Assembly (NCBI GenBank): GCA_902518895.1
Contig: CABYHL010000004.1
Span: forward strand, 1-64,000
Origin: an uncultured Alphaproteobacteria bacterium
Lineage (GTDB): Bacteria > Pseudomonadota > Alphaproteobacteria > HIMB59 > GCA-002718135
Direction of reading: 5' to 3'
Length of the DNA: 64,000 nucleotides
Part shown: piece by piece, positions 1-64,000 of the stretch
Layout of the letters: each line of letters begins with the position of its first letter
Numbering within the stretch: the stretch's first letter is position 1
Translations under genes and position numbers: made by a program
Notes under the pieces: generated by a model
Seen by the model: only the letters and a program-made list of their open reading frames with translations
What the model was told of the DNA's origin: nothing
Database searches by the model: none

Positions 1-2335
1 TACATCCTATTGGGTTCATTAGATCAGATGATTCTAAGAAAGGACCTCTCTTTAATTTCTGCCTTGCGAGAAAAAAAATTTTTTCAAATACATCTATTCT
101 GAATACAAAATTTTTTATATTTATATATCCTATTGATTCCCAATAGCTATCAGGCATATTGATTTTCGATAAAAAAGACACTCTTCCATTTGATGGTAGT
201 GGCAAAAATTCATTTGTATCTTTTTGATAAAATGTTTTCCACAAAATTGCACAGTACTCTAAAGGTTTTTTCTTTAATAAATTAGGTATAAAAAAATATT
301 TAGCTCCTATTCTAATACCTAATTTTGAAAGTTGAAGTTTGCTCTCTTGCGAAATTTTCTTTAAAGTCTCTCTAAATTTATCAACTGGGTAATTTCCAAA
401 ATTTTCAAGACAATTAAAAGCGATCGCTCTAATCTCTGTATTTAAATCTTCATCTAAGTTTTTATTCAAAGGATAAAGTGTTTCATTTATTTCATCATCT
501 AACCATTTTTGAAGTTTAGCTGAAATCAGTAGTTTATTTTCTGTAGACAAATATTCTGAATTTAAAGCATCAGTGATTGGTTTGTATATAGATGGACCTT
601 TCTTTAATTTTCCAACAGGTTCATCTCCCCAATAAATAAGGGTATCATCCTTGATTTTAGATTTATTTACATCTCCAAAACTAATTGAATCTAAAGGTGC
701 ATTTAAAAAATTTTCAACTTTTTCGTTAATCATATTTCTTACTGATTTTTTTATATTACTAATCGAAAAAAGAGATTGTGAAAATATTTTTTTATCTTGA
801 ATGAGATCAAAACCTTTTATAATTCCGTATTTATCCTTATCTAAGAATATTTCATTGTTATTTTTTATAAGTATATCTTGGATATTTTGAATTTTTTGTT
901 GTCCTATAAAAAATTTAGAAGAGTAGTCTATAAATTTTTTTGTAAGACTATTATGTAATTGATCAGATAATTCATTTTCAATTTGCTGGGTTTTTTCTTT
1001 CCAATAACTAGTATTTTTAAGCCAATCATGATTATTTGAGATATATGTCCAAGTTCTTATTTGAGATATTTTGATAGAAAGCTCAGGTATACCTCCGCCA
1101 AAATTATTAAGTCTACTAATTTTCTGGTCAATCCATTTTTCAGGAATTTTGTAATTATTATTTATCAATATAAGATATATATCTTTTAGAAGTAATAAAT
1201 AATTATCATTGAATAATTTTTCAAAATCTGGAATTTGACAAACATCCCATAGTAATTTTAAATTAACATTTGATGTGAGTAATATTTTTATTTCTCTATC
1301 ATTTATCAAATTACGCAAGTTGACTTCATCCAAAGCATTTTTTTTATGTATAAAGTAATTGTGTATGGGATATTTTTTTAGTGAAGATAATAAATTTTCA
1401 ATAGAGCTAAAATCTAAATTGCTATTTCGCCAATAAATCTTTTGAATTTTTTCAAAGTTGTGAGTTTCAATTTGTTGTATTATTAATGGATCTAAGTTTC
1501 CAGCTTCTTTTGTATAACTAAAAGTACCATCTTGTTTATATCTACCAGCTCTTCCTGCGATTTGACCTAACTCACTTGGAGTAAGATTACGATTATATCT
1601 ACCATCAAATTTTTCTAAAGACGAAAAACTAACATGATTGATATTTAAATTTAAACCCATTCCGATTGCATCTGTAGCTACAAGATAATCAACATTTTTA
1701 TTTTCATATACTTCAACTTGAGCATTTCTTGTTCTTGGACTGAGTGAACCCAAAACAACTGCAGTTCCACCTTTATGAGTTCTAATATTTTCAGCAATTT
1801 CGTAAACTTTATTTATATTGAAAGCAATTATTGCAGACCTTGGTTCTAATTTAGAAAAATTTTGTTTTCTAAAAAATGTAAGTTTAGAGAAGCGAGATTT
1901 TTTTTCAATAGAAATATTTGGAAATATTTTTTTTAATATATTTTCTATATTCAATGATCCTAAAAAAATTGTTTGGTAATTACCCCTTAAATTAAGAATT
2001 CTGTCTGTAAAAATATAGCCTCTTTCATAATCTGCAGCTAGTTGGGCTTCATCAATGATTACACAATCTACTGAAATATTATTTGGCATTGATTCAACAG
2101 TACAAAAAAAATATTTAGCTTCTTTTGGTAAAATTTTTTCTTCACCAGTAATTAATGCTACATTATTTAATCCAACTCTTTTTACTGCTTTATCATAATT
2201 CTCTCTAGCTAGTAATCTTAGTGGAAAACCAAAAATTCCTGAAGAATAAGAAAATAATTTTTCAAATGCAGTGAAAGTTTTTCCGGTATTAGTAGGCCCA
2301 AGTATAGCTAATAAATTCTCATTATCATTAGACAT
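1..2335 (-). CDS. SUV3-like superfamily II RNA/DNA helicase, C-terminus cut by window edge
   Basis: Open minus-strand frame from ATG (cat 2333-2335) to the window edge; hand translation begins MSNDNENLLAILGPTNTGKTFTAFEKLF and contains DEAQ and QIAGRAGR helicase motifs. Absent from the ORF track because no stop lies in the window. Confidence 0.85.
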   Translation of the reverse strand, partial: MSNDNENLLAILGPTNTGKTFTAFEKLFSYSSGIFGFPLRLLARENYDKAVKRVGLNNVALITGEEKILPKEAKYFFCTVESMPNNISVDCVIIDEAQLAADYERGYIFTDRILNLRGNYQTIFLGSLNIENILKKIFPNISIEKKSRFSKLTFFRKQNFSKLEPRSAIIAFNINKVYEIAENIRTHKGGTAVVLGSLSPRTRNAQVEVYENKNVDYLVATDAIGMGLNLNINHVSFSSLEKFDGRYNRNLTPSELGQIAGRAGRYKQDGTFSYTKEAGNLDPLIIQQIETHNFEKIQKIYWRNSNLDFSSIENLLSSLKKYPIHNYFIHKKNALDEVNLRNLINDREIKILLTSNVNLKLLWDVCQIPDFEKLFNDNYLLLLKDIYLILINNNYKIPEKWIDQKISRLNNFGGGIPELSIKISQIRTWTYISNNHDWLKNTSYWKEKTQQIENELSDQLHNSLTKKFIDYSSKFFIGQQKIQNIQDILIKNNNEIFLDKDKYGIIKGFDLIQDKKIFSQSLFSISNIKKSVRNMINEKVENFLNAPLDSISFGDVNKSKIKDDTLIYWGDEPVGKLKKGPSIYKPITDALNSEYLSTENKLLISAKLQKWLDDEINETLYPLNKNLDEDLNTEIRAIAFNCLENFGNYPVDKFRETLKKISQESKLQLSKLGIRIGAKYFFIPNLLKKKPLEYCAILWKTFYQKDTNEFLPLPSNGRVSFLSKINMPDSYWESIGYINIKNFVFRIDVFEKIFFLARQKLKRGPFLESSDLMNPIGC

Positions 2336-2339
2336 GCAA

Positions 2340-4979
2340 TTAAGCAGCTTCTGATATTATTTCATTTAAAACGTAGTTTAAAATTCCACCAGCTTTATAG
2401 TACTCTAATTCTTTATTTGTATCTATTCTACACTTTAAATTTATAGACTTTCTTTCTGAAAAATTAATTTCACAATTAAGAATTATTCCTGGTTTCAATT
2501 CAGCTAAACCAGATATGGTTATGGTTTCTTCACCATTAATACTTAGGTTTTCTTTGTTATCTTTTTGAGTAAATTCTAGTGGTAAAACTCCCATTCCAAT
2601 TAAATTAGATCTATGAATTCTTTCAAAGCTCTCAGCAATTACTGCTCTAACACCTAAAAGTCTTGTGCCTTTAGCTGCCCAATCCCTAGATGAGCCAGTA
2701 CCATACTCTTTTCCTGCTATTATTACTGTGTCAATATTACTTTTTATATACTCTTGAGCTGCATCATAAATTGACATTTCTTTATTTGAGAGAAAAGATT
2801 TAGTATACCCTCCCTCAACATTATCTAAAATTAAATTCTTTATTCTTATGTTGGCAAATGTGCCTCTCATCATAATTTCATGATTACCACGTCTTGATCC
2901 ATAAGAATTAAAATTTTTAGAATTGATTTGTCTATTAGTTAAATAAAGTCCAGCAGGGCTATCTTCTTTAATACTTCCTGCAGGTGATATGTGATCAGTT
3001 GTTACACTATCACCTAGTAATGCTAATATTCTTGCGTCTTTTATATCTTTTAGTTCAAATTTATTTTTTGTATCAAAAAAAGGTGGATGTTTTATATAAG
3101 TACTAGTATCGTTCCAATTATAAGTTGTGTTTTTAGAATTATTAATTGATTTCCAGTTATCATCACCTTTGTAAATTTCTTTATATCTTTCTTTAAACAT
3201 TTCCGGAGTTAAACATAAACTGAGTGTTTGATTAATTTCTTTATTTGATGGCCATAAGTCTTTCAAAAATATTTGTTTACCAGATTTAGAATTGCCAATG
3301 GAGTCGGTTGCAAGGTTAATATTAATATTTCCTGCAATAGCATATGCTACAACAAGAGGTGGAGATGCAAGAAAATTAGCTTTTACTTCTTGATGTACTC
3401 TTCCTTCAAAGTTTCTATTTCCAGATAATACAGAACAAACAGTTAAATTATTTTTTTTAACTTCATTAGATATCCATTCATCTAGAGGGCCGGAATTACC
3501 GATACAAGTAGTGCATCCATAGCCTACAGTATTGAAACCAAGTTTATTAAGGTATTCTGTTAATCCGGCCTTTTCAAGATAATCGCTAACAACCTTACTT
3601 CCTGGCGCTAAACTTGTCTTGACCCAAGGCTTAACCTCTAAGCCTAAATCAATTGCCTTTTTAGCAACTAATCCAGCTGCAATCATTACATTTGGATTAG
3701 ATGTGTTTGTGCAACTAGTAATTGCAGCAATTACAACATCACCTGTATTTAATTTATTATTAATAGTTTGATTATTGTCTATCTTACTAAATTCAGTTGG
3801 CACATCTTTTAAGAGGATTTTATCTTGAGGTCTTTTTGGACCAGCGAGAGTAGGTTCTACAGTATCTAAGTCTAATAATATTTTATCAGAATAATCAGGA
3901 GCATAATTTTCATCTGCCCATAGGTTTTGTTTTTTTGAGTATTCTCTAACAATGTTCAGATGCTCATTTTCTTTACCAGTTAGTTTAAGGTAGTTTATAG
4001 TTTCTTCATCTGTTGGAAAAAATCCACAAGTTGCCCCATATTCAGGAGCCATATTTGAAATTGTTGCTCTATCGGCTAACGATAAATTCTTTAAACCACT
4101 TCCATAGAATTCTACAAATTTACCAACAACACCTCTATCTCTAAGAATTTTAGTAATAGATAGAACTAAATCAGTTGCCGTAATTCCTTCCTTCAATGAT
4201 CCTTTAATTTCAAAACCGATAACATCGGGAATATTCATAGAAATTGCTTGACCTAGCATTGCAGCTTCAGCTTCTATTCCCCCAACTCCCCATCCTAAAA
4301 CAGAGAGTGAGTTGACCATCGTTGTATGACTATCTGTTCCTACAACTGAATCTGGGAATAAATAGTTTTGATTGTCTATTTCCTTCAACCATATGGTCTT
4401 AGCTATGTTTTCTAGGTTTACTTGATGACAGATTCCTGCGCCTGGAGGCACGAGATAAAAGTTATCAAATGAACTTTGGCCCCATTTTAGAAATTCATAT
4501 CTTTCTTTATTTCTATCAAATTCTTTTCTAACATTTTCTTTTAAAGCATTATTATCTTTATAATTATCTACCATAACAGAATGATCTATAATGAGATCTA
4601 CCCTAGATAAGGGATTTATTTTTTTTGGCTCAATTCCTTTTGATTTCAAAGCATTTCGCATTGCAGCAAGGTCTGCAACAGCTGGCACACCTGTAAAGTC
4701 TTGCATTAGAACTCGTGTTGGAAAAAAGGCTATTTCAATTTTTTCATCTTTGTTATTATTTTTTTTTAAAGAATGGAAAACTTTTGAAATCATATCTTTA
4801 GTAATGTTTTCTCCATCTTCATTTCTAAGAAGATTTTCAATAATTATTTTTATAGAAATTGGTGTTTTGCTTAGATCAATATTAAAATATTCAGCTGCTT
4901 TATTTAAATCAAAATATTTAAATTTTTCATCATTTATTTCAATTATGCGCTTAGAATTAAAAGAATTTATATTTTTCAT
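2340..4979 (-). CDS. acnA: Aconitate hydratase A
   Basis: 879 aa; GTDSHTTMVN, SCTNTSNPNVMIAAGLVAKKA, YGCTTCIGNSGP and GKEYGTGSSRDWAAKG motifs. Confidence 0.97.
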   Translation of the reverse strand: MKNINSFNSKRIIEINDEKFKYFDLNKAAEYFNIDLSKTPISIKIIIENLLRNEDGENITKDMISKVFHSLKKNNNKDEKIEIAFFPTRVLMQDFTGVPAVADLAAMRNALKSKGIEPKKINPLSRVDLIIDHSVMVDNYKDNNALKENVRKEFDRNKERYEFLKWGQSSFDNFYLVPPGAGICHQVNLENIAKTIWLKEIDNQNYLFPDSVVGTDSHTTMVNSLSVLGWGVGGIEAEAAMLGQAISMNIPDVIGFEIKGSLKEGITATDLVLSITKILRDRGVVGKFVEFYGSGLKNLSLADRATISNMAPEYGATCGFFPTDEETINYLKLTGKENEHLNIVREYSKKQNLWADENYAPDYSDKILLDLDTVEPTLAGPKRPQDKILLKDVPTEFSKIDNNQTINNKLNTGDVVIAAITSCTNTSNPNVMIAAGLVAKKAIDLGLEVKPWVKTSLAPGSKVVSDYLEKAGLTEYLNKLGFNTVGYGCTTCIGNSGPLDEWISNEVKKNNLTVCSVLSGNRNFEGRVHQEVKANFLASPPLVVAYAIAGNININLATDSIGNSKSGKQIFLKDLWPSNKEINQTLSLCLTPEMFKERYKEIYKGDDNWKSINNSKNTTYNWNDTSTYIKHPPFFDTKNKFELKDIKDARILALLGDSVTTDHISPAGSIKEDSPAGLYLTNRQINSKNFNSYGSRRGNHEIMMRGTFANIRIKNLILDNVEGGYTKSFLSNKEMSIYDAAQEYIKSNIDTVIIAGKEYGTGSSRDWAAKGTRLLGVRAVIAESFERIHRSNLIGMGVLPLEFTQKDNKENLSINGEETITISGLAELKPGIILNCEINFSERKSINLKCRIDTNKELEYYKAGGILNYVLNEIISEAA

Positions 4980-5263
4980 GATAAAATTGATTAATAATTA
5001 TAATAATTAAATAGTATGAACGTAAATTTTTGTATAGCAAAATGTTTATTTCTGCCAAAAATATAAAGTTTTGTTAAAATTGTTTTAATATTAATTTTTT
5101 TAAATTAATAAATAAAATTCAGTATCAGATTAATTTTAAAATATTGCTATATTGTTGACTTTAACCGTAAGTTTTGGGAATAAATACTCAGCCTTTTATA
5201 ATTATCACTATGTTGATAATGGAGGGAGGTTCCTCCGGGGTAACAAAATACAAGGAGTATTTT

Positions 5264-5440
5264 ATGGCCAAGAAGAAAAAGAAAGCTGCTCCTAAAAAGA
5301 AAAAGAAAGCAGCTCCTAAGAAAAAGAAAAAAGCAGCTCCTAAAAAGAAGAAGAAAAAAGCTGCTCCTAAGAAAAAGAAAAAAGCAGCTCCTAAAAAGAA
5401 GAAGAAAAAAGCTGCTAAAAAGAAGAAAAAGAGAAGATAG
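5264..5440 (+). CDS. Small lysine/alanine-rich repeat protein (histone H1-like tail type)
   Basis: MAKKKKKAAPKKKKKAAP... repeat; AAGGAG SD at 5252-5257; the upstream part of the track ORF (5174-5263) is likely leader. Confidence 0.8.
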   Translation: MAKKKKKAAPKKKKKAAPKKKKKAAPKKKKKKAAPKKKKKAAPKKKKKKAAKKKKKRR

Positions 5441-5507
5441 TAATACTTCAATTTTTCAAGAAAACTTTAATTTAAAGTTTTCTTTTTCTTATCTTTTTCA
5501 AAAAGAT

Positions 5508-5534
5508 AAAACGGGGCTTAGCCCCGTTTTTTTT
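5508..5534 (+). terminator. Rho-independent terminator
   Basis: AAAACGGGGCTTAGCCCCGTTTTTTTT: GC stem plus T-run. Confidence 0.9.
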
Positions 5535-5569
5535 ATTGTTTTAAATTAAAAAGTGATTAGACCAAAATA

Positions 5570-6175
5570 ATGCTAATTGTTAAGGACTTATCTGTAGAAA
5601 GAATAGATAAAAAAATATTTGAAAATATTAATTTATCACTTACTCCAGGTAATATTACCATCTTAAGAGGTAAAAATGGTTCCGGCAAAACTACGTTATT
5701 AAAAGCAATTCTAAATCTAATAGAACCATCATTTGGATCAATATTTTGGAAAGGGAAATTATTGAAAAACAATTTTTATGATTTCTATAATCATACTACA
5801 TACATAGCTGATACAACATCAAGCTTAAGAAAGTTAACTATCAAAGATAATGTTAATATTTGGAAAAAATTTTTTATATCCAATATTGGTGATGCTCAAA
5901 TTGAAACGGCGTTAAAAACATTAAAATTAGATAATTATTTGAATAAAAAAGTTGCAACATTATCTTTTGGTGAAACTAAAAAATTAGAATTTTTAAGATT
6001 AATAATAGAAAACAAAAAAGTTTGGATTTTAGATGAACCTTTTTCTAATTTAGATGAAGATTCAATTGAACTAATGAAACAAACTTTTGAAGATCATTCC
6101 TCTAAAGAAGGATCTATAATTTTTAGCTCACATCAAAATCCAGGTATTTATGTAACAGAAGAAATAGAGCTATAA
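5570..6175 (+). CDS. ccmA: Heme exporter ATP-binding protein CcmA
   Basis: Walker A GKNGSGKTTLLKAI, LSFGETKK signature, WILDEPFSNLD; first gene of ccm operon. Confidence 0.93.
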   Translation: MLIVKDLSVERIDKKIFENINLSLTPGNITILRGKNGSGKTTLLKAILNLIEPSFGSIFWKGKLLKNNFYDFYNHTTYIADTTSSLRKLTIKDNVNIWKKFFISNIGDAQIETALKTLKLDNYLNKKVATLSFGETKKLEFLRLIIENKKVWILDEPFSNLDEDSIELMKQTFEDHSSKEGSIIFSSHQNPGIYVTEEIEL

Positions 6176-6179
6176 AATA

Positions 6180-6851
6180 ATGAATTTTTTAAATAAAATA
6201 ATTTTCTTTTATTACAGAGAATACAAATTAAATATGAGTGGTGCTCAAGATATTTTAACAAATATCATTTTCTTTTTTATATCAATATTTATTTTTATTT
6301 TCTCTATTGGACCAGATAAACAAACAATTTCTATAATAGGAGTTGGTATATTGTGGACATTATTATTACTAAGCTCAACTTTATCTTTAAGGAAATTTTA
6401 TCAAGATGACTTTGAGAATGGAAATTTAATTATAATGCATTTAAATGGTTTTAGTTTTGGTTTTATTGCTATTTTAAAAACTTTTTCACATTTTATTTTT
6501 GTACAGATTCCCTTTTTATTATCGATACCGATTGCATGTATCTTACTAAATATTGCGAACGATAAACTCTTCTACTTATTTGCTAGTTTTAGCATTGGAT
6601 CACTTATTCTGTCCTGTTTAGGTTCAATTTCATCTTCAATGAACTTAATGAATCAACGAAACTTTCTACTGGGCAGTGTCATGGTTATGATATTTAGTGT
6701 TCCAATAATTATTTTTTCAGTAGGTATTATTAATATGGAAGAAAGCTTTAATTCTCTTATAAACATATTATTTGGAATATTATTAATAGTTTTTGCTATA
6801 AATCCCTGGGCAAGTGGGTTGTGTCTTAAACTTTCATTAGAAAATAATTAA
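6180..6851 (+). CDS. ccmB: Heme exporter protein CcmB
   Basis: Polytopic membrane protein between ccmA and ccmC. Confidence 0.88.
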   Translation: MNFLNKIIFFYYREYKLNMSGAQDILTNIIFFFISIFIFIFSIGPDKQTISIIGVGILWTLLLLSSTLSLRKFYQDDFENGNLIIMHLNGFSFGFIAILKTFSHFIFVQIPFLLSIPIACILLNIANDKLFYLFASFSIGSLILSCLGSISSSMNLMNQRNFLLGSVMVMIFSVPIIIFSVGIINMEESFNSLINILFGILLIVFAINPWASGLCLKLSLENN

Positions 6852-6852
6852 T

Positions 6853-7551
6853 ATGAAGTTCTTAGTTAATCCTAGTAAATTTAATGAGATAGCTGATTAT
6901 ATATTTAAACCAATACTAATCTTATCCATCGTATTGTTTTCTTTAGGATTATTGTTTGCTTTTTATCTATCGCCAGATGATTATCAGCAAGGTTCAACTG
7001 TAAGAATAATGTATGTACATGTTCCGAGTGCGTGGTTAGCTTTACTAACTTATGCAATAATGACCCTTTATAGTATTATGGCACTTGCTTTTAGAATACC
7101 CTTTGGTTTTATTTTTAATACAGCAGTGGCACCAATAGGTGCAATTTTTACTTTGATATGTATAATTAGTGGATCTTTATGGGGAAAGCCAATGTGGGGT
7201 ACCTGGTGGGTGTGGGATGCACGGTTAACTTCTGTTGCAATACTTTTTGTTATTTATCTAATTATTATTTTTATGAATTTATCTTTTGAAAATAGGATTG
7301 TAAGAGAAAAGGTTGTTGCTATATTTGTTCTTGTTGGATCAGTAAACCTACCAATAGTTAAATTTTCTGTGGATTGGTGGAACACACTACATCAACCAGC
7401 AACAATAAGCAAATTGTCAAAACCCAGTATTGATCCTTCAATGATGACGCCTTTAATTATCATGACATTTGCATTTATAATGATTGGAATAGCAATAGCC
7501 ATTTTAAGAATAAAAACAGAGATAATTTCAAGAAAATCTTATTTAAGTTAA
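6853..7551 (+). CDS. ccmC: Heme exporter protein CcmC
   Basis: WWVWDARLT tryptophan-rich motif, HVPSAWLAL, VKFSVDWWNTLHQPA. Confidence 0.95.
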   Translation: MKFLVNPSKFNEIADYIFKPILILSIVLFSLGLLFAFYLSPDDYQQGSTVRIMYVHVPSAWLALLTYAIMTLYSIMALAFRIPFGFIFNTAVAPIGAIFTLICIISGSLWGKPMWGTWWVWDARLTSVAILFVIYLIIIFMNLSFENRIVREKVVAIFVLVGSVNLPIVKFSVDWWNTLHQPATISKLSKPSIDPSMMTPLIIMTFAFIMIGIAIAILRIKTEIISRKSYLS

Positions 7552-7612
7552 TTTGTGACTTTTAGTCCATTGGATTAAGTATCATTCCTGAATAATTTTG
7601 TTATTAGACAAT

Positions 7613-7717
7613 ATGTATTTTTGGTATATTTTTGGATCTTATATCTCTGCTTTCCTTTTAATTTTTTTGTTATTATTTTTTAGTTACTTAAAACTTAGAA
7701 GAATGAGAAATAAATGA
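7613..7717 (+). CDS. ccmD: Heme exporter protein CcmD (34 aa), not in ORF track
   Basis: ATG at 7613: MYFWYIFGSYISAFLLIFLLLFFSYLKLRRMRNK*; one TM helix plus basic tail; between ccmC and ccmE, overlapping the ccmE start. Confidence 0.8.
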   Translation: MYFWYIFGSYISAFLLIFLLLFFSYLKLRRMRNK

Positions 7718-8154
7718 GTCTACGATTTCAAAGATTGCTATTTATATTGCTTACTTTGGTAATTATACTGAGTGCAGTCCTACTTATTTTATATAATACA
7801 AGAGAAAATGTATCATATTTTTATACACCATCTGAAATTGATAAATCAGAAATCATAATAAATAAAATAATAAGAATAGGGGGTTTTGTAGAAAATGATA
7901 GCTTTAATAAAATTTCTTCAAGTTCATTTAAATTTAAAATTACTGATGAAAAAGCATCTATACTCGTTACTTTCAAAGGCATTCTTCCTGATTTATTTAG
8001 AGAAGGGCAGGGTGCAGTAATAGAGGGTGCTTTTGTTGATAAAAATATTTTTAATGCAACCAATGTTTTTGCGAAACATGATGAAAATTATATGCCAGCA
8101 TCAATAAAAGAAGATCTGAAAGATACGGGTTATTGGAATAAAAAATATAAATGA
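7714..8154 (+). CDS. ccmE: Cytochrome c maturation heme chaperone CcmE
   Basis: N-terminal TM, OB-fold-like sequence, C-terminal AKHDENYMP heme-binding motif. Confidence 0.95.
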   Translation: MSLRFQRLLFILLTLVIILSAVLLILYNTRENVSYFYTPSEIDKSEIIINKIIRIGGFVENDSFNKISSSSFKFKITDEKASILVTFKGILPDLFREGQGAVIEGAFVDKNIFNATNVFAKHDENYMPASIKEDLKDTGYWNKKYK

Positions 8155-10013
8155 GTTCATTAGTTGGTTTTTTAAGCTTAGTTTTTGCGATAGGTATAAA
8201 TTTTTACTTATTTTTATCTAGATACATATTTAAATTTCAAAAACAGAAATTTAATTTATTCATCCGCTTTTCATCCTTATTAACCTTGTTATCTTTTTTT
8301 TCATTAATGTATGCCTATGTGGTATCTGATTTCTCAAATTATAATGTCTTCCAAAACTCTCACTCAAATAAACCACTAATATATAAAATTTCAGGTACTT
8401 GGGGGAATCATGAAGGTTCGATGCTTTTGTGGCTAAGTATATTATCTATCTTTAGCTTCTTTTTTTCTTTTACTAAAAATATAGAAGATGACTTTCAAAA
8501 ATTAACTTTAATTATTCAAGCTTTTCTTCATATTCTGTTTGGTCTATTTATAGTTTTTACCTCTAATCCTTTTCTCGTTAATTCAATATTAGTAAACGAG
8601 GGTTTAGGTTTAAATCCTATTTTACAAGATCCTGGGTTGGCTGTTCATCCTCCAATTTTATATGCAGGTTATGTGGGTTATTCTATAGTTTTCAGTATTG
8701 CAATAGCTGGTTTATTTCAAAATACAGATGATGAATGGCTATATGTTGCTAAAAAATGGTCATTAATTAGTTGGACTTTTTTAACTGGTGGAATAGCTCT
8801 AGGTTCATATTGGGCATATTATGAATTAGGATGGGGTGGTTGGTGGTTTTGGGATCCAGTTGAAAATATTTCACTAATGCCTTGGATTGCTGGACTTGCA
8901 TTAGTTCATTCACTCATGATGGTAAGAGGTGAGCAAGCTATTAAAAAATGGATAGTTTTTTTATCAATTCTTTGCTTTTCATTAAGTGTTTTTGGAACAT
9001 TTTTGGTAAGATCTGGAATCTTAACAAGCGTACATTCATTTGCAGCAGATGCATCCAGAGGCATATTTATATTACTAATTTTTTTTATTGTAACTGGATT
9101 TGGTTTTTTAGTTTTTTTGTTAAAAGAACCAAAAAAATCAAATACTTTAAACTTGTTATTTATCAATAAGGTTTCAGCACTTGTAATAAATAATATTTTA
9201 ATGATTATAGCTACCTTAACTATTCTTTTAGGAACTATATACCCAATTATAATTGAAGTTTTGCATAATAAGAGAATATCAGTAGGAGGTCCTTATTTTA
9301 ATGCAACAGTAATTCCTATAATGATCCCTGGTTTTTTATTAATGAGTATTGCACCAATTTTATCCTGGCAAACAAATAAGATAAATAATTCAAAAAAATA
9401 TGTTCTAGCTTTTATTATCTTAAGTGTTTTAGTTCTAATTCAATCATATTTTTTGGATTTTAATACATGGGGTTTTGTTGGGTTACTTTTAGGTTTTTGG
9501 ATAATATTGGCTTCAATTATTGCTATATTTTCTTCGTATAAAATTAAAATTAACATTAAGTTTTTTAAAATAATTAATCCTCATGTAGCGCATATTGGTG
9601 TTGGTATTGCTATAGTTGGTATCACTTGTTCTAGTGTTTTTCAAAATGAGCTAGATTTTAACCTTAGTGAGGGAGATAAGTTTAATATAAATGGGAAGAC
9701 AGTTTTGTTTGAAAAAATAGAAACAACTAATCAAATTAATTTTCAATCTTTAAGAGGAAAATTCTTGTTTGATATTGAAAAAAATCAATCAAAAAAAATA
9801 GAGGCTGGAAAAAATTATTATCCAGTGTCAAAGATGATTACATCTGAAGCTGGTATTTTACATGAGTGGAATAAGGATATATATTTTATCCTTGGTGATC
9901 AAAAAAATAATGAGTGGTTTGTAAAAGTTTTAATAAATCCATTTGTTAGCTTTATATGGCTTGGAGTGGTAATAATGATTTATTCTGGTTTAATAGCAGT
10001 TACAAGAAGATGA
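8151..10013 (+). CDS. ccmF: Cytochrome c heme lyase CcmF
   Basis: GTWGNHEGSMLLWL, LQDPGLAVHPPILYAGYVG, GWGGWWFWDPVENISLMPW. Confidence 0.97.
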   Translation: MSSLVGFLSLVFAIGINFYLFLSRYIFKFQKQKFNLFIRFSSLLTLLSFFSLMYAYVVSDFSNYNVFQNSHSNKPLIYKISGTWGNHEGSMLLWLSILSIFSFFFSFTKNIEDDFQKLTLIIQAFLHILFGLFIVFTSNPFLVNSILVNEGLGLNPILQDPGLAVHPPILYAGYVGYSIVFSIAIAGLFQNTDDEWLYVAKKWSLISWTFLTGGIALGSYWAYYELGWGGWWFWDPVENISLMPWIAGLALVHSLMMVRGEQAIKKWIVFLSILCFSLSVFGTFLVRSGILTSVHSFAADASRGIFILLIFFIVTGFGFLVFLLKEPKKSNTLNLLFINKVSALVINNILMIIATLTILLGTIYPIIIEVLHNKRISVGGPYFNATVIPIMIPGFLLMSIAPILSWQTNKINNSKKYVLAFIILSVLVLIQSYFLDFNTWGFVGLLLGFWIILASIIAIFSSYKIKINIKFFKIINPHVAHIGVGIAIVGITCSSVFQNELDFNLSEGDKFNINGKTVLFEKIETTNQINFQSLRGKFLFDIEKNQSKKIEAGKNYYPVSKMITSEAGILHEWNKDIYFILGDQKNNEWFVKVLINPFVSFIWLGVVIMIYSGLIAVTRR

Positions 10014-10534
10014 ATAGAATAATAATTTTAACACCTTTAATCATACTTTTAATAATATGTTTTTTTTCACTTACTTATTTATTAAGTGGTAAAGATCCTA
10101 ATAAGCCACCTAGTGCCCTCTTAAATAAAAATGTTCCTAGTTTTGAAAGTACTTCTTTGTACGATACAAAGGAAACAATTAGAACAACAGACATAAAAAA
10201 TAGAAAGACCTTAATTAATTTTTTTGCTTCTTGGTGTAGTCCTTGTAAAATAGAGCATCCACTTTTTTTTGAAATAGGTAAAAAATATCCTGAACTATAT
10301 TTGTTGGGATTTAATCATAAAGATCCAACTTCAGACGCAAAAAAATATTTAGAAGATGATGGAAATCCATATGATTTTGTTGGTGTAGATGCTGATGGAC
10401 TAATTGCTTTAGAGTTTGGTGTTTTTGGACTACCAGAAACATACTTAATTAATGAAGAAGGTAAGATTATATTTAAATTTATGGGCCCAATAACGAAAGA
10501 TGTATTAAAAAATGAAATCGAACCACTTCTTTAG
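10010..10534 (+). CDS. ccmG: Thiol:disulfide interchange protein CcmG/DsbE
   Basis: NFFASWCSPCKIEHP thioredoxin motif; in-frame ATG overlapping ccmF stop is preferred over the track start 9956. Confidence 0.9.
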   Translation: MNRIIILTPLIILLIICFFSLTYLLSGKDPNKPPSALLNKNVPSFESTSLYDTKETIRTTDIKNRKTLINFFASWCSPCKIEHPLFFEIGKKYPELYLLGFNHKDPTSDAKKYLEDDGNPYDFVGVDADGLIALEFGVFGLPETYLINEEGKIIFKFMGPITKDVLKNEIEPLL

Positions 10535-10898
10535 AATTTTACATATAACAATTTATGGTTTTATGTTTTTTACTTTCAAAATATATGCACTAGAAACTAT
10601 CGATGAAAGAGTAAAAAAATTAACTCTAGAGTTACGATGTATGACTTGTCAAAACCAAAGTATTTATGACTCGGATGCTGAATTCTCAAATGATATCAAA
10701 AAAATAGTTAAACAAAAATTACAGGAAGGTGAAAGTGAGAAGGAAATAAAGAAATTTTTAGCTGAAAGATATGGTGAATACATTCTTTTTAGACCGCTTA
10801 TGAATTATAATAATATTTTTCTTTGGAGTTTTCCTTTTATATTACTAATAATTGGCTTATTTTTTGTATTAATTAAGACCAAAACAAAAAAGGCTTGA
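10512..10898 (+). CDS. ccmH: Cytochrome c maturation protein CcmH
   Basis: LRCMTCQNQSIYDSDAEFSNDIKKIV motif. Confidence 0.94.
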   Translation: MKSNHFFRILHITIYGFMFFTFKIYALETIDERVKKLTLELRCMTCQNQSIYDSDAEFSNDIKKIVKQKLQEGESEKEIKKFLAERYGEYILFRPLMNYNNIFLWSFPFILLIIGLFFVLIKTKTKKA

Positions 10899-10974
10899 AC
10901 AATTTATTTTGTTTTTTTTTATTTAGCTTATATGGTTTCCTTATAATTTAGAAATACTTCTTCAAGGAGGAAAC

Positions 10975-11808
10975 GTGAAAAAATTTGTAATATACTTATT
11001 ATCAATTGGTATTTTTGGAGTTGCGTCAATTGCAAATTCGCAGACAATAAGAATTGGTACAGAAGGTGCTTATCCACCATGGAATAATTTAAACTCTGCT
11101 GGTGAACTAGAGGGTGCTGAAATAGACTTTGGTAACGAAGCTTGTGAACGAATGGGTGTTACATGCGAATGGGTAACTCAAGATTGGGATGGTATAATAC
11201 CTGCCCTTCTTCAAGGTAAATATGACATTATTATTGCTGGAATGTCTATTACAGAAGAAAGAAAAGAAAAAGTTAATTTTACAACTGGATATATGACTGA
11301 TGGTGCAAGATTTGCTGTTTTAAAAAACAGTGGTTTAGCTAATTTAAATATTGCTGGTATGGCTAAAGTTAATCTTAATAATGCAGGAGGAAAAGAACAA
11401 GCTGCGATAGGTCAATTAATTGCTGCAATGGATGGTAAAACTGTCTGTGTTCAATCTTCAACAATTCACCAAAATTTTTTAGAAAAACACATGTCTGGCG
11501 CAGTAGATGTAAAACTATATCAAGCAGTTGATGATCATAATTTAGATTTAGCTGCTGGAAGATGTGATGCAGTTCTAGCTGATGTAGGATCAATTATTGA
11601 TTTTATGGAATCCGATGGGGGTGTTGACGTTGCATTTACTGGTCCAACTTTTTCTGGTGGAGTCTTCGGTGATGGTGTTGGTGGCGCAGTTAGAAAAGAA
11701 GATACAGATATCTTAGAGATGTGGAATGCTGCCATTGCAGAAATGTCTAAAGATGGAACTACCGCTGAAATAACTAAAGAGTGGTTTGGCAGAGATATCT
11801 CAATGTAA
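10975..11808 (+). CDS. Polar amino-acid-type ABC transporter periplasmic binding protein
   Basis: Signal peptide; IRIGTEGAYPPWN, DIIIAGMSITEERKEKVNFT; GTG start after AAGGAGG. Confidence 0.92.
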   Translation: MKKFVIYLLSIGIFGVASIANSQTIRIGTEGAYPPWNNLNSAGELEGAEIDFGNEACERMGVTCEWVTQDWDGIIPALLQGKYDIIIAGMSITEERKEKVNFTTGYMTDGARFAVLKNSGLANLNIAGMAKVNLNNAGGKEQAAIGQLIAAMDGKTVCVQSSTIHQNFLEKHMSGAVDVKLYQAVDDHNLDLAAGRCDAVLADVGSIIDFMESDGGVDVAFTGPTFSGGVFGDGVGGAVRKEDTDILEMWNAAIAEMSKDGTTAEITKEWFGRDISM

Positions 11809-11826
11809 ATCAAATTTTATTTTAAT

Positions 11827-11855
11827 AAAAGCGGTCTTAAAGACCGCTTTTTTTT
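11827..11855 (+). terminator. Rho-independent terminator
   Basis: AAAAGCGGTCTTAAAGACCGC followed by T-run. Confidence 0.88.
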
Positions 11856-11905
11856 TGATTAAATTACAACCATAATGCATAATAGATATTAAATAAAAAT
11901 TTATA

Positions 11906-12187
11906 ATGAACTCACTTTTGTATTTAATTATTCAAATTATAAACTTATTTCAGTTTGTTCTCATAATTTATATAATACTAACTTGGTTAGTAAACTTTAA
12001 TATAATTAATACTGGCAATCGATTTGTTTATAGTATTCTTGATGCTTTATACCGATTATGTGAGCCAAGTTTAAATTTTGTAAGAAGATACTTGCCTACT
12101 TTTGGTGCAATAGATTTATCTCCAATAGTCGTTTATCTTGGTTTGTGGTTTATAAAAAGTTTATTAATTGAATATTGGCCTAGATAA
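11906..12187 (+). CDS. YggT family membrane protein
   Basis: IYIILTWLVNFN ... CEPSLNFVRRYLPTFGAIDLSPIVVYL. Confidence 0.9.
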   Translation: MNSLLYLIIQIINLFQFVLIIYIILTWLVNFNIINTGNRFVYSILDALYRLCEPSLNFVRRYLPTFGAIDLSPIVVYLGLWFIKSLLIEYWPR

Positions 12188-12189
12188 TT

Positions 12190-13068
12190 ATGGCCCGTAT
12201 ATTAGATGGAAAAAAAATAGCACAAAATTTAAAAGATCAATTAAAAATTGAGATTGAAAGCATAAAAATAAAATCTAATCGTGTACCTGGACTTGCAGTT
12301 ATACAAGTAGGAAATGTTGCTGCAAGTAGTGTATATGTAAAAGCTAAAACAAAAGCTGCAAAAGAAGTTGGGATTGATGTAATTGATCATCACTTGGAAG
12401 AATCCGTAAATCAAGACGATTTAATCAATTTGATTAATCAATTAAACAATAATGATGATGTAAATGGCATTCTTGTCCAACTTCCTTTACCCAAAACTAT
12501 AAATGAAGAAGTGGTCTTAAATAGTATAGCGCCTGAAAAAGATGCTGATGGGTTTCATCCTTTAAATGTTGGCAAACTCTCAATAAGCCAAAAGAATGAT
12601 GAAAGTCTAATGATACCATGCACTCCTTATGGCTGTCTGTTACTTCTTAGAGAACTTAACATTAATTTAGCTGGTAAAAATGCTGTCGTAATTGGAAGAT
12701 CAAATATAGTTGGAAAACCTATGGCACAATTATTATTAAAAGAGTCTTGTACTGTTACGACGGTTCATTCAAAAACTATAAATATTGAAAGTATTTGCAA
12801 GAAAGCCGATATTTTAATAGCAGCAATTGGTAGGCCTGAGTTTGTAAATAAGGATTGGGTTAAGGAAGGTGCTATTATTATCGATGTGGGTATTAATAGA
12901 AAAAAGATAAATGAAGAGAAATCAAAATTGGTAGGTGATGTTTTATTTAGTGAGGTAGAACATAAAGTAAGTGCAATTTCTCCGGTGCCTGGAGGGGTGG
13001 GGCCAATGACAATTGCATGCCTTTTAAGAAATACAACCGCAGCATTTAAATTAAAATTTATAGACTAA
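12190..13068 (+). CDS. folD: Methylenetetrahydrofolate dehydrogenase/cyclohydrolase
   Basis: SSVYVKAKTKAAKEVGI, GILVQLPLP, VIGRSNIVGKPMAQLL, PVPGGVGPMTIACLL. Confidence 0.97.
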   Translation: MARILDGKKIAQNLKDQLKIEIESIKIKSNRVPGLAVIQVGNVAASSVYVKAKTKAAKEVGIDVIDHHLEESVNQDDLINLINQLNNNDDVNGILVQLPLPKTINEEVVLNSIAPEKDADGFHPLNVGKLSISQKNDESLMIPCTPYGCLLLLRELNINLAGKNAVVIGRSNIVGKPMAQLLLKESCTVTTVHSKTINIESICKKADILIAAIGRPEFVNKDWVKEGAIIIDVGINRKKINEEKSKLVGDVLFSEVEHKVSAISPVPGGVGPMTIACLLRNTTAAFKLKFID

Positions 13069-13916
13069 GAAGAGCTAATTTTATAAATATGTTCTAAGAA
13101 AAGATCAGCTGTTATCACTTCTCTTGCTTTAGAACAGTGTTCGCAAGCTTTTAATTTTACTCCACAAGGTGATTGTTTGTCTTCATAATAAATATTTTCA
13201 TGAAACTCATAACCAATAACATCTGGTGATATCCACCCACCAAAATATAGAACTGCTTTTTTATTTAATGCAGCTGCCACATGCCCAAAACCTCCTTCAG
13301 GACCAACATAAAAATCAACTTCTTTTAGTAATGCACAAGCAAGTCTAAAATCCAATTCTTGAGGTATAAATATTCCATCAATTTTTTTTGTTTGAGTATG
13401 TTTTGATTGAATAATCAAATAATCATTCTTTAATTTGTTTATTAAACTAATCCAATTCTGAATACCCCAATCTTTATTTTGATGTTTAAAACTGAATTGT
13501 GTATCATTTATTTTAGTTGATGAAGTTTCAAGAAAAATTATATTTCTAAATTTTTTATAATGATTATCGTCCCAAAATTTTTTTGCATCAAAAATAATTT
13601 TTTTAGCTTCAATTATTTCTTGATCAGAAAAATATATTTCACCAGGAATAGGTTTAAAATTTCTCCAAACATAATTGTTTGGGATGCTTTTATCATAGTC
13701 AATATAAGGTCTATTTAATTCATGATAATCTATTAGATGAATGGGTTTATCATTATCTAAATTTCTACAGTCTGCTATATTTGGATTATTCTCATAAATT
13801 GGAGAATGAAATGCATGATTTTTTTCTGCAATACCAATAACAATTTGTCTTTCTGGAAACTGTTTTTTAATTTTAGCTGCTAAGGAAGTTACAAGTAAAT
13901 CATCACCGTAACCCAT
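13065..13916 (-). CDS. Glycosyltransferase family 9-like (heptosyltransferase-like)
   Basis: C-terminal FYVGPEGGFGHVAAALNKKAVLYFGG pattern. Confidence 0.65.
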   Translation of the reverse strand: MGYGDDLLVTSLAAKIKKQFPERQIVIGIAEKNHAFHSPIYENNPNIADCRNLDNDKPIHLIDYHELNRPYIDYDKSIPNNYVWRNFKPIPGEIYFSDQEIIEAKKIIFDAKKFWDDNHYKKFRNIIFLETSSTKINDTQFSFKHQNKDWGIQNWISLINKLKNDYLIIQSKHTQTKKIDGIFIPQELDFRLACALLKEVDFYVGPEGGFGHVAAALNKKAVLYFGGWISPDVIGYEFHENIYYEDKQSPCGVKLKACEHCSKAREVITADLFLEHIYKISSS

Positions 13917-13922
13917 AAAATA

Positions 13923-15110
13923 TTAATTATTTTTACGAAGTCTAATTGAGTTTATCTTAATGAAACCTTCGGCATCTTTTTGATTATATTCACCAACTTC
14001 ATCAAAAGAAACTAATGAATTGTCATAAAGAGAGTTACTTGATCTTCTACCTAATATTATTACGTTACCTTTAAATACTTTAATTTTGACATCACCGTTA
14101 ACTTTGTGTGACATTGAATCTATCAATTTCTGCATTGATACTCTCTCAGAAGAAAACCAAAAACCATTATAAATTGTTTCAGCATATTTTGGCATCAATT
14201 CATCTTTAAGATGAGCTTCGCCTTTATCCAAAGTAATACTCTCTATTGCTCTTCTTGCATCTAATAATATAGTTCCACCTGGTGTTTCATAAACCCCTCT
14301 GGATTTCATTCCAACAAATCTATTTTCTACAATATCTATTCTTCCTACTCCGTGATTACCGGCTATAGAATTTAATTTTGTAAGAATTTCGTGAGGTTTT
14401 AGTTTCTCTTCATTTATAGAAACTGGATCACCGTTTTCAAATCCAATTATTATAACCTCTGCTTTATTTGGAGTATCTTCAACAGATTTTGTTCTAGAAA
14501 AAATATGTTCGGGTGGTTCAAGCCAAGGATCTTCTAGCAGTTTACCTTCAGAAGAAGTATGAAGAAGATTTGCATCTGTACTAAATGGAGGCTCACCCAT
14601 TTTATCTTTAGGTACTGTTATTTGATTTTTTTCTGCATAATCTAATAAATCATTTCTTGATTGAAATTCCCAATCTCGCCAAGGTGCTATAACCTCGATT
14701 TTTGGATTATTTGCATAGTATCCAAGTTCAAATCTAACTTGATCATTACCCTTGCCAGTAGCTCCATGCGCCACAGCATCTGCTCCTACAATTTTAGCAA
14801 TTTCAATTTGCCTCTTTGCAATTAAGGGTCTGGCTATAGCTGTGCCTAACAAGTATGTTCCTTCGTAAAGAGCGTTAGCTCTAAACATTGGAAAAACATA
14901 ATCTTTAACAAATTCTTCTTGTAGATTTTCAATAAATATTTCTTCGACACCTAAGCTTTTTGCTTTTGTTTCAACTGGTGAAAGTTCTTCTCCTTGACCA
15001 ATATCTGCTGTGAAAGTAACTACAGGGCATTCATATTTATTTTGGAGCCACTTGAGAATTACACTTGTATCTAATCCGCCTGAGTAAGCTAAAACAATTT
15101 TCTTAGGCAT
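13923..15110 (-). CDS. argG: Argininosuccinate synthase
   Basis: [32 protein letters not shown]. Confidence 0.97.
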
Positions 15111-15584
15111 TTAACAATCGTTTATTAACTGATTATACGCCGCAGTAAATCCATTAAGAGTATAACTATCATTAGTTATTGTACCTCGTGAAGACTCGCC
15201 AGTAACCTTAAGGTCTAATCCTTTTTTCATAGCAAAAATTACTTTTGCATCTTCTTCTGTCCAAGCCGCAGTTGGCAAATCCTCAGTTGTATAAAATTTG
15301 TACTCTCCATTATCTATATTTATAATAATATCAGAGGGAACTTTGTAGCTATAACCAGCCTCTATTTGAACTACGGTCTCTGGATTGCCTATATTTTTAT
15401 AGACTAAGATATAGAAATCTCCTCTTTTTTTATCACTTGGTAAATCTGTTTCTGTAGCTAAACTACCAATATAACAATACTCATCAGTCTCCTCAAAAGA
15501 CCATTTACCTACTTCTAAAGCATTAAGAGCGATAGGAAGTGCTACATATAGCACAAGTAAAAACTTAAGAAAAATTTTCATCAA
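15111..15584 (-). CDS. Secreted protein, invasion-associated locus B (IalB)-like
   Basis: Signal peptide; VGKWSFEETDEYCYIGSLATE, FAMKKGLDLKVTGESSRGT; weak family resemblance. Confidence 0.5.
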   Translation of the reverse strand: MMKIFLKFLLVLYVALPIALNALEVGKWSFEETDEYCYIGSLATETDLPSDKKRGDFYILVYKNIGNPETVVQIEAGYSYKVPSDIIINIDNGEYKFYTTEDLPTAAWTEEDAKVIFAMKKGLDLKVTGESSRGTITNDSYTLNGFTAAYNQLINDC

Positions 15585-15653
15585 TTACTTCTTTTAGTAT
15601 ATCTTATGCAATTAGTTAAGAGCGATTAAGCAATGTTGGAATCTTTTTAAATT

Positions 15654-16190
15654 ATGGAAAAATCAAACCTTAATAACTTAATGCACAGGATTCAAAAAGA
15701 CCGCGACGAAATAGCTTTTTCGGAAATCTTTGATTTTTTTGCCCCAAAAATAAATGCTTATTTTATTCAAAACAGAATTAAAATTGAGAGTTCTGAGGAA
15801 TTAACTCAAGAGGTCTTAAGTACTGTTTGGGTAAAATCAAACCTATATGATTCAACAAAATCAGCTCTTTCAACATGGATATTTACTATTGCAAGAAACA
15901 AAAAAATAGACTTTTTTAGGAAAAATTCAAAAATAAATTTCCAAGAAGAAGATATACGAGAGTTTTTATACCAAGATAGAGAAGTTGACCCAATTGAAGA
16001 AAATGAGGCAAAAAAACAAATAGAAAGAATAAATAATGAGCTCGATGAACAGCAAAAAATAATGATAAAAATGAACTTTTTCGAAAATAAAAGTCATAAA
16101 AAAATTGCTGATGAGCTTGAAATTCCTTTAGGGACAGTTAAATCTAAAATAAGGCATATTTTAACGAAAATGCAGGAATATTTAAGATGA
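15654..16190 (+). CDS. ECF RNA polymerase sigma factor
   Basis: Region 2 ELTQEVLSTVWVKSNLYDSTKSALSTWIFTIARNKKIDFFRK and region 4 HKKIADELEIPLGTVKSKIRH; overlaps ChrR-like gene. Confidence 0.92.
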   Translation: MEKSNLNNLMHRIQKDRDEIAFSEIFDFFAPKINAYFIQNRIKIESSEELTQEVLSTVWVKSNLYDSTKSALSTWIFTIARNKKIDFFRKNSKINFQEEDIREFLYQDREVDPIEENEAKKQIERINNELDEQQKIMIKMNFFENKSHKKIADELEIPLGTVKSKIRHILTKMQEYLR

Positions 16191-16816
16191 ATGGAACAGT
16201 AGTAAGAAATCAACTAATTTTTGATTTTGCATCAGGAATACTTGGTCCTGCTAAGTCGCTATTTGCTTCAACATATTTACAATTAAATTCAAATGCTTCT
16301 AAAATTAGCAATACATTTGAAAATATATTGGGTGAAAATCTCATGGATAACGAGAACATTCATCCTAAAAATTTGAAGTATACAGACTGTATTAATAATG
16401 ACAATATTCAATCTGCTTCCAATCCTAAGGATCCTGTAACTAGTTTCTTTGGAAACCTAAATAATTTAGATTGGAAGCAAGTTTATAAAGGTTTCAAAGA
16501 GTATACTGCATCGATTGATGATAAAGACGAACTAAAATTAATAAAAATGGACCCTGGAGTTTCTGTGCCACTACACTCCCATGGTGGAAAAGAGTATATA
16601 TTAGTTTTAGAAGGTAGTTTCTGTGATGAGTATGGTGAATATTCAAAAGGCGATATTCAAATTAATGACCAAAAGATTAAACATACGCCAATAGCTTCAA
16701 AAGACACAGGCTGTGTCTGTTTGAGTATTACTGAAAAAGATGTAATATTCTTTGGTAAATATGGATCTTTTTTAAATTTATTTACATTTATCAAATCTTT
16801 TTTTAAGCAAAAATAA
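16187..16816 (+). CDS. ChrR-like cupin anti-sigma factor
   Basis: Cupin PGVSVPLHSHGGKEYILVLEGSFCDEYGEYSKGD; overlaps sigma gene by 4 nt. Confidence 0.82.
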   Translation: MNGTVVRNQLIFDFASGILGPAKSLFASTYLQLNSNASKISNTFENILGENLMDNENIHPKNLKYTDCINNDNIQSASNPKDPVTSFFGNLNNLDWKQVYKGFKEYTASIDDKDELKLIKMDPGVSVPLHSHGGKEYILVLEGSFCDEYGEYSKGDIQINDQKIKHTPIASKDTGCVCLSITEKDVIFFGKYGSFLNLFTFIKSFFKQK

Positions 16817-16840
16817 GCCCATTATTGTATAACTTCATAC

Positions 16841-17836
16841 GTGTCTAAAATTCACGTAGATTTTATTAGGGGTAAAAAAGTTGAAAGTACCCATCAAGTT
16901 AAAGCGTTAGTTACAAATATTGATGGTAAAATTTTATTATCTACAAATAATGATAATGAATTTTTTTTTCCTCGATCATCAATTAAAATATTTCAAGCTA
17001 TTCCTTTTGCAATGTCAAATGCCATAAAAAATTATAAATTAAGCAATAAACATATAGCCTTAGCCTGTGCATCTCACAAAGGAGAAAAAATTCATATAAG
17101 TGAATTAAAAAAATGGATTTCAAAAATTAATTTAAAAACAAAAAATTTAAAATGTGGTATACATGGACCATTAGATAAAAAAGCTTCTGAAAAAATAATA
17201 TATTCTAGAAAAAAATTTACCGAATTACATAATAATTGTGCTGGAAAGCACTTAGCTATGTTAACAAGCTGTTTGGTTAATAATCAGAATATCAATAACT
17301 ATCTAGATTACAATCACACTCATCAAAAAAATATCAGACAAGTTTTCAACAAATTTACAGAAACTAAATTATCAAAAAAAAATTTCTCTTTAGATGGATG
17401 TAGCGCACCACAATATTCATTTAAAATTAAATCTATATCAAAGGCATTAAATAATTTAATTAAAAGTTATAAAGACTGTTATGATTATAGCGAAGAAGTC
17501 AAAACTTTAATTAATTCAGTTTTAGAAAATCCTGAATTTATAGGAGGAACTGGAAGTTTTGATACTAAAGTTATGAAAGCTTCAAAAGGAAAAATATTTT
17601 GTAAAAGTGGAGCTGAGGGTGTTTTTTTATTTATTGATATTCATAATGAAATTAGCGGAGTGGTTAAAATTACTGATGGAAATGAAAGAGCTATTCCTAT
17701 TTCTATACTTAATATTTTTAAAAAATTAAAAGTTATGACTAGAGTAGAGCTAAATAATTTAGAAAAGAAAGAAAAATTTGATCTAAAAAATCATGCAGGT
17801 AGAAATATTGGTCACATCAGCCTTACAATGAAATAA
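16841..17836 (+). CDS. Asparaginase (AnsA-type L-asparaginase II)
   Basis: ALACASHKGEKIHISELKKW, NNCAGKHLAMLTSC, GCSAPQYSF; GTG start. Confidence 0.88.
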   Translation: MSKIHVDFIRGKKVESTHQVKALVTNIDGKILLSTNNDNEFFFPRSSIKIFQAIPFAMSNAIKNYKLSNKHIALACASHKGEKIHISELKKWISKINLKTKNLKCGIHGPLDKKASEKIIYSRKKFTELHNNCAGKHLAMLTSCLVNNQNINNYLDYNHTHQKNIRQVFNKFTETKLSKKNFSLDGCSAPQYSFKIKSISKALNNLIKSYKDCYDYSEEVKTLINSVLENPEFIGGTGSFDTKVMKASKGKIFCKSGAEGVFLFIDIHNEISGVVKITDGNERAIPISILNIFKKLKVMTRVELNNLEKKEKFDLKNHAGRNIGHISLTMK

Positions 17837-18254
17837 AAAATAAAAATATGATAATTAAAACGGTTAAAGGTAGTCTGAGATAGTTAAATGCCTGTTTATT
17901 TATTTCGTTTGCAAATAAAATAATATAGTCAAAAAATAACTGAGTTAACAATAGTAAAATTATTAAGATAAAAATTATTATTAAATTAATGTTAAGAAGA
18001 CTTAATATAATAATTATAACAGCAAATAAGCTAGGCAAAAAACCGTATACAACTATGTGAGTTGGCGGATTATTTTTTAAATTCCAGTTAATTGATCCAA
18101 TAAAAACAATTATAATTAAACTATAGTAAATAACAAAATTAAGAAGAACTTCTTCCTCAACTATTAAAAAATAGTATTTATCTAAAAAAGTTAAAACATA
18201 TGGTATTAATCCTAAATATGAAATTAGAAATTGAAAATTAATTTTTTTGGGCAT
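17823..18254 (-). CDS. DUF3429-like membrane protein
   Basis: Polytopic, FIGSINWNLKN motif. Confidence 0.55.
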   Translation of the reverse strand: MPKKINFQFLISYLGLIPYVLTFLDKYYFLIVEEEVLLNFVIYYSLIIIVFIGSINWNLKNNPPTHIVVYGFLPSLFAVIIIILSLLNINLIIIFILIILLLLTQLFFDYIILFANEINKQAFNYLRLPLTVLIIIFLFFISL

Positions 18255-18259
18255 TTGAT

Positions 18260-19135
18260 ATGATTGAACAAAGTATCATTTTAGAAATTGAAAAACTTTT
18301 AGATAATAAAAAAATTATAGATAGCAAGTTATTATCAGACTCTTTTGGGATTAATTGCTTAAAAATTGTCACAAGTGATAGTAAAGAGTTTATTGTCAAA
18401 TATTATTACAAAAATAATGGTGAATTTAATGCTATAAAATCTGAGACAGATAATCTTCTTTTTTTTAATAGACAGAAATTTAATCAATTTCCAAGTATTA
18501 TAAACTTTAATGATAATTTATTAATAATGTCATACATAAATAATGATAACGATCAACCAAACCAAACTAAGGATGATTTATTAAATAGTATAATTTCTCT
18601 TCACTCAAATAAAAATAAAGATTACGGTTTTAGTTTTGATACACAAATTGGTGGTTTGAAACAGATTAATTCTAGTTCTAAAAATTGGTTAGAGTTTTAT
18701 AGAGATAAAAGACTGACTTATATATTTGACTTAGTTAACAAAAATCAACCTATGGATGAAACTATTAACACTAAAATTGATTTATTAATTAAAAAGATGC
18801 ATAATTTTATTCCCAACAAACCTATATCATCTTTATTACATGGTGACTTATGGGAAGGAAATATACTTTTTAAAAATAAAAAGTTTGTAGGATTTATTGA
18901 TCCAGGATCTTTTTATGGTCATAATGAATTAGAAATATCTTATTTGAGGTGGTTTAACCCTAAATTTATTGATGAAAGTTTTTTAGATAAGTACAACGAT
19001 CACATCAAGATTGATAAATATTACTTAGAATATGAACCAATTTATCAATTATATTATTCACTGTTAAATGTTTATTTATGGGATAGAAGCTATATTGAAG
19101 ATGTACGAAAATTGCTGGAAAAAATTAAAATATAA
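18260..19135 (+). CDS. Fructosamine kinase family / aminoglycoside phosphotransferase fold
   Basis: SSLLHGDLWEGNILFKNKKFVGFIDPGSFYGHNELEISYL. Confidence 0.85.
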   Translation: MIEQSIILEIEKLLDNKKIIDSKLLSDSFGINCLKIVTSDSKEFIVKYYYKNNGEFNAIKSETDNLLFFNRQKFNQFPSIINFNDNLLIMSYINNDNDQPNQTKDDLLNSIISLHSNKNKDYGFSFDTQIGGLKQINSSSKNWLEFYRDKRLTYIFDLVNKNQPMDETINTKIDLLIKKMHNFIPNKPISSLLHGDLWEGNILFKNKKFVGFIDPGSFYGHNELEISYLRWFNPKFIDESFLDKYNDHIKIDKYYLEYEPIYQLYYSLLNVYLWDRSYIEDVRKLLEKIKI

Positions 19136-21021
19136 TGTGTGGAATTAATGGGATAATTTTTAAAACATCTAAAACAGATGTTTTAAAAATTCTTAAAATG
19201 AATGCGCTTCTAGATCATAGAGGACCGGATGATAGTGGATTTATTAACCATAAAAATCTTTTACTTGGTCATACTAGACTATCTATTATCGATACATCAA
19301 ATCTTGGTTCTCAACCAATGTCTTTAGATGGAAGATATTGGATTATTTATAATGGAGAAATTTATAATTATAAAACTTTAAGGGAAGAACTAATTCTAAA
19401 GAAATATAAATTTTATTCAAATTCAGATACTGAGGTTGTCCTTAATGCTTATAAAGAATGGGGTTTTGATTCATTTCAAAAGTTTAACGGAGAATGGTCT
19501 TTTGCGATTTTAGATAAAAAACATAATGAATTAATAATTTGTAGAGATGGCATTGGATATAAGCCTTGTTATATTTTTGAAAATAATAACTTTTTTGCAT
19601 TCAGTTCAGAAATAAAACCATTTTATGTATTAGAAAATACAATTGAGTTTGATAAGAATAATTTAGGTATAAATTTTACTACTTTAAATAATTGCTCTAA
19701 GACAATATTTAAACATGTTAATCAGCTTACCCAAGGAAGATATTTAAAAATAAATTTAAATAATTTAGAAAAAAGAATTTTTAGATGGGATTATCCTCTT
19801 AAAAATTTACCAAAAATCAATTCAGGATTTAGAGAAAATGTTAATGATTATTTTGATCTTCTATATGAGTCTACAAAATTAAGACTAAACAGCGATGTTA
19901 AAACTGGAACTTCACTTAGTGGTGGTTTGGACTCCTCCTCTATCTTCACATTGATGAATTTGATACAAAAAAAAGAAAATTTGATCGAAGATGATTTAGA
20001 TTTGAACCCAATTATAATGGATTATGAGGAAATGAAAACTAAAGAGGACGCAGTTAAATTATCACAAAAATTTAAAAGAAATTACCAAATAGTTGATTTT
20101 AAAAAGATGACTGCTGATAAAACAATGGAACTTGTTTCATCCCTTGAGGTAGTAGAAGAATATTTTATGCAGTTTGAACTATATAAAAAACAAAAAGAAA
20201 AAGGAATTAAGGTTAGTCTTGATGGTCATGGGGCAGATGAGTTTTTAGGGTATCCAAATTGGATACCAGAATTATCTGTAGATATTTATAACAGTATTGC
20301 TAATAATTTTAAAACAATAAATAAATTTGGGAAAACTCAAAATATAAATAAATTTAAAAGGTTATTTGGTTTAGGTGAGCAAGAGATTACACCTATATCT
20401 TTTAGATCAGTACCAGACTTAAATTATGGTTTCGAAAATTATCTTTATACAGGCAATTTTGATGGGAGTTATCAGATTATTAATGATGATTTAGAAGATT
20501 TAGAAAATTTTCCTTATGAAATATGTTTTACTTATTTGATGTCTTATTGTGGTTGGTTTCAATTTTTTTTAAATAAATGGGACAGGGCGTCAATGTCAAA
20601 TTCCGTTGAGGTTAGAATGCCTTTTTTAGATAATAATGTAAGATTATTTGGATTGGCATTAAGTGGTTCTAATAAGCTGAAAAATGGTTTTACAAAATCA
20701 GTATTAAGAGAAGCTTTTAAAAATTATTTTCCTAAAACTATGTATACTCAACAATTTAAACAAGGCTTAACTATACAAAATGTTGATTATGATGAAAATA
20801 CTATAAATTTGATTTCTGAAATAATTAATGAAAGTGAATTTAAAGAAAGTAATGTTTACAATTTTAAAAACATTAATGATGATTTTATTAATAATAAAAA
20901 TTTAGATAAAATATGGTTGCTTTGTAAGTATTTCTTAATGATAAAAGGTTTCAAAAATAGATATGATTCTATTAATATCGATTTGAAAACCAAAGAGAAA
21001 AGTAATTTATTAAATTCTTAA
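19135..21021 (+). CDS. asnB: Asparagine synthase (glutamine-hydrolysing)
   Basis: MCGINGIIF N-terminal nucleophile, HRGPDDSG, SLSGGLDSSSIF, DGHGADEFLGY. Confidence 0.94.
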   Translation: MCGINGIIFKTSKTDVLKILKMNALLDHRGPDDSGFINHKNLLLGHTRLSIIDTSNLGSQPMSLDGRYWIIYNGEIYNYKTLREELILKKYKFYSNSDTEVVLNAYKEWGFDSFQKFNGEWSFAILDKKHNELIICRDGIGYKPCYIFENNNFFAFSSEIKPFYVLENTIEFDKNNLGINFTTLNNCSKTIFKHVNQLTQGRYLKINLNNLEKRIFRWDYPLKNLPKINSGFRENVNDYFDLLYESTKLRLNSDVKTGTSLSGGLDSSSIFTLMNLIQKKENLIEDDLDLNPIIMDYEEMKTKEDAVKLSQKFKRNYQIVDFKKMTADKTMELVSSLEVVEEYFMQFELYKKQKEKGIKVSLDGHGADEFLGYPNWIPELSVDIYNSIANNFKTINKFGKTQNINKFKRLFGLGEQEITPISFRSVPDLNYGFENYLYTGNFDGSYQIINDDLEDLENFPYEICFTYLMSYCGWFQFFLNKWDRASMSNSVEVRMPFLDNNVRLFGLALSGSNKLKNGFTKSVLREAFKNYFPKTMYTQQFKQGLTIQNVDYDENTINLISEIINESEFKESNVYNFKNINDDFINNKNLDKIWLLCKYFLMIKGFKNRYDSINIDLKTKEKSNLLNS

Positions 21022-22070
21022 ACACACGGGTTCGGATCTGACAAATGAATATCTTCGATCTCTTTTAAAACTTCCTTTGATAAAGTAATATCAATACTAT
21101 CAATATTTTCTTTAAGTTGTTCCATTGTCGTAGCTCCAATAATATTACTTGTTACAAACGGACGATCATTCACAAAAGCATTGGCAAATGTAGATGGAGC
21201 TATACCAAGTTTATGCGCAAGGTTAACATATTGTTCAATAGCATTTTCTCCTCTTTCGGTATGGTGTCTTGAAAATCTTCTTGGCCACAGAGTATACCTT
21301 GCTTTTTTTGGATTTTTACCTCCAATATATTTACCACTCAATCTTCCTCCAGCTAAAGGCGAATAAGCTAGTAAGCCACAATTCTCTCTGATTGATACTT
21401 CAGAATTATGAATATCAAATACTCGATTAACCAAACTATAAACATTTTGAATAGACATCATGCGTGGTAAATTTTTTTCTTTAGATAATTGAAGATATTT
21501 CATAACACCCCAAGGTGTTTCATTAGATAAACCTACATATCTAATCTTTCCTGCTTTAACAATCTGATCTAAATTATATAAAACCTCTTCAACGGTAGTC
21601 CAATCATTATCACTAGCATCGTATTCAAAATCTAAAATTCCAAATTTTGGAACTTTTCTTTCAGGCCAATGTAATTGGTACAAATCAATATAATCAGTCT
21701 TTAATCTTTTGAGACTTGCATCTATTGCAGCATTCATATTTTTTTTATCAAAACCAAGATTTTTTGATCCTTCTCTAATCCACTCAAGACCATCTGATTT
21801 AGAGGCTATTTTTGAGGCTAGAAATATTTTATCTCTGTTTTTCTTTTCTTGAAACCAATTACCAACTATCTCCTCAGTTTTACCATAAGTTTCTTTTCTA
21901 GGCATGACCGCGTATAACTCTGCAGTATCAAAAAAATTAACTCCTCTTTCAACAGCATAATCCATTTGATCGAAACCATCTTGTTGACTGTTTTGTTCAC
22001 CAAAAGTCATTGTACCTAAACAAATGACGCTTACATCAATATCTGTATTGCCTAATTTTCTATATTTCAT
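21018..22070 (-). CDS. Aldo/keto reductase (copy 1)
   Basis: MKYRKLGNTDIDVSVICLGTMTFGEQN; FFDTAELY; DYIDLYQLHWPE. Confidence 0.93.
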   Translation of the reverse strand: MKYRKLGNTDIDVSVICLGTMTFGEQNSQQDGFDQMDYAVERGVNFFDTAELYAVMPRKETYGKTEEIVGNWFQEKKNRDKIFLASKIASKSDGLEWIREGSKNLGFDKKNMNAAIDASLKRLKTDYIDLYQLHWPERKVPKFGILDFEYDASDNDWTTVEEVLYNLDQIVKAGKIRYVGLSNETPWGVMKYLQLSKEKNLPRMMSIQNVYSLVNRVFDIHNSEVSIRENCGLLAYSPLAGGRLSGKYIGGKNPKKARYTLWPRRFSRHHTERGENAIEQYVNLAHKLGIAPSTFANAFVNDRPFVTSNIIGATTMEQLKENIDSIDITLSKEVLKEIEDIHLSDPNPCV

Positions 22071-22088
22071 TTTTTAATTTCATAATTA

Positions 22089-23138
22089 TTAAACACAAGG
22101 GTTTGGATCATAAAGATGAATATCTTCAATCTCGTGTAAAATATCATCAGTTAAAGTAATATCAATGCTATCTATATTCTCTTTAAGTTGTTCCATTGTC
22201 GTAGCTCCAATAATATTACTTGTTACAAACGGACGATCATTCACAAAAGCATTGGCAAATGTAGATGGAGCTATACCAAGTTTATGCGCAAGTTTAACAT
22301 ATTTTTCTATAGCAATTTCTCCTCTCATTGTGTTGTGTCTATCAAAGCGACTAGCCCACAATGTAAATCTTGTATTAGGTGGATTTTTACCTCCTAAATA
22401 TTTTCCACTTAATCTTCCTCCAGCTAAAGGCGAATAAGCTAGTAAGCCACAATTCTCTCTGATTGATACTTCAGAATTATGGATATCAAAAATTCTATTT
22501 ACTAAACTATAAACATTTTGAATAGACATCATTCGGGGAAGATTTTTTTCTTCTGATAATTTCATATATTTCATTACACCCCAAGGTGTTTCATTAGATA
22601 CACCTATATGCCTTACTTTTCCTTGCTTAACTAAATCTTGAAGACAAGATAAGACTTCTTCTAACTCAACCCACGAGTCTTCAGGGTCATATTCAAAATC
22701 TAATTTTCCAAACTTTGGTACTTTTCTTTCTGGTGCGTGGAGTTGGTATAAATCAACATAATCAGTTTTTAATCTTTTAAGACTACCATCTATTGCAGCA
22801 TTTATATTTTTTTTATCAAAGATGAGATTTGGTCCTCCATCTCTTATCCAACTATTGCCTTCACTTTTAGCACAAATTTTAGTTGCTAAAATTACGTCTT
22901 TTCTTTTATTATTTTGACTAAACCAATTACCAATAATTTCCTCTGTTTTGCCATACGTTTCAGCTCTTGTTGGTATAGAGTAAACTTCAGCTGTATCAAA
23001 AAAATTTACACCTCTTTCAAATGCATAATCCATCTGTTCAAAGCCGTCATCTTGATTATTTTGTTCTCCCCAAGTCATTGTGCCAAGACAAATAACGCTA
23101 ACATTTAAATTTGTTGTCCCTAGTTTTCTATACTTCAT
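22089..23138 (-). CDS. Aldo/keto reductase (copy 2, paralogue)
   Basis: Same architecture and near-identical C-terminal half as the 21018-22070 gene. Confidence 0.93.
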   Translation of the reverse strand: MKYRKLGTTNLNVSVICLGTMTWGEQNNQDDGFEQMDYAFERGVNFFDTAEVYSIPTRAETYGKTEEIIGNWFSQNNKRKDVILATKICAKSEGNSWIRDGGPNLIFDKKNINAAIDGSLKRLKTDYVDLYQLHAPERKVPKFGKLDFEYDPEDSWVELEEVLSCLQDLVKQGKVRHIGVSNETPWGVMKYMKLSEEKNLPRMMSIQNVYSLVNRIFDIHNSEVSIRENCGLLAYSPLAGGRLSGKYLGGKNPPNTRFTLWASRFDRHNTMRGEIAIEKYVKLAHKLGIAPSTFANAFVNDRPFVTSNIIGATTMEQLKENIDSIDITLTDDILHEIEDIHLYDPNPCV

Positions 23139-23208
23139 ACTATTTTTATAAAATGCCTTGAAATTGTCGGATTTATAGCGATATTAGTAATAATTAAAAG
23201 GAGAAATT

Positions 23209-23961
23209 ATGGCTTTAGACTTTAATCAACGATCTTATACTAAATCAGTAGATCAGGCAGCAATTGATGAAGGCTTGAGAGCGTATATGCTTAAAGTCTA
23301 CAATTATATGACAATTGGCTTGTTACTTACTGGATTTATTGCTTACTTTTTTGGAAAAGCATCAATAGTTACAAACGAGATGGGTCAAATTGTAGGAGTA
23401 ACTCAAGTTGGTGCATTACTTTTTGGATCTCCACTCAAATGGGTTATTATGCTAGCTCCACTAGGGTTTGTTTTTTATTTAAGTGCCAGAATCAATAGGA
23501 TGTCAGTTTCGGCTGCACAGATAACTTTCTGGTTATTTGCAAGTATAATGGGACTATCTCTTGCCTCAGTATTTATTGAGTTTACTCAAACATCTATTGC
23601 TAGAGTATTTTTTATTACAGCAAGTACATTCGGAGCAATGAGCTTGTATGGATACACAACAAAAAGAGACTTAACAAAACTTGGTGGTTTCTTATTTATG
23701 GGACTAATTGGTATTATTATTGCAAGCGTTGTTAATATCTTTGTTGGCTCGACAGCATTGCAGTTTGCAATCTCGGTTATTGGTGTTCTAGTTTTTGTTG
23801 GACTAACAGCATACGATACACAAAACATAAAAAATATGTATTATGGTGGTGATAGTGAAGAAATAGGATCAAAAAAAGCATTGATGGGTGCATTAAAATT
23901 GTATTTGGACTTCATCAACTTATTCATTTTATTGCTACAATTATTTGGTCAAAGAAGATAA
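23209..23961 (+). CDS. Bax inhibitor-1/YccA family membrane protein
   Basis: ITASTFGAMSLYGYTTKRDL, ALKLYLDFINLFILLLQLFGQRR. Confidence 0.95.
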   Translation: MALDFNQRSYTKSVDQAAIDEGLRAYMLKVYNYMTIGLLLTGFIAYFFGKASIVTNEMGQIVGVTQVGALLFGSPLKWVIMLAPLGFVFYLSARINRMSVSAAQITFWLFASIMGLSLASVFIEFTQTSIARVFFITASTFGAMSLYGYTTKRDLTKLGGFLFMGLIGIIIASVVNIFVGSTALQFAISVIGVLVFVGLTAYDTQNIKNMYYGGDSEEIGSKKALMGALKLYLDFINLFILLLQLFGQRR

Positions 23962-23993
23962 TTCTTTTAAAACCCAAATATCTTTTTATTATA

Positions 23994-24021
23994 CCCAGTC
24001 TTTTAAAGACTGGGTTTTTTT
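23994..24021 (+). terminator. Rho-independent terminator abutting the next start codon
   Basis: CCCAGTCTTTTAAAGACTGGG + TTTTTTT, followed directly by ATG at 24022. Confidence 0.85.
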
Positions 24022-25830
24022 ATGTCTAACTTAGAAAATAAACTTAAAAAAATTATCGATACATTCAATAATGTAAATAAGGAAATTGCTTTCAATGATA
24101 TAAAAAAGTTATCTGAAAAATATAATAAAAATATAAGCGTTCAAAATATTATGTATCAAATATCTATGAAAGTTGGTGACATAGATACATCTATTAATGC
24201 TTTAAAAAAAATTTTGTTCATCGATAAAAAAAACATTTCATACCTTTCTCAATTATATAAATTACTTATAAGAAAAGGTTTGCTTGATCAGGCGTTAGAA
24301 AAAATTAATTCTATACTTGAAAAAGATAATAAAAATTATGAAGCTTTACGTGACAAATCCTATATTTATTTTTTAAAGAAAGATTATATTGAAGCAAAGA
24401 AATACATTGAGAATATTTTAAACTTAAAAGATGACGATTACTTTGGCTACAATATTAAAGGATTAATATATCTTAAAAATAATTTTTTTGAGAAAGCTAA
24501 AAATTTCTTTAATACAGCTTTAAAAATAAATGATAGGTACATAGATAGCTACAATAATTTAGGCGCTTGTTTGCTTGAGTTAGAAAAACTTGATGAAGCA
24601 AAAAAAATCTTCGATAGTGCCTATGACCTTGATAAAAAAAATGTATCAACCCTGATAAATTTAGCTAATGTTCTAAGCCTTCAAGATAATATTGTTGGAG
24701 CAGTGAATTATTATAATGAAGCTTTAAGTTTAGAACCAAACAATCAAGAAATAATTTCAAATTTAGCTATATGCTACTGCAGAGATGGCAAAGAGAAAGA
24801 AGCAAAAATATTCTACGATAGAGCAATAAAAATTAATCCGTATGATTACAAATTAATGTATGCATATTGTACATTACAGTTAAAAATAAATAATTTTGAT
24901 GATTCTTGGGAATTATTTGATTCACGATTATTGATAGAAAAAAATAAAAACAAGTTAAGCAATTTTGATTTAATTAAAAATAATTTATTTAAAAATTTAA
25001 CTATTAATCAAGATGACAAATTACTTGTTTTGAGAGAACAAGGAATAGGTGAGGAAGTTTTATTTAGTTCAATATATCCTGATATTATAAATAAATTTAA
25101 AAGTCTCAAAATAGAAGCCGACAAAAGATTAGTACCTATTTTTAATCGATCATTTGGAAAAGAAATATTTGTAGAAGATGGATATTACTCAAAAAATTCT
25201 AATGTATCTGATTTTGATAAAATTATATATGCAGGAAGTTTAATCAAATTTTTCAGAAAAAATAAAAGTGATTTTGATTATATTCATTATTTAATTGCAA
25301 GAGAAGATATTGTTCAAAATTACAAAGAAAAACTAAACAATCATAAGGATAAGTTAAAAATAGGTATATCTTGGAAAAGTGTTGTAAATATTTACGGTAG
25401 TCTGAAATCATTATCAATTAAAGATTTTGAGCCATTGTTTATGGACAACAGATTAATTATTAATTTACAATATGGAGATATTGATTCAGAAAAAAAATAT
25501 ATATTTGAGCAAAACAAATACTTGGAAGTGTTTAGCGATTTAGATTTATTTAATGATATTGAGTCATGTATAGGATTACTGAAAAATTTAGATTTATTTA
25601 TTACTGTAAGTAATTCAACAGCACATTTTGCTGGAGCTTTAGGTATACCAACAATACTAATTTGCCCAAGAAAATCATCTACTTATTACTATTGGAACAC
25701 ACAAACCGGTTCTTCAATTTGGTATAAAAACATAAAAGTTTTAGGAATTGAAAAATCAATTAATGATACAGTTAATGTAATTAATAATATTTTAGAAAAA
25801 GGAAATGAATTTAAATTTTCAAATCAATAA
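24022..25830 (+). CDS. TPR-repeat protein with C-terminal glycosyltransferase-like domain (copy 1)
   Basis: Repeated TPR units; LVLREQGIGEEVLFSS, TVSNSTAHFAGALGIPTILICP. Confidence 0.8.
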   Translation: MSNLENKLKKIIDTFNNVNKEIAFNDIKKLSEKYNKNISVQNIMYQISMKVGDIDTSINALKKILFIDKKNISYLSQLYKLLIRKGLLDQALEKINSILEKDNKNYEALRDKSYIYFLKKDYIEAKKYIENILNLKDDDYFGYNIKGLIYLKNNFFEKAKNFFNTALKINDRYIDSYNNLGACLLELEKLDEAKKIFDSAYDLDKKNVSTLINLANVLSLQDNIVGAVNYYNEALSLEPNNQEIISNLAICYCRDGKEKEAKIFYDRAIKINPYDYKLMYAYCTLQLKINNFDDSWELFDSRLLIEKNKNKLSNFDLIKNNLFKNLTINQDDKLLVLREQGIGEEVLFSSIYPDIINKFKSLKIEADKRLVPIFNRSFGKEIFVEDGYYSKNSNVSDFDKIIYAGSLIKFFRKNKSDFDYIHYLIAREDIVQNYKEKLNNHKDKLKIGISWKSVVNIYGSLKSLSIKDFEPLFMDNRLIINLQYGDIDSEKKYIFEQNKYLEVFSDLDLFNDIESCIGLLKNLDLFITVSNSTAHFAGALGIPTILICPRKSSTYYYWNTQTGSSIWYKNIKVLGIEKSINDTVNVINNILEKGNEFKFSNQ

Positions 25831-27589
25831 TCTTCTTAGAAAGTTTGAATCTGGTAAAAAACTGGATAGTTATAGAGAATTATTAAAAATTTTTAAAAAA
25901 AATAAAGATGATAATTTATTACGTTACAATTTGGCAGTAATTCAGCAAAAACTTAATTTAAATGAGGAGGCAAAGATTAACTACAATTATTTAATTAAGT
26001 TTGAAAAAAATATAAAGGCTATGATTAATCTTTATAATATTTTATTCTCGGAAGAAAAATACTACGAAGCATTAAATATAATAGATAATATATTAAAAAT
26101 TCAACAAATTGAAAACGTTCACAAAGATAAAGCTTTTGCGTGTTTAAAATTAAACAATATTAAAATTTCTCGAGAAATATGTGAATATTATCTTAGTAAA
26201 AATAGTAAAGATTTAATTGCTCTTAATATTTTAGGTCAATGTTCCTTTGCTGAAGGAGATAATAAAATGGCTATAAAAATCTTTAATAATATCTTAGAAT
26301 TTGATACTAATAATTTATCTGCAATAAATTCATTAGGTAGAATTTATCATGAGAAACGTGATACAAAAAATGCGGAAAAGTTTTTTTTATTAGCATTAGA
26401 AAGAGACAGATATTCTTACCATATTGTAAATAATATTGCTGGTTTTTATAGAGAAGAAGGAAAAAATGATAAAGCTGTATATTATTATAAAAAAGCCATT
26501 AATCTAAATCCAAACAATCCATATGTTTATAATAATTTATCTAAAACTTTTTTTGATTTAGGCATTAGTGAAGAAGCAAAAGATAATAGTTTTAAAGCAT
26601 TAAAGATAAAACCTGATGATGGTGATATACAAAAAACATTGTCATTTATTTATTTAAAAGATCATGATTTTGAAAAAGGTTGGGATTATTTTGATGGAAG
26701 ACTAAAGTTGAATGAATTTGTTAATAAGAATAAAAATATTAAAAGATTAAATAAAAAACTATTTAGAAAAAAAATATTAAATAAATCTAAAAATAAATTT
26801 TTGATTGTAAGAGAACAGGGTGTTGGAGATGAAATTCTTTATGCTTCAATGTATGGCGATCTTTTAAAAACATTAGAAAATGTTACTATAGAATGTGATC
26901 CAAGATTATTAAATTTATTTAAAAGATCTTTTCCAAAATATAGTAATAACTTTGTTGAGCTTGGAAGTATTTCAAATAATGATTATGAATTAAAAAAAAT
27001 TGATTATGTTTTGTACGCTGGAAGCTTAGGTAGATATTATCGTAAAAGATTAGAAAATTTTATTAATGAACCATTCCTAAAAATAGATCAAAAAAAATAT
27101 AGAGAGATACAAAGTAAATTATCTAAATATGATAATAAATACAATATTGGAATTTCATGGAAAAGTTTTAATAATAGATACGCGTCTGACAAATCATTAG
27201 AGTTAGACGACTTTAGAGATGTATTTAAGTTACCAAATTGTAATGTTTTTAATTTTCAATACGGTGATGTTTTAAATGAGATTAATAACTTTAATAATGA
27301 AAAAAATAAACTTTTGAGTATTGATGATTTAGATCTTTATAATGATTTTGAAAGTGTTGCTGCATTTTTAAAATCACTAGATATGTTTGTAACTATAAGT
27401 AATAGTACTGCGCATCTAGCAGGTTCACTAGGTGTAAAAACAATATTAATAAAGCCTGATAATTATGCTCTTTTTCATTATTGGAACCAAAAAAATAATA
27501 AAACACCTTGGTATAATTGTGTTGAACTAATTGAAAGAGAGGACTTTTTAAATGGATTTATAAAGCTAGAAAATTATTTGGATTTATGA
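25805..27589 (+). CDS. TPR-repeat protein with C-terminal glycosyltransferase-like domain (copy 2)
   Basis: LIVREQGVGDEILYASMYGDLL, TISNSTAHLAGSLGVKTILIKP; paralogue of upstream gene. Confidence 0.8.
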   Translation: MNLNFQINNLLRKFESGKKLDSYRELLKIFKKNKDDNLLRYNLAVIQQKLNLNEEAKINYNYLIKFEKNIKAMINLYNILFSEEKYYEALNIIDNILKIQQIENVHKDKAFACLKLNNIKISREICEYYLSKNSKDLIALNILGQCSFAEGDNKMAIKIFNNILEFDTNNLSAINSLGRIYHEKRDTKNAEKFFLLALERDRYSYHIVNNIAGFYREEGKNDKAVYYYKKAINLNPNNPYVYNNLSKTFFDLGISEEAKDNSFKALKIKPDDGDIQKTLSFIYLKDHDFEKGWDYFDGRLKLNEFVNKNKNIKRLNKKLFRKKILNKSKNKFLIVREQGVGDEILYASMYGDLLKTLENVTIECDPRLLNLFKRSFPKYSNNFVELGSISNNDYELKKIDYVLYAGSLGRYYRKRLENFINEPFLKIDQKKYREIQSKLSKYDNKYNIGISWKSFNNRYASDKSLELDDFRDVFKLPNCNVFNFQYGDVLNEINNFNNEKNKLLSIDDLDLYNDFESVAAFLKSLDMFVTISNSTAHLAGSLGVKTILIKPDNYALFHYWNQKNNKTPWYNCVELIEREDFLNGFIKLENYLDL

Positions 27590-28279
27590 TTTAAACTTAT
27601 TGGAGAGATATTCATCTCTTTCTGCAAGCCAATCCCTTGCAAATTCAACATCCTGCCATTCAGAAAACCATGGTCCCCCCCTAGTATAATGAACTGCATA
27701 AGGCTTGCCCTTATTATGGTCTGAAGTCCACCCTTCTAACCAATTCCATCTTTCATCTAAAGATCCAATTTCATCATCTTCACACCATTTAAATTGATGA
27801 AGGTATGCACCTGTTTCGTTATTAACTTTCTCTACAGTTAATTGTTTTGTACTGGGATGAGAGCAGTTATATAGAATAAAACTAGACCAATTTTTTCTTG
27901 GATAAATTGATTGTTTCTGTCCATCCATTTTGTGTTTCTCTTTAGGTGTGTAGTCATGCTTAACACAGTAAACAGCTTTATTTTCATCAAGATTTTTAAA
28001 TAAGTTGGATACATCATCTAAAAAAATAAAATCACAGTCACAAAAAACTGCCCAACCTTCATAATTTGTAAGTTTTGGAACTAAAAATCTTGAATAGGTG
28101 AATTGTGTAGATGCCAAAGGATCAATTGTTCTGGTGTATAAGTTTTTAGCAATAAGCTCATCAAGTTTTAAAGACATAACTTTTACATCAGCATTAGTTC
28201 GTTTTAGAAGTGAATACTTACAAACTCTATAAGCAATATCCTCTTTAGAATCATATCCTATAAAAAAATTTAATTTCAT
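27584..28279 (-). CDS. Putative glycosyltransferase (GT8-like)
   Basis: MKLNFFIGYDSKEDIAYRVCKYSLLKR, WAVFCDCDFIFLDD. Confidence 0.6.
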   Translation of the reverse strand: MKLNFFIGYDSKEDIAYRVCKYSLLKRTNADVKVMSLKLDELIAKNLYTRTIDPLASTQFTYSRFLVPKLTNYEGWAVFCDCDFIFLDDVSNLFKNLDENKAVYCVKHDYTPKEKHKMDGQKQSIYPRKNWSSFILYNCSHPSTKQLTVEKVNNETGAYLHQFKWCEDDEIGSLDERWNWLEGWTSDHNKGKPYAVHYTRGGPWFSEWQDVEFARDWLAERDEYLSNKFKS

Positions 28280-28280
28280 A

Positions 28281-29582
28281 TTAATTGTTATTTTGTCTTA
28301 TCATCATGGGAGATGACCAAACAAGTGAATTATAATTACCAGAGTCAGACAAAGAACTCCATTCCTCTTGTGATTGATTTGTAATTCTACATATCCAGCT
28401 ATTTTCCAACTTAGCATTTTCAGCTCTCATTATCCATGCATCACTTTTTTGTTTATCATTATTTTCTCCAAGTTCAATATTGGACATAAAATAACAGATA
28501 TCCTTAGAAGGACTGGGGCCGATCATTCCAATAATATTCTCTCTAGCGATATCCCATTTTAAATTTTTTATAGCAAAATAAATTAAAAGTTTTTTGGATT
28601 CTTCTTCACCAGCATTATTTTTAATTATTTCATTTACAAATTTAATGTCAGTAAGATCATTTTCATTAAGAATCTTTGTTATTGTAGAACGAAGTAGAGA
28701 GCTCGGATTTAAACTCCAATACTTCTTAATTAATTTTTTAAGATTTTTTTTATCATTTAAAATAACAATAATTTCTAAATGAAGTTTTATATATGGAGCA
28801 AAGTTTTTTTTCAATTCTATAGCTTTTAAAATATTTTTGAGAGCATCTTTAATATCACTATCAAATTTTATTTTAGCTATTTCATAAAAACCTATGGATT
28901 TATTTTCATTTAAATCATTTTTATTTATTATTTTATTTGAAAAAGCTTTATCTGATAATAAAATTATTTGATTCCAGTTTTTTGTTTTAGCAGCAATAAA
29001 TATTAGTGTGTCATAAAGTTTTTCAATATTTGGATTAATTGAAAATAATTTTTCTCCGTATAAAAATGCATGATGATAATCTTGATTTCTTAAATTTTGT
29101 TCCATTAAACCTCTGTATCCAAGTGTTTCGGTCTTTTTTGATTTGATCATATCTTCATAAATATTGTTTAATTCTGGAAATTTTTTTTCAATCTTTAAAA
29201 CTTCAGACTTTAGTAATAGAGATAATGATTGATCATCCTTAAGATAACTAACCATTTTTTTATGTGATTTTAAAGCTGTCTTATTATCTTTGTTTGCGAC
29301 CGCTATCATTGCATCGACAAAGTGTAAGTAACCTTTTTCAATTTTATTATATTTATTTTTTAAGAAATATTTTCCAAGCGAAAGTCTTGATCGGAAAAAT
29401 AAATAAAACACCAAATACAATACAAAAATAAAAGATATAAAAATAACAGCAAATAAATTTGAAGAAAAAGAATATTTTAAATTTCCTATATCTAAGGATA
29501 CAATAAATGGATTGGTAAAAATAAAAGTGAGAGCTATGATTAATATTAAAAATTGTAATACAAATACTGATAATCTATACAT
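28281..29582 (-). CDS. HemY-like TPR membrane protein
   Basis: Two N-terminal TMs then TPR; C-terminal WICRITNQSQEEWSSLSDSGNYNSLVW; next to coiled-coil membrane gene. Confidence 0.75.
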   Translation of the reverse strand: MYRLSVFVLQFLILIIALTFIFTNPFIVSLDIGNLKYSFSSNLFAVIFISFIFVLYLVFYLFFRSRLSLGKYFLKNKYNKIEKGYLHFVDAMIAVANKDNKTALKSHKKMVSYLKDDQSLSLLLKSEVLKIEKKFPELNNIYEDMIKSKKTETLGYRGLMEQNLRNQDYHHAFLYGEKLFSINPNIEKLYDTLIFIAAKTKNWNQIILLSDKAFSNKIINKNDLNENKSIGFYEIAKIKFDSDIKDALKNILKAIELKKNFAPYIKLHLEIIVILNDKKNLKKLIKKYWSLNPSSLLRSTITKILNENDLTDIKFVNEIIKNNAGEEESKKLLIYFAIKNLKWDIARENIIGMIGPSPSKDICYFMSNIELGENNDKQKSDAWIMRAENAKLENSWICRITNQSQEEWSSLSDSGNYNSLVWSSPMMIRQNNN

Positions 29583-30459
29583 TATTCAACTTTGAAATTT
29601 CTTTTATAAAATTATTATAGTTATTCATTTCATTTAAAGATACTTTAAAAAAAACTTTGTGATTTTCTATTTTACCTAGATTGTCATAAGCTTTAGTTAT
29701 GTTTCTATTTTTAATAAAAAATTTAGTTTCCTCTAATATTAAAATTCTTTCATCTGAAATAATATTTTCTGAAGATGGAGAAAGGTTTATGTAGGGTAAA
29801 AAAATTTTGTTAAATAAACTATTGTTATTGTTCATAATATTCTTCAAATATAAATTAACTTCGTCATTAAATTGATTTTCTAAAAATAAATGCCCTTTGT
29901 ATTTATTTCTTTTTAGGATTGATAATCTTTCCAGAATAGGGTTTTTGTTTTTTTCTATAATTGTTTCAAGGTATTTAAGTTCTCTATCAAAATCCATGTT
30001 GTTTTCGTATTTAATTATTATTAACTCAACTAATTCATTGATAGATTGATTTACTAGTTCAAGATTATTATTAGACTGATCTAAGATATTTTTATTTTTT
30101 ATAGAAGAAATCTCATAACTTAGGGCATTGAAGTTCTTATTTAATAATTCTATGCTTTCATTGATAGACGTCAAATCAAATTTTGATTCTTTATTTGAAT
30201 TTTCTTCAATAAGTTTTTCTATATTTTTTAAAGCTGTATTTGTTTCTAATATTTCTTTTGATATATTTTTTATAAATTCAGAATTTTCATTAATATTTTC
30301 TCTAAGCTCATTTTCTAGTTCAATCTGAAGTTTTGATACCTCATCTTCATTCTGATAATTTGTATAGAGAAGATAAATTAAGAAAAAGACACATAATAAA
30401 AGAATAAAGCTTAATGTAAATTTAGAAAAAACATAAAAACTATCAAAAACTTTTTTCAT
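29575..30459 (-). CDS. Mitofilin-like coiled-coil membrane protein
   Basis: N-terminal TM, coiled coil, gene order with hemY-like gene. Confidence 0.45.
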   Translation of the reverse strand: MKKVFDSFYVFSKFTLSFILLLCVFFLIYLLYTNYQNEDEVSKLQIELENELRENINENSEFIKNISKEILETNTALKNIEKLIEENSNKESKFDLTSINESIELLNKNFNALSYEISSIKNKNILDQSNNNLELVNQSINELVELIIIKYENNMDFDRELKYLETIIEKNKNPILERLSILKRNKYKGHLFLENQFNDEVNLYLKNIMNNNNSLFNKIFLPYINLSPSSENIISDERILILEETKFFIKNRNITKAYDNLGKIENHKVFFKVSLNEMNNYNNFIKEISKLNNV

Positions 30460-30520
30460 TTCCTTTTTTTAGCATTATTAGTTTGTTGTTTAACAGTGTA
30501 AAATACTATACCAAAAAAAT

Positions 30521-31531
30521 ATGCTTGTATTTGCTGCAGAAACTTCGTGCGACGAAACATCAATATGTCTAATGGAAAACAGTTCTATTTTAGAGCATAT
30601 TACTTTTTCTCAGGAAATTCATAAAATACATGGTGGTGTCGTACCAGAGTTAGCTTCAAGATCACATCTGGAAAAAATACAAATTATAACAAGTGATTTA
30701 TTTAATAATAAGAAAATTGAACCAAAAGAAATAGATGTTTTTACCGCTACTTGTGGACCAGGGCTTATAGGAAGTTTATTGGTAGGTTCAACTTTTACCA
30801 AATCTTTAGCAGTTTCTTTAAACAAACCATTCATTCCTACTAATCATCTTGAAGGACACATATTATCTGCAAGTTTTAATAACAATATTAAATTTCCAAA
30901 TCTCATCTTGCTTTTAACCGGAGGTCATACTCAAGTTTATTTGATGCATAGTGAAAATGAAATAGAGCTATTAGGAGAAAGTATTGATGATGCAATAGGA
31001 GAAGCATTTGATAAAACAGCAAAATTAATTGGTCTATCATATCCTGGCGGAAGTGAGATCGAACAACAAGCTCTTAAAGGTGATGAGGATAAATTTGTTT
31101 TACCAAAACCATTAGTTAAAGAAAAAAATTTTAATTTTTCATTTTCTGGTATTAAAACAAATATTAACCTTTTAACAAAAAAAAATAAAATTAATAAAAA
31201 ATTTGTTGAAGATTTATCAGCATCATTTCAAAAAAATATTACTGAAATTCTTATTGAAAAATTAGAAAGAGGAATAAAAAGATTAAGCTCCGAAAATAAA
31301 AAAATAAGATCAATTTCTGTAGTAGGAGGAGTTTCAAATAATAAATATATTCGAAGTAAAATAGAAAATTTTTTTATCAAAAAAAATATTGAAATTTATT
31401 ATCCTATAAAAGAAATGATGGGCGACAATGCAGCAATGATTGCTTGGGCGTGTATGAAATTTTATAAAAAAAACAGAAATGATTTATTTTTTAAACCAAT
31501 GCCTAGATTAGGAGTAAGAAGTGTATTATAA
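30521..31531 (+). CDS. tsaD: tRNA N6-adenosine threonylcarbamoyltransferase
   Basis: AAETSCDETSICLM, GGVVPELASRSH, GPGLIGSLLVG, LTGGHTQ. Confidence 0.97.
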   Translation: MLVFAAETSCDETSICLMENSSILEHITFSQEIHKIHGGVVPELASRSHLEKIQIITSDLFNNKKIEPKEIDVFTATCGPGLIGSLLVGSTFTKSLAVSLNKPFIPTNHLEGHILSASFNNNIKFPNLILLLTGGHTQVYLMHSENEIELLGESIDDAIGEAFDKTAKLIGLSYPGGSEIEQQALKGDEDKFVLPKPLVKEKNFNFSFSGIKTNINLLTKKNKINKKFVEDLSASFQKNITEILIEKLERGIKRLSSENKKIRSISVVGGVSNNKYIRSKIENFFIKKNIEIYYPIKEMMGDNAAMIAWACMKFYKKNRNDLFFKPMPRLGVRSVL

Positions 31532-31572
31532 GTTTAATCTTTTAAAAAATTTAAACTAAAAAAAATATAAAA

Positions 31573-31977
31573 ATGAAATACTGGCTATTAAAATCTGAAC
31601 CTGATGCATGGTCTTGGGACAACCAAGTCAAAGAGGGTGCGTCCATGTGGGATGGGGTACGAAATTATCAAGCCAGAAATAATTTAAAAAAAATGAAAAA
31701 AAATGATTTATGTTTTTTTTATCACTCAGTTACTGAAAAAAGTATTGTTGGTGTTGTTAAAGTAGTAAAAGAATATTATCCAGATCCCACTGATAAAACA
31801 GACCGTTTTGTTGTGGTTGATGTTAAGGCAACAAAAAAACTAAAAAACCCAGTCTCTCTCGATCAAATAAAAGAAAATAATAAATTAAAAGATATAGCGC
31901 TCGTTAAACAAAGCAGACTCTCCGTAATGCCTTTAAAAAAAACTGAATGGGATATAATAATTAAAATGTCAAATTAG
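31573..31977 (+). CDS. EVE domain protein
   Basis: MKYWLLKSEPDAWSWDNQVKEG..WDGVRNYQARNNL. Confidence 0.95.
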   Translation: MKYWLLKSEPDAWSWDNQVKEGASMWDGVRNYQARNNLKKMKKNDLCFFYHSVTEKSIVGVVKVVKEYYPDPTDKTDRFVVVDVKATKKLKNPVSLDQIKENNKLKDIALVKQSRLSVMPLKKTEWDIIIKMSN

Positions 31978-32041
31978 CTTAAAACAATAATTACTTAAAT
32001 TACTTATTGATATTTAAATAAATTAGAATTAGTCTCTTAAT

Positions 32042-33964
32042 ATGGAAATTAAAAAAGAATGGCTTGAATATGCAAAGGTAAATGAAGAAAAATATTCTTT
32101 AATGTATGATCATTCTCTTCAAAACAATGATAAGTTTTGGAGTGAGCAAGCTAGCAGAATTGATTGGTTTAAAAAATTTACAAAAATCAAAAACATAAAG
32201 TATTCTAAAGATGATGTAAGTATTAAATGGTTTGAAGATGGTAATCTGAATGTATCTTTTAATTGCATTGATAGGCATGCTAAAAATAATCCTGATAAAA
32301 TTGCAATAATTTGGGAGGGAGATGACCCAAATGAAACAAAAAAAATAACATACAAAGACCTATTAACGAATGTATCAAAAGCAGCAAATGTACTTAAAAA
32401 AATTGGAGTAAAAAAAGGTGATCGGGTAACAATATACTTAACAATGATACCTGAGCTTGCTTATATTATGTTAGCTTGTGCAAGAATTGGTGCTGTACAC
32501 TCAATCATTTTTGGAGGTTTTTCCGCCGAGTCTATAGCTGGTAGAATTAAGGATTGTAAATCTGAATATGTTGTAACAGCAGATGAAGGAATTAGAGGTG
32601 GTAAAACTATTCCTTTAAAATTAACTACTGATAAAGCACTAAAATCATGTCCTGATGTTAAAAAGTGTTTAGTAGTTAAAAGAACAAATAAAGGAATAGA
32701 ATTAAAAAAAGATAGAGATTTATTTTATGATGATGTCATAAAGGAAGTAGATAACATTTGTGAACCAGAAGTTTTAAATGCAGAAGATCCTTTATTCATT
32801 TTGTATACCTCAGGATCAACTGGTAAACCAAAAGGTGTTATGCATACATCAGGTGGATATTTAGTTTACACTTCAATGACACACGAATATATTTTTAATT
32901 ATAATGATGGAGATATATATTGGTGTACTGCAGATATAGGTTGGATTACTGGTCACAGTTATATAATTTACGGACCCCTATCTAATGGTGCTACAACATT
33001 GATGTTTGAAGGCGTCCCAAACTATCCTGACTTTTCTAGATTTTGGCAAATAGTTGATAAACATAAAGTAAATATATTTTACACTGCTCCTACTGCTATT
33101 AGAGCATTAATGAGGGAAGGAGATAGTTTTGTAACAAAAACTAACAGATCAACATTAAAACTTTTAGGAACAGTTGGTGAACCTATAAATCCAGAGGCGT
33201 GGAAGTGGTACTTTGAGGTACCTGGGAATTCAAAATGTCCAATAGTAGATACTTGGTGGCAGACTGAAACGGGAGGAATATTAATTTCCCCTCAGACTGG
33301 AGCTATAAAATTAAAACCAGGTTCTGCATCAAAACCTTTTTATGGAATCGAACCATGTATTGTTGATAAAGATGGTAATGAATTAGAAGGTGAATGTGAA
33401 GGGATGTTATGTATGAAGCGTTCATGGCCTGGTCAAATGAGAACTGTTTATGGAGATCATAAAAGATTTATTGATACTTATTTTTCTCAATTTGATGGTA
33501 AATATTTTACAGGTGATGGATGCAAGAGAGATGAAGATGGATATTATTGGATTACAGGCAGAGTAGATGATGTTATTATTGTGTCTGGTCATAATTTAGG
33601 TACAGCAGAGATTGAAAGTGCTTTTGTATCTCATAAAGATGTTTCTGAAGCAGCAGTAGTTGGCTATCCTCATGATGTTAAAGGTAATGGTTTATACTGT
33701 TATGTATCTCTGAAAGTAGGTGTGGATTTTTCAGAAGACTTAGTTTTAGAATTGAAAAAAACTATCAGAGAAAAAATTGGTCCAATTGCTACACCTGATT
33801 TTATACATATCACAGCTGGTTTACCAAAGACAAGATCTGGAAAGATTATGAGACGAATTTTAAGAAAAATTGCTTCAAATGATTTTGAAAATTTGGGAGA
33901 CACATCTACATTAGCAGATCCATCTGTTGTAGACAATTTAATTGAAAATAGACAAAATAAATAG
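32042..33964 (+). CDS. acs: Acetyl-CoA synthetase
   Basis: [52 protein letters not shown]. Confidence 0.96.
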
Positions 33965-33969
33965 AAAAA

Positions 33970-34521
33970 CTATCTAGGTTCCCAATGCTTCAAACATCTT
34001 GGTTCGTAAATATTTGCAGCACCAACTTGAGTTCTTTCACCACCTTCTGTTTTTCTATAAGTTTTCGTGGCTTCAATACCACAGACATTACAAAAACCAT
34101 AAATTTTTACAATTTTGTCTGATAGTCCTAAAAGCATTGAAGATGTTTCCCAAGGCTTTCCTCTTGAGTCTTGATCAAGACCAGCACAAACAACATCTAT
34201 TCCTTTATTTAGAATATTCTCAACATTTTTAAGAGTATCATTAGTATCCATAAATTGAATTTCATCTAGAAAAACCATATCAACTTGACTTTTCTCAAAG
34301 ATAAATTTTTTTAAAGTTTTTTCCCAATCACTCATTGCATAACATTCATGACTTAAGTCATTATGAGTTATAATTTTTTCATTTGAATATCTATTGTCGA
34401 TACTAGGTTTAATAACAATAATTTTTTTATTCTGATGTTTAGCCCAAAGTATTCTTTTTAATAGTTCACTAGTTTTACCAGCAAACATTGCACCAACAAT
34501 AGTTTCAAGATTACCTCGCAT
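33970..34521 (-). CDS. tdk: Thymidine kinase
   Basis: VGAMFAGKTSELLKRI, VFLDEIQFM, C-rich CNVCG motif. Confidence 0.95.
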   Translation of the reverse strand: MRGNLETIVGAMFAGKTSELLKRILWAKHQNKKIIVIKPSIDNRYSNEKIITHNDLSHECYAMSDWEKTLKKFIFEKSQVDMVFLDEIQFMDTNDTLKNVENILNKGIDVVCAGLDQDSRGKPWETSSMLLGLSDKIVKIYGFCNVCGIEATKTYRKTEGGERTQVGAANIYEPRCLKHWEPR

Positions 34522-34591
34522 AAGTCAATATATTTTATTTTTAATATTTATTATATAACTAATAATAATAAAAAAAAACTAATTTACAATA

Positions 34592-35860
34592 ATGATTAAG
34601 GGTGAGAAAATTAGACTAGATATTCATAATATTTTATATTCTGTTTATAGATTTAATAAGACTTTAAATAATTTAGAAATCAAAAAGATCATCAACAAAA
34701 ATACGAAAGAAGATGTTGCTTTGTTAAATAATGTAACATTAAACTCAATGCGCTTTCAATTTCATGTATCCAAAATAATTAAAAAATATATTAAAAAAAA
34801 ATTGCGGCTGCATGAACAAATATTACTAATTAGTGCCATAACACAAATAGTTTTTTTAAATTTTAAAGACTATGCTGTTATTAATTGTTCTGTAGAAATT
34901 GCAAAAAAACTTAAGATTTACCATGGTTTAATAAATGCAAGTTTAAAGAAAATATCTAAAAATAAAAAAGAATTAAAAAAAATTGTTATAGAATTTAATG
35001 ATTTGCCTTTATGGTTTAGAAATCAAACAAAATATTTTACCTTAGATCAGAAAAAAAAATTTTTAAAAAATTTTAATACAGAGCCAAATCTTCATATAGT
35101 TTTTAAAGATCCAAAGTTATTGGTAAATTTCGAAGAAGACTTAATTATTACATCAGAAATTTCAGGTTTTTTATTATTAAAAAAAAATATCAGCAAATTA
35201 AAATCATTTAAAGAGGGAAATTGGTGGGTTCAAGATTTTTCATCCTTCTTTCCTTTGTATAATTTACCAACTAAAGATAGTAGTACAAAAATTCTTGATG
35301 CCTGTGCTGCGCCAGGTGGAAAATCATTTCAACTTTTATCGAAAAAATTGAAATTAACCATTAACGATAAAAGTTCATATAGAATTAGCATATTAAAATC
35401 TAATTTAAATCGATTGAATTTTAAAACTGAGATATTAAATAAAGATTTTCTAAATTTTCGGGAAGATATAAAATACGATTGTATAATTATTGATGCACCA
35501 TGTTCATCAGTAGGAACGATAAGAAAAAATCCTGAAATATTTTTTAAAAAAAACTCACCTGATTTTAAAAAACTAAATGAGATCCAAAATTCCATGTTAA
35601 ATAAAGCTTCAATTTTATTAAATACTAACGGAATTATACTTTACATGGTTTGCTCATTTTTAAAGATCGAAACAGAAGATTTAATTAATAATTTTCTTCA
35701 TCTAAAAAAAGATTTTCAGCTTCATAAGTTTGATTTAATTAAAAGAAATATTGAGTATTCAAAGCTAATAAAAAAGAATTACATGATTACATTACCAGAT
35801 ACTATTAAAGAATTAAATATAGATGGATATTTTGCTGCATATATAAAAAAAATAAGATGA
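34592..35860 (+). CDS. rsmB: 16S rRNA m5C methyltransferase RsmB-like (NusB + methyltransferase)
   Basis: ILDACAAPGGKSFQLL, IIDAPCSSVGTIRKNPEI. Confidence 0.88.
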   Translation: MIKGEKIRLDIHNILYSVYRFNKTLNNLEIKKIINKNTKEDVALLNNVTLNSMRFQFHVSKIIKKYIKKKLRLHEQILLISAITQIVFLNFKDYAVINCSVEIAKKLKIYHGLINASLKKISKNKKELKKIVIEFNDLPLWFRNQTKYFTLDQKKKFLKNFNTEPNLHIVFKDPKLLVNFEEDLIITSEISGFLLLKKNISKLKSFKEGNWWVQDFSSFFPLYNLPTKDSSTKILDACAAPGGKSFQLLSKKLKLTINDKSSYRISILKSNLNRLNFKTEILNKDFLNFREDIKYDCIIIDAPCSSVGTIRKNPEIFFKKNSPDFKKLNEIQNSMLNKASILLNTNGIILYMVCSFLKIETEDLINNFLHLKKDFQLHKFDLIKRNIEYSKLIKKNYMITLPDTIKELNIDGYFAAYIKKIR

Positions 35861-37389
35861 TATTTACAATTAGAAAAATTATTAATGTTTTTATTATTTA
35901 TAAATTTAAATCTAATAAAAATTTAATATTTTCAAATTTAAATTTTAGAAAAAATGATTTTACAAATTACTTTCAAATAAAAACTTATATCTTTAAAAAT
36001 AATTTTTATAATTTAAGTAATAAAAATATACATAGTTTTGATTATTTAAATTTTTCTAATAAGTTAGGTGGAAAAATTGGTATAAACTTATCTAAGGAAT
36101 CTATTTTTGGTTGGTTTGATAAAAATAAAAATAAATTAAATTTTCCTTGGTCTGAAGATTTAACATCAAAAAGATTTATAAATCTTTTATACAATTATGA
36201 ATATATAAACTCTTCTGCACGAATAAATGAAAAGAAAAAATTAGATCTAATAATTTTTTTTCATATGCATAGAATTTTATTTGATCTTAAAACAAAAAAA
36301 ACAAGTGAGATCTCATCATATGATCTTGTAGCATATCTCTTAACGTCTTTAATAAAAAATAAAAAAAATTACAATATTATTAATTATATCAAATTTATTA
36401 CAGAGAATCAGATTGACAACCTAGGAATGCATAAAAGCTATAATATTTTAGAACATTCTAAATTCATAAATAATCTGCATGAGATTAAAAATATTTTGCT
36501 ATTTTTTAATATAAAAAAATCAGATTTATTTGATAAATTAATATTAAAAATGACGTCAATATTAAATCAATATTTTCATATTGATGGAAGCATGCCTCTT
36601 TTTAACGGATCAAATAATATTTATACAAAATTAATTTATAATTCACTTAATAAAGATACATATTTGGCAAAAAGAGAGTTTAGTAACATTAGTAATGGAT
36701 TAGCTTTTTATGGAGATAAGGATAAAAAGATTTTTTTTGATGTTGTTCAGCCAAATAAAGATATGATTAGCTCTAATTTGAGTGCTGGTACTCTATCTAT
36801 TGAATTAAGTGGTTTTGGTGAAAAGATTGTTACTAACTGTGGAGCATCAGAAAGTTTTGGAAAAAATCCTGAATACTTAAGATATAGCGCAGCTCATTCT
36901 ACAATAATTTTACAAAACACTAACATAAGTGAGATAAAGGAAGGAAACCCTCATATAAAATTTCCTCAATCTGTAGTTTTTAGAAAAGAAGCTAATGATG
37001 AGAAAGAAATATTTGAGGGATCTCATAATGGATACATGAAAAAATTTAATAAAATTATTAAAAGAAAACTCGTAATATTTAAAAATATGAACAAAATAAA
37101 TGGTGAAGATACATTTATTTCATACAAGGAAATTAAAGAACGATTAATTTTTCATATAAGGTTTCATCTTGCTGAAGAAATGGTTTTTAATTTTACAAAC
37201 AACAAAAAAAATGTAATTTTGAAAACTAAAAATGAAAATATTTGGTTATTTAAAAGTGATACTGAATTAATTGTTGAAGATAGTATATTAGTAGATAATA
37301 ATTTAACAAAACCTATAAAACAAATTGTTTTAAAAGGTGTGCTAAGTGAAAATAAAACAGTAAAAAAATGGTCATTAGAAAAAATTTAA
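35857..37389 (+). CDS. Heparinase II/III-like protein
   Basis: C-terminal SIELSGFGEKIVTNCGASESFGKNPEYLRYSAAHSTIIL; adjacent to purH. Confidence 0.82.
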   Translation: MIFTIRKIINVFIIYKFKSNKNLIFSNLNFRKNDFTNYFQIKTYIFKNNFYNLSNKNIHSFDYLNFSNKLGGKIGINLSKESIFGWFDKNKNKLNFPWSEDLTSKRFINLLYNYEYINSSARINEKKKLDLIIFFHMHRILFDLKTKKTSEISSYDLVAYLLTSLIKNKKNYNIINYIKFITENQIDNLGMHKSYNILEHSKFINNLHEIKNILLFFNIKKSDLFDKLILKMTSILNQYFHIDGSMPLFNGSNNIYTKLIYNSLNKDTYLAKREFSNISNGLAFYGDKDKKIFFDVVQPNKDMISSNLSAGTLSIELSGFGEKIVTNCGASESFGKNPEYLRYSAAHSTIILQNTNISEIKEGNPHIKFPQSVVFRKEANDEKEIFEGSHNGYMKKFNKIIKRKLVIFKNMNKINGEDTFISYKEIKERLIFHIRFHLAEEMVFNFTNNKKNVILKTKNENIWLFKSDTELIVEDSILVDNNLTKPIKQIVLKGVLSENKTVKKWSLEKI

Positions 37390-37964
37390 AAAATAAGTAC
37401 GCTTTAGTATCAGTATATAATAAAAAAAATTTAAAATATTTATGCTCAAACTTGATCAAACATAATTATAAATTAATTTCAACCGGATCTACAGGAAAAG
37501 AAATTAGGTCTATAGGATTTAAATGTATTGATGTTTCAAGAGTTACTAAATTTAAAGAAATGTTTAATGGTAGAGTTAAAACTATCAATCCTTTGATTTA
37601 TGCTCCTCTTCTATATGTAAGAAATGACAAAAGACATAGAAAACAATTTTTATCATTAAATGTTCCTGAAATAGATATTGTAGTAGTTAATTTGTATCCA
37701 TTTGAAAAATATTATAATAAAAATACTAAAGAGGACATTATTGAATTGATCGATATAGGTGGTCCAAGTTTATTGAGAGCTGCAAGTAAAAATTTCAAAT
37801 TCATAACTCCTATAATTGATATAAAAGATTATAAAAAATTAATTAAAAATCTAGAAAAATTTGGAGGTAAAACAGACATTAATTTTAGAAAGAAAATGGC
37901 AAGCAAAGTTTTTAAAGAAACAAGTAATTATGATAAATTAATTTTTAAATGGTTTAATGAGTAA
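37368..37964 (+). CDS. purH: PurH N-terminal half (IMP cyclohydrolase/MGS-like domain), split gene
   Basis: YALVSVYNKKNL, STGSTGKEIRSIG, FNGRVKTINP, NLYPFEKY, IDIGGPSLLRAASKN. Confidence 0.85.
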   Translation: MVIRKNLKNKYALVSVYNKKNLKYLCSNLIKHNYKLISTGSTGKEIRSIGFKCIDVSRVTKFKEMFNGRVKTINPLIYAPLLYVRNDKRHRKQFLSLNVPEIDIVVVNLYPFEKYYNKNTKEDIIELIDIGGPSLLRAASKNFKFITPIIDIKDYKKLIKNLEKFGGKTDINFRKKMASKVFKETSNYDKLIFKWFNE

Positions 37965-38874
37965 GAAAAATGATAAAATTAAACTAAGATATGGAGAAAA
38001 TCCAAATCAAAGTGCATATTTAATTAATAACTCAAAAAAATCAGTTTTTGATTATCAAATAAGTGGAAAAAAAATAAGTTATAACAACTTAATTGATATT
38101 GATAGTGGTTTGCGATGTTTAACAGAATTTAATGAACCTACATCTATAATAATAAAACACACAAATCCTTGCGGTGTTGCATCTGCAAAAAAAATTGAAA
38201 CTGCTTTTCTTAGATCTTATAGAAGTGACCCCAAAAGTGCTTTTGGTGGTATAATCTTTGTAAATAGGAGGATAAATTTACTTCTAGCAAAAAAAATTTT
38301 TAAAAATTTTTTTGAGATGGTTGTAGCACCAAATTTTGATAGAGATGCATTTAACCTTCTAAGACAAAAGAAAGGCTTAATTTTACTGAAAATACCAAAT
38401 ATTAAAAAACAAACCATAGACTATAAATCAACACTTTTTGGTGAATTGTACCAAACAAATGATTTAACACCAATTAATAAAAACTTTATTAATTTAGTAT
38501 CAAATTTGAAAACTTCACCAAGTTTAATTGATGATTTAATATTTTCTCTAAAAGTAGCAAAACATTTAAAATCAAATGCAATTGTTTTATCTAAAAATAA
38601 ACAAACTGTTGGTTTAGGTCACGGACAAACAAATAGAGTTGATGCATTAACTTTTGCAATAAATAATAAAAACTTATATTTTAAGAATAAAAAATTTGTG
38701 TGTGCTTCTGATGGTTTTTTTCCATTCACTGACAGTATTAATATTCTTAATAAAAATGGATGTCGTGTCATCGCACAACCAGGTGGTTCAATTAATGATA
38801 AGAAAGTTATCTTATTCTCTAAGAAAAATAAAATATCATTATATTTTATAAAAAATAGGCTATTTAAACATTGA
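37957..38874 (+). CDS. purH: PurH C-terminal half (AICAR transformylase domain), split gene
   Basis: LRYGENPNQSAYL, IIKHTNPCGVA, SDPKSAFGGIIFVN, GLGHGQTNRVDA; starts in the 8-nt overlap ATGAGTAA. Confidence 0.9.
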   Translation: MSKKNDKIKLRYGENPNQSAYLINNSKKSVFDYQISGKKISYNNLIDIDSGLRCLTEFNEPTSIIIKHTNPCGVASAKKIETAFLRSYRSDPKSAFGGIIFVNRRINLLLAKKIFKNFFEMVVAPNFDRDAFNLLRQKKGLILLKIPNIKKQTIDYKSTLFGELYQTNDLTPINKNFINLVSNLKTSPSLIDDLIFSLKVAKHLKSNAIVLSKNKQTVGLGHGQTNRVDALTFAINNKNLYFKNKKFVCASDGFFPFTDSINILNKNGCRVIAQPGGSINDKKVILFSKKNKISLYFIKNRLFKH

Positions 38875-39026
38875 TTAATAAAAAAAAAATACCAAATTAT
38901 GTTAAAGATCTAATTAATAAAAATTTAAATATTGCTTCTGGTAGAAAAAATTTTGCTGAACACCACTTTAGAATTATTGAAACTATAAAGTTAATTAAAA
39001 AATATTTTAATTTTAAATCAAAATAG
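38871..39026 (+). CDS. Possible 51-aa small protein, TTG start overlapping purH stop
   Basis: Open frame TTG ATT AAT... : (M)INKKKIPNYVKDLINKNLNIASGRKNFAEHHFRIIETIKLIKKYFNFKSK*; not in ORF track. Confidence 0.4.
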   Translation: MINKKKIPNYVKDLINKNLNIASGRKNFAEHHFRIIETIKLIKKYFNFKSK

Positions 39027-39092
39027 TTATTAATTACATCTGTTTTTTTTTGTTCTATTTACTGTAAGAGTAAATTGCTATAAAATATATAC

Positions 39093-39692
39093 ATGGCCAA
39101 ACCAAATTTACTTTTTCCAACACCTGTTTGGACTGCACAGCTTAATAATTATAAATATATTAACGAAGAAATGTATAATTTCATAAAATCTGAACAAACT
39201 AAAGACCAAGCTGGTGTCAATAAAAGCAATTTAAAAGGCTGGCACTCAAAAGATTTTGATCTTGAAATTGAGCAAACTCAAAAATTTATATCTTTTATTT
39301 TTCCTTCAATAGAACAGGTAATGATAGATATGAATTGGGAAAAAGAAAAACAGATAGTTAAAATTAATAATATGTGGGCAATAATAAATACAGGTGGGGC
39401 GGCCAACCTAAGACACCAACATGGAAATAGTACTATTAGTGGTGCTTACTATGTAAGAGCTCCTCATAACTGCGGTGACATAATTTTTTATGATCCTAGA
39501 CCTGCTCCAGTATATTCGCACCCTAATGTAAAAGAACCAAATTTTTTGAATGCACAAGTAAATGGAATTAGTCCTAAGGAAGGCGCCTTGATTTTATTTC
39601 CTAGTTTCTTAGATCATTCAGTTAATGAAAATGAATCAAATGATGAAAGAATTGTTATAAGCTTCAACATTAGATTTAGTATGAAATCTTAA
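39093..39692 (+). CDS. Putative 2OG-Fe(II) oxygenase family protein
   Basis: NMWAIINTGGAANLRHQHGNSTISGAYYVRAPHNCGDIIFYDPR; FPSFLDHSVNEN. Confidence 0.8.
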   Translation: MAKPNLLFPTPVWTAQLNNYKYINEEMYNFIKSEQTKDQAGVNKSNLKGWHSKDFDLEIEQTQKFISFIFPSIEQVMIDMNWEKEKQIVKINNMWAIINTGGAANLRHQHGNSTISGAYYVRAPHNCGDIIFYDPRPAPVYSHPNVKEPNFLNAQVNGISPKEGALILFPSFLDHSVNENESNDERIVISFNIRFSMKS

Positions 39693-39703
39693 CTTAATAA
39701 ATT

Positions 39704-40387
39704 CTAAAATTTTGTCCAATTCCTAAAGCTAGGCATTAAATGTTCAAAGCCCTTACTATCCTTTAACATTATAGAAATATCTCCCGAAATTGAAATGCGT
39801 GGAGAACCAGATTTATTTGGTACAGTTGCGTGTGGGGTTTTAGAGGGAAATATTATAATTGAGTCTTGATCTAAATCAAACAAAGATCTGTCAGAGTTAT
39901 ATGGATTTGCTTTATTAATAAGTGATTTTTCTAACTTACTGTTAGTAAATATATTTTTTGCAACTTCATTCTGTAATTCGTTAGATCTAAATATTATTCC
40001 TCCAGATTTTTCCGGTTTAAGCAAATAATATGCAAAACTTATATTTGATTGAGAGTGTGTGTGAAAATTTATACTTTGTTCATTCTCAGTATATGTTGCC
40101 CAAGATCTTTGATAATAAATATCGAGATGGTTTGTATTTATTTCAAGTAAATTTAAGTATTCAATAATTGTTGATGATATTTTTTTTGATAAACTTTTAA
40201 ATAAGGTATTTGAAAATAAAAATTCGTGACCTTTGGTATCTCCAGTCCACGCATAAGAGGATTTAATATTGTCTGTTTTCTTTGATTGCATTTTTTTAAT
40301 TTCATTAACTAAAATAGTTCTTTCTTTTTCTTCAATAAAAATTTTGTTTTGTAAAACAGTAAGAGGAAATAAATTAAATATTTTCAT
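39704..40387 (-). CDS. Putative 2OG-Fe(II) oxygenase family protein
   Basis: INFHTHSQSNISFAYYLLKPEKSGGIIFRS; FPSKTPHATVPNKSGSPRISIS. Confidence 0.7.
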   Translation of the reverse strand: MKIFNLFPLTVLQNKIFIEEKERTILVNEIKKMQSKKTDNIKSSYAWTGDTKGHEFLFSNTLFKSLSKKISSTIIEYLNLLEINTNHLDIYYQRSWATYTENEQSINFHTHSQSNISFAYYLLKPEKSGGIIFRSNELQNEVAKNIFTNSKLEKSLINKANPYNSDRSLFDLDQDSIIIFPSKTPHATVPNKSGSPRISISGDISIMLKDSKGFEHLMPSFRNWTKF

Positions 40388-40462
40388 TTAAATATTTTAT
40401 CATTTTTAAAATATACTTAAAAGGAAATTTTCAAAAGTCGTAGTATAATGAAATTATTTTTT

Positions 40463-41185
40463 TTATTTTTTAATCTCTTGAAGAAAATCTAAAATATCTA
40501 TTTTTTTTTCTTGTAAATTATTTATAATTTGTTTTCCCATAATACCTACAAAATGAAAAAAGTTGGGATTTTGTTTTTTTTTAGAATTTGGAAGAAATGG
40601 CATATAGTTCCATACGCAATCCAACTCACTAAAAATTTTATTATTTTCAATTATAAATTCGTTTAAAAGCATATTGTCTGAGTTTTTACCTTTTGGTACT
40701 ATCTTATTTTCTAATCTATTAATCATATATTTTGATAGTGTTTTTGCAGTAGTTTTATCACAAAAGGTTACTCCAGAGTTATAGTAAGCATAACTATTAT
40801 TTAAATTATTAACTTGTCTAAATATCTTTGATGAATTTCCTTCTGGCTCTCTAACATTCATTAAACCTTTTATATCTGGAAGTGGTTGGGCATTTGGATA
40901 AATAAAAACATCATTATCTATATAAATCGTATAATCATATTCATTATCAAAATGTAAGTATCGTTCAAAAGAGTAATGTTTAATTTTTGTTTCCAAAAAA
41001 TTAAAATTTACATATTTTTTTTCATATAAACTTTCACTAACTAAATAATGATCATAGTTGAATTTTTTACAATAATTTTTAACAGATGGAATAAAAATAT
41101 CTCTTATCGGGTAAATTGTTTTATTGTTACCCCACTGAGTGCCTTGTCCAATATCTAATTGAATAACAAGATATCTAGAATTCAT
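40463..41185 (-). CDS. Putative glycosyltransferase-like protein
   Basis: YDYTIYIDNDVFIYPNA (DxD-like), YYNSGVTFCDK. Confidence 0.55.
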   Translation of the reverse strand: MNSRYLVIQLDIGQGTQWGNNKTIYPIRDIFIPSVKNYCKKFNYDHYLVSESLYEKKYVNFNFLETKIKHYSFERYLHFDNEYDYTIYIDNDVFIYPNAQPLPDIKGLMNVREPEGNSSKIFRQVNNLNNSYAYYNSGVTFCDKTTAKTLSKYMINRLENKIVPKGKNSDNMLLNEFIIENNKIFSELDCVWNYMPFLPNSKKKQNPNFFHFVGIMGKQIINNLQEKKIDILDFLQEIKK

Positions 41186-41313
41186 ATTTTTATTAAATAA
41201 TTTAAACTAATATACTTTTATTTTTATAAATATGAAATAATTAAAAATTTATAATCAAACTAGATTGTTATTAAGATCATTTGAATAAGAAATTTATATG
41301 ATATTGTATAGCG

Positions 41314-42288
41314 GTGAATATTTGCGGTTTAAATTTTTTTGAACAAGCTAAAGGTGAAAGAGTTCAAAATCAATTACTTGAAATTGGGAATATTTTCAAT
41401 TCTAACAAAAGTAATGATTTTGTTATTTTTAAAGAAGCTAATAAAAATGATCTAAATAAATATGATTTTTTTATTTTATGTGGTGATGCGAAAATTACTT
41501 TTAATAGAACCTTGATTGAAAAATATTTAAATATTAAGTTAACAAAAAAACCACGGTTGATTAGGGATGTCACTTATTTGAGAATTATACCTAAAATCAG
41601 AAATCTTGATGTAAATGTTTTTCCAAGATTTACTTGGAACAGTATTCTGCCAGGAAAACAAAACTTTCCATATGATAAAAGTTATAATAGGTGGCTTGAA
41701 ATTAAAAATAAATATAATTTACATATAAAGGATTATAGAAAGCTAGGTGATAAAATATTATTTTTTCTTCAAATACCTACTGATGCTTCTTTAAATGAAT
41801 TAAATTTTAATAATGATGGATATTTGAATTTTATGATTAGAACAATAAAAAATATATTTAAATATTCAGATCGTACGATAGTACTACGTAGTCATCCTCT
41901 TAATAAAAATAATGACGTCATAGCAAATTTCTTATTGAATCAATTTAGAGAAACTAACAAAGTATTTTTATCTAATAATGATGATTTGAAGGATGATTTA
42001 AAAGATACAAGATGTGTTATTAGCTACAATAGTTCAGCTACTGTAGAGGCACTTTTTGATGGTATAAGAGTTATAAATTTGAGTAAAATGCAACCATGTT
42101 TTTCTGCTGCATTCAATACTCTGTCTGCTATTGAAAATCCTACAGAATTAAATCGTGATGATTTTTTACAAAAAATTGCTTTCTTGCATTGGGAAAGTGA
42201 AGAACTCAAAAGTTTAGAGATAAAAAAATATTTGTGTAATCTTTTAGAAAAATCTATTCCAAAAGAATCTGATGTACAAGTTTTATAA
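41314..42288 (+). CDS. Putative capsule/surface polysaccharide biosynthesis protein
   Basis: ILFFLQIPTDASLN, TIVLRSHPLNKN, CVISYNSSATVEALFDGIRVINL. Confidence 0.55.
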   Translation: MNICGLNFFEQAKGERVQNQLLEIGNIFNSNKSNDFVIFKEANKNDLNKYDFFILCGDAKITFNRTLIEKYLNIKLTKKPRLIRDVTYLRIIPKIRNLDVNVFPRFTWNSILPGKQNFPYDKSYNRWLEIKNKYNLHIKDYRKLGDKILFFLQIPTDASLNELNFNNDGYLNFMIRTIKNIFKYSDRTIVLRSHPLNKNNDVIANFLLNQFRETNKVFLSNNDDLKDDLKDTRCVISYNSSATVEALFDGIRVINLSKMQPCFSAAFNTLSAIENPTELNRDDFLQKIAFLHWESEELKSLEIKKYLCNLLEKSIPKESDVQVL

Positions 42289-42299
42289 AATTTTTTCTG

Positions 42300-42932
42300 A
42301 TGAATACTATAGATATTAAAACATTAAATTTTTTTGATGAATATTTACTTTTAAATAAAAAATCTGTTGTTTTAGATATTGGAGCAAATATTGGAGATGT
42401 AACAAATTTAATTCATAATAAATATAATTGTAATATTTATGCATATGAGCCAAATGTTGTCTGCTGCAATTATATGAATAAAAGGTTTGTTAATAAAAAT
42501 AAAATTAGAATAAATAATTGTGCTGTGTCAGATTTTAATGGAAACGATTATTTATATTTTCATAGAAATTCAAAAGGTAATAATGATATTAAATATATTC
42601 AAGGAGCAACATTAAGAAAAGAAAAGGACAATATTGATACTAATAAAAAGGTAGAGGTTAAAATTATAGATATAAAAGATTTGTTAGGATCATTTGATAA
42701 AATAAATCTAATTAAAATAGATATAGAAGGATCTGAATATAACATATTACCAGAAATAATAAAAAATAGAAAAAAAATTGATATTGTACTTTGTGAGATG
42801 CATGGAAATCCAGCAGGTAAAAAAATTAATGGGCAACATAAAAATAAAAACTTCACAAATGAGTATAATTTTATTGTTAACGAATTAAAAAAATTAGGAC
42901 TATACAATAATTGGTTTTATGAGTGGCATTAG
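42300..42932 (+). CDS. FkbM family methyltransferase
   Basis: VVLDIGANIGDVTNLI, IYAYEPN, NLIKIDIEGSEYNILPEI. Confidence 0.85.
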   Translation: MNTIDIKTLNFFDEYLLLNKKSVVLDIGANIGDVTNLIHNKYNCNIYAYEPNVVCCNYMNKRFVNKNKIRINNCAVSDFNGNDYLYFHRNSKGNNDIKYIQGATLRKEKDNIDTNKKVEVKIIDIKDLLGSFDKINLIKIDIEGSEYNILPEIIKNRKKIDIVLCEMHGNPAGKKINGQHKNKNFTNEYNFIVNELKKLGLYNNWFYEWH

Positions 42933-42963
42933 AAAAATGAGAGAAAATTATAGAAATAATTAA

Positions 42964-44130
42964 ATGCATAAAGATTTTTTTAAACAGATAGAAAGGTATT
43001 TGAATACCTCAGAAAATAAAAAAGTGCTTATTTTGAACGATACATATTATTCATTTAATGCAACAAACGAAAATATCCTAATAGAAGATAATATAGATAA
43101 ATTATTAAACAAAAAAAATATAAGAGTTATTAATACTTTTGATGAATTCAATAATTTAAATGACAATTTTGAAATTATAATAAACATATACTTTTCAACG
43201 AGTTTTATTAATCAGCTTGAATTTTATAATAAAATTTTAGAAATATCAGTGTTAGAAACACGTTTTATAAGTTTTCTACCATTTTTAGGTTTTGTTAACT
43301 ATGGACCGATAAATTTTAATCCTACTTTTTTTAATAATATTAATGCTGGGAAGAATTTTGCAGTCAATGACATTTCTTTCATAGATAAATATGGAAAAAT
43401 TTTGCAAATAAAAAAAGAGCATATTAATAAAATTTTTTTTCAGACGACAGAGAAAGGTAATCAATCTTTTGTTGACCATGTATATAATGAAATTAAAAAT
43501 AATTTTACTGATACTACTATATTGCTTGATATTAATATTAATAAATTAGAATCAATAAATTTTAAATATTTTATACCTGAAAGATTAGGGCATCATTTAT
43601 CAGGACATGGAAGTAAGACATGGATAGATGAAGGAGCGTTTAAAAAATTAATTGATATTATTGAAGTAAAAACAATGATTGATGTGGGTTGTGGACCAGG
43701 TGGGATGATCAAATATAGTAAGAAATTTGGTATTAAGTCAATTGGGGTTGATGGTGATAATTCTATAATTAGAGACCTTGATACTGATTTTTTTTTACAT
43801 GATTATACTAAAGGAATCTTTGAAATAGACTTCGTTTTTGATTTATGTTGGTGTGTCGAATTTTTAGAACATGTTGAAGAAAAGTATGCATCTAATTACT
43901 TCAATACGTTTGCAAAATGTAATTATGTCTTCTGCACTTTTGCGCCTAAAGGAAAAGGAGGATATCATCATGTAAATCTCCAAAATGAAGAATATTGGAT
44001 AAATATGTTCGAAAAATATAATTTTAAATATGATAAAAAAAATACAGAAAAAATTAGATTATCCTCAACAATACACAAAAACTTTGTTAGATCGTTTGGG
44101 CTTCTATTTAAAAATAAAAAAATTATTTAA
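42964..44130 (+). CDS. SAM-dependent methyltransferase domain protein
   Basis: TMIDVGCGPGGMIKYSKKFGIKSIGVDGD; DLCWCVEFLEHVEEKY. Confidence 0.75.
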   Translation: MHKDFFKQIERYLNTSENKKVLILNDTYYSFNATNENILIEDNIDKLLNKKNIRVINTFDEFNNLNDNFEIIINIYFSTSFINQLEFYNKILEISVLETRFISFLPFLGFVNYGPINFNPTFFNNINAGKNFAVNDISFIDKYGKILQIKKEHINKIFFQTTEKGNQSFVDHVYNEIKNNFTDTTILLDININKLESINFKYFIPERLGHHLSGHGSKTWIDEGAFKKLIDIIEVKTMIDVGCGPGGMIKYSKKFGIKSIGVDGDNSIIRDLDTDFFLHDYTKGIFEIDFVFDLCWCVEFLEHVEEKYASNYFNTFAKCNYVFCTFAPKGKGGYHHVNLQNEEYWINMFEKYNFKYDKKNTEKIRLSSTIHKNFVRSFGLLFKNKKII

Positions 44131-44153
44131 AATATTAGGAAATTATTAATCGA

Positions 44154-44172
44154 ACTTGGACGTACGTTTGAC
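44154..44172. repeat. Element D left arm signature
   Basis: ACTTGGACGTACGTTTGAC, 17/19 identical to 44472-44490. Confidence 0.7.
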
Positions 44173-44282
44173 TTAAAAATATTAAATATATTAACATGTT
44201 GTCAAATTAATATATAAGTAACTAGTCCTGATTTAGATACTCTAATTGCTGGGACAAAAAACAAAACGCTAAAGGAGACTAA

Positions 44283-44471
44283 ATGTTCAATTTTAAATAT
44301 TATTTAGCTAATTCTGTTAAGGATTTTATAAAAAAAAGAGAACAGAAAGAAGGACTTAAAAATATCTTTTTTAAAAAATTAGATAAAAACTTTTTTGAAC
44401 TGTCAAAAGAAGAACAAGTTCAAAGAATAGTTAAAATTTTAGAAAGTCAGGGATTTAAATTAAAAAAATAG
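44283..44471 (+). CDS. Small hypothetical protein (62 aa)
   Basis: AAAGGAG SD 5-6 nt upstream of ATG; coherent basic helical sequence. Confidence 0.6.
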   Translation: MFNFKYYLANSVKDFIKKREQKEGLKNIFFKKLDKNFFELSKEEQVQRIVKILESQGFKLKK

Positions 44472-44490
44472 ACTTGGACGTATGTTGGAC
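44472..44490. repeat. Element D right arm signature
   Basis: ACTTGGACGTATGTTGGAC; TTGGAC half-sites 11 nt apart. Confidence 0.7.
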
Positions 44491-44515
44491 ACAAGTCATT
44501 CGTCCGCTTCAAATT

Positions 44516-44563
44516 TGGAGCGGGCGAAGGGATTCGAACCCTCGACTTCAACCTTGGCAAGGT
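44516..44563 (-). repeat. tRNA-Gly 3'-half scar 1 (att)
   Basis: 48 nt identical to 50997-51044 of the intact tRNA-Gly. Confidence 0.95.
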
Positions 44564-44638
44564 AGCCAAATAGTAATGATTTGTAATTTCCTTCAAATTA
44601 TGTGAAATAATTTTAAAAAAAGTTTAGTTTTTGTAATC

Positions 44639-44660
44639 GAAGTGTCCCCCATGTGTCCCC
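44639..44660. repeat. Element C left arm signature
   Basis: GAAGTGTCCCCCATGTGTCCCC; half-sites 11 nt apart. Confidence 0.75.
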
Positions 44661-44756
44661 CAATAGAGAGATCTCTGAACTATTGAAGGCAACAATTCTG
44701 AAAGACAACAAAGGGGCATATTCTTATTGTTTTATAATCATACTTTATCCTGATTA

Positions 44757-45584
44757 CTAAATATAATTAAAATACTTCATTAACGGTTGTAAATTATTAT
44801 CTATAATTTGAACCTGTGTGTTGGATAAAATACCTTTCCATTGATTTAATGTTCCAGATCTGAAAAATTTTGAATGTTTAGATGCTTCATCAAAACCATT
44901 TGAAATTTCTTGAAATTGTAAAGTTTTGAAACTAGTATTTTTTATAATTTTATCAATATTTTTTTTATTATTTAAAATATTTTTATTTGTAATTATATTT
45001 ATAAAAGCAATAATTTTAAATATTATGTTATTTGGTTTAATTAATAGATCTTCATATCTAATAAATAAACATGGGACACTTTTGTATTCTAACCAAGATT
45101 TAATATTTAATTCCCAATTAGAAACCAATTCTCTAGCTCCATTTGCATTTGTCATTAGTTGTTTATTAAAAACAACTTGATTTATAGCTTCATCCAAATT
45201 TATTCCCAAAAAGTTACTTAATGATACAACTACATCTCTAGGATCTCTCACAATATAAATAAAACCTGCATTTACAGTTTCATTTGTAAAACTTTTATGC
45301 CTCACACTATGAGTCTTAAAAAAAAAATTATATTTAGTATTTTCATTTAATTTTTTTTGGCATAAAATAATGTTTTTTGACATCCAGTCATAATCTATCA
45401 ATCCTTTTTTTTCATAAATCTTATTTTTAAATGAAGTAAAGTTCATTTTATCTGATAACAATCTAATTTTTGATAAATCTTTTATATTGATAATATTTTT
45501 TTGTTGAAGCGCAGAAAGAATTATTGCTCTAAGCCAAGTATTGCCAGATTTAGGATACGAAGCCAAAAAAATATTTTTAAACAC
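44757..45584 (-). CDS. Sulfotransferase
   Basis: FLASYPKSGNTWLRAII (PAPS 5' loop), FIYIVRDPRDVVVSLSNF (3' loop). Confidence 0.93.
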   Translation of the reverse strand: MFKNIFLASYPKSGNTWLRAIILSALQQKNIINIKDLSKIRLLSDKMNFTSFKNKIYEKKGLIDYDWMSKNIILCQKKLNENTKYNFFFKTHSVRHKSFTNETVNAGFIYIVRDPRDVVVSLSNFLGINLDEAINQVVFNKQLMTNANGARELVSNWELNIKSWLEYKSVPCLFIRYEDLLIKPNNIIFKIIAFINIITNKNILNNKKNIDKIIKNTSFKTLQFQEISNGFDEASKHSKFFRSGTLNQWKGILSNTQVQIIDNNLQPLMKYFNYI

Positions 45585-45744
45585 TTAAAAATATTTAGGA
45601 AAGTAATTTTAATTTAATATTACAATTTTAAATATTAATTTTTTTTAATAAATATAATTAGTAATTTTAAAAATTTAAATCTGGTAACAAAGTAAGTGAT
45701 AATATTTTTTTGAAAAATTGAGACATTGAATTATTTTGATATAT

Positions 45745-45766
45745 GAAGTGTCCCTCATTTGTCCCC
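45745..45766. repeat. Element C right arm signature
   Basis: GAAGTGTCCCTCATTTGTCCCC, 20/22 identical to 44639-44660. Confidence 0.75.
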
Positions 45767-45801
45767 AGTGATTTTAAAATAATATGAAATTGGCAGTTTT
45801 C

Positions 45802-45852
45802 TGGAGCGGGCGAAGGGATTCGAACCCTCGACTTCAACCTTGGCAAGGTTGC
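45802..45852 (-). repeat. tRNA-Gly 3'-half scar 2 (att)
   Basis: 51 nt identical to 50997-51047. Confidence 0.96.
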
Positions 45853-45930
45853 CAAATACATTGTTTGTTTATTATTGACCAAATATTAAGAAAATATTTG
45901 TAATAAATAAATATATATAAATCCGAAGAA

Positions 45931-45949
45931 CTACTTGGGGGCTACTTAA
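45931..45949. repeat. Element B left arm signature
   Basis: CTACTTGGGGGCTACTTAA; CTACTT half-sites 11 nt apart. Confidence 0.65.
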
Positions 45950-46036
45950 AAATACTTTTTTCTATATAATATTAAATATTACACTTTTTTATAATTATTT
46001 GATTTGATAGATTTTAATAAATATCAAGGAGGTAAA

Positions 46037-46297
46037 ATGTTACAAATAATTAGTCATGAAGTAAAAAATGTTGATGAGTGGTTATCTTTTAATGATGAAA
46101 GAGTAAAAACTTTCTCAAAGTTTGCTGATAATATTGTAGATTTTGTAGATACCGAAAATTCGAATCACGTTTCAATATGCTTTAATGTTTTAGATGAAGA
46201 AGAAATGGACAAAGTACTTAGTTCAGATGAAGTGAAAAATGAGGCTGAAAAGCATGGTGTTGTTTTTGATACTATGAAAAGATTTATTCAAAAATAA
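46037..46297 (+). CDS. Small hypothetical protein (86 aa)
   Basis: AAGGAGG SD just upstream of ATG 46037; MLQIISHEVKNVDEWLSFNDERVKTFSKFADN... Confidence 0.75.
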   Translation: MLQIISHEVKNVDEWLSFNDERVKTFSKFADNIVDFVDTENSNHVSICFNVLDEEEMDKVLSSDEVKNEAEKHGVVFDTMKRFIQK

Positions 46298-46319
46298 ATA
46301 TAAAAAATTAACTTATTGG

Positions 46320-46338
46320 CTACGCAAGGGCTACTTAA
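46320..46338. repeat. Element B right arm signature
   Basis: CTACGCAAGGGCTACTTAA, 15/19 identical to 45931-45949. Confidence 0.6.
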
Positions 46339-46381
46339 CGATTTCTTCGTCGCTTCAAGTTTTAATATTCGGGAGAATACT

Positions 46382-46432
46382 TGGAGCGGGCGAAGGGATT
46401 CGAACCCTCGACTTCAACCTTGGCAAGGTTGC
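46382..46432 (-). repeat. tRNA-Gly 3'-half scar 3 (att)
   Basis: 51 nt identical to 50997-51047. Confidence 0.96.
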
Positions 46433-46497
46433 CATGTACAATTGAGATCGGCCTTTTCCTAGAGAAACTATATCATAAAAATTTAATTCTTTTTTTT

Positions 46498-46519
46498 ATT
46501 GGAGCGTAAGAGGAGCGTT
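46498..46519. repeat. Element A left arm signature
   Basis: ATTGGAGCGTAAGAGGAGCGTT; GGAGCGT half-sites 11 nt apart. Confidence 0.75.
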
Positions 46520-46520
46520 C

Positions 46521-46700
46521 ACCACAGTTACCACAGTTAAAAAAAATTACTGTGGGTCTATTTTTTCAATGATTACTTGAGTTTTTTAACAGTTCACCAC
46601 AGACCACAGTTCTTTTCGTAAATTAAGGGTAAAAATATACTTTTATGATTTACGTTATTTAATTTTAACAAAAACAGCCGTTGTAACTGTGGTCTGTGGT
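46521..46700. repeat. CCACAG repeat cluster with 16-nt perfect inverted repeat
   Basis: ACCACAGTT x2 (46521-46538); ACCACAGACCACAGTT (46596-46611) and its exact reverse complement (46685-46700). Confidence 0.9.
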
Positions 46701-46712
46701 TCTTGAACTTTG

Positions 46713-46751
46713 CCAGAACCCTTAACAATGTCGTAGGTTGGTGGTAGGATA
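46713..46751 (+). promoter_or_regulatory. Shared 39-nt upstream box, copy 1
   Basis: CCAGAACCCTTAACAATGTCGTAGGTTGGTGGTAGGATA just before ATG 46757; second copy at 48287. Confidence 0.65.
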
Positions 46752-46756
46752 TTAAA

Positions 46757-47221
46757 ATGTTCAGACTGTTAGTAGTTTTCTTAAGTATTATCTTGTTCGC
46801 TACTAATTTATTTGCAAATAATATTTTCTTCAAAATAAAGGATATCATATTTCAACAAGTTAGTTTTGCTTGTGAAACTCAATACTCATGGTCTCACACT
46901 GGAATGAACCCAAATTCAAGATATAATTTTATAATTAAATTACACAATAAAGAATCAAATAGAATTATTAAATTTGAGGAGATTATTCAAAATGAAAAAG
47001 AGCCAATAGATTATCTTAAAGCTAAATATTTTAAATTCAAACTTATGAATAGCGACGATAATGAATTTTTAATACTAGTTAATGATTTAATTTACTCAAA
47101 AGAAACGTATTTAAAAATTAATAGAATTAATGGAAAATTGTGGGCAAAAGGCGAAGATAAATGGCTTTCTGTTGGTGAATGTAAAAGGGGGGCTTTTAGT
47201 GTATCTAAACAAAAATTTTAG
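46757..47221 (+). CDS. Secreted hypothetical protein
   Basis: Signal peptide MFRLLVVFLSIILFATNLFANN; preceded by the shared box. Confidence 0.75.
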   Translation: MFRLLVVFLSIILFATNLFANNIFFKIKDIIFQQVSFACETQYSWSHTGMNPNSRYNFIIKLHNKESNRIIKFEEIIQNEKEPIDYLKAKYFKFKLMNSDDNEFLILVNDLIYSKETYLKINRINGKLWAKGEDKWLSVGECKRGAFSVSKQKF

Positions 47222-47245
47222 TATGAATTATTGGGTAATAAATAA

Positions 47246-48178
47246 ATGACTAAAAAAAAAGAAAAAATACAAACCAAAAATTGGATTTATTTAGGTGAAG
47301 TAAAGAATGGGAAGCCTCATGGAAAAGGAAAAATGGTCACTGATTACAATGATGGCGCTGGTAAGGATATTTATATTGGAGAATTTAAGAATGGTAAATT
47401 TCACGGAAAAGGTAAATTTGAATTTGAAGCTAGTGGAGAAAAATATGTTGGTATTTGGAAAAATGGTATTGGTATATCTGGCAAGAGTGTTTCGTCTTTA
47501 TCTTTTAATTATGAAGGAGAGTGGGATAAAGAGTACATAGGAGTGCCCAATGGAAAAGGAATAAGAAAATTTTCAGATGGTACAATAGAGGAAGGGGTTT
47601 TTCATTTTGGTAAGTTGATAAGAGGAAAAAAAAGATACAAAGATGGTAGTGAAGAAATTGGGGAATGGAAAATTAGAGATGGGGAAGATGCAATAATATA
47701 TTCGTATTCTTTTTTTATTGATAAGAAAAAGAAACACAAAATCCAGTTTCATGGTGAATTTGTAAATGGCAAGAAAAAAATTTTATTTGGTGAGGGTGTA
47801 AGAATAGAGACTAAAAAATCAAAACCAACTTTGTACCTTATTAGTATTGGTAGGTTTAAGAATGGCAAAATAGAAGGTGACGGCAGAAAGATACAATATA
47901 AAGATTTGCAATTAAAAAAACCGATTTGGTTTTATAATGGTAAATTTAAAAATAATATAGAAAATGGTGAAGGAACTTCAATTCAAACACCTTTTAATCA
48001 ACTAGATAAATTAAAAATGAAAGATGGAAAAATAGTAAAAATAAAAACTTTCAGATTAAATGAAGAACAAATTAAAGAATTTTATGAAGAATACTATGAT
48101 CAGGCTATAAATCTTCTTAGCTATGAAAAATATAAATATAATCAATTACCGAAGGAATTAAGAAAATTGATTAATTAA
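47246..48178 (+). CDS. MORN-repeat protein, no signal peptide
   Basis: Repeated YxGEFKNGKFHGKGKFE-type units. Confidence 0.85.
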   Translation: MTKKKEKIQTKNWIYLGEVKNGKPHGKGKMVTDYNDGAGKDIYIGEFKNGKFHGKGKFEFEASGEKYVGIWKNGIGISGKSVSSLSFNYEGEWDKEYIGVPNGKGIRKFSDGTIEEGVFHFGKLIRGKKRYKDGSEEIGEWKIRDGEDAIIYSYSFFIDKKKKHKIQFHGEFVNGKKKILFGEGVRIETKKSKPTLYLISIGRFKNGKIEGDGRKIQYKDLQLKKPIWFYNGKFKNNIENGEGTSIQTPFNQLDKLKMKDGKIVKIKTFRLNEEQIKEFYEEYYDQAINLLSYEKYKYNQLPKELRKLIN

Positions 48179-48286
48179 AACAAGATAGCGTTTGCTAAAA
48201 TATACAAGGCTGTAAGTACACAGAAAATCAGTACTAGGTATCTGATAATAAACATAATTTAATATAATAAAAAATAGTTACTATGA

Positions 48287-48325
48287 CCAGAACCCTTAAC
48301 AATCTTCTTAGTTGGTGATAGGATA
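48287..48325 (+). promoter_or_regulatory. Shared 39-nt upstream box, copy 2
   Basis: CCAGAACCCTTAACAATCTTCTTAGTTGGTGATAGGATA, just before ATG 48339. Confidence 0.65.
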
Positions 48326-48338
48326 GATATAATTATTT

Positions 48339-50588
48339 ATGAATTTGAATATTAAAGCTATCAATTTAATTTTCTTGATATTTATATTTATCAGTCTTTT
48401 CAGTATAAAAAATATTATTAATGCTTCAGAATGTAAAATAAATGGTAATGTTGTAGAAACAGATGACACTTGTATAGGTGAAATTAAAAATACAAATTCT
48501 TCTGTTTTTGGAAAATTTGAAAACAAGCAATTGAATGGATTAATAGAAGCAAAATTTGCTAATGATTCTATTTATGTTGGAGGCTCAAAAAATTCTAAAC
48601 TTGAAGGATATGGTTTTAGAAAATATCCAAATGGGGATGAATTTATTGGAGATTTTAAAAATGATATTTTCAGAGAAGGTATACAAAATGAAAACACTGG
48701 TTTTATAAATTATTTTAAATTGGACGAAGAAGGGAAATTTCAAGGCTTTCACGCTATACTATATCCAAATAATGAAAGAATATATATTGGAGAAATAAAG
48801 AATCAACTAATCGATGGAGAGGGTTTTGCCTACAATCTTCTAGACAATGAATTAGGTGATAAAGATAGTTATGAAATAGGAATATTTAAAAACGGAAAGC
48901 TAAAGACTGATTATTCAAAAAGTCTTCCTAAATGCAAATTCGATAAAAATAGCTCTATAGAATCAAATGAAAGATGTTTTGGTGATAAAAAATTTGCAAA
49001 TATCAGAAGTGTAGGACTATTTATAAATAAAAATTTGTCATTAGGCTTTGAGATATTTGATAATGGGTTTTTAAGCTTAGGTCAATTTAAACCTAGACAA
49101 AAGGGCTATAGTTCAGGCCTTCATGGAGTAGGTTCATTTATACAAGCTAATAGAAAACAAATTCAATTTGGTAAGTTTCATTATGGTGATAGACATGGCT
49201 ATACAGTAATTATTGATGAAAGAAGGGGTTATAGTTATTTTGGAGAAATATATAAAAATAGGAAGAACGGTTTTGGTTTTGAGCGTGATAACGAATATCA
49301 CGAATACTTGGGTATCTTTAAAGATGATTATTTAGATGGCTATGGTGAAAAATATTTAATCAAAGAAAACATAAGGTACAAAGGCACGTTTAAAAAAAAT
49401 ATTTTAGATGGTGTTGGAACCTATGAGAATAATGATATTGTTTATTATGGAGAATTTAAAGATAATATCTTTAATGGTTTAGGAAAGTTAACTGATAAAC
49501 AAAAATCAAAGAAGGTTGGTTTTTTTAATAATGGTAATTTTGAAACTAATTATAATTTTTGTGTTTCTAAAGATACGTTAGGTTATAATAAAATTATTTA
49601 TGGAAAAAAAAGTTGTGGATCTCAAAATTTTGATACTGCTTCAATTGATGATTTTTTAAATCAAAAAACGAATTTTTTTAACTACGATAATTGGAATGCT
49701 GAATATTATACCAATCGAAAAAAACCGTATTTTGCTCGAGAAGATATGGAAGAGTGTAAAATTGTAAACAACTTCGTGGATAGTTTTGATAAGTGTTATG
49801 GAACTATAATGGAGGAAGGAAGAGAATTCTCTGGAGTTTTTATTAATGGAAAGAAAAATGGCTTTGGATATTATGTTGTACTTTATGGAGAAGAAGAGGG
49901 AGATAAATTTGAAGGAAATTGGGTTGATGACTTAAAAAATGGTTGGGGTAAATATACAACAGCACAGGGAGCAAATACAATTGCTAAGTATATTGATGGA
50001 ATTTTTCAAACAAATTTTTTTTTATATAATGGTGGTCCGGCTAAATATGAAAATGATCAAATAGTTTTTTTAGATGAAAATGAAGGTTCAAACGAAGAGG
50101 AGATTGATGACTGGTTTGGGTATCTACCATGTGAATTGAAAGACAATATAGTAATAACACTTAAAGAGTGTAAGGTAAAAAAATTAGTTGTTGGTGATAC
50201 TGAATTTACGGGAATTTATTACAATGCTATGAGAAATGGATATGGTGAACTACTAGCTGGTGAGAAAAAAGATACTAAGTATAAAGGCAACTTTGTAGAT
50301 AATAAATTTGAAGGTGATGGGATTTTAATTTATCCCGACAAACAGACTTATATTGGTAATTTTAAAAATAATAACTTTAATGGTCAGGGTGCTATGTATT
50401 ATCCTGATGGAACAACTTATTATGGAAATTTTATTAAAGGATGGCAAACTGGTAAAGGCAAATTAGTTTACAGAAATGGTGATATAGTTGAAGGTGAGTT
50501 CTTAAATGGAAATATAATAGGAAATTTTTACTTTAACGATAAGTTAGCAAAATTAGTTGATGGAGTAATAGTTTTAATCAATGAATAA
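48339..50588 (+). CDS. Large MORN-repeat protein with N-terminal signal/anchor
   Basis: N-terminal hydrophobic segment; many units such as YIGNFKNNNFNGQGAMYYPDGTTYYGNF. Confidence 0.9.
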   Translation: MNLNIKAINLIFLIFIFISLFSIKNIINASECKINGNVVETDDTCIGEIKNTNSSVFGKFENKQLNGLIEAKFANDSIYVGGSKNSKLEGYGFRKYPNGDEFIGDFKNDIFREGIQNENTGFINYFKLDEEGKFQGFHAILYPNNERIYIGEIKNQLIDGEGFAYNLLDNELGDKDSYEIGIFKNGKLKTDYSKSLPKCKFDKNSSIESNERCFGDKKFANIRSVGLFINKNLSLGFEIFDNGFLSLGQFKPRQKGYSSGLHGVGSFIQANRKQIQFGKFHYGDRHGYTVIIDERRGYSYFGEIYKNRKNGFGFERDNEYHEYLGIFKDDYLDGYGEKYLIKENIRYKGTFKKNILDGVGTYENNDIVYYGEFKDNIFNGLGKLTDKQKSKKVGFFNNGNFETNYNFCVSKDTLGYNKIIYGKKSCGSQNFDTASIDDFLNQKTNFFNYDNWNAEYYTNRKKPYFAREDMEECKIVNNFVDSFDKCYGTIMEEGREFSGVFINGKKNGFGYYVVLYGEEEGDKFEGNWVDDLKNGWGKYTTAQGANTIAKYIDGIFQTNFFLYNGGPAKYENDQIVFLDENEGSNEEEIDDWFGYLPCELKDNIVITLKECKVKKLVVGDTEFTGIYYNAMRNGYGELLAGEKKDTKYKGNFVDNKFEGDGILIYPDKQTYIGNFKNNNFNGQGAMYYPDGTTYYGNFIKGWQTGKGKLVYRNGDIVEGEFLNGNIIGNFYFNDKLAKLVDGVIVLINE

Positions 50589-50920
50589 AACGGGCTAATG
50601 ATAGGCCTTACCACTAACCCGGTCAGCCTATACGCTAATTGAAGCTGTGAACAATGATATTCTTCGTTCTTCCACTGCTTTTTCTTTTTATGTTTATCCT
50701 CATTGATGTAACGTTTAAAAAGATCGCCAAGTGTTACTTTGGAAGCTGTTGAATAGTCCGAGTAATCCCCTCGATCTAATTTTGTTTCCATGGACCTAGA
50801 CCACCTTTTGGCTTCGGTTCGAGTCATGAAAGATTTAGTTATTGTCTTTATACCTAATCGCCTTATGCGAACTTGGTAACTAGTTTTGTTTAAGTATTTA
50901 CGCTTTTGAATAGTAGCCAT
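50586..50920 (-). pseudogene. Truncated tyrosine integrase (N-terminal part only)
   Basis: MATIQKRKYLNKTSYQVRIRRLGIKTITKSFMTRTEAKRWSRSMETKLDRGDYSD... ; adjacent to tRNA; no catalytic domain; the track ORF's tail (to 50528) reads antisense through the MORN gene. Confidence 0.8.
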
Positions 50921-50952
50921 AATTTCTCACTTTCTAGGAAAAGCTTGGCTCT

Positions 50953-50974
50953 ATTGGATCGTAAGTGGAGCGTT
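50953..50974. repeat. Element A right arm signature
   Basis: ATTGGATCGTAAGTGGAGCGTT, 20/22 identical to 46498-46519. Confidence 0.75.
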
Positions 50975-50996
50975 TGAATCTAACCCACTCAATATT

Positions 50997-51071
50997 TGGA
51001 GCGGGCGAAGGGATTCGAACCCTCGACTTCAACCTTGGCAAGGTTGCGCTCTACCCCTGAGCTACGCCCGC
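50997..51071 (-). tRNA. tRNA-Gly(GCC), CCA encoded
   Basis: GCGGGCGTAGCTCAGGGGTAGAGCGCAACCTTGCCAAGGTTGAAGTCGAGGGTTCGAATCCCTTCGCCCGCTCCA folds as a cloverleaf with GCC anticodon. Confidence 0.97.
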
Positions 51072-51124
51072 TTAATCTACACAATTACCACTTTGAATTC
51101 ATAAGTCAATATTTGAGAAAATAT

Positions 51125-51943
51125 TCATTTAAATCTTCTTCTATAAACAATATCAACCAATAACATATGAGGAAGAGTTAATGCAGCAAGCCCTATAAAA
51201 ATTACTTTTAATAATGACTGATATAATGAAAAATTTTGGACCAAATAGTAAACAATTCCCAAACCACCAACCCAAGTAATAAATGTAAAAACTATTGTTG
51301 AATAAATAACAAATTTCTTATTTTTTAAATTTAAATAAATGTTTTTAATCAAATGCTTTAGATGCTTGTAAGTATGAAAGAAACAAAAATATATTGCAAA
51401 GCTCAGAAGTGGGTCAAGAAAATAAAAAATTAACAAAAGAAAAAATATTTCAACTACTCCTTTTCTTAATTTTTTTTCAAAGAAAGAAAGATAAATAAAA
51501 TATATTATTGATAATATTGTTAAAGAATATGGAATGAAAAAATATTTCTGTATTGAATAAATTTTATCACTAGTCAAATATTCAAATATTAAAAAAGACT
51601 GTTTTTCATTAAAGAATATAATTCCAAAAATAATAGTCATTCCATAAGTAAAACTTACAGAATACTTGAATTTATTTATTTTATAGTTTGTCCAATCACA
51701 TAAACCAAAATGAATTATAGTCATTATAATAAAAATAGTTAAGGCTAAAATAGGAAAGTATAACCAAAATATAATTACTAAGAAAAATAAAGTTAGATAG
51801 TAAAAGAGAAATTGAAAAAATTGAATTCTATTATTGAAGCCTACCAATGAGGCGACTGCACCATCAAAAGAACCATGAGGAAGTCCAATAAAAAAGATTA
51901 ATAAAAAAGAAATAACATTTAAAGTTGTAAGTTCTGCGATCAT
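51125..51943 (-). CDS. blh: Brp/Blh-type beta-carotene 15,15'-dioxygenase
   Basis: FFIGLPHGSFDGAVA, IHFGLCDW, CFFHTYKHLKHLI; downstream of crtY. Confidence 0.88.
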   Translation of the reverse strand: MIAELTTLNVISFLLIFFIGLPHGSFDGAVASLVGFNNRIQFFQFLFYYLTLFFLVIIFWLYFPILALTIFIIMTIIHFGLCDWTNYKINKFKYSVSFTYGMTIIFGIIFFNEKQSFLIFEYLTSDKIYSIQKYFFIPYSLTILSIIYFIYLSFFEKKLRKGVVEIFFLLLIFYFLDPLLSFAIYFCFFHTYKHLKHLIKNIYLNLKNKKFVIYSTIVFTFITWVGGLGIVYYLVQNFSLYQSLLKVIFIGLAALTLPHMLLVDIVYRRRFK

Positions 51944-51944
51944 T

Positions 51945-53027
51945 TTATTTAAAAAATTCTTTTATAAATGGTAACTTGGGCATACTTTTAATAATCTTTA
52001 ACTTAGTTAATAAATTTGACTCCCCCATCATAAAGCTTTGGAATTCATTTCCATCTAAATTAGAAGCAAGATTAATGAAAGATTGTCCATTTTCGTTATT
52101 ATTTTTTAAAAAATTAATAAAAATTTTATCCATTCTTCTTTCTAAAAATTTGTGAACACTTACATAATTTTTCTTTGAGTTTTTTAATAATTGAATATGT
52201 TTTATGAGAAATGAAAAAGCATATCCAGTTGAAGGTTTACAAGCACCCCCTCTAATTCCAATGTTGAAAATATTAGGGTTCGGTGAGTATTTTTCTTCAG
52301 CAAAAAACATTGGTATTATGCCTTTTTCTGTACTTCTTTCTTTAAATTCAATTATGTTGTTTTGAATTAAATATTCATTTATCTTGTCCCTGTACCAAGA
52401 ATTTTTGTAAACTTGCTTTGAAAATACTGTGGACTCAACAAGGGCTTTATTGTGACTAAATGGTAAAATATACATAAAGTGCAAAACGTTTTGTTCTTTT
52501 GTAAAATGCATTAGGGTTAACTTGTTTTCATTAAAAGTATTATCTGCTACAGTAATATTGACTCCAAAGAAGTGTTGTATCATCTCACCTTTTTTTTCTT
52601 TTATAGATCTTGAGTCATATATTTTTTCAGCATAGTATTCGTTGTTATCAGCAGTGATTATTTTAAAATAATTTTCTATAGGTATATATTGAATTACTGG
52701 TTCATTTTTTACATCTAGTATATTTTTTGTTTCTAAACAGTATTTTTTCCATCTTTTAAAACTAATTACACAATAAGGTTTATCAAAACTACTATGTGTG
52801 ATTTTTTTATTCCTATCACCAATGGTCCACTTAAACCATTTCTTTTCAATGATATTTTCGAAAGGTTTCATCCAATCAGTTAACCAAAAGCCAAAAAAAT
52901 TATCTCTATTATTTATATCTTCTTTTTCAAAAGCAATAATCTCGTTGGAACTATCTCCAAATAAAATTTTATTAACTGCTAATCCGCTAGGACCTAGACC
53001 AATTATTGCAGCTTTATAAATTTTCAT
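51945..53027 (-). CDS. crtY: Lycopene beta-cyclase
   Basis: AAIIGLGPSGLAVNKIL, GIRGGACKPSTGYAFSFL; cluster context. Confidence 0.88.
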   Translation of the reverse strand: MKIYKAAIIGLGPSGLAVNKILFGDSSNEIIAFEKEDINNRDNFFGFWLTDWMKPFENIIEKKWFKWTIGDRNKKITHSSFDKPYCVISFKRWKKYCLETKNILDVKNEPVIQYIPIENYFKIITADNNEYYAEKIYDSRSIKEKKGEMIQHFFGVNITVADNTFNENKLTLMHFTKEQNVLHFMYILPFSHNKALVESTVFSKQVYKNSWYRDKINEYLIQNNIIEFKERSTEKGIIPMFFAEEKYSPNPNIFNIGIRGGACKPSTGYAFSFLIKHIQLLKNSKKNYVSVHKFLERRMDKIFINFLKNNNENGQSFINLASNLDGNEFQSFMMGESNLLTKLKIIKSMPKLPFIKEFFK

Positions 53028-53895
53028 TTGGAAAACTTTTTCTTATTTTTTGATATTTATAATTCAAGAAAGGGATAAAAATAAAAATAAAAATTGATTT
53101 AATTGTAATTACAATTTTTTCAAATTTGTTTAAATACACTCTTTCTTCATTATATTTTTTCTTCCTTGATATAATCTTAATACCAATACCTCTATAGACA
53201 TTTGCCGCAATAAATATTCCTAGTCTGTTAGGTAAAGGAATGTATTTTAAGCCAGTAAAACCATTTTTATAAAATTTATCTGATAAACTTATTAACTTAT
53301 GAATTGCTTTAGATATTTCATCAATTCTTTCAGAACTTAGTTCATCGATTTTATTAAGATTATCCAATGATATACCTGGTATCCAAGTAGCAGGTAAATA
53401 AATTCTTTTCATTTTTGAATCTTCATACACATCACGTGCAATATTTGTTAATTGCATTCCAATTCCCAAATCTACAGCACATTGTTCTGCATTTTTATTT
53501 GTTACACCAATAATTTTAGACATCATTAATCCAACAGTTCCAGCAACATGATAAGAGTATTTTATAAGCTCTTCTGTGTTTTGAATTCTAGGTTTTCTTT
53601 GGTCAAAAATTAAACCCTCAATTAAATCAATTAAAATTAAATTATTAATTTTGTTTTTTTTCAAAAAAATATTTACATTATTGTTTTTGTTATTCTTAAT
53701 TTCTTCAATTGAACTATTTAAAAAATGGGTTTTATCTACATTATTTTTATCAGCCACATCATCAAAATATCTGCAGATTGAGTATAAAATTCCAGCATTT
53801 TTTTTTGAACTTTTTGATAAAAAAAAACTCGCCCAGTAAAAGCTTTTACCTTCTCTTTTAAGATCAATCATTGAATTAAGCTCTAAATTGATCAT
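53014..53895 (-). CDS. crtB: Phytoene synthase
   Basis: YSICRYFDDVADKN, GIGMQLTNIARDVYEDSKMKRIYLP. Confidence 0.93.
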   Translation of the reverse strand: MINLELNSMIDLKREGKSFYWASFFLSKSSKKNAGILYSICRYFDDVADKNNVDKTHFLNSSIEEIKNNKNNNVNIFLKKNKINNLILIDLIEGLIFDQRKPRIQNTEELIKYSYHVAGTVGLMMSKIIGVTNKNAEQCAVDLGIGMQLTNIARDVYEDSKMKRIYLPATWIPGISLDNLNKIDELSSERIDEISKAIHKLISLSDKFYKNGFTGLKYIPLPNRLGIFIAANVYRGIGIKIISRKKKYNEERVYLNKFEKIVITIKSIFIFIFIPFLNYKYQKIRKSFPNENL

Positions 53896-53897
53896 AG

Positions 53898-55373
53898 TTA
53901 TCTTAGTTCAGCTTTGATGATATTTTCAACAACTTTAGCAGAGGAAAGAACACCTGGTATCCCAGCCCCAGGGTGAGATCCTGCGGTAGAAAAATACAGA
54001 TTTTTAATTTTATTATCTTTATTATGATATCTAAACCAGGCTGATTGAGTAAAGATAGGAGCTATAGAAAAACCTGCGCCATGCATTGAATTGTAATCAT
54101 TTTTAAAATCTTTAGGATTCATCCAAAAAACGTCAGTGATATTTTTCTCTAAATCTGGCATAATTGTTTTTGATAATTCTTTAACTATTTTATTTTTAAG
54201 ATTTTCTGATTCAATATCCCAATCAATGTTGCCTTGTAAATTTGGTACGGGACACAATACATAAAAACTATCACACCCTTCAGGGGCAAACGATTTATCT
54301 GTTGCAGTTGGTCTATGAATATACAAAGAAAAATCTTCTGATAAAATTTTATTTTTAAAAATATCATGAAGCAAAGACTTAAATCTTTCTGTCATCCAAA
54401 TAGTGTGATGGGCAACTTTATGATATTGTTTTGTTGTACCAAAGAAAAGTACAAAAAGACCCATAGAATATAATAAGTTTTTTTCTCTTAACACAGGTCT
54501 GATCAAATTTTCTTTTTTTAAAAGTTTAGAATAAACCATTGGTGGATCAGCATTACAAACAACCAGATCAATATCGATAATTTCTTCTTTGTTTGTTAGT
54601 ATTTTTGTTATCTTATTATTTTCAACAATAAATTGTTTTGCTTCTGTATTTGTTTTAATTTTAATGCCACACTCAATCATTAATTTTTTTAACTCATATA
54701 CAATTTTACCAGTTCCACCCATACAAAAAAATACTCCCCACTTTCTCTCTAAATAATGAATTAATGCATAAATCGATGTTGTTGTATGTGGATCACCCCC
54801 AACTAAAAGAGGATGAATTGAAAATGCTTTTCTAAGATAAGGGTTTTTTAAATAAGTGTTTACAAGTTGAGATACTGTTAAGTAGCTTTTTAAAATTATT
54901 AAATTAGGAATAACGCCTAACATTTTAAAAAAAGAAATAAATGGTTTGTCAGCTAGTTTTGTAAAACCTACATCAAATATTTTTTTTGATTGATTTAAAA
55001 GTTTTTTATATCCTTTTATATCTCTTTTATCAAATTTACTTATCTCACTATTTGTTTTTTCAACTGTAGAACAATAATCAAAAGTCTTACCGTCATGAAA
55101 ATAATATCTATACCAGGGTTCAAGAGGAACAAAATTCAAATAATCTTCTCTTTTTTTTCCAAATAAACTAAATAATTCATCAAAAAGAAAAGGTGCTGTT
55201 ATAACAGTAGGTCCAGCATCATGTTTAAAACCATTGACTTCAAACACTCTTGCTCTTCCTCCAAGCTCGTCTAGTTTTTCAATAATTGTTGTATCATAGC
55301 CTAACTTTTTTAATCTTAAGCTAATCGCTATACCTCCAAAACCACTTCCTATAACTACTGCTTTTTTTCCCAT
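53898..55373 (-). CDS. crtI: Phytoene desaturase
   Basis: AVVIGSGFGGIAISLRLKKLGYDTTIIEK; YFSTAGSHPGAGIPGVLSSAKVV. Confidence 0.95.
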   Translation of the reverse strand: MGKKAVVIGSGFGGIAISLRLKKLGYDTTIIEKLDELGGRARVFEVNGFKHDAGPTVITAPFLFDELFSLFGKKREDYLNFVPLEPWYRYYFHDGKTFDYCSTVEKTNSEISKFDKRDIKGYKKLLNQSKKIFDVGFTKLADKPFISFFKMLGVIPNLIILKSYLTVSQLVNTYLKNPYLRKAFSIHPLLVGGDPHTTTSIYALIHYLERKWGVFFCMGGTGKIVYELKKLMIECGIKIKTNTEAKQFIVENNKITKILTNKEEIIDIDLVVCNADPPMVYSKLLKKENLIRPVLREKNLLYSMGLFVLFFGTTKQYHKVAHHTIWMTERFKSLLHDIFKNKILSEDFSLYIHRPTATDKSFAPEGCDSFYVLCPVPNLQGNIDWDIESENLKNKIVKELSKTIMPDLEKNITDVFWMNPKDFKNDYNSMHGAGFSIAPIFTQSAWFRYHNKDNKIKNLYFSTAGSHPGAGIPGVLSSAKVVENIIKAELR

Positions 55374-55430
55374 TGTTAATTTTGTAATTGTATTTAAATA
55401 CCTTATTTCTTAATAAATATAATATTATTT

Positions 55431-55943
55431 ATGCTTACAAAGACAGATTTATTTGAATTACTTAGTGTAAAAAATAAAGATTTTCAAATTCATGATCATG
55501 ATCCTTTATTTACAGTTGAAGATTCTGAAAATCTCAGAGGTGAAATTAAAGGAGCACATACCAAAAATTTATTTTTAAAAAATAAAAAAAATAATTTTTT
55601 TCTTTTCAGTTGTGATGAAAATGCAAAGGTTGATTTAAAGCAATTTTCTAAATCTATCGATGCTAAGAATTTATCATTTGCTAATGCTGAATATTTAGAA
55701 GAATTTTTGGGTATTAAGCCAGGATCAGTCTCACCATTTGCTCTTCTTAACGATAAAGATAATGTTGTTGCATTTTACTTAGATGAAAAACTTTTTAACA
55801 GTGAAATAATTAACTTCCACCCCCTAATAAATACCACAACTATAAGTATAAAGACTTCAGAGTTTATAAACTTCCTCCTTGAAAATAATAAAAAAATTCA
55901 TATTTTTTCTCTAGATAGTTATAGTATAGTCAAATCTTTATGA
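55431..55943 (+). CDS. YbaK/ProX-like prolyl-tRNA editing domain protein
   Basis: GAHTKNLFLKNKKNNFFLFS, LGIKPGSVSPFALLND. Confidence 0.9.
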   Translation: MLTKTDLFELLSVKNKDFQIHDHDPLFTVEDSENLRGEIKGAHTKNLFLKNKKNNFFLFSCDENAKVDLKQFSKSIDAKNLSFANAEYLEEFLGIKPGSVSPFALLNDKDNVVAFYLDEKLFNSEIINFHPLINTTTISIKTSEFINFLLENNKKIHIFSLDSYSIVKSL

Positions 55944-56806
55944 GTGAAAATTCAAATATAATCGATGTTACTGAAACAGAGTTTAATGATAAGGTAATTG
56001 AGGCAAGTGAAAGTAAATTAATTGTTGTTGATTTTTGGGCTCCTTGGTGTGGTCCTTGTAAACAGTTAACACCAATTTTAGAAAAAATAATATTAAAATC
56101 TGGAGATAAAGTCACCTTAGTAAAAATTAATATTGATGAAAATCAACAAATTGCTGCGCAATTAAGAATTCAATCAATTCCTACTGTATATGCATTCAAA
56201 AATAAACAAATTGTTAATGCATTTCAGGGTGTTATTCCTGAAGGTCAAATTATAGATTTTATTGAAAAATGCTTGGGATCTAAAATTAATGAAGATTTCA
56301 CTGAATTTTATAAAGAAATAGAAAGCGCAATGGTTGAAGATAGGTTTGAAGAAGCTAAAGAGACTCTTCTAGAATTTATTTCTAAAAACACAGATGAAAT
56401 TAAAGGTATTTGTTTTTATTTAGAGTGTTTGATCGAGCTTAAACAATTTGAAGAGGTTGAAGTGTTCATTAGTTCATTAGAAAAAGATGTACAAGAAAAA
56501 GATGAGGTTAAACAGGTTTTAAAAAAATTGGAAATTGTAAAAAATAATTCATCCGGACCAAATATTATTGATTTACTTGGTAAACTTGAGAATGAACCAG
56601 ATAATATTGATTTAATTTTAGAGATATCAGATAAATATTTTTCAATGAAAGAATATGAAAATGGAATGGATTTGCTTCTTAAAAATTATCCAAAAAATAG
56701 GGATAGTATAAAAAATAAGATGGTAGAATTTTTTGCTGTACTTGGAAATACTGATCAAGTTACCATTCAATATAGGAAAAAACTTTCACAATTAATGTTT
56801 TCTTAA
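55940..56806 (+). CDS. Thioredoxin-domain protein with TPR-like tail (YbbN/CnoX-like)
   Basis: VVDFWAPWCGPCKQLTPILEK; C-terminal helical repeats. Confidence 0.9.
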   Translation: MSENSNIIDVTETEFNDKVIEASESKLIVVDFWAPWCGPCKQLTPILEKIILKSGDKVTLVKINIDENQQIAAQLRIQSIPTVYAFKNKQIVNAFQGVIPEGQIIDFIEKCLGSKINEDFTEFYKEIESAMVEDRFEEAKETLLEFISKNTDEIKGICFYLECLIELKQFEEVEVFISSLEKDVQEKDEVKQVLKKLEIVKNNSSGPNIIDLLGKLENEPDNIDLILEISDKYFSMKEYENGMDLLLKNYPKNRDSIKNKMVEFFAVLGNTDQVTIQYRKKLSQLMFS

Positions 56807-56807
56807 C

Positions 56808-57401
56808 ATGGAGATCCCTATTTTTCCTCTAAACGGCGCCGTCCTTTTTCCTGGAACAAGCTTACCTCTGAATATATTTGAAAAAAGATACATTGAGATG
56901 GTTGACTACGCTCTTTCAAAAGAAAGGTTCATAGGTATGATACAATCTGATGAAAAAAATAGGCTCTATAATATTGGTTGTATCGGTAAAATTCATAGTT
57001 TTAGTGAAACAACAGACGGACGATATTTAATTAGTCTTCAAGGTACTAATTGTTTTAAAGTTAAGAAAGAGTTAGAAAAAAAATATAAGTTTAGGTTAGT
57101 TGAAGCAGAAATGTTGGATTTTGAGGAAGATAAAAACATTATAAATGAAAAACAAAAAAATAATCTTTTAGATAAGTATAGCCAATATATTAAAGTCAAA
57201 AAAATTAACTTAAACTTAGAAGAAATTCAAAATATTGATTTTAATCAAATTGTAAAGTTTATAGCAATGATATCCCCTTTTAGTGACATTGAAAAACAGG
57301 TTCTTTTGGAAACAAAAAATTTAAGTGATTTTTATAAAAAACTTCATTCAATTTTAGAGCTTGAGATCGTTGAAGATAATAATAGTAAAACTATTAATTA
57401 A
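56808..57401 (+). CDS. LON N-terminal (substrate-binding) domain protein
   Basis: IPIFPLNGAVLFPGTSLPLNIFEKRYIEMV. Confidence 0.93.
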   Translation: MEIPIFPLNGAVLFPGTSLPLNIFEKRYIEMVDYALSKERFIGMIQSDEKNRLYNIGCIGKIHSFSETTDGRYLISLQGTNCFKVKKELEKKYKFRLVEAEMLDFEEDKNIINEKQKNNLLDKYSQYIKVKKINLNLEEIQNIDFNQIVKFIAMISPFSDIEKQVLLETKNLSDFYKKLHSILELEIVEDNNSKTIN

Positions 57402-58575
57402 CACCCATAGCAAAATCACTTATCTGATTTTTTAATTTTTTACTTTTCTCCATTAAATTGATAGCTGAAAACCTTGCATAATTAAAAATAGTATTGTCTA
57501 ATTTAAAAACACTATCAACTTTATCAGTGATTTGATACAGCCTATAAGCTTTGAAAAAATTATCTTTCTGAAATTCTTTACAAAATATTTCATCTCCTAA
57601 TTCCAAACCTAGAGAGTTATATTTTTTAACAAGATTAAATATACTTTCTACATCTTGCATGCCTAGATTCCATCCTTGTCCTGCAATTGGATGAAATGAG
57701 TGAGCTGAATCACCTAAATAAATAATTCTATTCTCAAAAAATTTAGAGTTTAAGTGAGCTTTTAATGGAAAAGTTTGTTTGGTTATTATTTTATTTATCT
57801 CCCCTACACTTCCCTGTATCTTTTCGTTTAGAATAGAAATAATACTATTATCATCTAAAGAAAGTAAAGAGTTTATAAATTTATTAGTGTTTGTCCAAAC
57901 TATGGAGCTTTGAAACTGATTTTTATTTTTTTGCATTGGTAAGATTGCAAGAGGTCCATTTTTAAAAAAGAACTCATATGCAGTGTTATTGTGATTCTTT
58001 GAGTGATAAAAATTTATTACTATTGCCTTTTTTTTATAATCTTTTCTATAAATTGGTGTTTTAAAAATTTTTCTTATAGAGCTGTTTTTCCCATCACACG
58101 CAAACAGAATATTTGTATTAACATAGAAACTATTTTGCTTGGTTATGATCCTATCGCCTTGATAAAAAATATCTTTAATAGAAACATTATTAAAAATTTC
58201 TACATTTTTTTGTTTTTGTAATTTTTTATACAAGCAATGAAGTATAAATTCGTTTTTAACTATATATCCAAGATTGGATTTTCTTCTTTGGTTGTCAAAA
58301 TATATTTTGTTTGATTGATTTCTGTCTATTATCTGAATATTCTTTATTGGTTCCGCATAATTTCCAATTTCGTCCCAAATATTTATTTCTTCAAGAAATT
58401 TTTTCGTACCTTCTGAAATTGCTGTTGTTCTTTTGTCTAAAATATTTTTATGATTAAACTTAGCATTTTGCTCTAAAACTACTACTTTATTACCAAGTTT
58501 AGAAAGTGAATATGCTGTAACGGCCCCTATCAGACCTCCACCTATTATATTAATGTTTGATTGAATTTCTTTCAT
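57394..58575 (-). CDS. UbiH/UbiF/Coq6-family FAD monooxygenase
   Basis: INIIGGGLIGAVTAYSL; YLGDSAHSFHPIAGQGWNLGMQDVESI. Confidence 0.9.
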   Translation of the reverse strand: MKEIQSNINIIGGGLIGAVTAYSLSKLGNKVVVLEQNAKFNHKNILDKRTTAISEGTKKFLEEINIWDEIGNYAEPIKNIQIIDRNQSNKIYFDNQRRKSNLGYIVKNEFILHCLYKKLQKQKNVEIFNNVSIKDIFYQGDRIITKQNSFYVNTNILFACDGKNSSIRKIFKTPIYRKDYKKKAIVINFYHSKNHNNTAYEFFFKNGPLAILPMQKNKNQFQSSIVWTNTNKFINSLLSLDDNSIISILNEKIQGSVGEINKIITKQTFPLKAHLNSKFFENRIIYLGDSAHSFHPIAGQGWNLGMQDVESIFNLVKKYNSLGLELGDEIFCKEFQKDNFFKAYRLYQITDKVDSVFKLDNTIFNYARFSAINLMEKSKKLKNQISDFAMGVN

Positions 58576-58622
58576 AATTTTCTTCGAATTACCATAATCT
58601 AAATGTATTACAATCTAACTAT

Positions 58623-60857
58623 ATGTTCAAGTATGGTTCATTTAGAAATTTCGTTCTTAAATTTTTAGTAGGTATAATTTTATTTGGATTTGGCCTGTCT
58701 TTTTTTGCAAGTCTTTATTCGTACTCTCCAAATGATCCGGGCTTTAATCAATTAAACTATAATATTAGTGATAATAAAATTAAAAATCTTTTGGGTTTTT
58801 TTGGTGCATATTTATCAAGTTATTCATTAATTTTTGTTGGCACGCTAAGTTATTTGTTGGCATTTTTTATAACTATAGAAGGCAGCAAGTTATTCTTAGG
58901 CACAACAAGCCGGTTAATAATACTTAAATTTTTATCAAACCTCACAGGAATAATAATTATTAATGTTTCTTTAAAATTAGTTGGTATTACCTATTTGAAG
59001 ACAGGTTTAATCTCTCAATTCTTAATAGATATACTTAAAAATTTTAATTTAAATTTTTTGGAAAATATTTTTATATTTTTTATTATAAATTTTTTCCTTT
59101 TAATATTTGGGATAATTTTAATATTATTATCTTTTAAAATAAATTTATCCTGGATAAATAAAATTGCTTCTTTCTTAAAGTTTTTTAAATACTTTAAAAT
59201 TTTGTTTTCGATATTTAAGTTGCTAAAATATGTGAAAATTAAAAAAAACCCAGCTAAGAAAAATTTAAGAAGTGAGCCTACAATAAGAAAAAAAAATTAT
59301 GTTAATTTAAATAAAGAAAAAAGCGTAAAATCAAAAAATGAAAAACAACTTGAGATGGATAGTTTTAGCTTTACCCTCCCATCAACAAGTCTTCTTTCAA
59401 AATCAAATTTAAGAAATAATAAACATAAAGAGTTAGATAAAATAAATGAGAATGCTGCCATAAAATTAGAGAAAACACTTTCTGAATATGGTGTGGATGG
59501 AAAGATTATTGGTTTTAGTAGTGGCCCAATTGTAACTCTGTTTGAGTTTGTGCCAAATGCTGGTATCAAATCTAGTAAAGTAATAGGTTTGTCAGATGAT
59601 ATTGCTAGAGCAATGTCATCAATTTCAGCCAGAATATCTACCCAACCAGGAAAAACGAGTTTGGGAATTGAAATTCCTAATACAAAAAGGGATAGTGTTT
59701 TGTTTGGTGATTTAATTGATGAAGAAGAGTTTAAATTAGAAAATGACTCTCTTACATTGGCCCTTGGTAAAGACATATCAGGTAAAAGTGTTTTTGCAAA
59801 TTTAGAAAGAATGCCTCATTTATTAATTGCTGGAACAACAGGCTCAGGAAAATCAGTGGGTATTAATACGATGATATTGAGTATACTTTATAAATTTAAA
59901 CCTAATGAATGTAAATTGATATTAATTGATCCTAAAATGTTAGAGTTGAGTATATATGAAGACATTCCACATTTACTTACACCTGTTGTTACAGATCCAA
60001 AAAAAGCAGTATTTGCTCTTAAATGGGTGGTTAGGGAAATGGAAAATCGATATAAATTAATGAGTTCTTTAAATGTAAAAAATATAGATTCTTATAATAA
60101 TAAAGTTTTAAGTACCATTTCTTCTGGTAGAAAATTGTATAGAGAGGTTCAAACAGGTATTGATGATGATACAAGAATGCCAATTATTGAAAAACAAGAA
60201 ATTCTTTTAGAAAAAATGCCTTTCATTGTTGTTGTTATTGATGAAATGGCAGACTTGATGATGGTAGCAGGAAAAGAGGTTGAGTCATTAGTTCAAAGAT
60301 TAGCACAGATGGCAAGAGCATCAGGTATACATTTGATTACAGCCACCCAAAGACCTAGTGTTGATGTTATTACTGGTACAATAAAAGCAAATTTCCCAAG
60401 CAGAATTAGTTATAAGGTATCAAGCAAATTTGATAGCAGAACAATTCTAAACGAAATGGGTGCTGAGCAACTGCTAGGAAGTGGTGATATGTTATTTTTA
60501 GAAAATGGAGGAATAATACAAAGGCTTCATGGTGGTTTTGTTTCAGAAAATGAAGTTGATAAAGTTGTTAGTCATATAAAAAACCAAGCAACATTTGATT
60601 ATAAGAAAGAAATATCATTATCAGAAGAAAATTTAAACGGATTATCCAATAAAGATTTAATTTCGAACAATACTGATGATCTTTATAACAAAGCGATTGA
60701 TATTGTTGTTAAACAACAAAAGGTTTCTACAAGTTATATTCAGAGATATCTTCAAATTGGTTATAATAGAGCTGCCAGAATAGTAGAAAAAATGGAAGAG
60801 GATGGGATAATTAGCGAGGCCAATAATGCTGGTAAAAGACATGTGCTTAAGAAATAA
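58623..60857 (+). CDS. ftsK: DNA translocase FtsK
   Basis: N-terminal TMs; LLIAGTTGSGKSVGINTMI; VIDEMADLMMVAGKEVE; C-terminal winged helix. Confidence 0.96.
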   Translation: MFKYGSFRNFVLKFLVGIILFGFGLSFFASLYSYSPNDPGFNQLNYNISDNKIKNLLGFFGAYLSSYSLIFVGTLSYLLAFFITIEGSKLFLGTTSRLIILKFLSNLTGIIIINVSLKLVGITYLKTGLISQFLIDILKNFNLNFLENIFIFFIINFFLLIFGIILILLSFKINLSWINKIASFLKFFKYFKILFSIFKLLKYVKIKKNPAKKNLRSEPTIRKKNYVNLNKEKSVKSKNEKQLEMDSFSFTLPSTSLLSKSNLRNNKHKELDKINENAAIKLEKTLSEYGVDGKIIGFSSGPIVTLFEFVPNAGIKSSKVIGLSDDIARAMSSISARISTQPGKTSLGIEIPNTKRDSVLFGDLIDEEEFKLENDSLTLALGKDISGKSVFANLERMPHLLIAGTTGSGKSVGINTMILSILYKFKPNECKLILIDPKMLELSIYEDIPHLLTPVVTDPKKAVFALKWVVREMENRYKLMSSLNVKNIDSYNNKVLSTISSGRKLYREVQTGIDDDTRMPIIEKQEILLEKMPFIVVVIDEMADLMMVAGKEVESLVQRLAQMARASGIHLITATQRPSVDVITGTIKANFPSRISYKVSSKFDSRTILNEMGAEQLLGSGDMLFLENGGIIQRLHGGFVSENEVDKVVSHIKNQATFDYKKEISLSEENLNGLSNKDLISNNTDDLYNKAIDIVVKQQKVSTSYIQRYLQIGYNRAARIVEKMEEDGIISEANNAGKRHVLKK

Positions 60858-61437
60858 AAATTCTTTTTTCTTTTTTTTCTTAATTATTTTTTTTTTATTT
60901 TCTCAAAAAGTTTACTCAGATACAAATAACAAATTAGCTTTAATAAATTATCTAGAATCGCTACAAGGTTTTTCTGCATCATTTTTACAAAATGACGGGA
61001 ACAGCTTAAGTGAGGGGAAAATTTATATTGGCAAGAAAAGAGTTAGGGCAGAATATTTAAAACCTGAAAAGATTTTAATAATTTTAGATGAAAATAAAGC
61101 AATGTATTATAACTATGAACTCGAAGAGGATGAGTTTTTTAATCCAAAAAACACTAATGCTTGGTATTTTTATGATATTTTTAGAAATCCACTTTTTTTT
61201 GAAGATGCTAATATAGAATTAAAAGATAGCCAATTAACTATAGAAAAATATGGTATAGATATGGAAGATCAAGAATATTTTATAAAAATTTATTTTGAAA
61301 ATGATCCATTAGTTTTAAGAAAAGTAGAAGTGCAAAATAACCAACAGTCTTTAACACTTTCAATATATAATCACAATCATAACGAAGAGCTTAGTAAAGA
61401 TTTGTTTAAGCTTATAAATCCTAAATTATTAAACTAA
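60826..61437 (+). CDS. lolA: LolA-like outer-membrane lipoprotein carrier
   Basis: Signal peptide, LQGFSASFLQNDG, LVLRKVEVQNNQQSLTLSIYN; downstream of ftsK. True start may be 60841. Confidence 0.8.
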   Translation: MLVKDMCLRNKNSFFFFFLIIFFLFSQKVYSDTNNKLALINYLESLQGFSASFLQNDGNSLSEGKIYIGKKRVRAEYLKPEKILIILDENKAMYYNYELEEDEFFNPKNTNAWYFYDIFRNPLFFEDANIELKDSQLTIEKYGIDMEDQEYFIKIYFENDPLVLRKVEVQNNQQSLTLSIYNHNHNEELSKDLFKLINPKLLN

Positions 61438-62036
61438 ATAGTGATAATTAATTTTTCATCTCTTGTTTTAATTTTAACACCAGTTTGTATCTCGGTTAAT
61501 TTTTTTCTTATTCTTGTGAGGTGGCTTTCTAATGAGTTAGTTTCAATATTTGATTTAATTTTCAAAATATTTTCTCTAATAAATTTTTTGCTTGTTTCCT
61601 TTTCTTTTACAAGACATGTTAGAATTTCTAGCTCTATTTTTGTTAGATAGCAAAAAGAATTGTTTTTAAGGTTTGTTAGTATCTCATTCTTGATAGAAAT
61701 ATCATGAAAATTAATTTTTAAATTTTGAAAAAAATTTTCTATTTTATTTTTTATATTGTTTGCTGATACTGGTGTTTTTAATAACTGTAAGCTATTTTTT
61801 AAATTAAAATTCTTAATTATTAAATTTGAAAGTATTAAATAATTGGCATTTAATTTCTCAAAATTAATTTTATCATAATCCTTATCATTATTTATTATAA
61901 TAATTTTCGCTTTTGTAAATTCCTCTGTGTAGTCTATCTCTTCTAATTTTAAAAAAGTTAATTGATACGTAGAAAGAAATTCTATTAAAAAATTATTAAC
62001 CTTATTATTAGAAAATATAATTAGATTATTTTTCAT
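61434..62036 (-). CDS. Winged-helix response-regulator-like protein with degenerate receiver-like N-terminus
   Basis: C-terminal YLTKIELEILTCLVKEKE...LESHLTRIRKKL (trans_reg_C-like). Confidence 0.6.
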   Translation of the reverse strand: MKNNLIIFSNNKVNNFLIEFLSTYQLTFLKLEEIDYTEEFTKAKIIIINNDKDYDKINFEKLNANYLILSNLIIKNFNLKNSLQLLKTPVSANNIKNKIENFFQNLKINFHDISIKNEILTNLKNNSFCYLTKIELEILTCLVKEKETSKKFIRENILKIKSNIETNSLESHLTRIRKKLTEIQTGVKIKTRDEKLIITI

Positions 62037-62671
62037 TGTCTTTTTCCAAACAAAATGGTGCCGATCCTAATATATGTTGGATCGAAAGCTAATGCCTTCT
62101 CATAATCATCACTCATTCCAATGCTTAATTCATTAATTTTGTTTTCAATTGCTAAAATTTTTAGTTTAGAGAAATGATGTGATGGTTCTTCATCAATAGG
62201 AGGAATACACATCAAGCCGTGGATATACAATCTCATTTCATCTTTTAAAAAAAAAAGAAAGTCTTTTACATCTTCAGGAAAAATTCCACTTTTTGATTTT
62301 TCTTTACCTGTATTCACTTGAAGAAAAATTTTTTTATTTTCCAGGGCATCTAAGTGCTTTGAAAACTCTCTTGCTATTTTTTCTCTGTCTAAGGTGTGAA
62401 ATACATCAAATAGGGGTATGGCAGTTTTTACTTTGTTTGATTGAAGCGGCCCTGTTAAATGTAATTCTATTTTTGGATTTTTTTGTTTAATTTTTTCAAA
62501 TTTTTCCTGTGCTTCTTGTACTCTATTTTCACCAAATATATATACACCAGAATTTATTGCGTCTAATACACTTTCAATTGGGTGGTTTTTAGAAACCGCA
62601 ACAATTTTGGCTTTATTACTGGATTTTTTTAAAAAATCCTTTATTTCATTGAATTTTTTCTTGTTAAACAT
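62033..62671 (-). CDS. YggS family PLP homeostasis protein
   Basis: IVAVSKNHPIESVLDAINSG, FGENRVQEAQEK, LHLTGPLQSNK, GMSDDYEKAL..YIRIGTILFG; start MFNKKK (62671) preferred over the track start 62749. Confidence 0.93.
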   Translation of the reverse strand: MFNKKKFNEIKDFLKKSSNKAKIVAVSKNHPIESVLDAINSGVYIFGENRVQEAQEKFEKIKQKNPKIELHLTGPLQSNKVKTAIPLFDVFHTLDREKIAREFSKHLDALENKKIFLQVNTGKEKSKSGIFPEDVKDFLFFLKDEMRLYIHGLMCIPPIDEEPSHHFSKLKILAIENKINELSIGMSDDYEKALAFDPTYIRIGTILFGKRQ

Positions 62672-62770
62672 AATTTGGTGTGTGGTAAAAAAACAACATA
62701 GATGAAAAAAATATAATAAATCATTATGCTTTTTTTGTAATTTATTCAATTTTTAAATAATAACCTCCTT

Positions 62771-62810
62771 AATACAAGTTTGTTGCTTGTATTTAATGAA
62801 TATTCATTAA
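62771..62810. promoter_or_regulatory. Porin leader hairpin (62771-62793) and 18-bp palindrome (62793-62810)
   Basis: AATACAAG-TTTGTTG-CTTGTATT and TTAATGAATATTCATTAA. Confidence 0.6.
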
Positions 62811-62826
62811 CTCAAAAGGAGTAATT

Positions 62827-63867
62827 ATGAAAAAAGAACTATTAATGGGAACTGCTCTTGTTTCTACGCTTGGTGCTGCTTCAATTGCTGAAGCTGTAAC
62901 AGCTAGCATGAGTGGTAACCACCAAACTGGTATGGAGTTTGATTCACCTAACGGTGGAACTGACACTAATGCTCAGATTAATGATAACAATTTTACTGTT
63001 TCATTATCTGAAACTACTGATGGTGGTATGACTATTTCATCTAGCTTTAAAGTAATGGATGAAAATACAAAAGAAGATTATGATGCTGGATTTACTTTAG
63101 CATTTACTGATGGCTCTAAGCTTGATGTATTAAATGCTGGTAACGCTTCTGGTTCACACGCTGTATCTATACCTGGATCAGCTGGTGCTGAAGGTGTGGC
63201 TAATACTTCTACTAACAGTGCTCCAACTGGTCTTGATTTTGCTACTGGTTCGACTGCGTTTGGTATTGAGTATCACACTGCTGCTGATTTCTTAGCAGAC
63301 GGTTTAAAGGCATCTATTTCAATTTCAACTGACAGTGGTGCTGCTGCTGTATCTACTTACAGAACAGATAGTCACGTTGCAATTGGTGCTACTTATGTAA
63401 CTGACTTAGGTGATTCATCTGTAACAATCGGTGGTGGTTATTCAGCTACTGACGGTTCTAGAGATGGAACAATGCCTAATGATGATACTGCTGGTATGCA
63501 TGCTGGAATAAGTGCTGTAACTGGTGACTTAACAGTTGCTGTTGGTTTTGCTGACGGTTCTGTTGCTGGTACAAGTGACAACGGATCAGATGAATATACT
63601 GCTGAAGTTGTTAAAGCTGGTGTGAAGTATGTATCTGGCGATCTTACATTTAATGTAGGTTTTGCTTCAGGTGAAGCAGATGATCACGCTCTTGGCGGTT
63701 CTGACGGTGATGATGATTCACAAGATGTAACTTCTGCAAGTGTATCATATGCTGTGGCATCAGGTGTAACTGCAATTCTTGGTTATACAAGCACTTCGTC
63801 TACTGACGAAGGTGCAGGAACTGACGATGGATCTGCATGGTACATCGGTGCAAACATGTCATTCTAA
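62827..63867 (+). CDS. Gram-negative porin-like outer membrane protein
   Basis: Signal peptide MKKELLMGTALVSTLGAASIAEA; alternating beta-strand repeats; terminal aromatic MSF. Confidence 0.85.
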   Translation: MKKELLMGTALVSTLGAASIAEAVTASMSGNHQTGMEFDSPNGGTDTNAQINDNNFTVSLSETTDGGMTISSSFKVMDENTKEDYDAGFTLAFTDGSKLDVLNAGNASGSHAVSIPGSAGAEGVANTSTNSAPTGLDFATGSTAFGIEYHTAADFLADGLKASISISTDSGAAAVSTYRTDSHVAIGATYVTDLGDSSVTIGGGYSATDGSRDGTMPNDDTAGMHAGISAVTGDLTVAVGFADGSVAGTSDNGSDEYTAEVVKAGVKYVSGDLTFNVGFASGEADDHALGGSDGDDDSQDVTSASVSYAVASGVTAILGYTSTSSTDEGAGTDDGSAWYIGANMSF

Positions 63868-63886
63868 TTAAAGATTTAATATCTTT

Positions 63887-63920
63887 AAAAACGGCACTTT
63901 TATTAGTGCCGTTTTTTTTT
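63887..63920 (+). terminator. Rho-independent terminator
   Basis: AAAACGGCACTTTTATTAGTGCCGTTTTTTTTT. Confidence 0.9.
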
Positions 63921-64000
63921 ATGTTTTACTTTTAGCTCTCTTTACAATATTTAGAATTTAATGTTTTTAACAAGGCTAATCACTATACTATCTTTGTTTT

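What the first reader, a model, noticed from the sequence alone, without database searches (positions are those of the whole stretch)
44154..51071. Stack of minimal cargo elements at one tRNA-Gly, each with its own 11-nt-phased arm signature at both ends
Seen directly: three exact 48-51 nt copies of the tRNA-Gly 3' half (44516, 45802, 46382) plus the intact gene (50997-51071). On the CCA side of each copy, 23-44 nt away, and on the anticodon side of each of the three scars, 66-79 nt away, sits a short direct-repeat signature whose two half-sites are exactly 11 nt apart. Signature sequence differs by element, but the inner signatures facing each other match: D TTGGACGTAYGTTKGAC (44154/44472), C GAAGTGTCCCYCATKTGTCCCC (44639/45745), B CTACNNNNGGGCTACTTAA (45931/46320), A ATTGGAKCGTAAGWGGAGCGTT (46498/50953). 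Established: tyrosine recombinases integrate at tRNA 3' ends, displace the old 3' half, and bind arm-type sites flanking the att core. Inference: the 11-nt (one helical turn) pairs are arm sites giving each element its integrase identity while all share one core. Elements B, C and D carry one ORF and no integrase, so they may be cargo units mobilised in trans, resembling a tRNA-anchored cassette array.
Basis: partly seen in the sequence, partly recalled or inferred. Interest (0 to 1): 0.88.

Follow-up and report, generated by a model that had tools for sequence, protein, structure and literature searches.

The report
tRNA-anchored array of integrase-less gene cassettes
Next to one glycine tRNA gene, this small marine bacterium and its relatives stack one-gene DNA units between copies of the tRNA end; each unit carries its own matching end-tag, typical of integrase-binding sites, and whole units have been swapped between species although most carry no integrase.

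Summary
The three tRNA-Gly scars and four end-signatures sit where stated, half-sites exactly 11 nt apart. Across 124 tRNA-Gly loci of the order, 74 carry scars, giving 131 intervals (0.48-13.8 kb), all in one orientation. Exact 7-mer repeats at 11 nt are 56-fold enriched beside tRNA cores; other spacings are not, apart from weak enrichment at 10 nt. The same phased pair lies upstream of 92 of 151 related integrase genes, so the signatures are very probably integrase arm sites. Intervals behave as units: near-identical units (99.6% for C) occur in genomes whose flanks are about 85% alike, in different stack orders; identity stops at the cores, and exact empty/filled pairs exist. Only 12 of 131 intervals hold a full integrase; 111 hold no trace. 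In three arm families, integrase-less units share arm sequence and spacing with integrase-bearing ones. Best explanation: non-autonomous cassettes moved in trans by cognate integrases. Excision and the helpers of the B, C and D arms were not shown. Closest relatives: CIMEs, MITEs/CALINs, additive tRNA islands, tycheposons. New: single-gene scale, diversified arm identities around one core, and apparent re-arming of the same cargo.

The parts
50997..51071 (-). intact tRNA-Gly(GCC), the landing site
   Evidence: ARAGORN
46382..46432 (-). displaced tRNA-Gly 3' half (scar between B and A), 51/51
45802..45852 (-). displaced tRNA-Gly 3' half (scar between C and B), 51/51
44516..44566 (-). displaced tRNA-Gly 3' half (scar between D and C), 50/51
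46499..46519 (+). element A, left arm pair TTGGAGCGTAAGAGGAGCGTT
50954..50974 (+). element A, right arm pair TTGGATCGTAAGTGGAGCGTT
45931..45949 (+). element B, left arm pair (GGCTAC type)
46320..46338 (+). element B, right arm pair (GGCTAC type)
44639..44660 (+). element C, left arm pair (GTGTCCC type)
45745..45766 (+). element C, right arm pair (GTGTCCC type)
44156..44172 (+). element D, left arm pair (TTGGACG type); the scar outside it is lost here
44474..44490 (+). element D, right arm pair (TTGGACG type)
44283..44471 (+). cargo of D: 62-aa ORF, also intact in G128
44757..45584 (-). cargo of C: 275-aa sulfotransferase (PF00685), intact in 15 related units
46037..46297 (+). cargo of B: 86-aa protein without Pfam match, in 11 related units
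46757..47221 (+). cargo of A: 154-aa ORF
47246..48178 (+). cargo of A: MORN-repeat protein
48339..50588 (+). cargo of A: MORN-repeat protein, 749 aa
50528..50920 (-). truncated integrase of A; about the first 90 residues are homologous (50642-50920)

Best explanation
The locus is a tRNA-anchored array of small integrative units. Each unit has the layout of an integrated element: tRNA 3'-half core, left arm, cargo, right arm, core. A lambda/P2-type tyrosine integrase would bind the two 11-bp-spaced half-sites at each end through its N-terminal domain and recombine the shared tRNA core, inserting the unit at the functional tRNA-Gly and pushing older units outward, each capped by a displaced 3' half. 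Most units, including B, C and D, have no integrase and are non-autonomous cassettes, moved in trans by an integrase that recognises their arms, as MITEs and CALIN cassettes are moved by foreign enzymes. Arm identity differs between units while the core is common, so several integrase specificities share one landing site. Shown by comparative sequence: unit structure, 11-bp arms, their association with integrase genes, precise whole-unit gain, exchange between species, absence of integrase, and arms shared by integrase-less and integrase-bearing elements. Inferred: arm binding, excision and insertion in trans, and the route between cells.
For: 11-nt phasing 56-fold enriched at cores and at both ends of intervals. 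The same phased pair upstream of 92 of 151 related integrases. Twelve recurrent units, 48 intervals, near-identical across genomes with 78-88% identical flanks and in different orders. Identity stops at the cores. Empty/filled pairs with 0-bp offset, e.g. L074/L072. 111 of 131 intervals without integrase trace. Integrase-less and integrase-bearing elements share arms and geometry in three families, and in the GTCGG family similarity ends at the arm. Cargo under purifying selection.
Against: No excised circle, binding or recombination was observed. No integrase with B, C, D or TATTG arms was found. A-type units carry integrase remnants, so some units are decayed elements. Recombination between 51-bp cores could also give core-to-core exchange. 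Genomes are incomplete, so helper absence within a genome is not established. 45 of 131 intervals have no clear matched arm pair, some because a scar between two units was lost.
Confidence: 0.68

Rival explanations
1. Decay plus homologous exchange (CIME-like): the short units are remnants of larger integrase-bearing elements that lost the integrase after insertion, and they spread between genomes by ordinary homologous recombination through shared cores and neighbouring units, with no integrase acting in trans.
For: A-type units keep N-terminal integrase fragments of 40 to 120 residues with several break points. Some intervals have fused or lost scars (E005, E006, E087). The 51-bp cores are shared.
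Against: B, C and D families have no integrase trace. The same units occur in reversed order and with different neighbours, with unalignable DNA directly beyond both cores. Integrase-less GTCGG units match the autonomous element only over the core-arm module rather than over integrase remnants. Empty/filled sites are exact.
Confidence: 0.22
2. Phage-satellite units: the cassettes are moved by integrases and particles of temperate phages that attack these bacteria.
For: Some viral contigs have 11-nt-phased pairs beside a tRNA-Gly core, e.g. L130 with the same pair on both sides; related integrases occur in many viral contigs.
Against: No viral contig carries A or TATTG arms. Contigs with C-type arms have much higher GC and no tRNA core was found in those scanned. 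No cargo annotated here is phage-like by Pfam.
Confidence: 0.06
3. The 11-nt pairs are operators or directionality-factor (Xis-type) sites, not integrase arm sites.
For: They lie about 27-54 bp upstream of many integrase start codons, where an autoregulatory operator would lie; Xis-type proteins also bind direct repeats (own knowledge).
Against: Pairs of matching sequence sit at both ends of units, including units with no integrase gene; Xis-type sites are usually on one arm only (own knowledge).
Confidence: 0.04

Closest known systems
CIMEs (cis-mobilizable elements) in tandem arrays, e.g. Streptococcus (PMC7563491)
   Same: Tandem units flanked by attachment sites at one gene's 3' end, many without recombination genes, older ones further from the target.
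   Different: CIMEs derive from conjugative or mobilizable elements and are thought to move in cis after accretion; here no conjugation genes were seen in the window's units, and neighbouring units have different arm identities.
CALINs and MITEs (reviewed in PMC11389934)
   Same: Short non-autonomous units with recognition ends, thought to depend on an enzyme encoded elsewhere.
   Different: CALINs use attC sites and integron integrases; MITEs use transposase ends and lack protein genes. Here ends are arm-core modules of a lambda/P2-type integrase at a tRNA gene, with protein cargo.
Additive islands with tRNA-Lys 3'-end repeats in Methylopumilus (PMC10872708)
   Same: Repeated 20-bp tRNA 3' ends delimiting inserts of 330 bp to 42 kb in a streamlined aquatic bacterium.
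   Different: No arm signatures, unit identities or integrase dependence are described in the passages I read.
Tycheposons (Hackl 2023, known to me through PMC10872708 and PMC11389934)
   Same: tRNA-anchored cargo elements of marine bacteria with a tyrosine recombinase.
   Different: Described as 4-200 kb with a recombinase; most units here are 0.5-2 kb and have none.
Lambda/P2/HP1-type integrases
   Same: PF00589 catalytic domain, three-domain model aligned with full-length lambda Int, direct-repeat arm pairs.
   Different: 26 distinct right-arm 7-mers occur in one geometry class at one shared core.

Membership tests
Tyrosine-integrase integrative element at a tRNA 3' end | Intact tRNA restored, displaced 3' fragment at the far end, precise insertion | tested here: met
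Tyrosine-integrase integrative element at a tRNA 3' end | Encodes its own integrase | tested here: not met
   B, C and D have none, A only a truncated one; 12 of 131 intervals have a full one
CIME | Flanked by attachment sites, no recombination genes | tested here: met
CIME | Derived by deletion from a conjugative or mobilizable element | tested here: inconclusive
   A-type units show integrase truncation; no conjugation gene among the window's cargo by Pfam; other cargo not scanned
CIME | Moves in cis after accretion of an active element | not testable with these tools
   needs an excision or transfer assay
Tycheposon | 4-200 kb element at a tRNA with a tyrosine recombinase | tested here: not met
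   B, C, D are 0.5-1.3 kb without recombinase; only the larger integrase-bearing elements (5-13.8 kb) fit
Integron / CALIN | attC sites and an IntI-type integrase | tested here: not met
   repeats are tRNA-Gly 3' halves; the linked integrases are lambda/P2-like in layout; no dedicated attC search was run
Phage satellite | Packaging or replication genes and a helper phage | not tested
   only Pfam was run on window cargo; arm searches in viral contigs were negative or unrelated

The most novel reading that the evidence does not exclude
An order-wide, integron-like gene-exchange platform built on one tRNA gene: single-gene cassettes with no recombinase of their own, sorted by an arm-site code of many distinct specificities around one common core, mobilised in trans by several integrases, and able to be re-armed (same cargo, new arms).
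Probability: 0.4. Interest if true: 0.85.

Novelty: new variant of a known kind. Interest (0 to 1): 0.7.

Why it matters
Streamlined ocean bacteria carry few recombinases yet exchange accessory genes. This locus offers a concrete carrier small enough to move one gene at a time, and it makes two questions testable: do non-autonomous integrative cassettes exist outside integrons and transposons, and how does arm-site specificity diversify while the core stays fixed. The phased arm pairs are also a practical sign for finding integrase-less elements that gene-based tools miss.

Tried and rejected
Chance repeats: rejected by shift controls and by element interiors. A general ungapped end-to-end match without the phase requirement was too weak (9 of 75 above the 99% null) and was replaced by a phased score. 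That score's threshold was chosen after seeing the data and its mismatched-pair null is high (99% at 30) because units of one arm type recur; the shift control is the better one. Core homologues in GenBank phages: only ordinary tRNA genes and phages of other hosts. Arm patterns in viral contigs: A none, TATTG none, C 11 contigs of 40-68% GC, GTCGG 5 not examined. The conserved chromosomal recombinase of about 365 aa found once in most genomes of the genus (L185 here) was considered as helper, but it matches only PF00589 without an arm-domain match and looks Xer-like; not tested further. N-domain versus catalytic-domain correlation with arm sequence was not discriminating (partial 0.22 versus 0.25).

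Full report
WHAT IS THERE. The window is contig C4 of a 1.27-Mb, 71% complete genome. One relative is a single contig of 1,410,127 bp, which I recall as the genome size of HIMB59. I therefore place the genome in the HIMB59/AEGEAN-169 order; this is inference. tRNA-Gly(GCC) is at 50997-51071, minus strand, followed outward by three copies of its 3' half.

SIGNATURES. All four sequence pairs are at the stated places with half-sites 11 nt apart.

IS IT MORE THAN CHANCE. I collected the same locus from the order: 124 loci, 74 with at least one scar, 131 scar-to-scar intervals, up to six cores per locus, none in antisense. Exact 7-mer repeats at shift 11 occur at 2.36/kb within 110 bp of cores and 0.042/kb elsewhere; shifts 7-9 and 12-21 give ratios between 0 and 1.6, shift 10 gives 5.4 from five hits (on the first 75 intervals' loci). 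Only 3 of 45 scar-free loci have such a pair beside the tRNA, so the pairs belong to the elements rather than to the tRNA. The A, C, D and TATTG-type arm patterns were searched in 162 genomes: 14, 13, 5 and 22 hits, no hits of the reversed control patterns. The hits I could place lie at this locus; one TATTG hit (G154:C45) is on the tRNA-Gly contig but on the opposite strand.

THE SIGNATURES ARE VERY PROBABLY INTEGRASE ARMS. Four full integrases of this family at other sites (tRNA-Leu in G002, a tRNA-Leu-like fragment in G036, G003:C7, and beside tRNA-Ala in G081) each have their own phased pair about 42-46 bp upstream of the start codon. In 151 related integrases from genomes and viral contigs, 92 have an exact 7-mer repeat at 11 nt in the 130 bp upstream; the next best shift, 12, has 13. 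The enzyme model (mean pLDDT 84) has an N-terminal beta-beta-beta-alpha domain, and Foldseek aligns it with full-length lambda Int and with Tn1549 Int. Main geometry classes: scars of 49-59 nt with arms 116-133 nt from the left core start and 18-47 nt from the right core; scars of 23-31 nt with arms 70-76 and 34-48; and a GTCACAA class with scars of 49 nt up to the whole tRNA and arms 105-110 and 67-69. Two or more crossover positions in the same tRNA are therefore in use.

THE INTERVALS ARE UNITS. Twelve recurrent units cover 48 intervals. Window C is 99.6% identical to a unit in G136 while the flank is 85% identical; u5 is 99.9% against 83%; u4 99.6% against 92%. Units u0 (C cargo) and u1 (B cargo) occur in both orders and in different company. 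Identity stops at the cores: 300-350 bp beyond the unit are unalignable where neighbours differ, or fall to the flank level where both abut the tRNA. Empty/filled comparisons show the flank ending at the tRNA in one genome and at the oldest scar in another with 0-bp offset, e.g. L074/L072, where the difference is one 558-bp B-type unit. Element D, which lacks its outer scar here, is a complete 479-bp unit in G128.

INTEGRASE-LESS UNITS. Full integrases are in 12 of 131 intervals (5.0-13.8 kb), fragments in 8 (all A-type), none in 111 (median 1.2 kb). Cargo is maintained: the 275-aa sulfotransferase is open in 15 units (median dN/dS 0.30) and the small B protein in 11 (0.14). Three arm families contain both kinds of element. 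GTCACAA: 8 with and 7 without integrase. GTCGG: the G110 integrase with this arm beside the tRNA, four units without. TCGACA: G143 with, two without. Two of the four GTCGG units share 97-98% with G110 over the core-to-arm module and the other two share the core plus the arm, and similarity ends there; GTCACAA units mostly share the right core-arm module at 83-95%; TCGACA units share longer ends at 72-85%. The G110 interval itself has an A-type left arm and a GTCGG right arm, so a scar was probably lost inside it.

DECAY AND RE-ARMING. A-type units keep 40 to 120 residues of integrase with several break points, and conserved ends around different cargo, as expected if non-autonomous units arise by internal deletion and cargo replacement. 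The sulfotransferase cargo occurs with GTGTCCC arms in some units and GTGGGACG arms in others; in the latter a degraded GTGTCCC-like pair lies just inside the new right arm. I read this as a change of integrase dependence; it rests on one family.

MECHANISM. Most likely an incoming element or phage supplies an integrase; the enzyme binds arm pairs at both ends of units of its own specificity and excises or inserts them at the common tRNA core; units reach new cells by an unknown route. Trans action is inferred. Helpers for B, C, D and the TATTG class are unknown.

COMPARISON. It works like CALINs and MITEs (PMC11389934) and resembles CIME tandems (PMC7563491) and the tRNA-Lys-repeat islands of Methylopumilus (PMC10872708). 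It is not an integron, and B, C and D fall outside the size and recombinase description of tycheposons. The HIMB59 genomic-island paper I found concerns phosphate islands; 'integrase' and 'recombinase' do not occur in its main text and 'tRNA' occurs once (PMC10734472). I know of no report of diversified arm codes on integrase-less single-gene units, but the search covered open papers only and Hackl 2023 itself was not readable.

VERDICT. Observation confirmed; arm and unit interpretation well supported; mobilisation in trans probable but unproven. New variant of a known kind.

Noticed in passing
46713-46751 and 48287-48325: A conserved leader of about 39 nt (CCAGAACCCTTAACAAT...GTTGGTGGTAGGATA) directly precedes start codons of unrelated cargo ORFs in A. 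A strict pattern has 10 hits in 162 genomes, several placed in integrase-family elements including the tRNA-Leu element of G002. Function unknown.
   Followed up: partly
44215-44293: Possible SAM-II (SAM_alpha, RF00521) riboswitch just upstream of the 62-aa ORF of D: 21.5 bits, below the gathering score of 36, but the conserved TGATTT, TTGC, AAACAA and CGCTAAAG blocks are present.
   Followed up: partly
L067:2744-2833 and the matching place in L085, L393, L394, L414: Sulfotransferase units with GTGGGACG arms carry an ARAGORN-callable tRNA-Ser(TGA) at their left end; window C has a degraded-looking counterpart there by eye.
   Followed up: partly
TATTG-class units, e.g. G139:C1:397359-401011 (L418): Units with TATTG-type arms and 23-31 nt scars stack repeatedly at tRNA-Gly, but no integrase with such arms was found.
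   Followed up: partly
G000:C41:736-1794 (L185): A conserved tyrosine recombinase of about 365 aa is the only full PF00589 match in this genome and occurs once in most genomes of the genus.
   Followed up: no
42964-44130: The methyltransferase-like ORF left of D ends inside the left end of D, where D's outer scar is missing; its C-terminus may be a fusion created by that loss.
   Followed up: no
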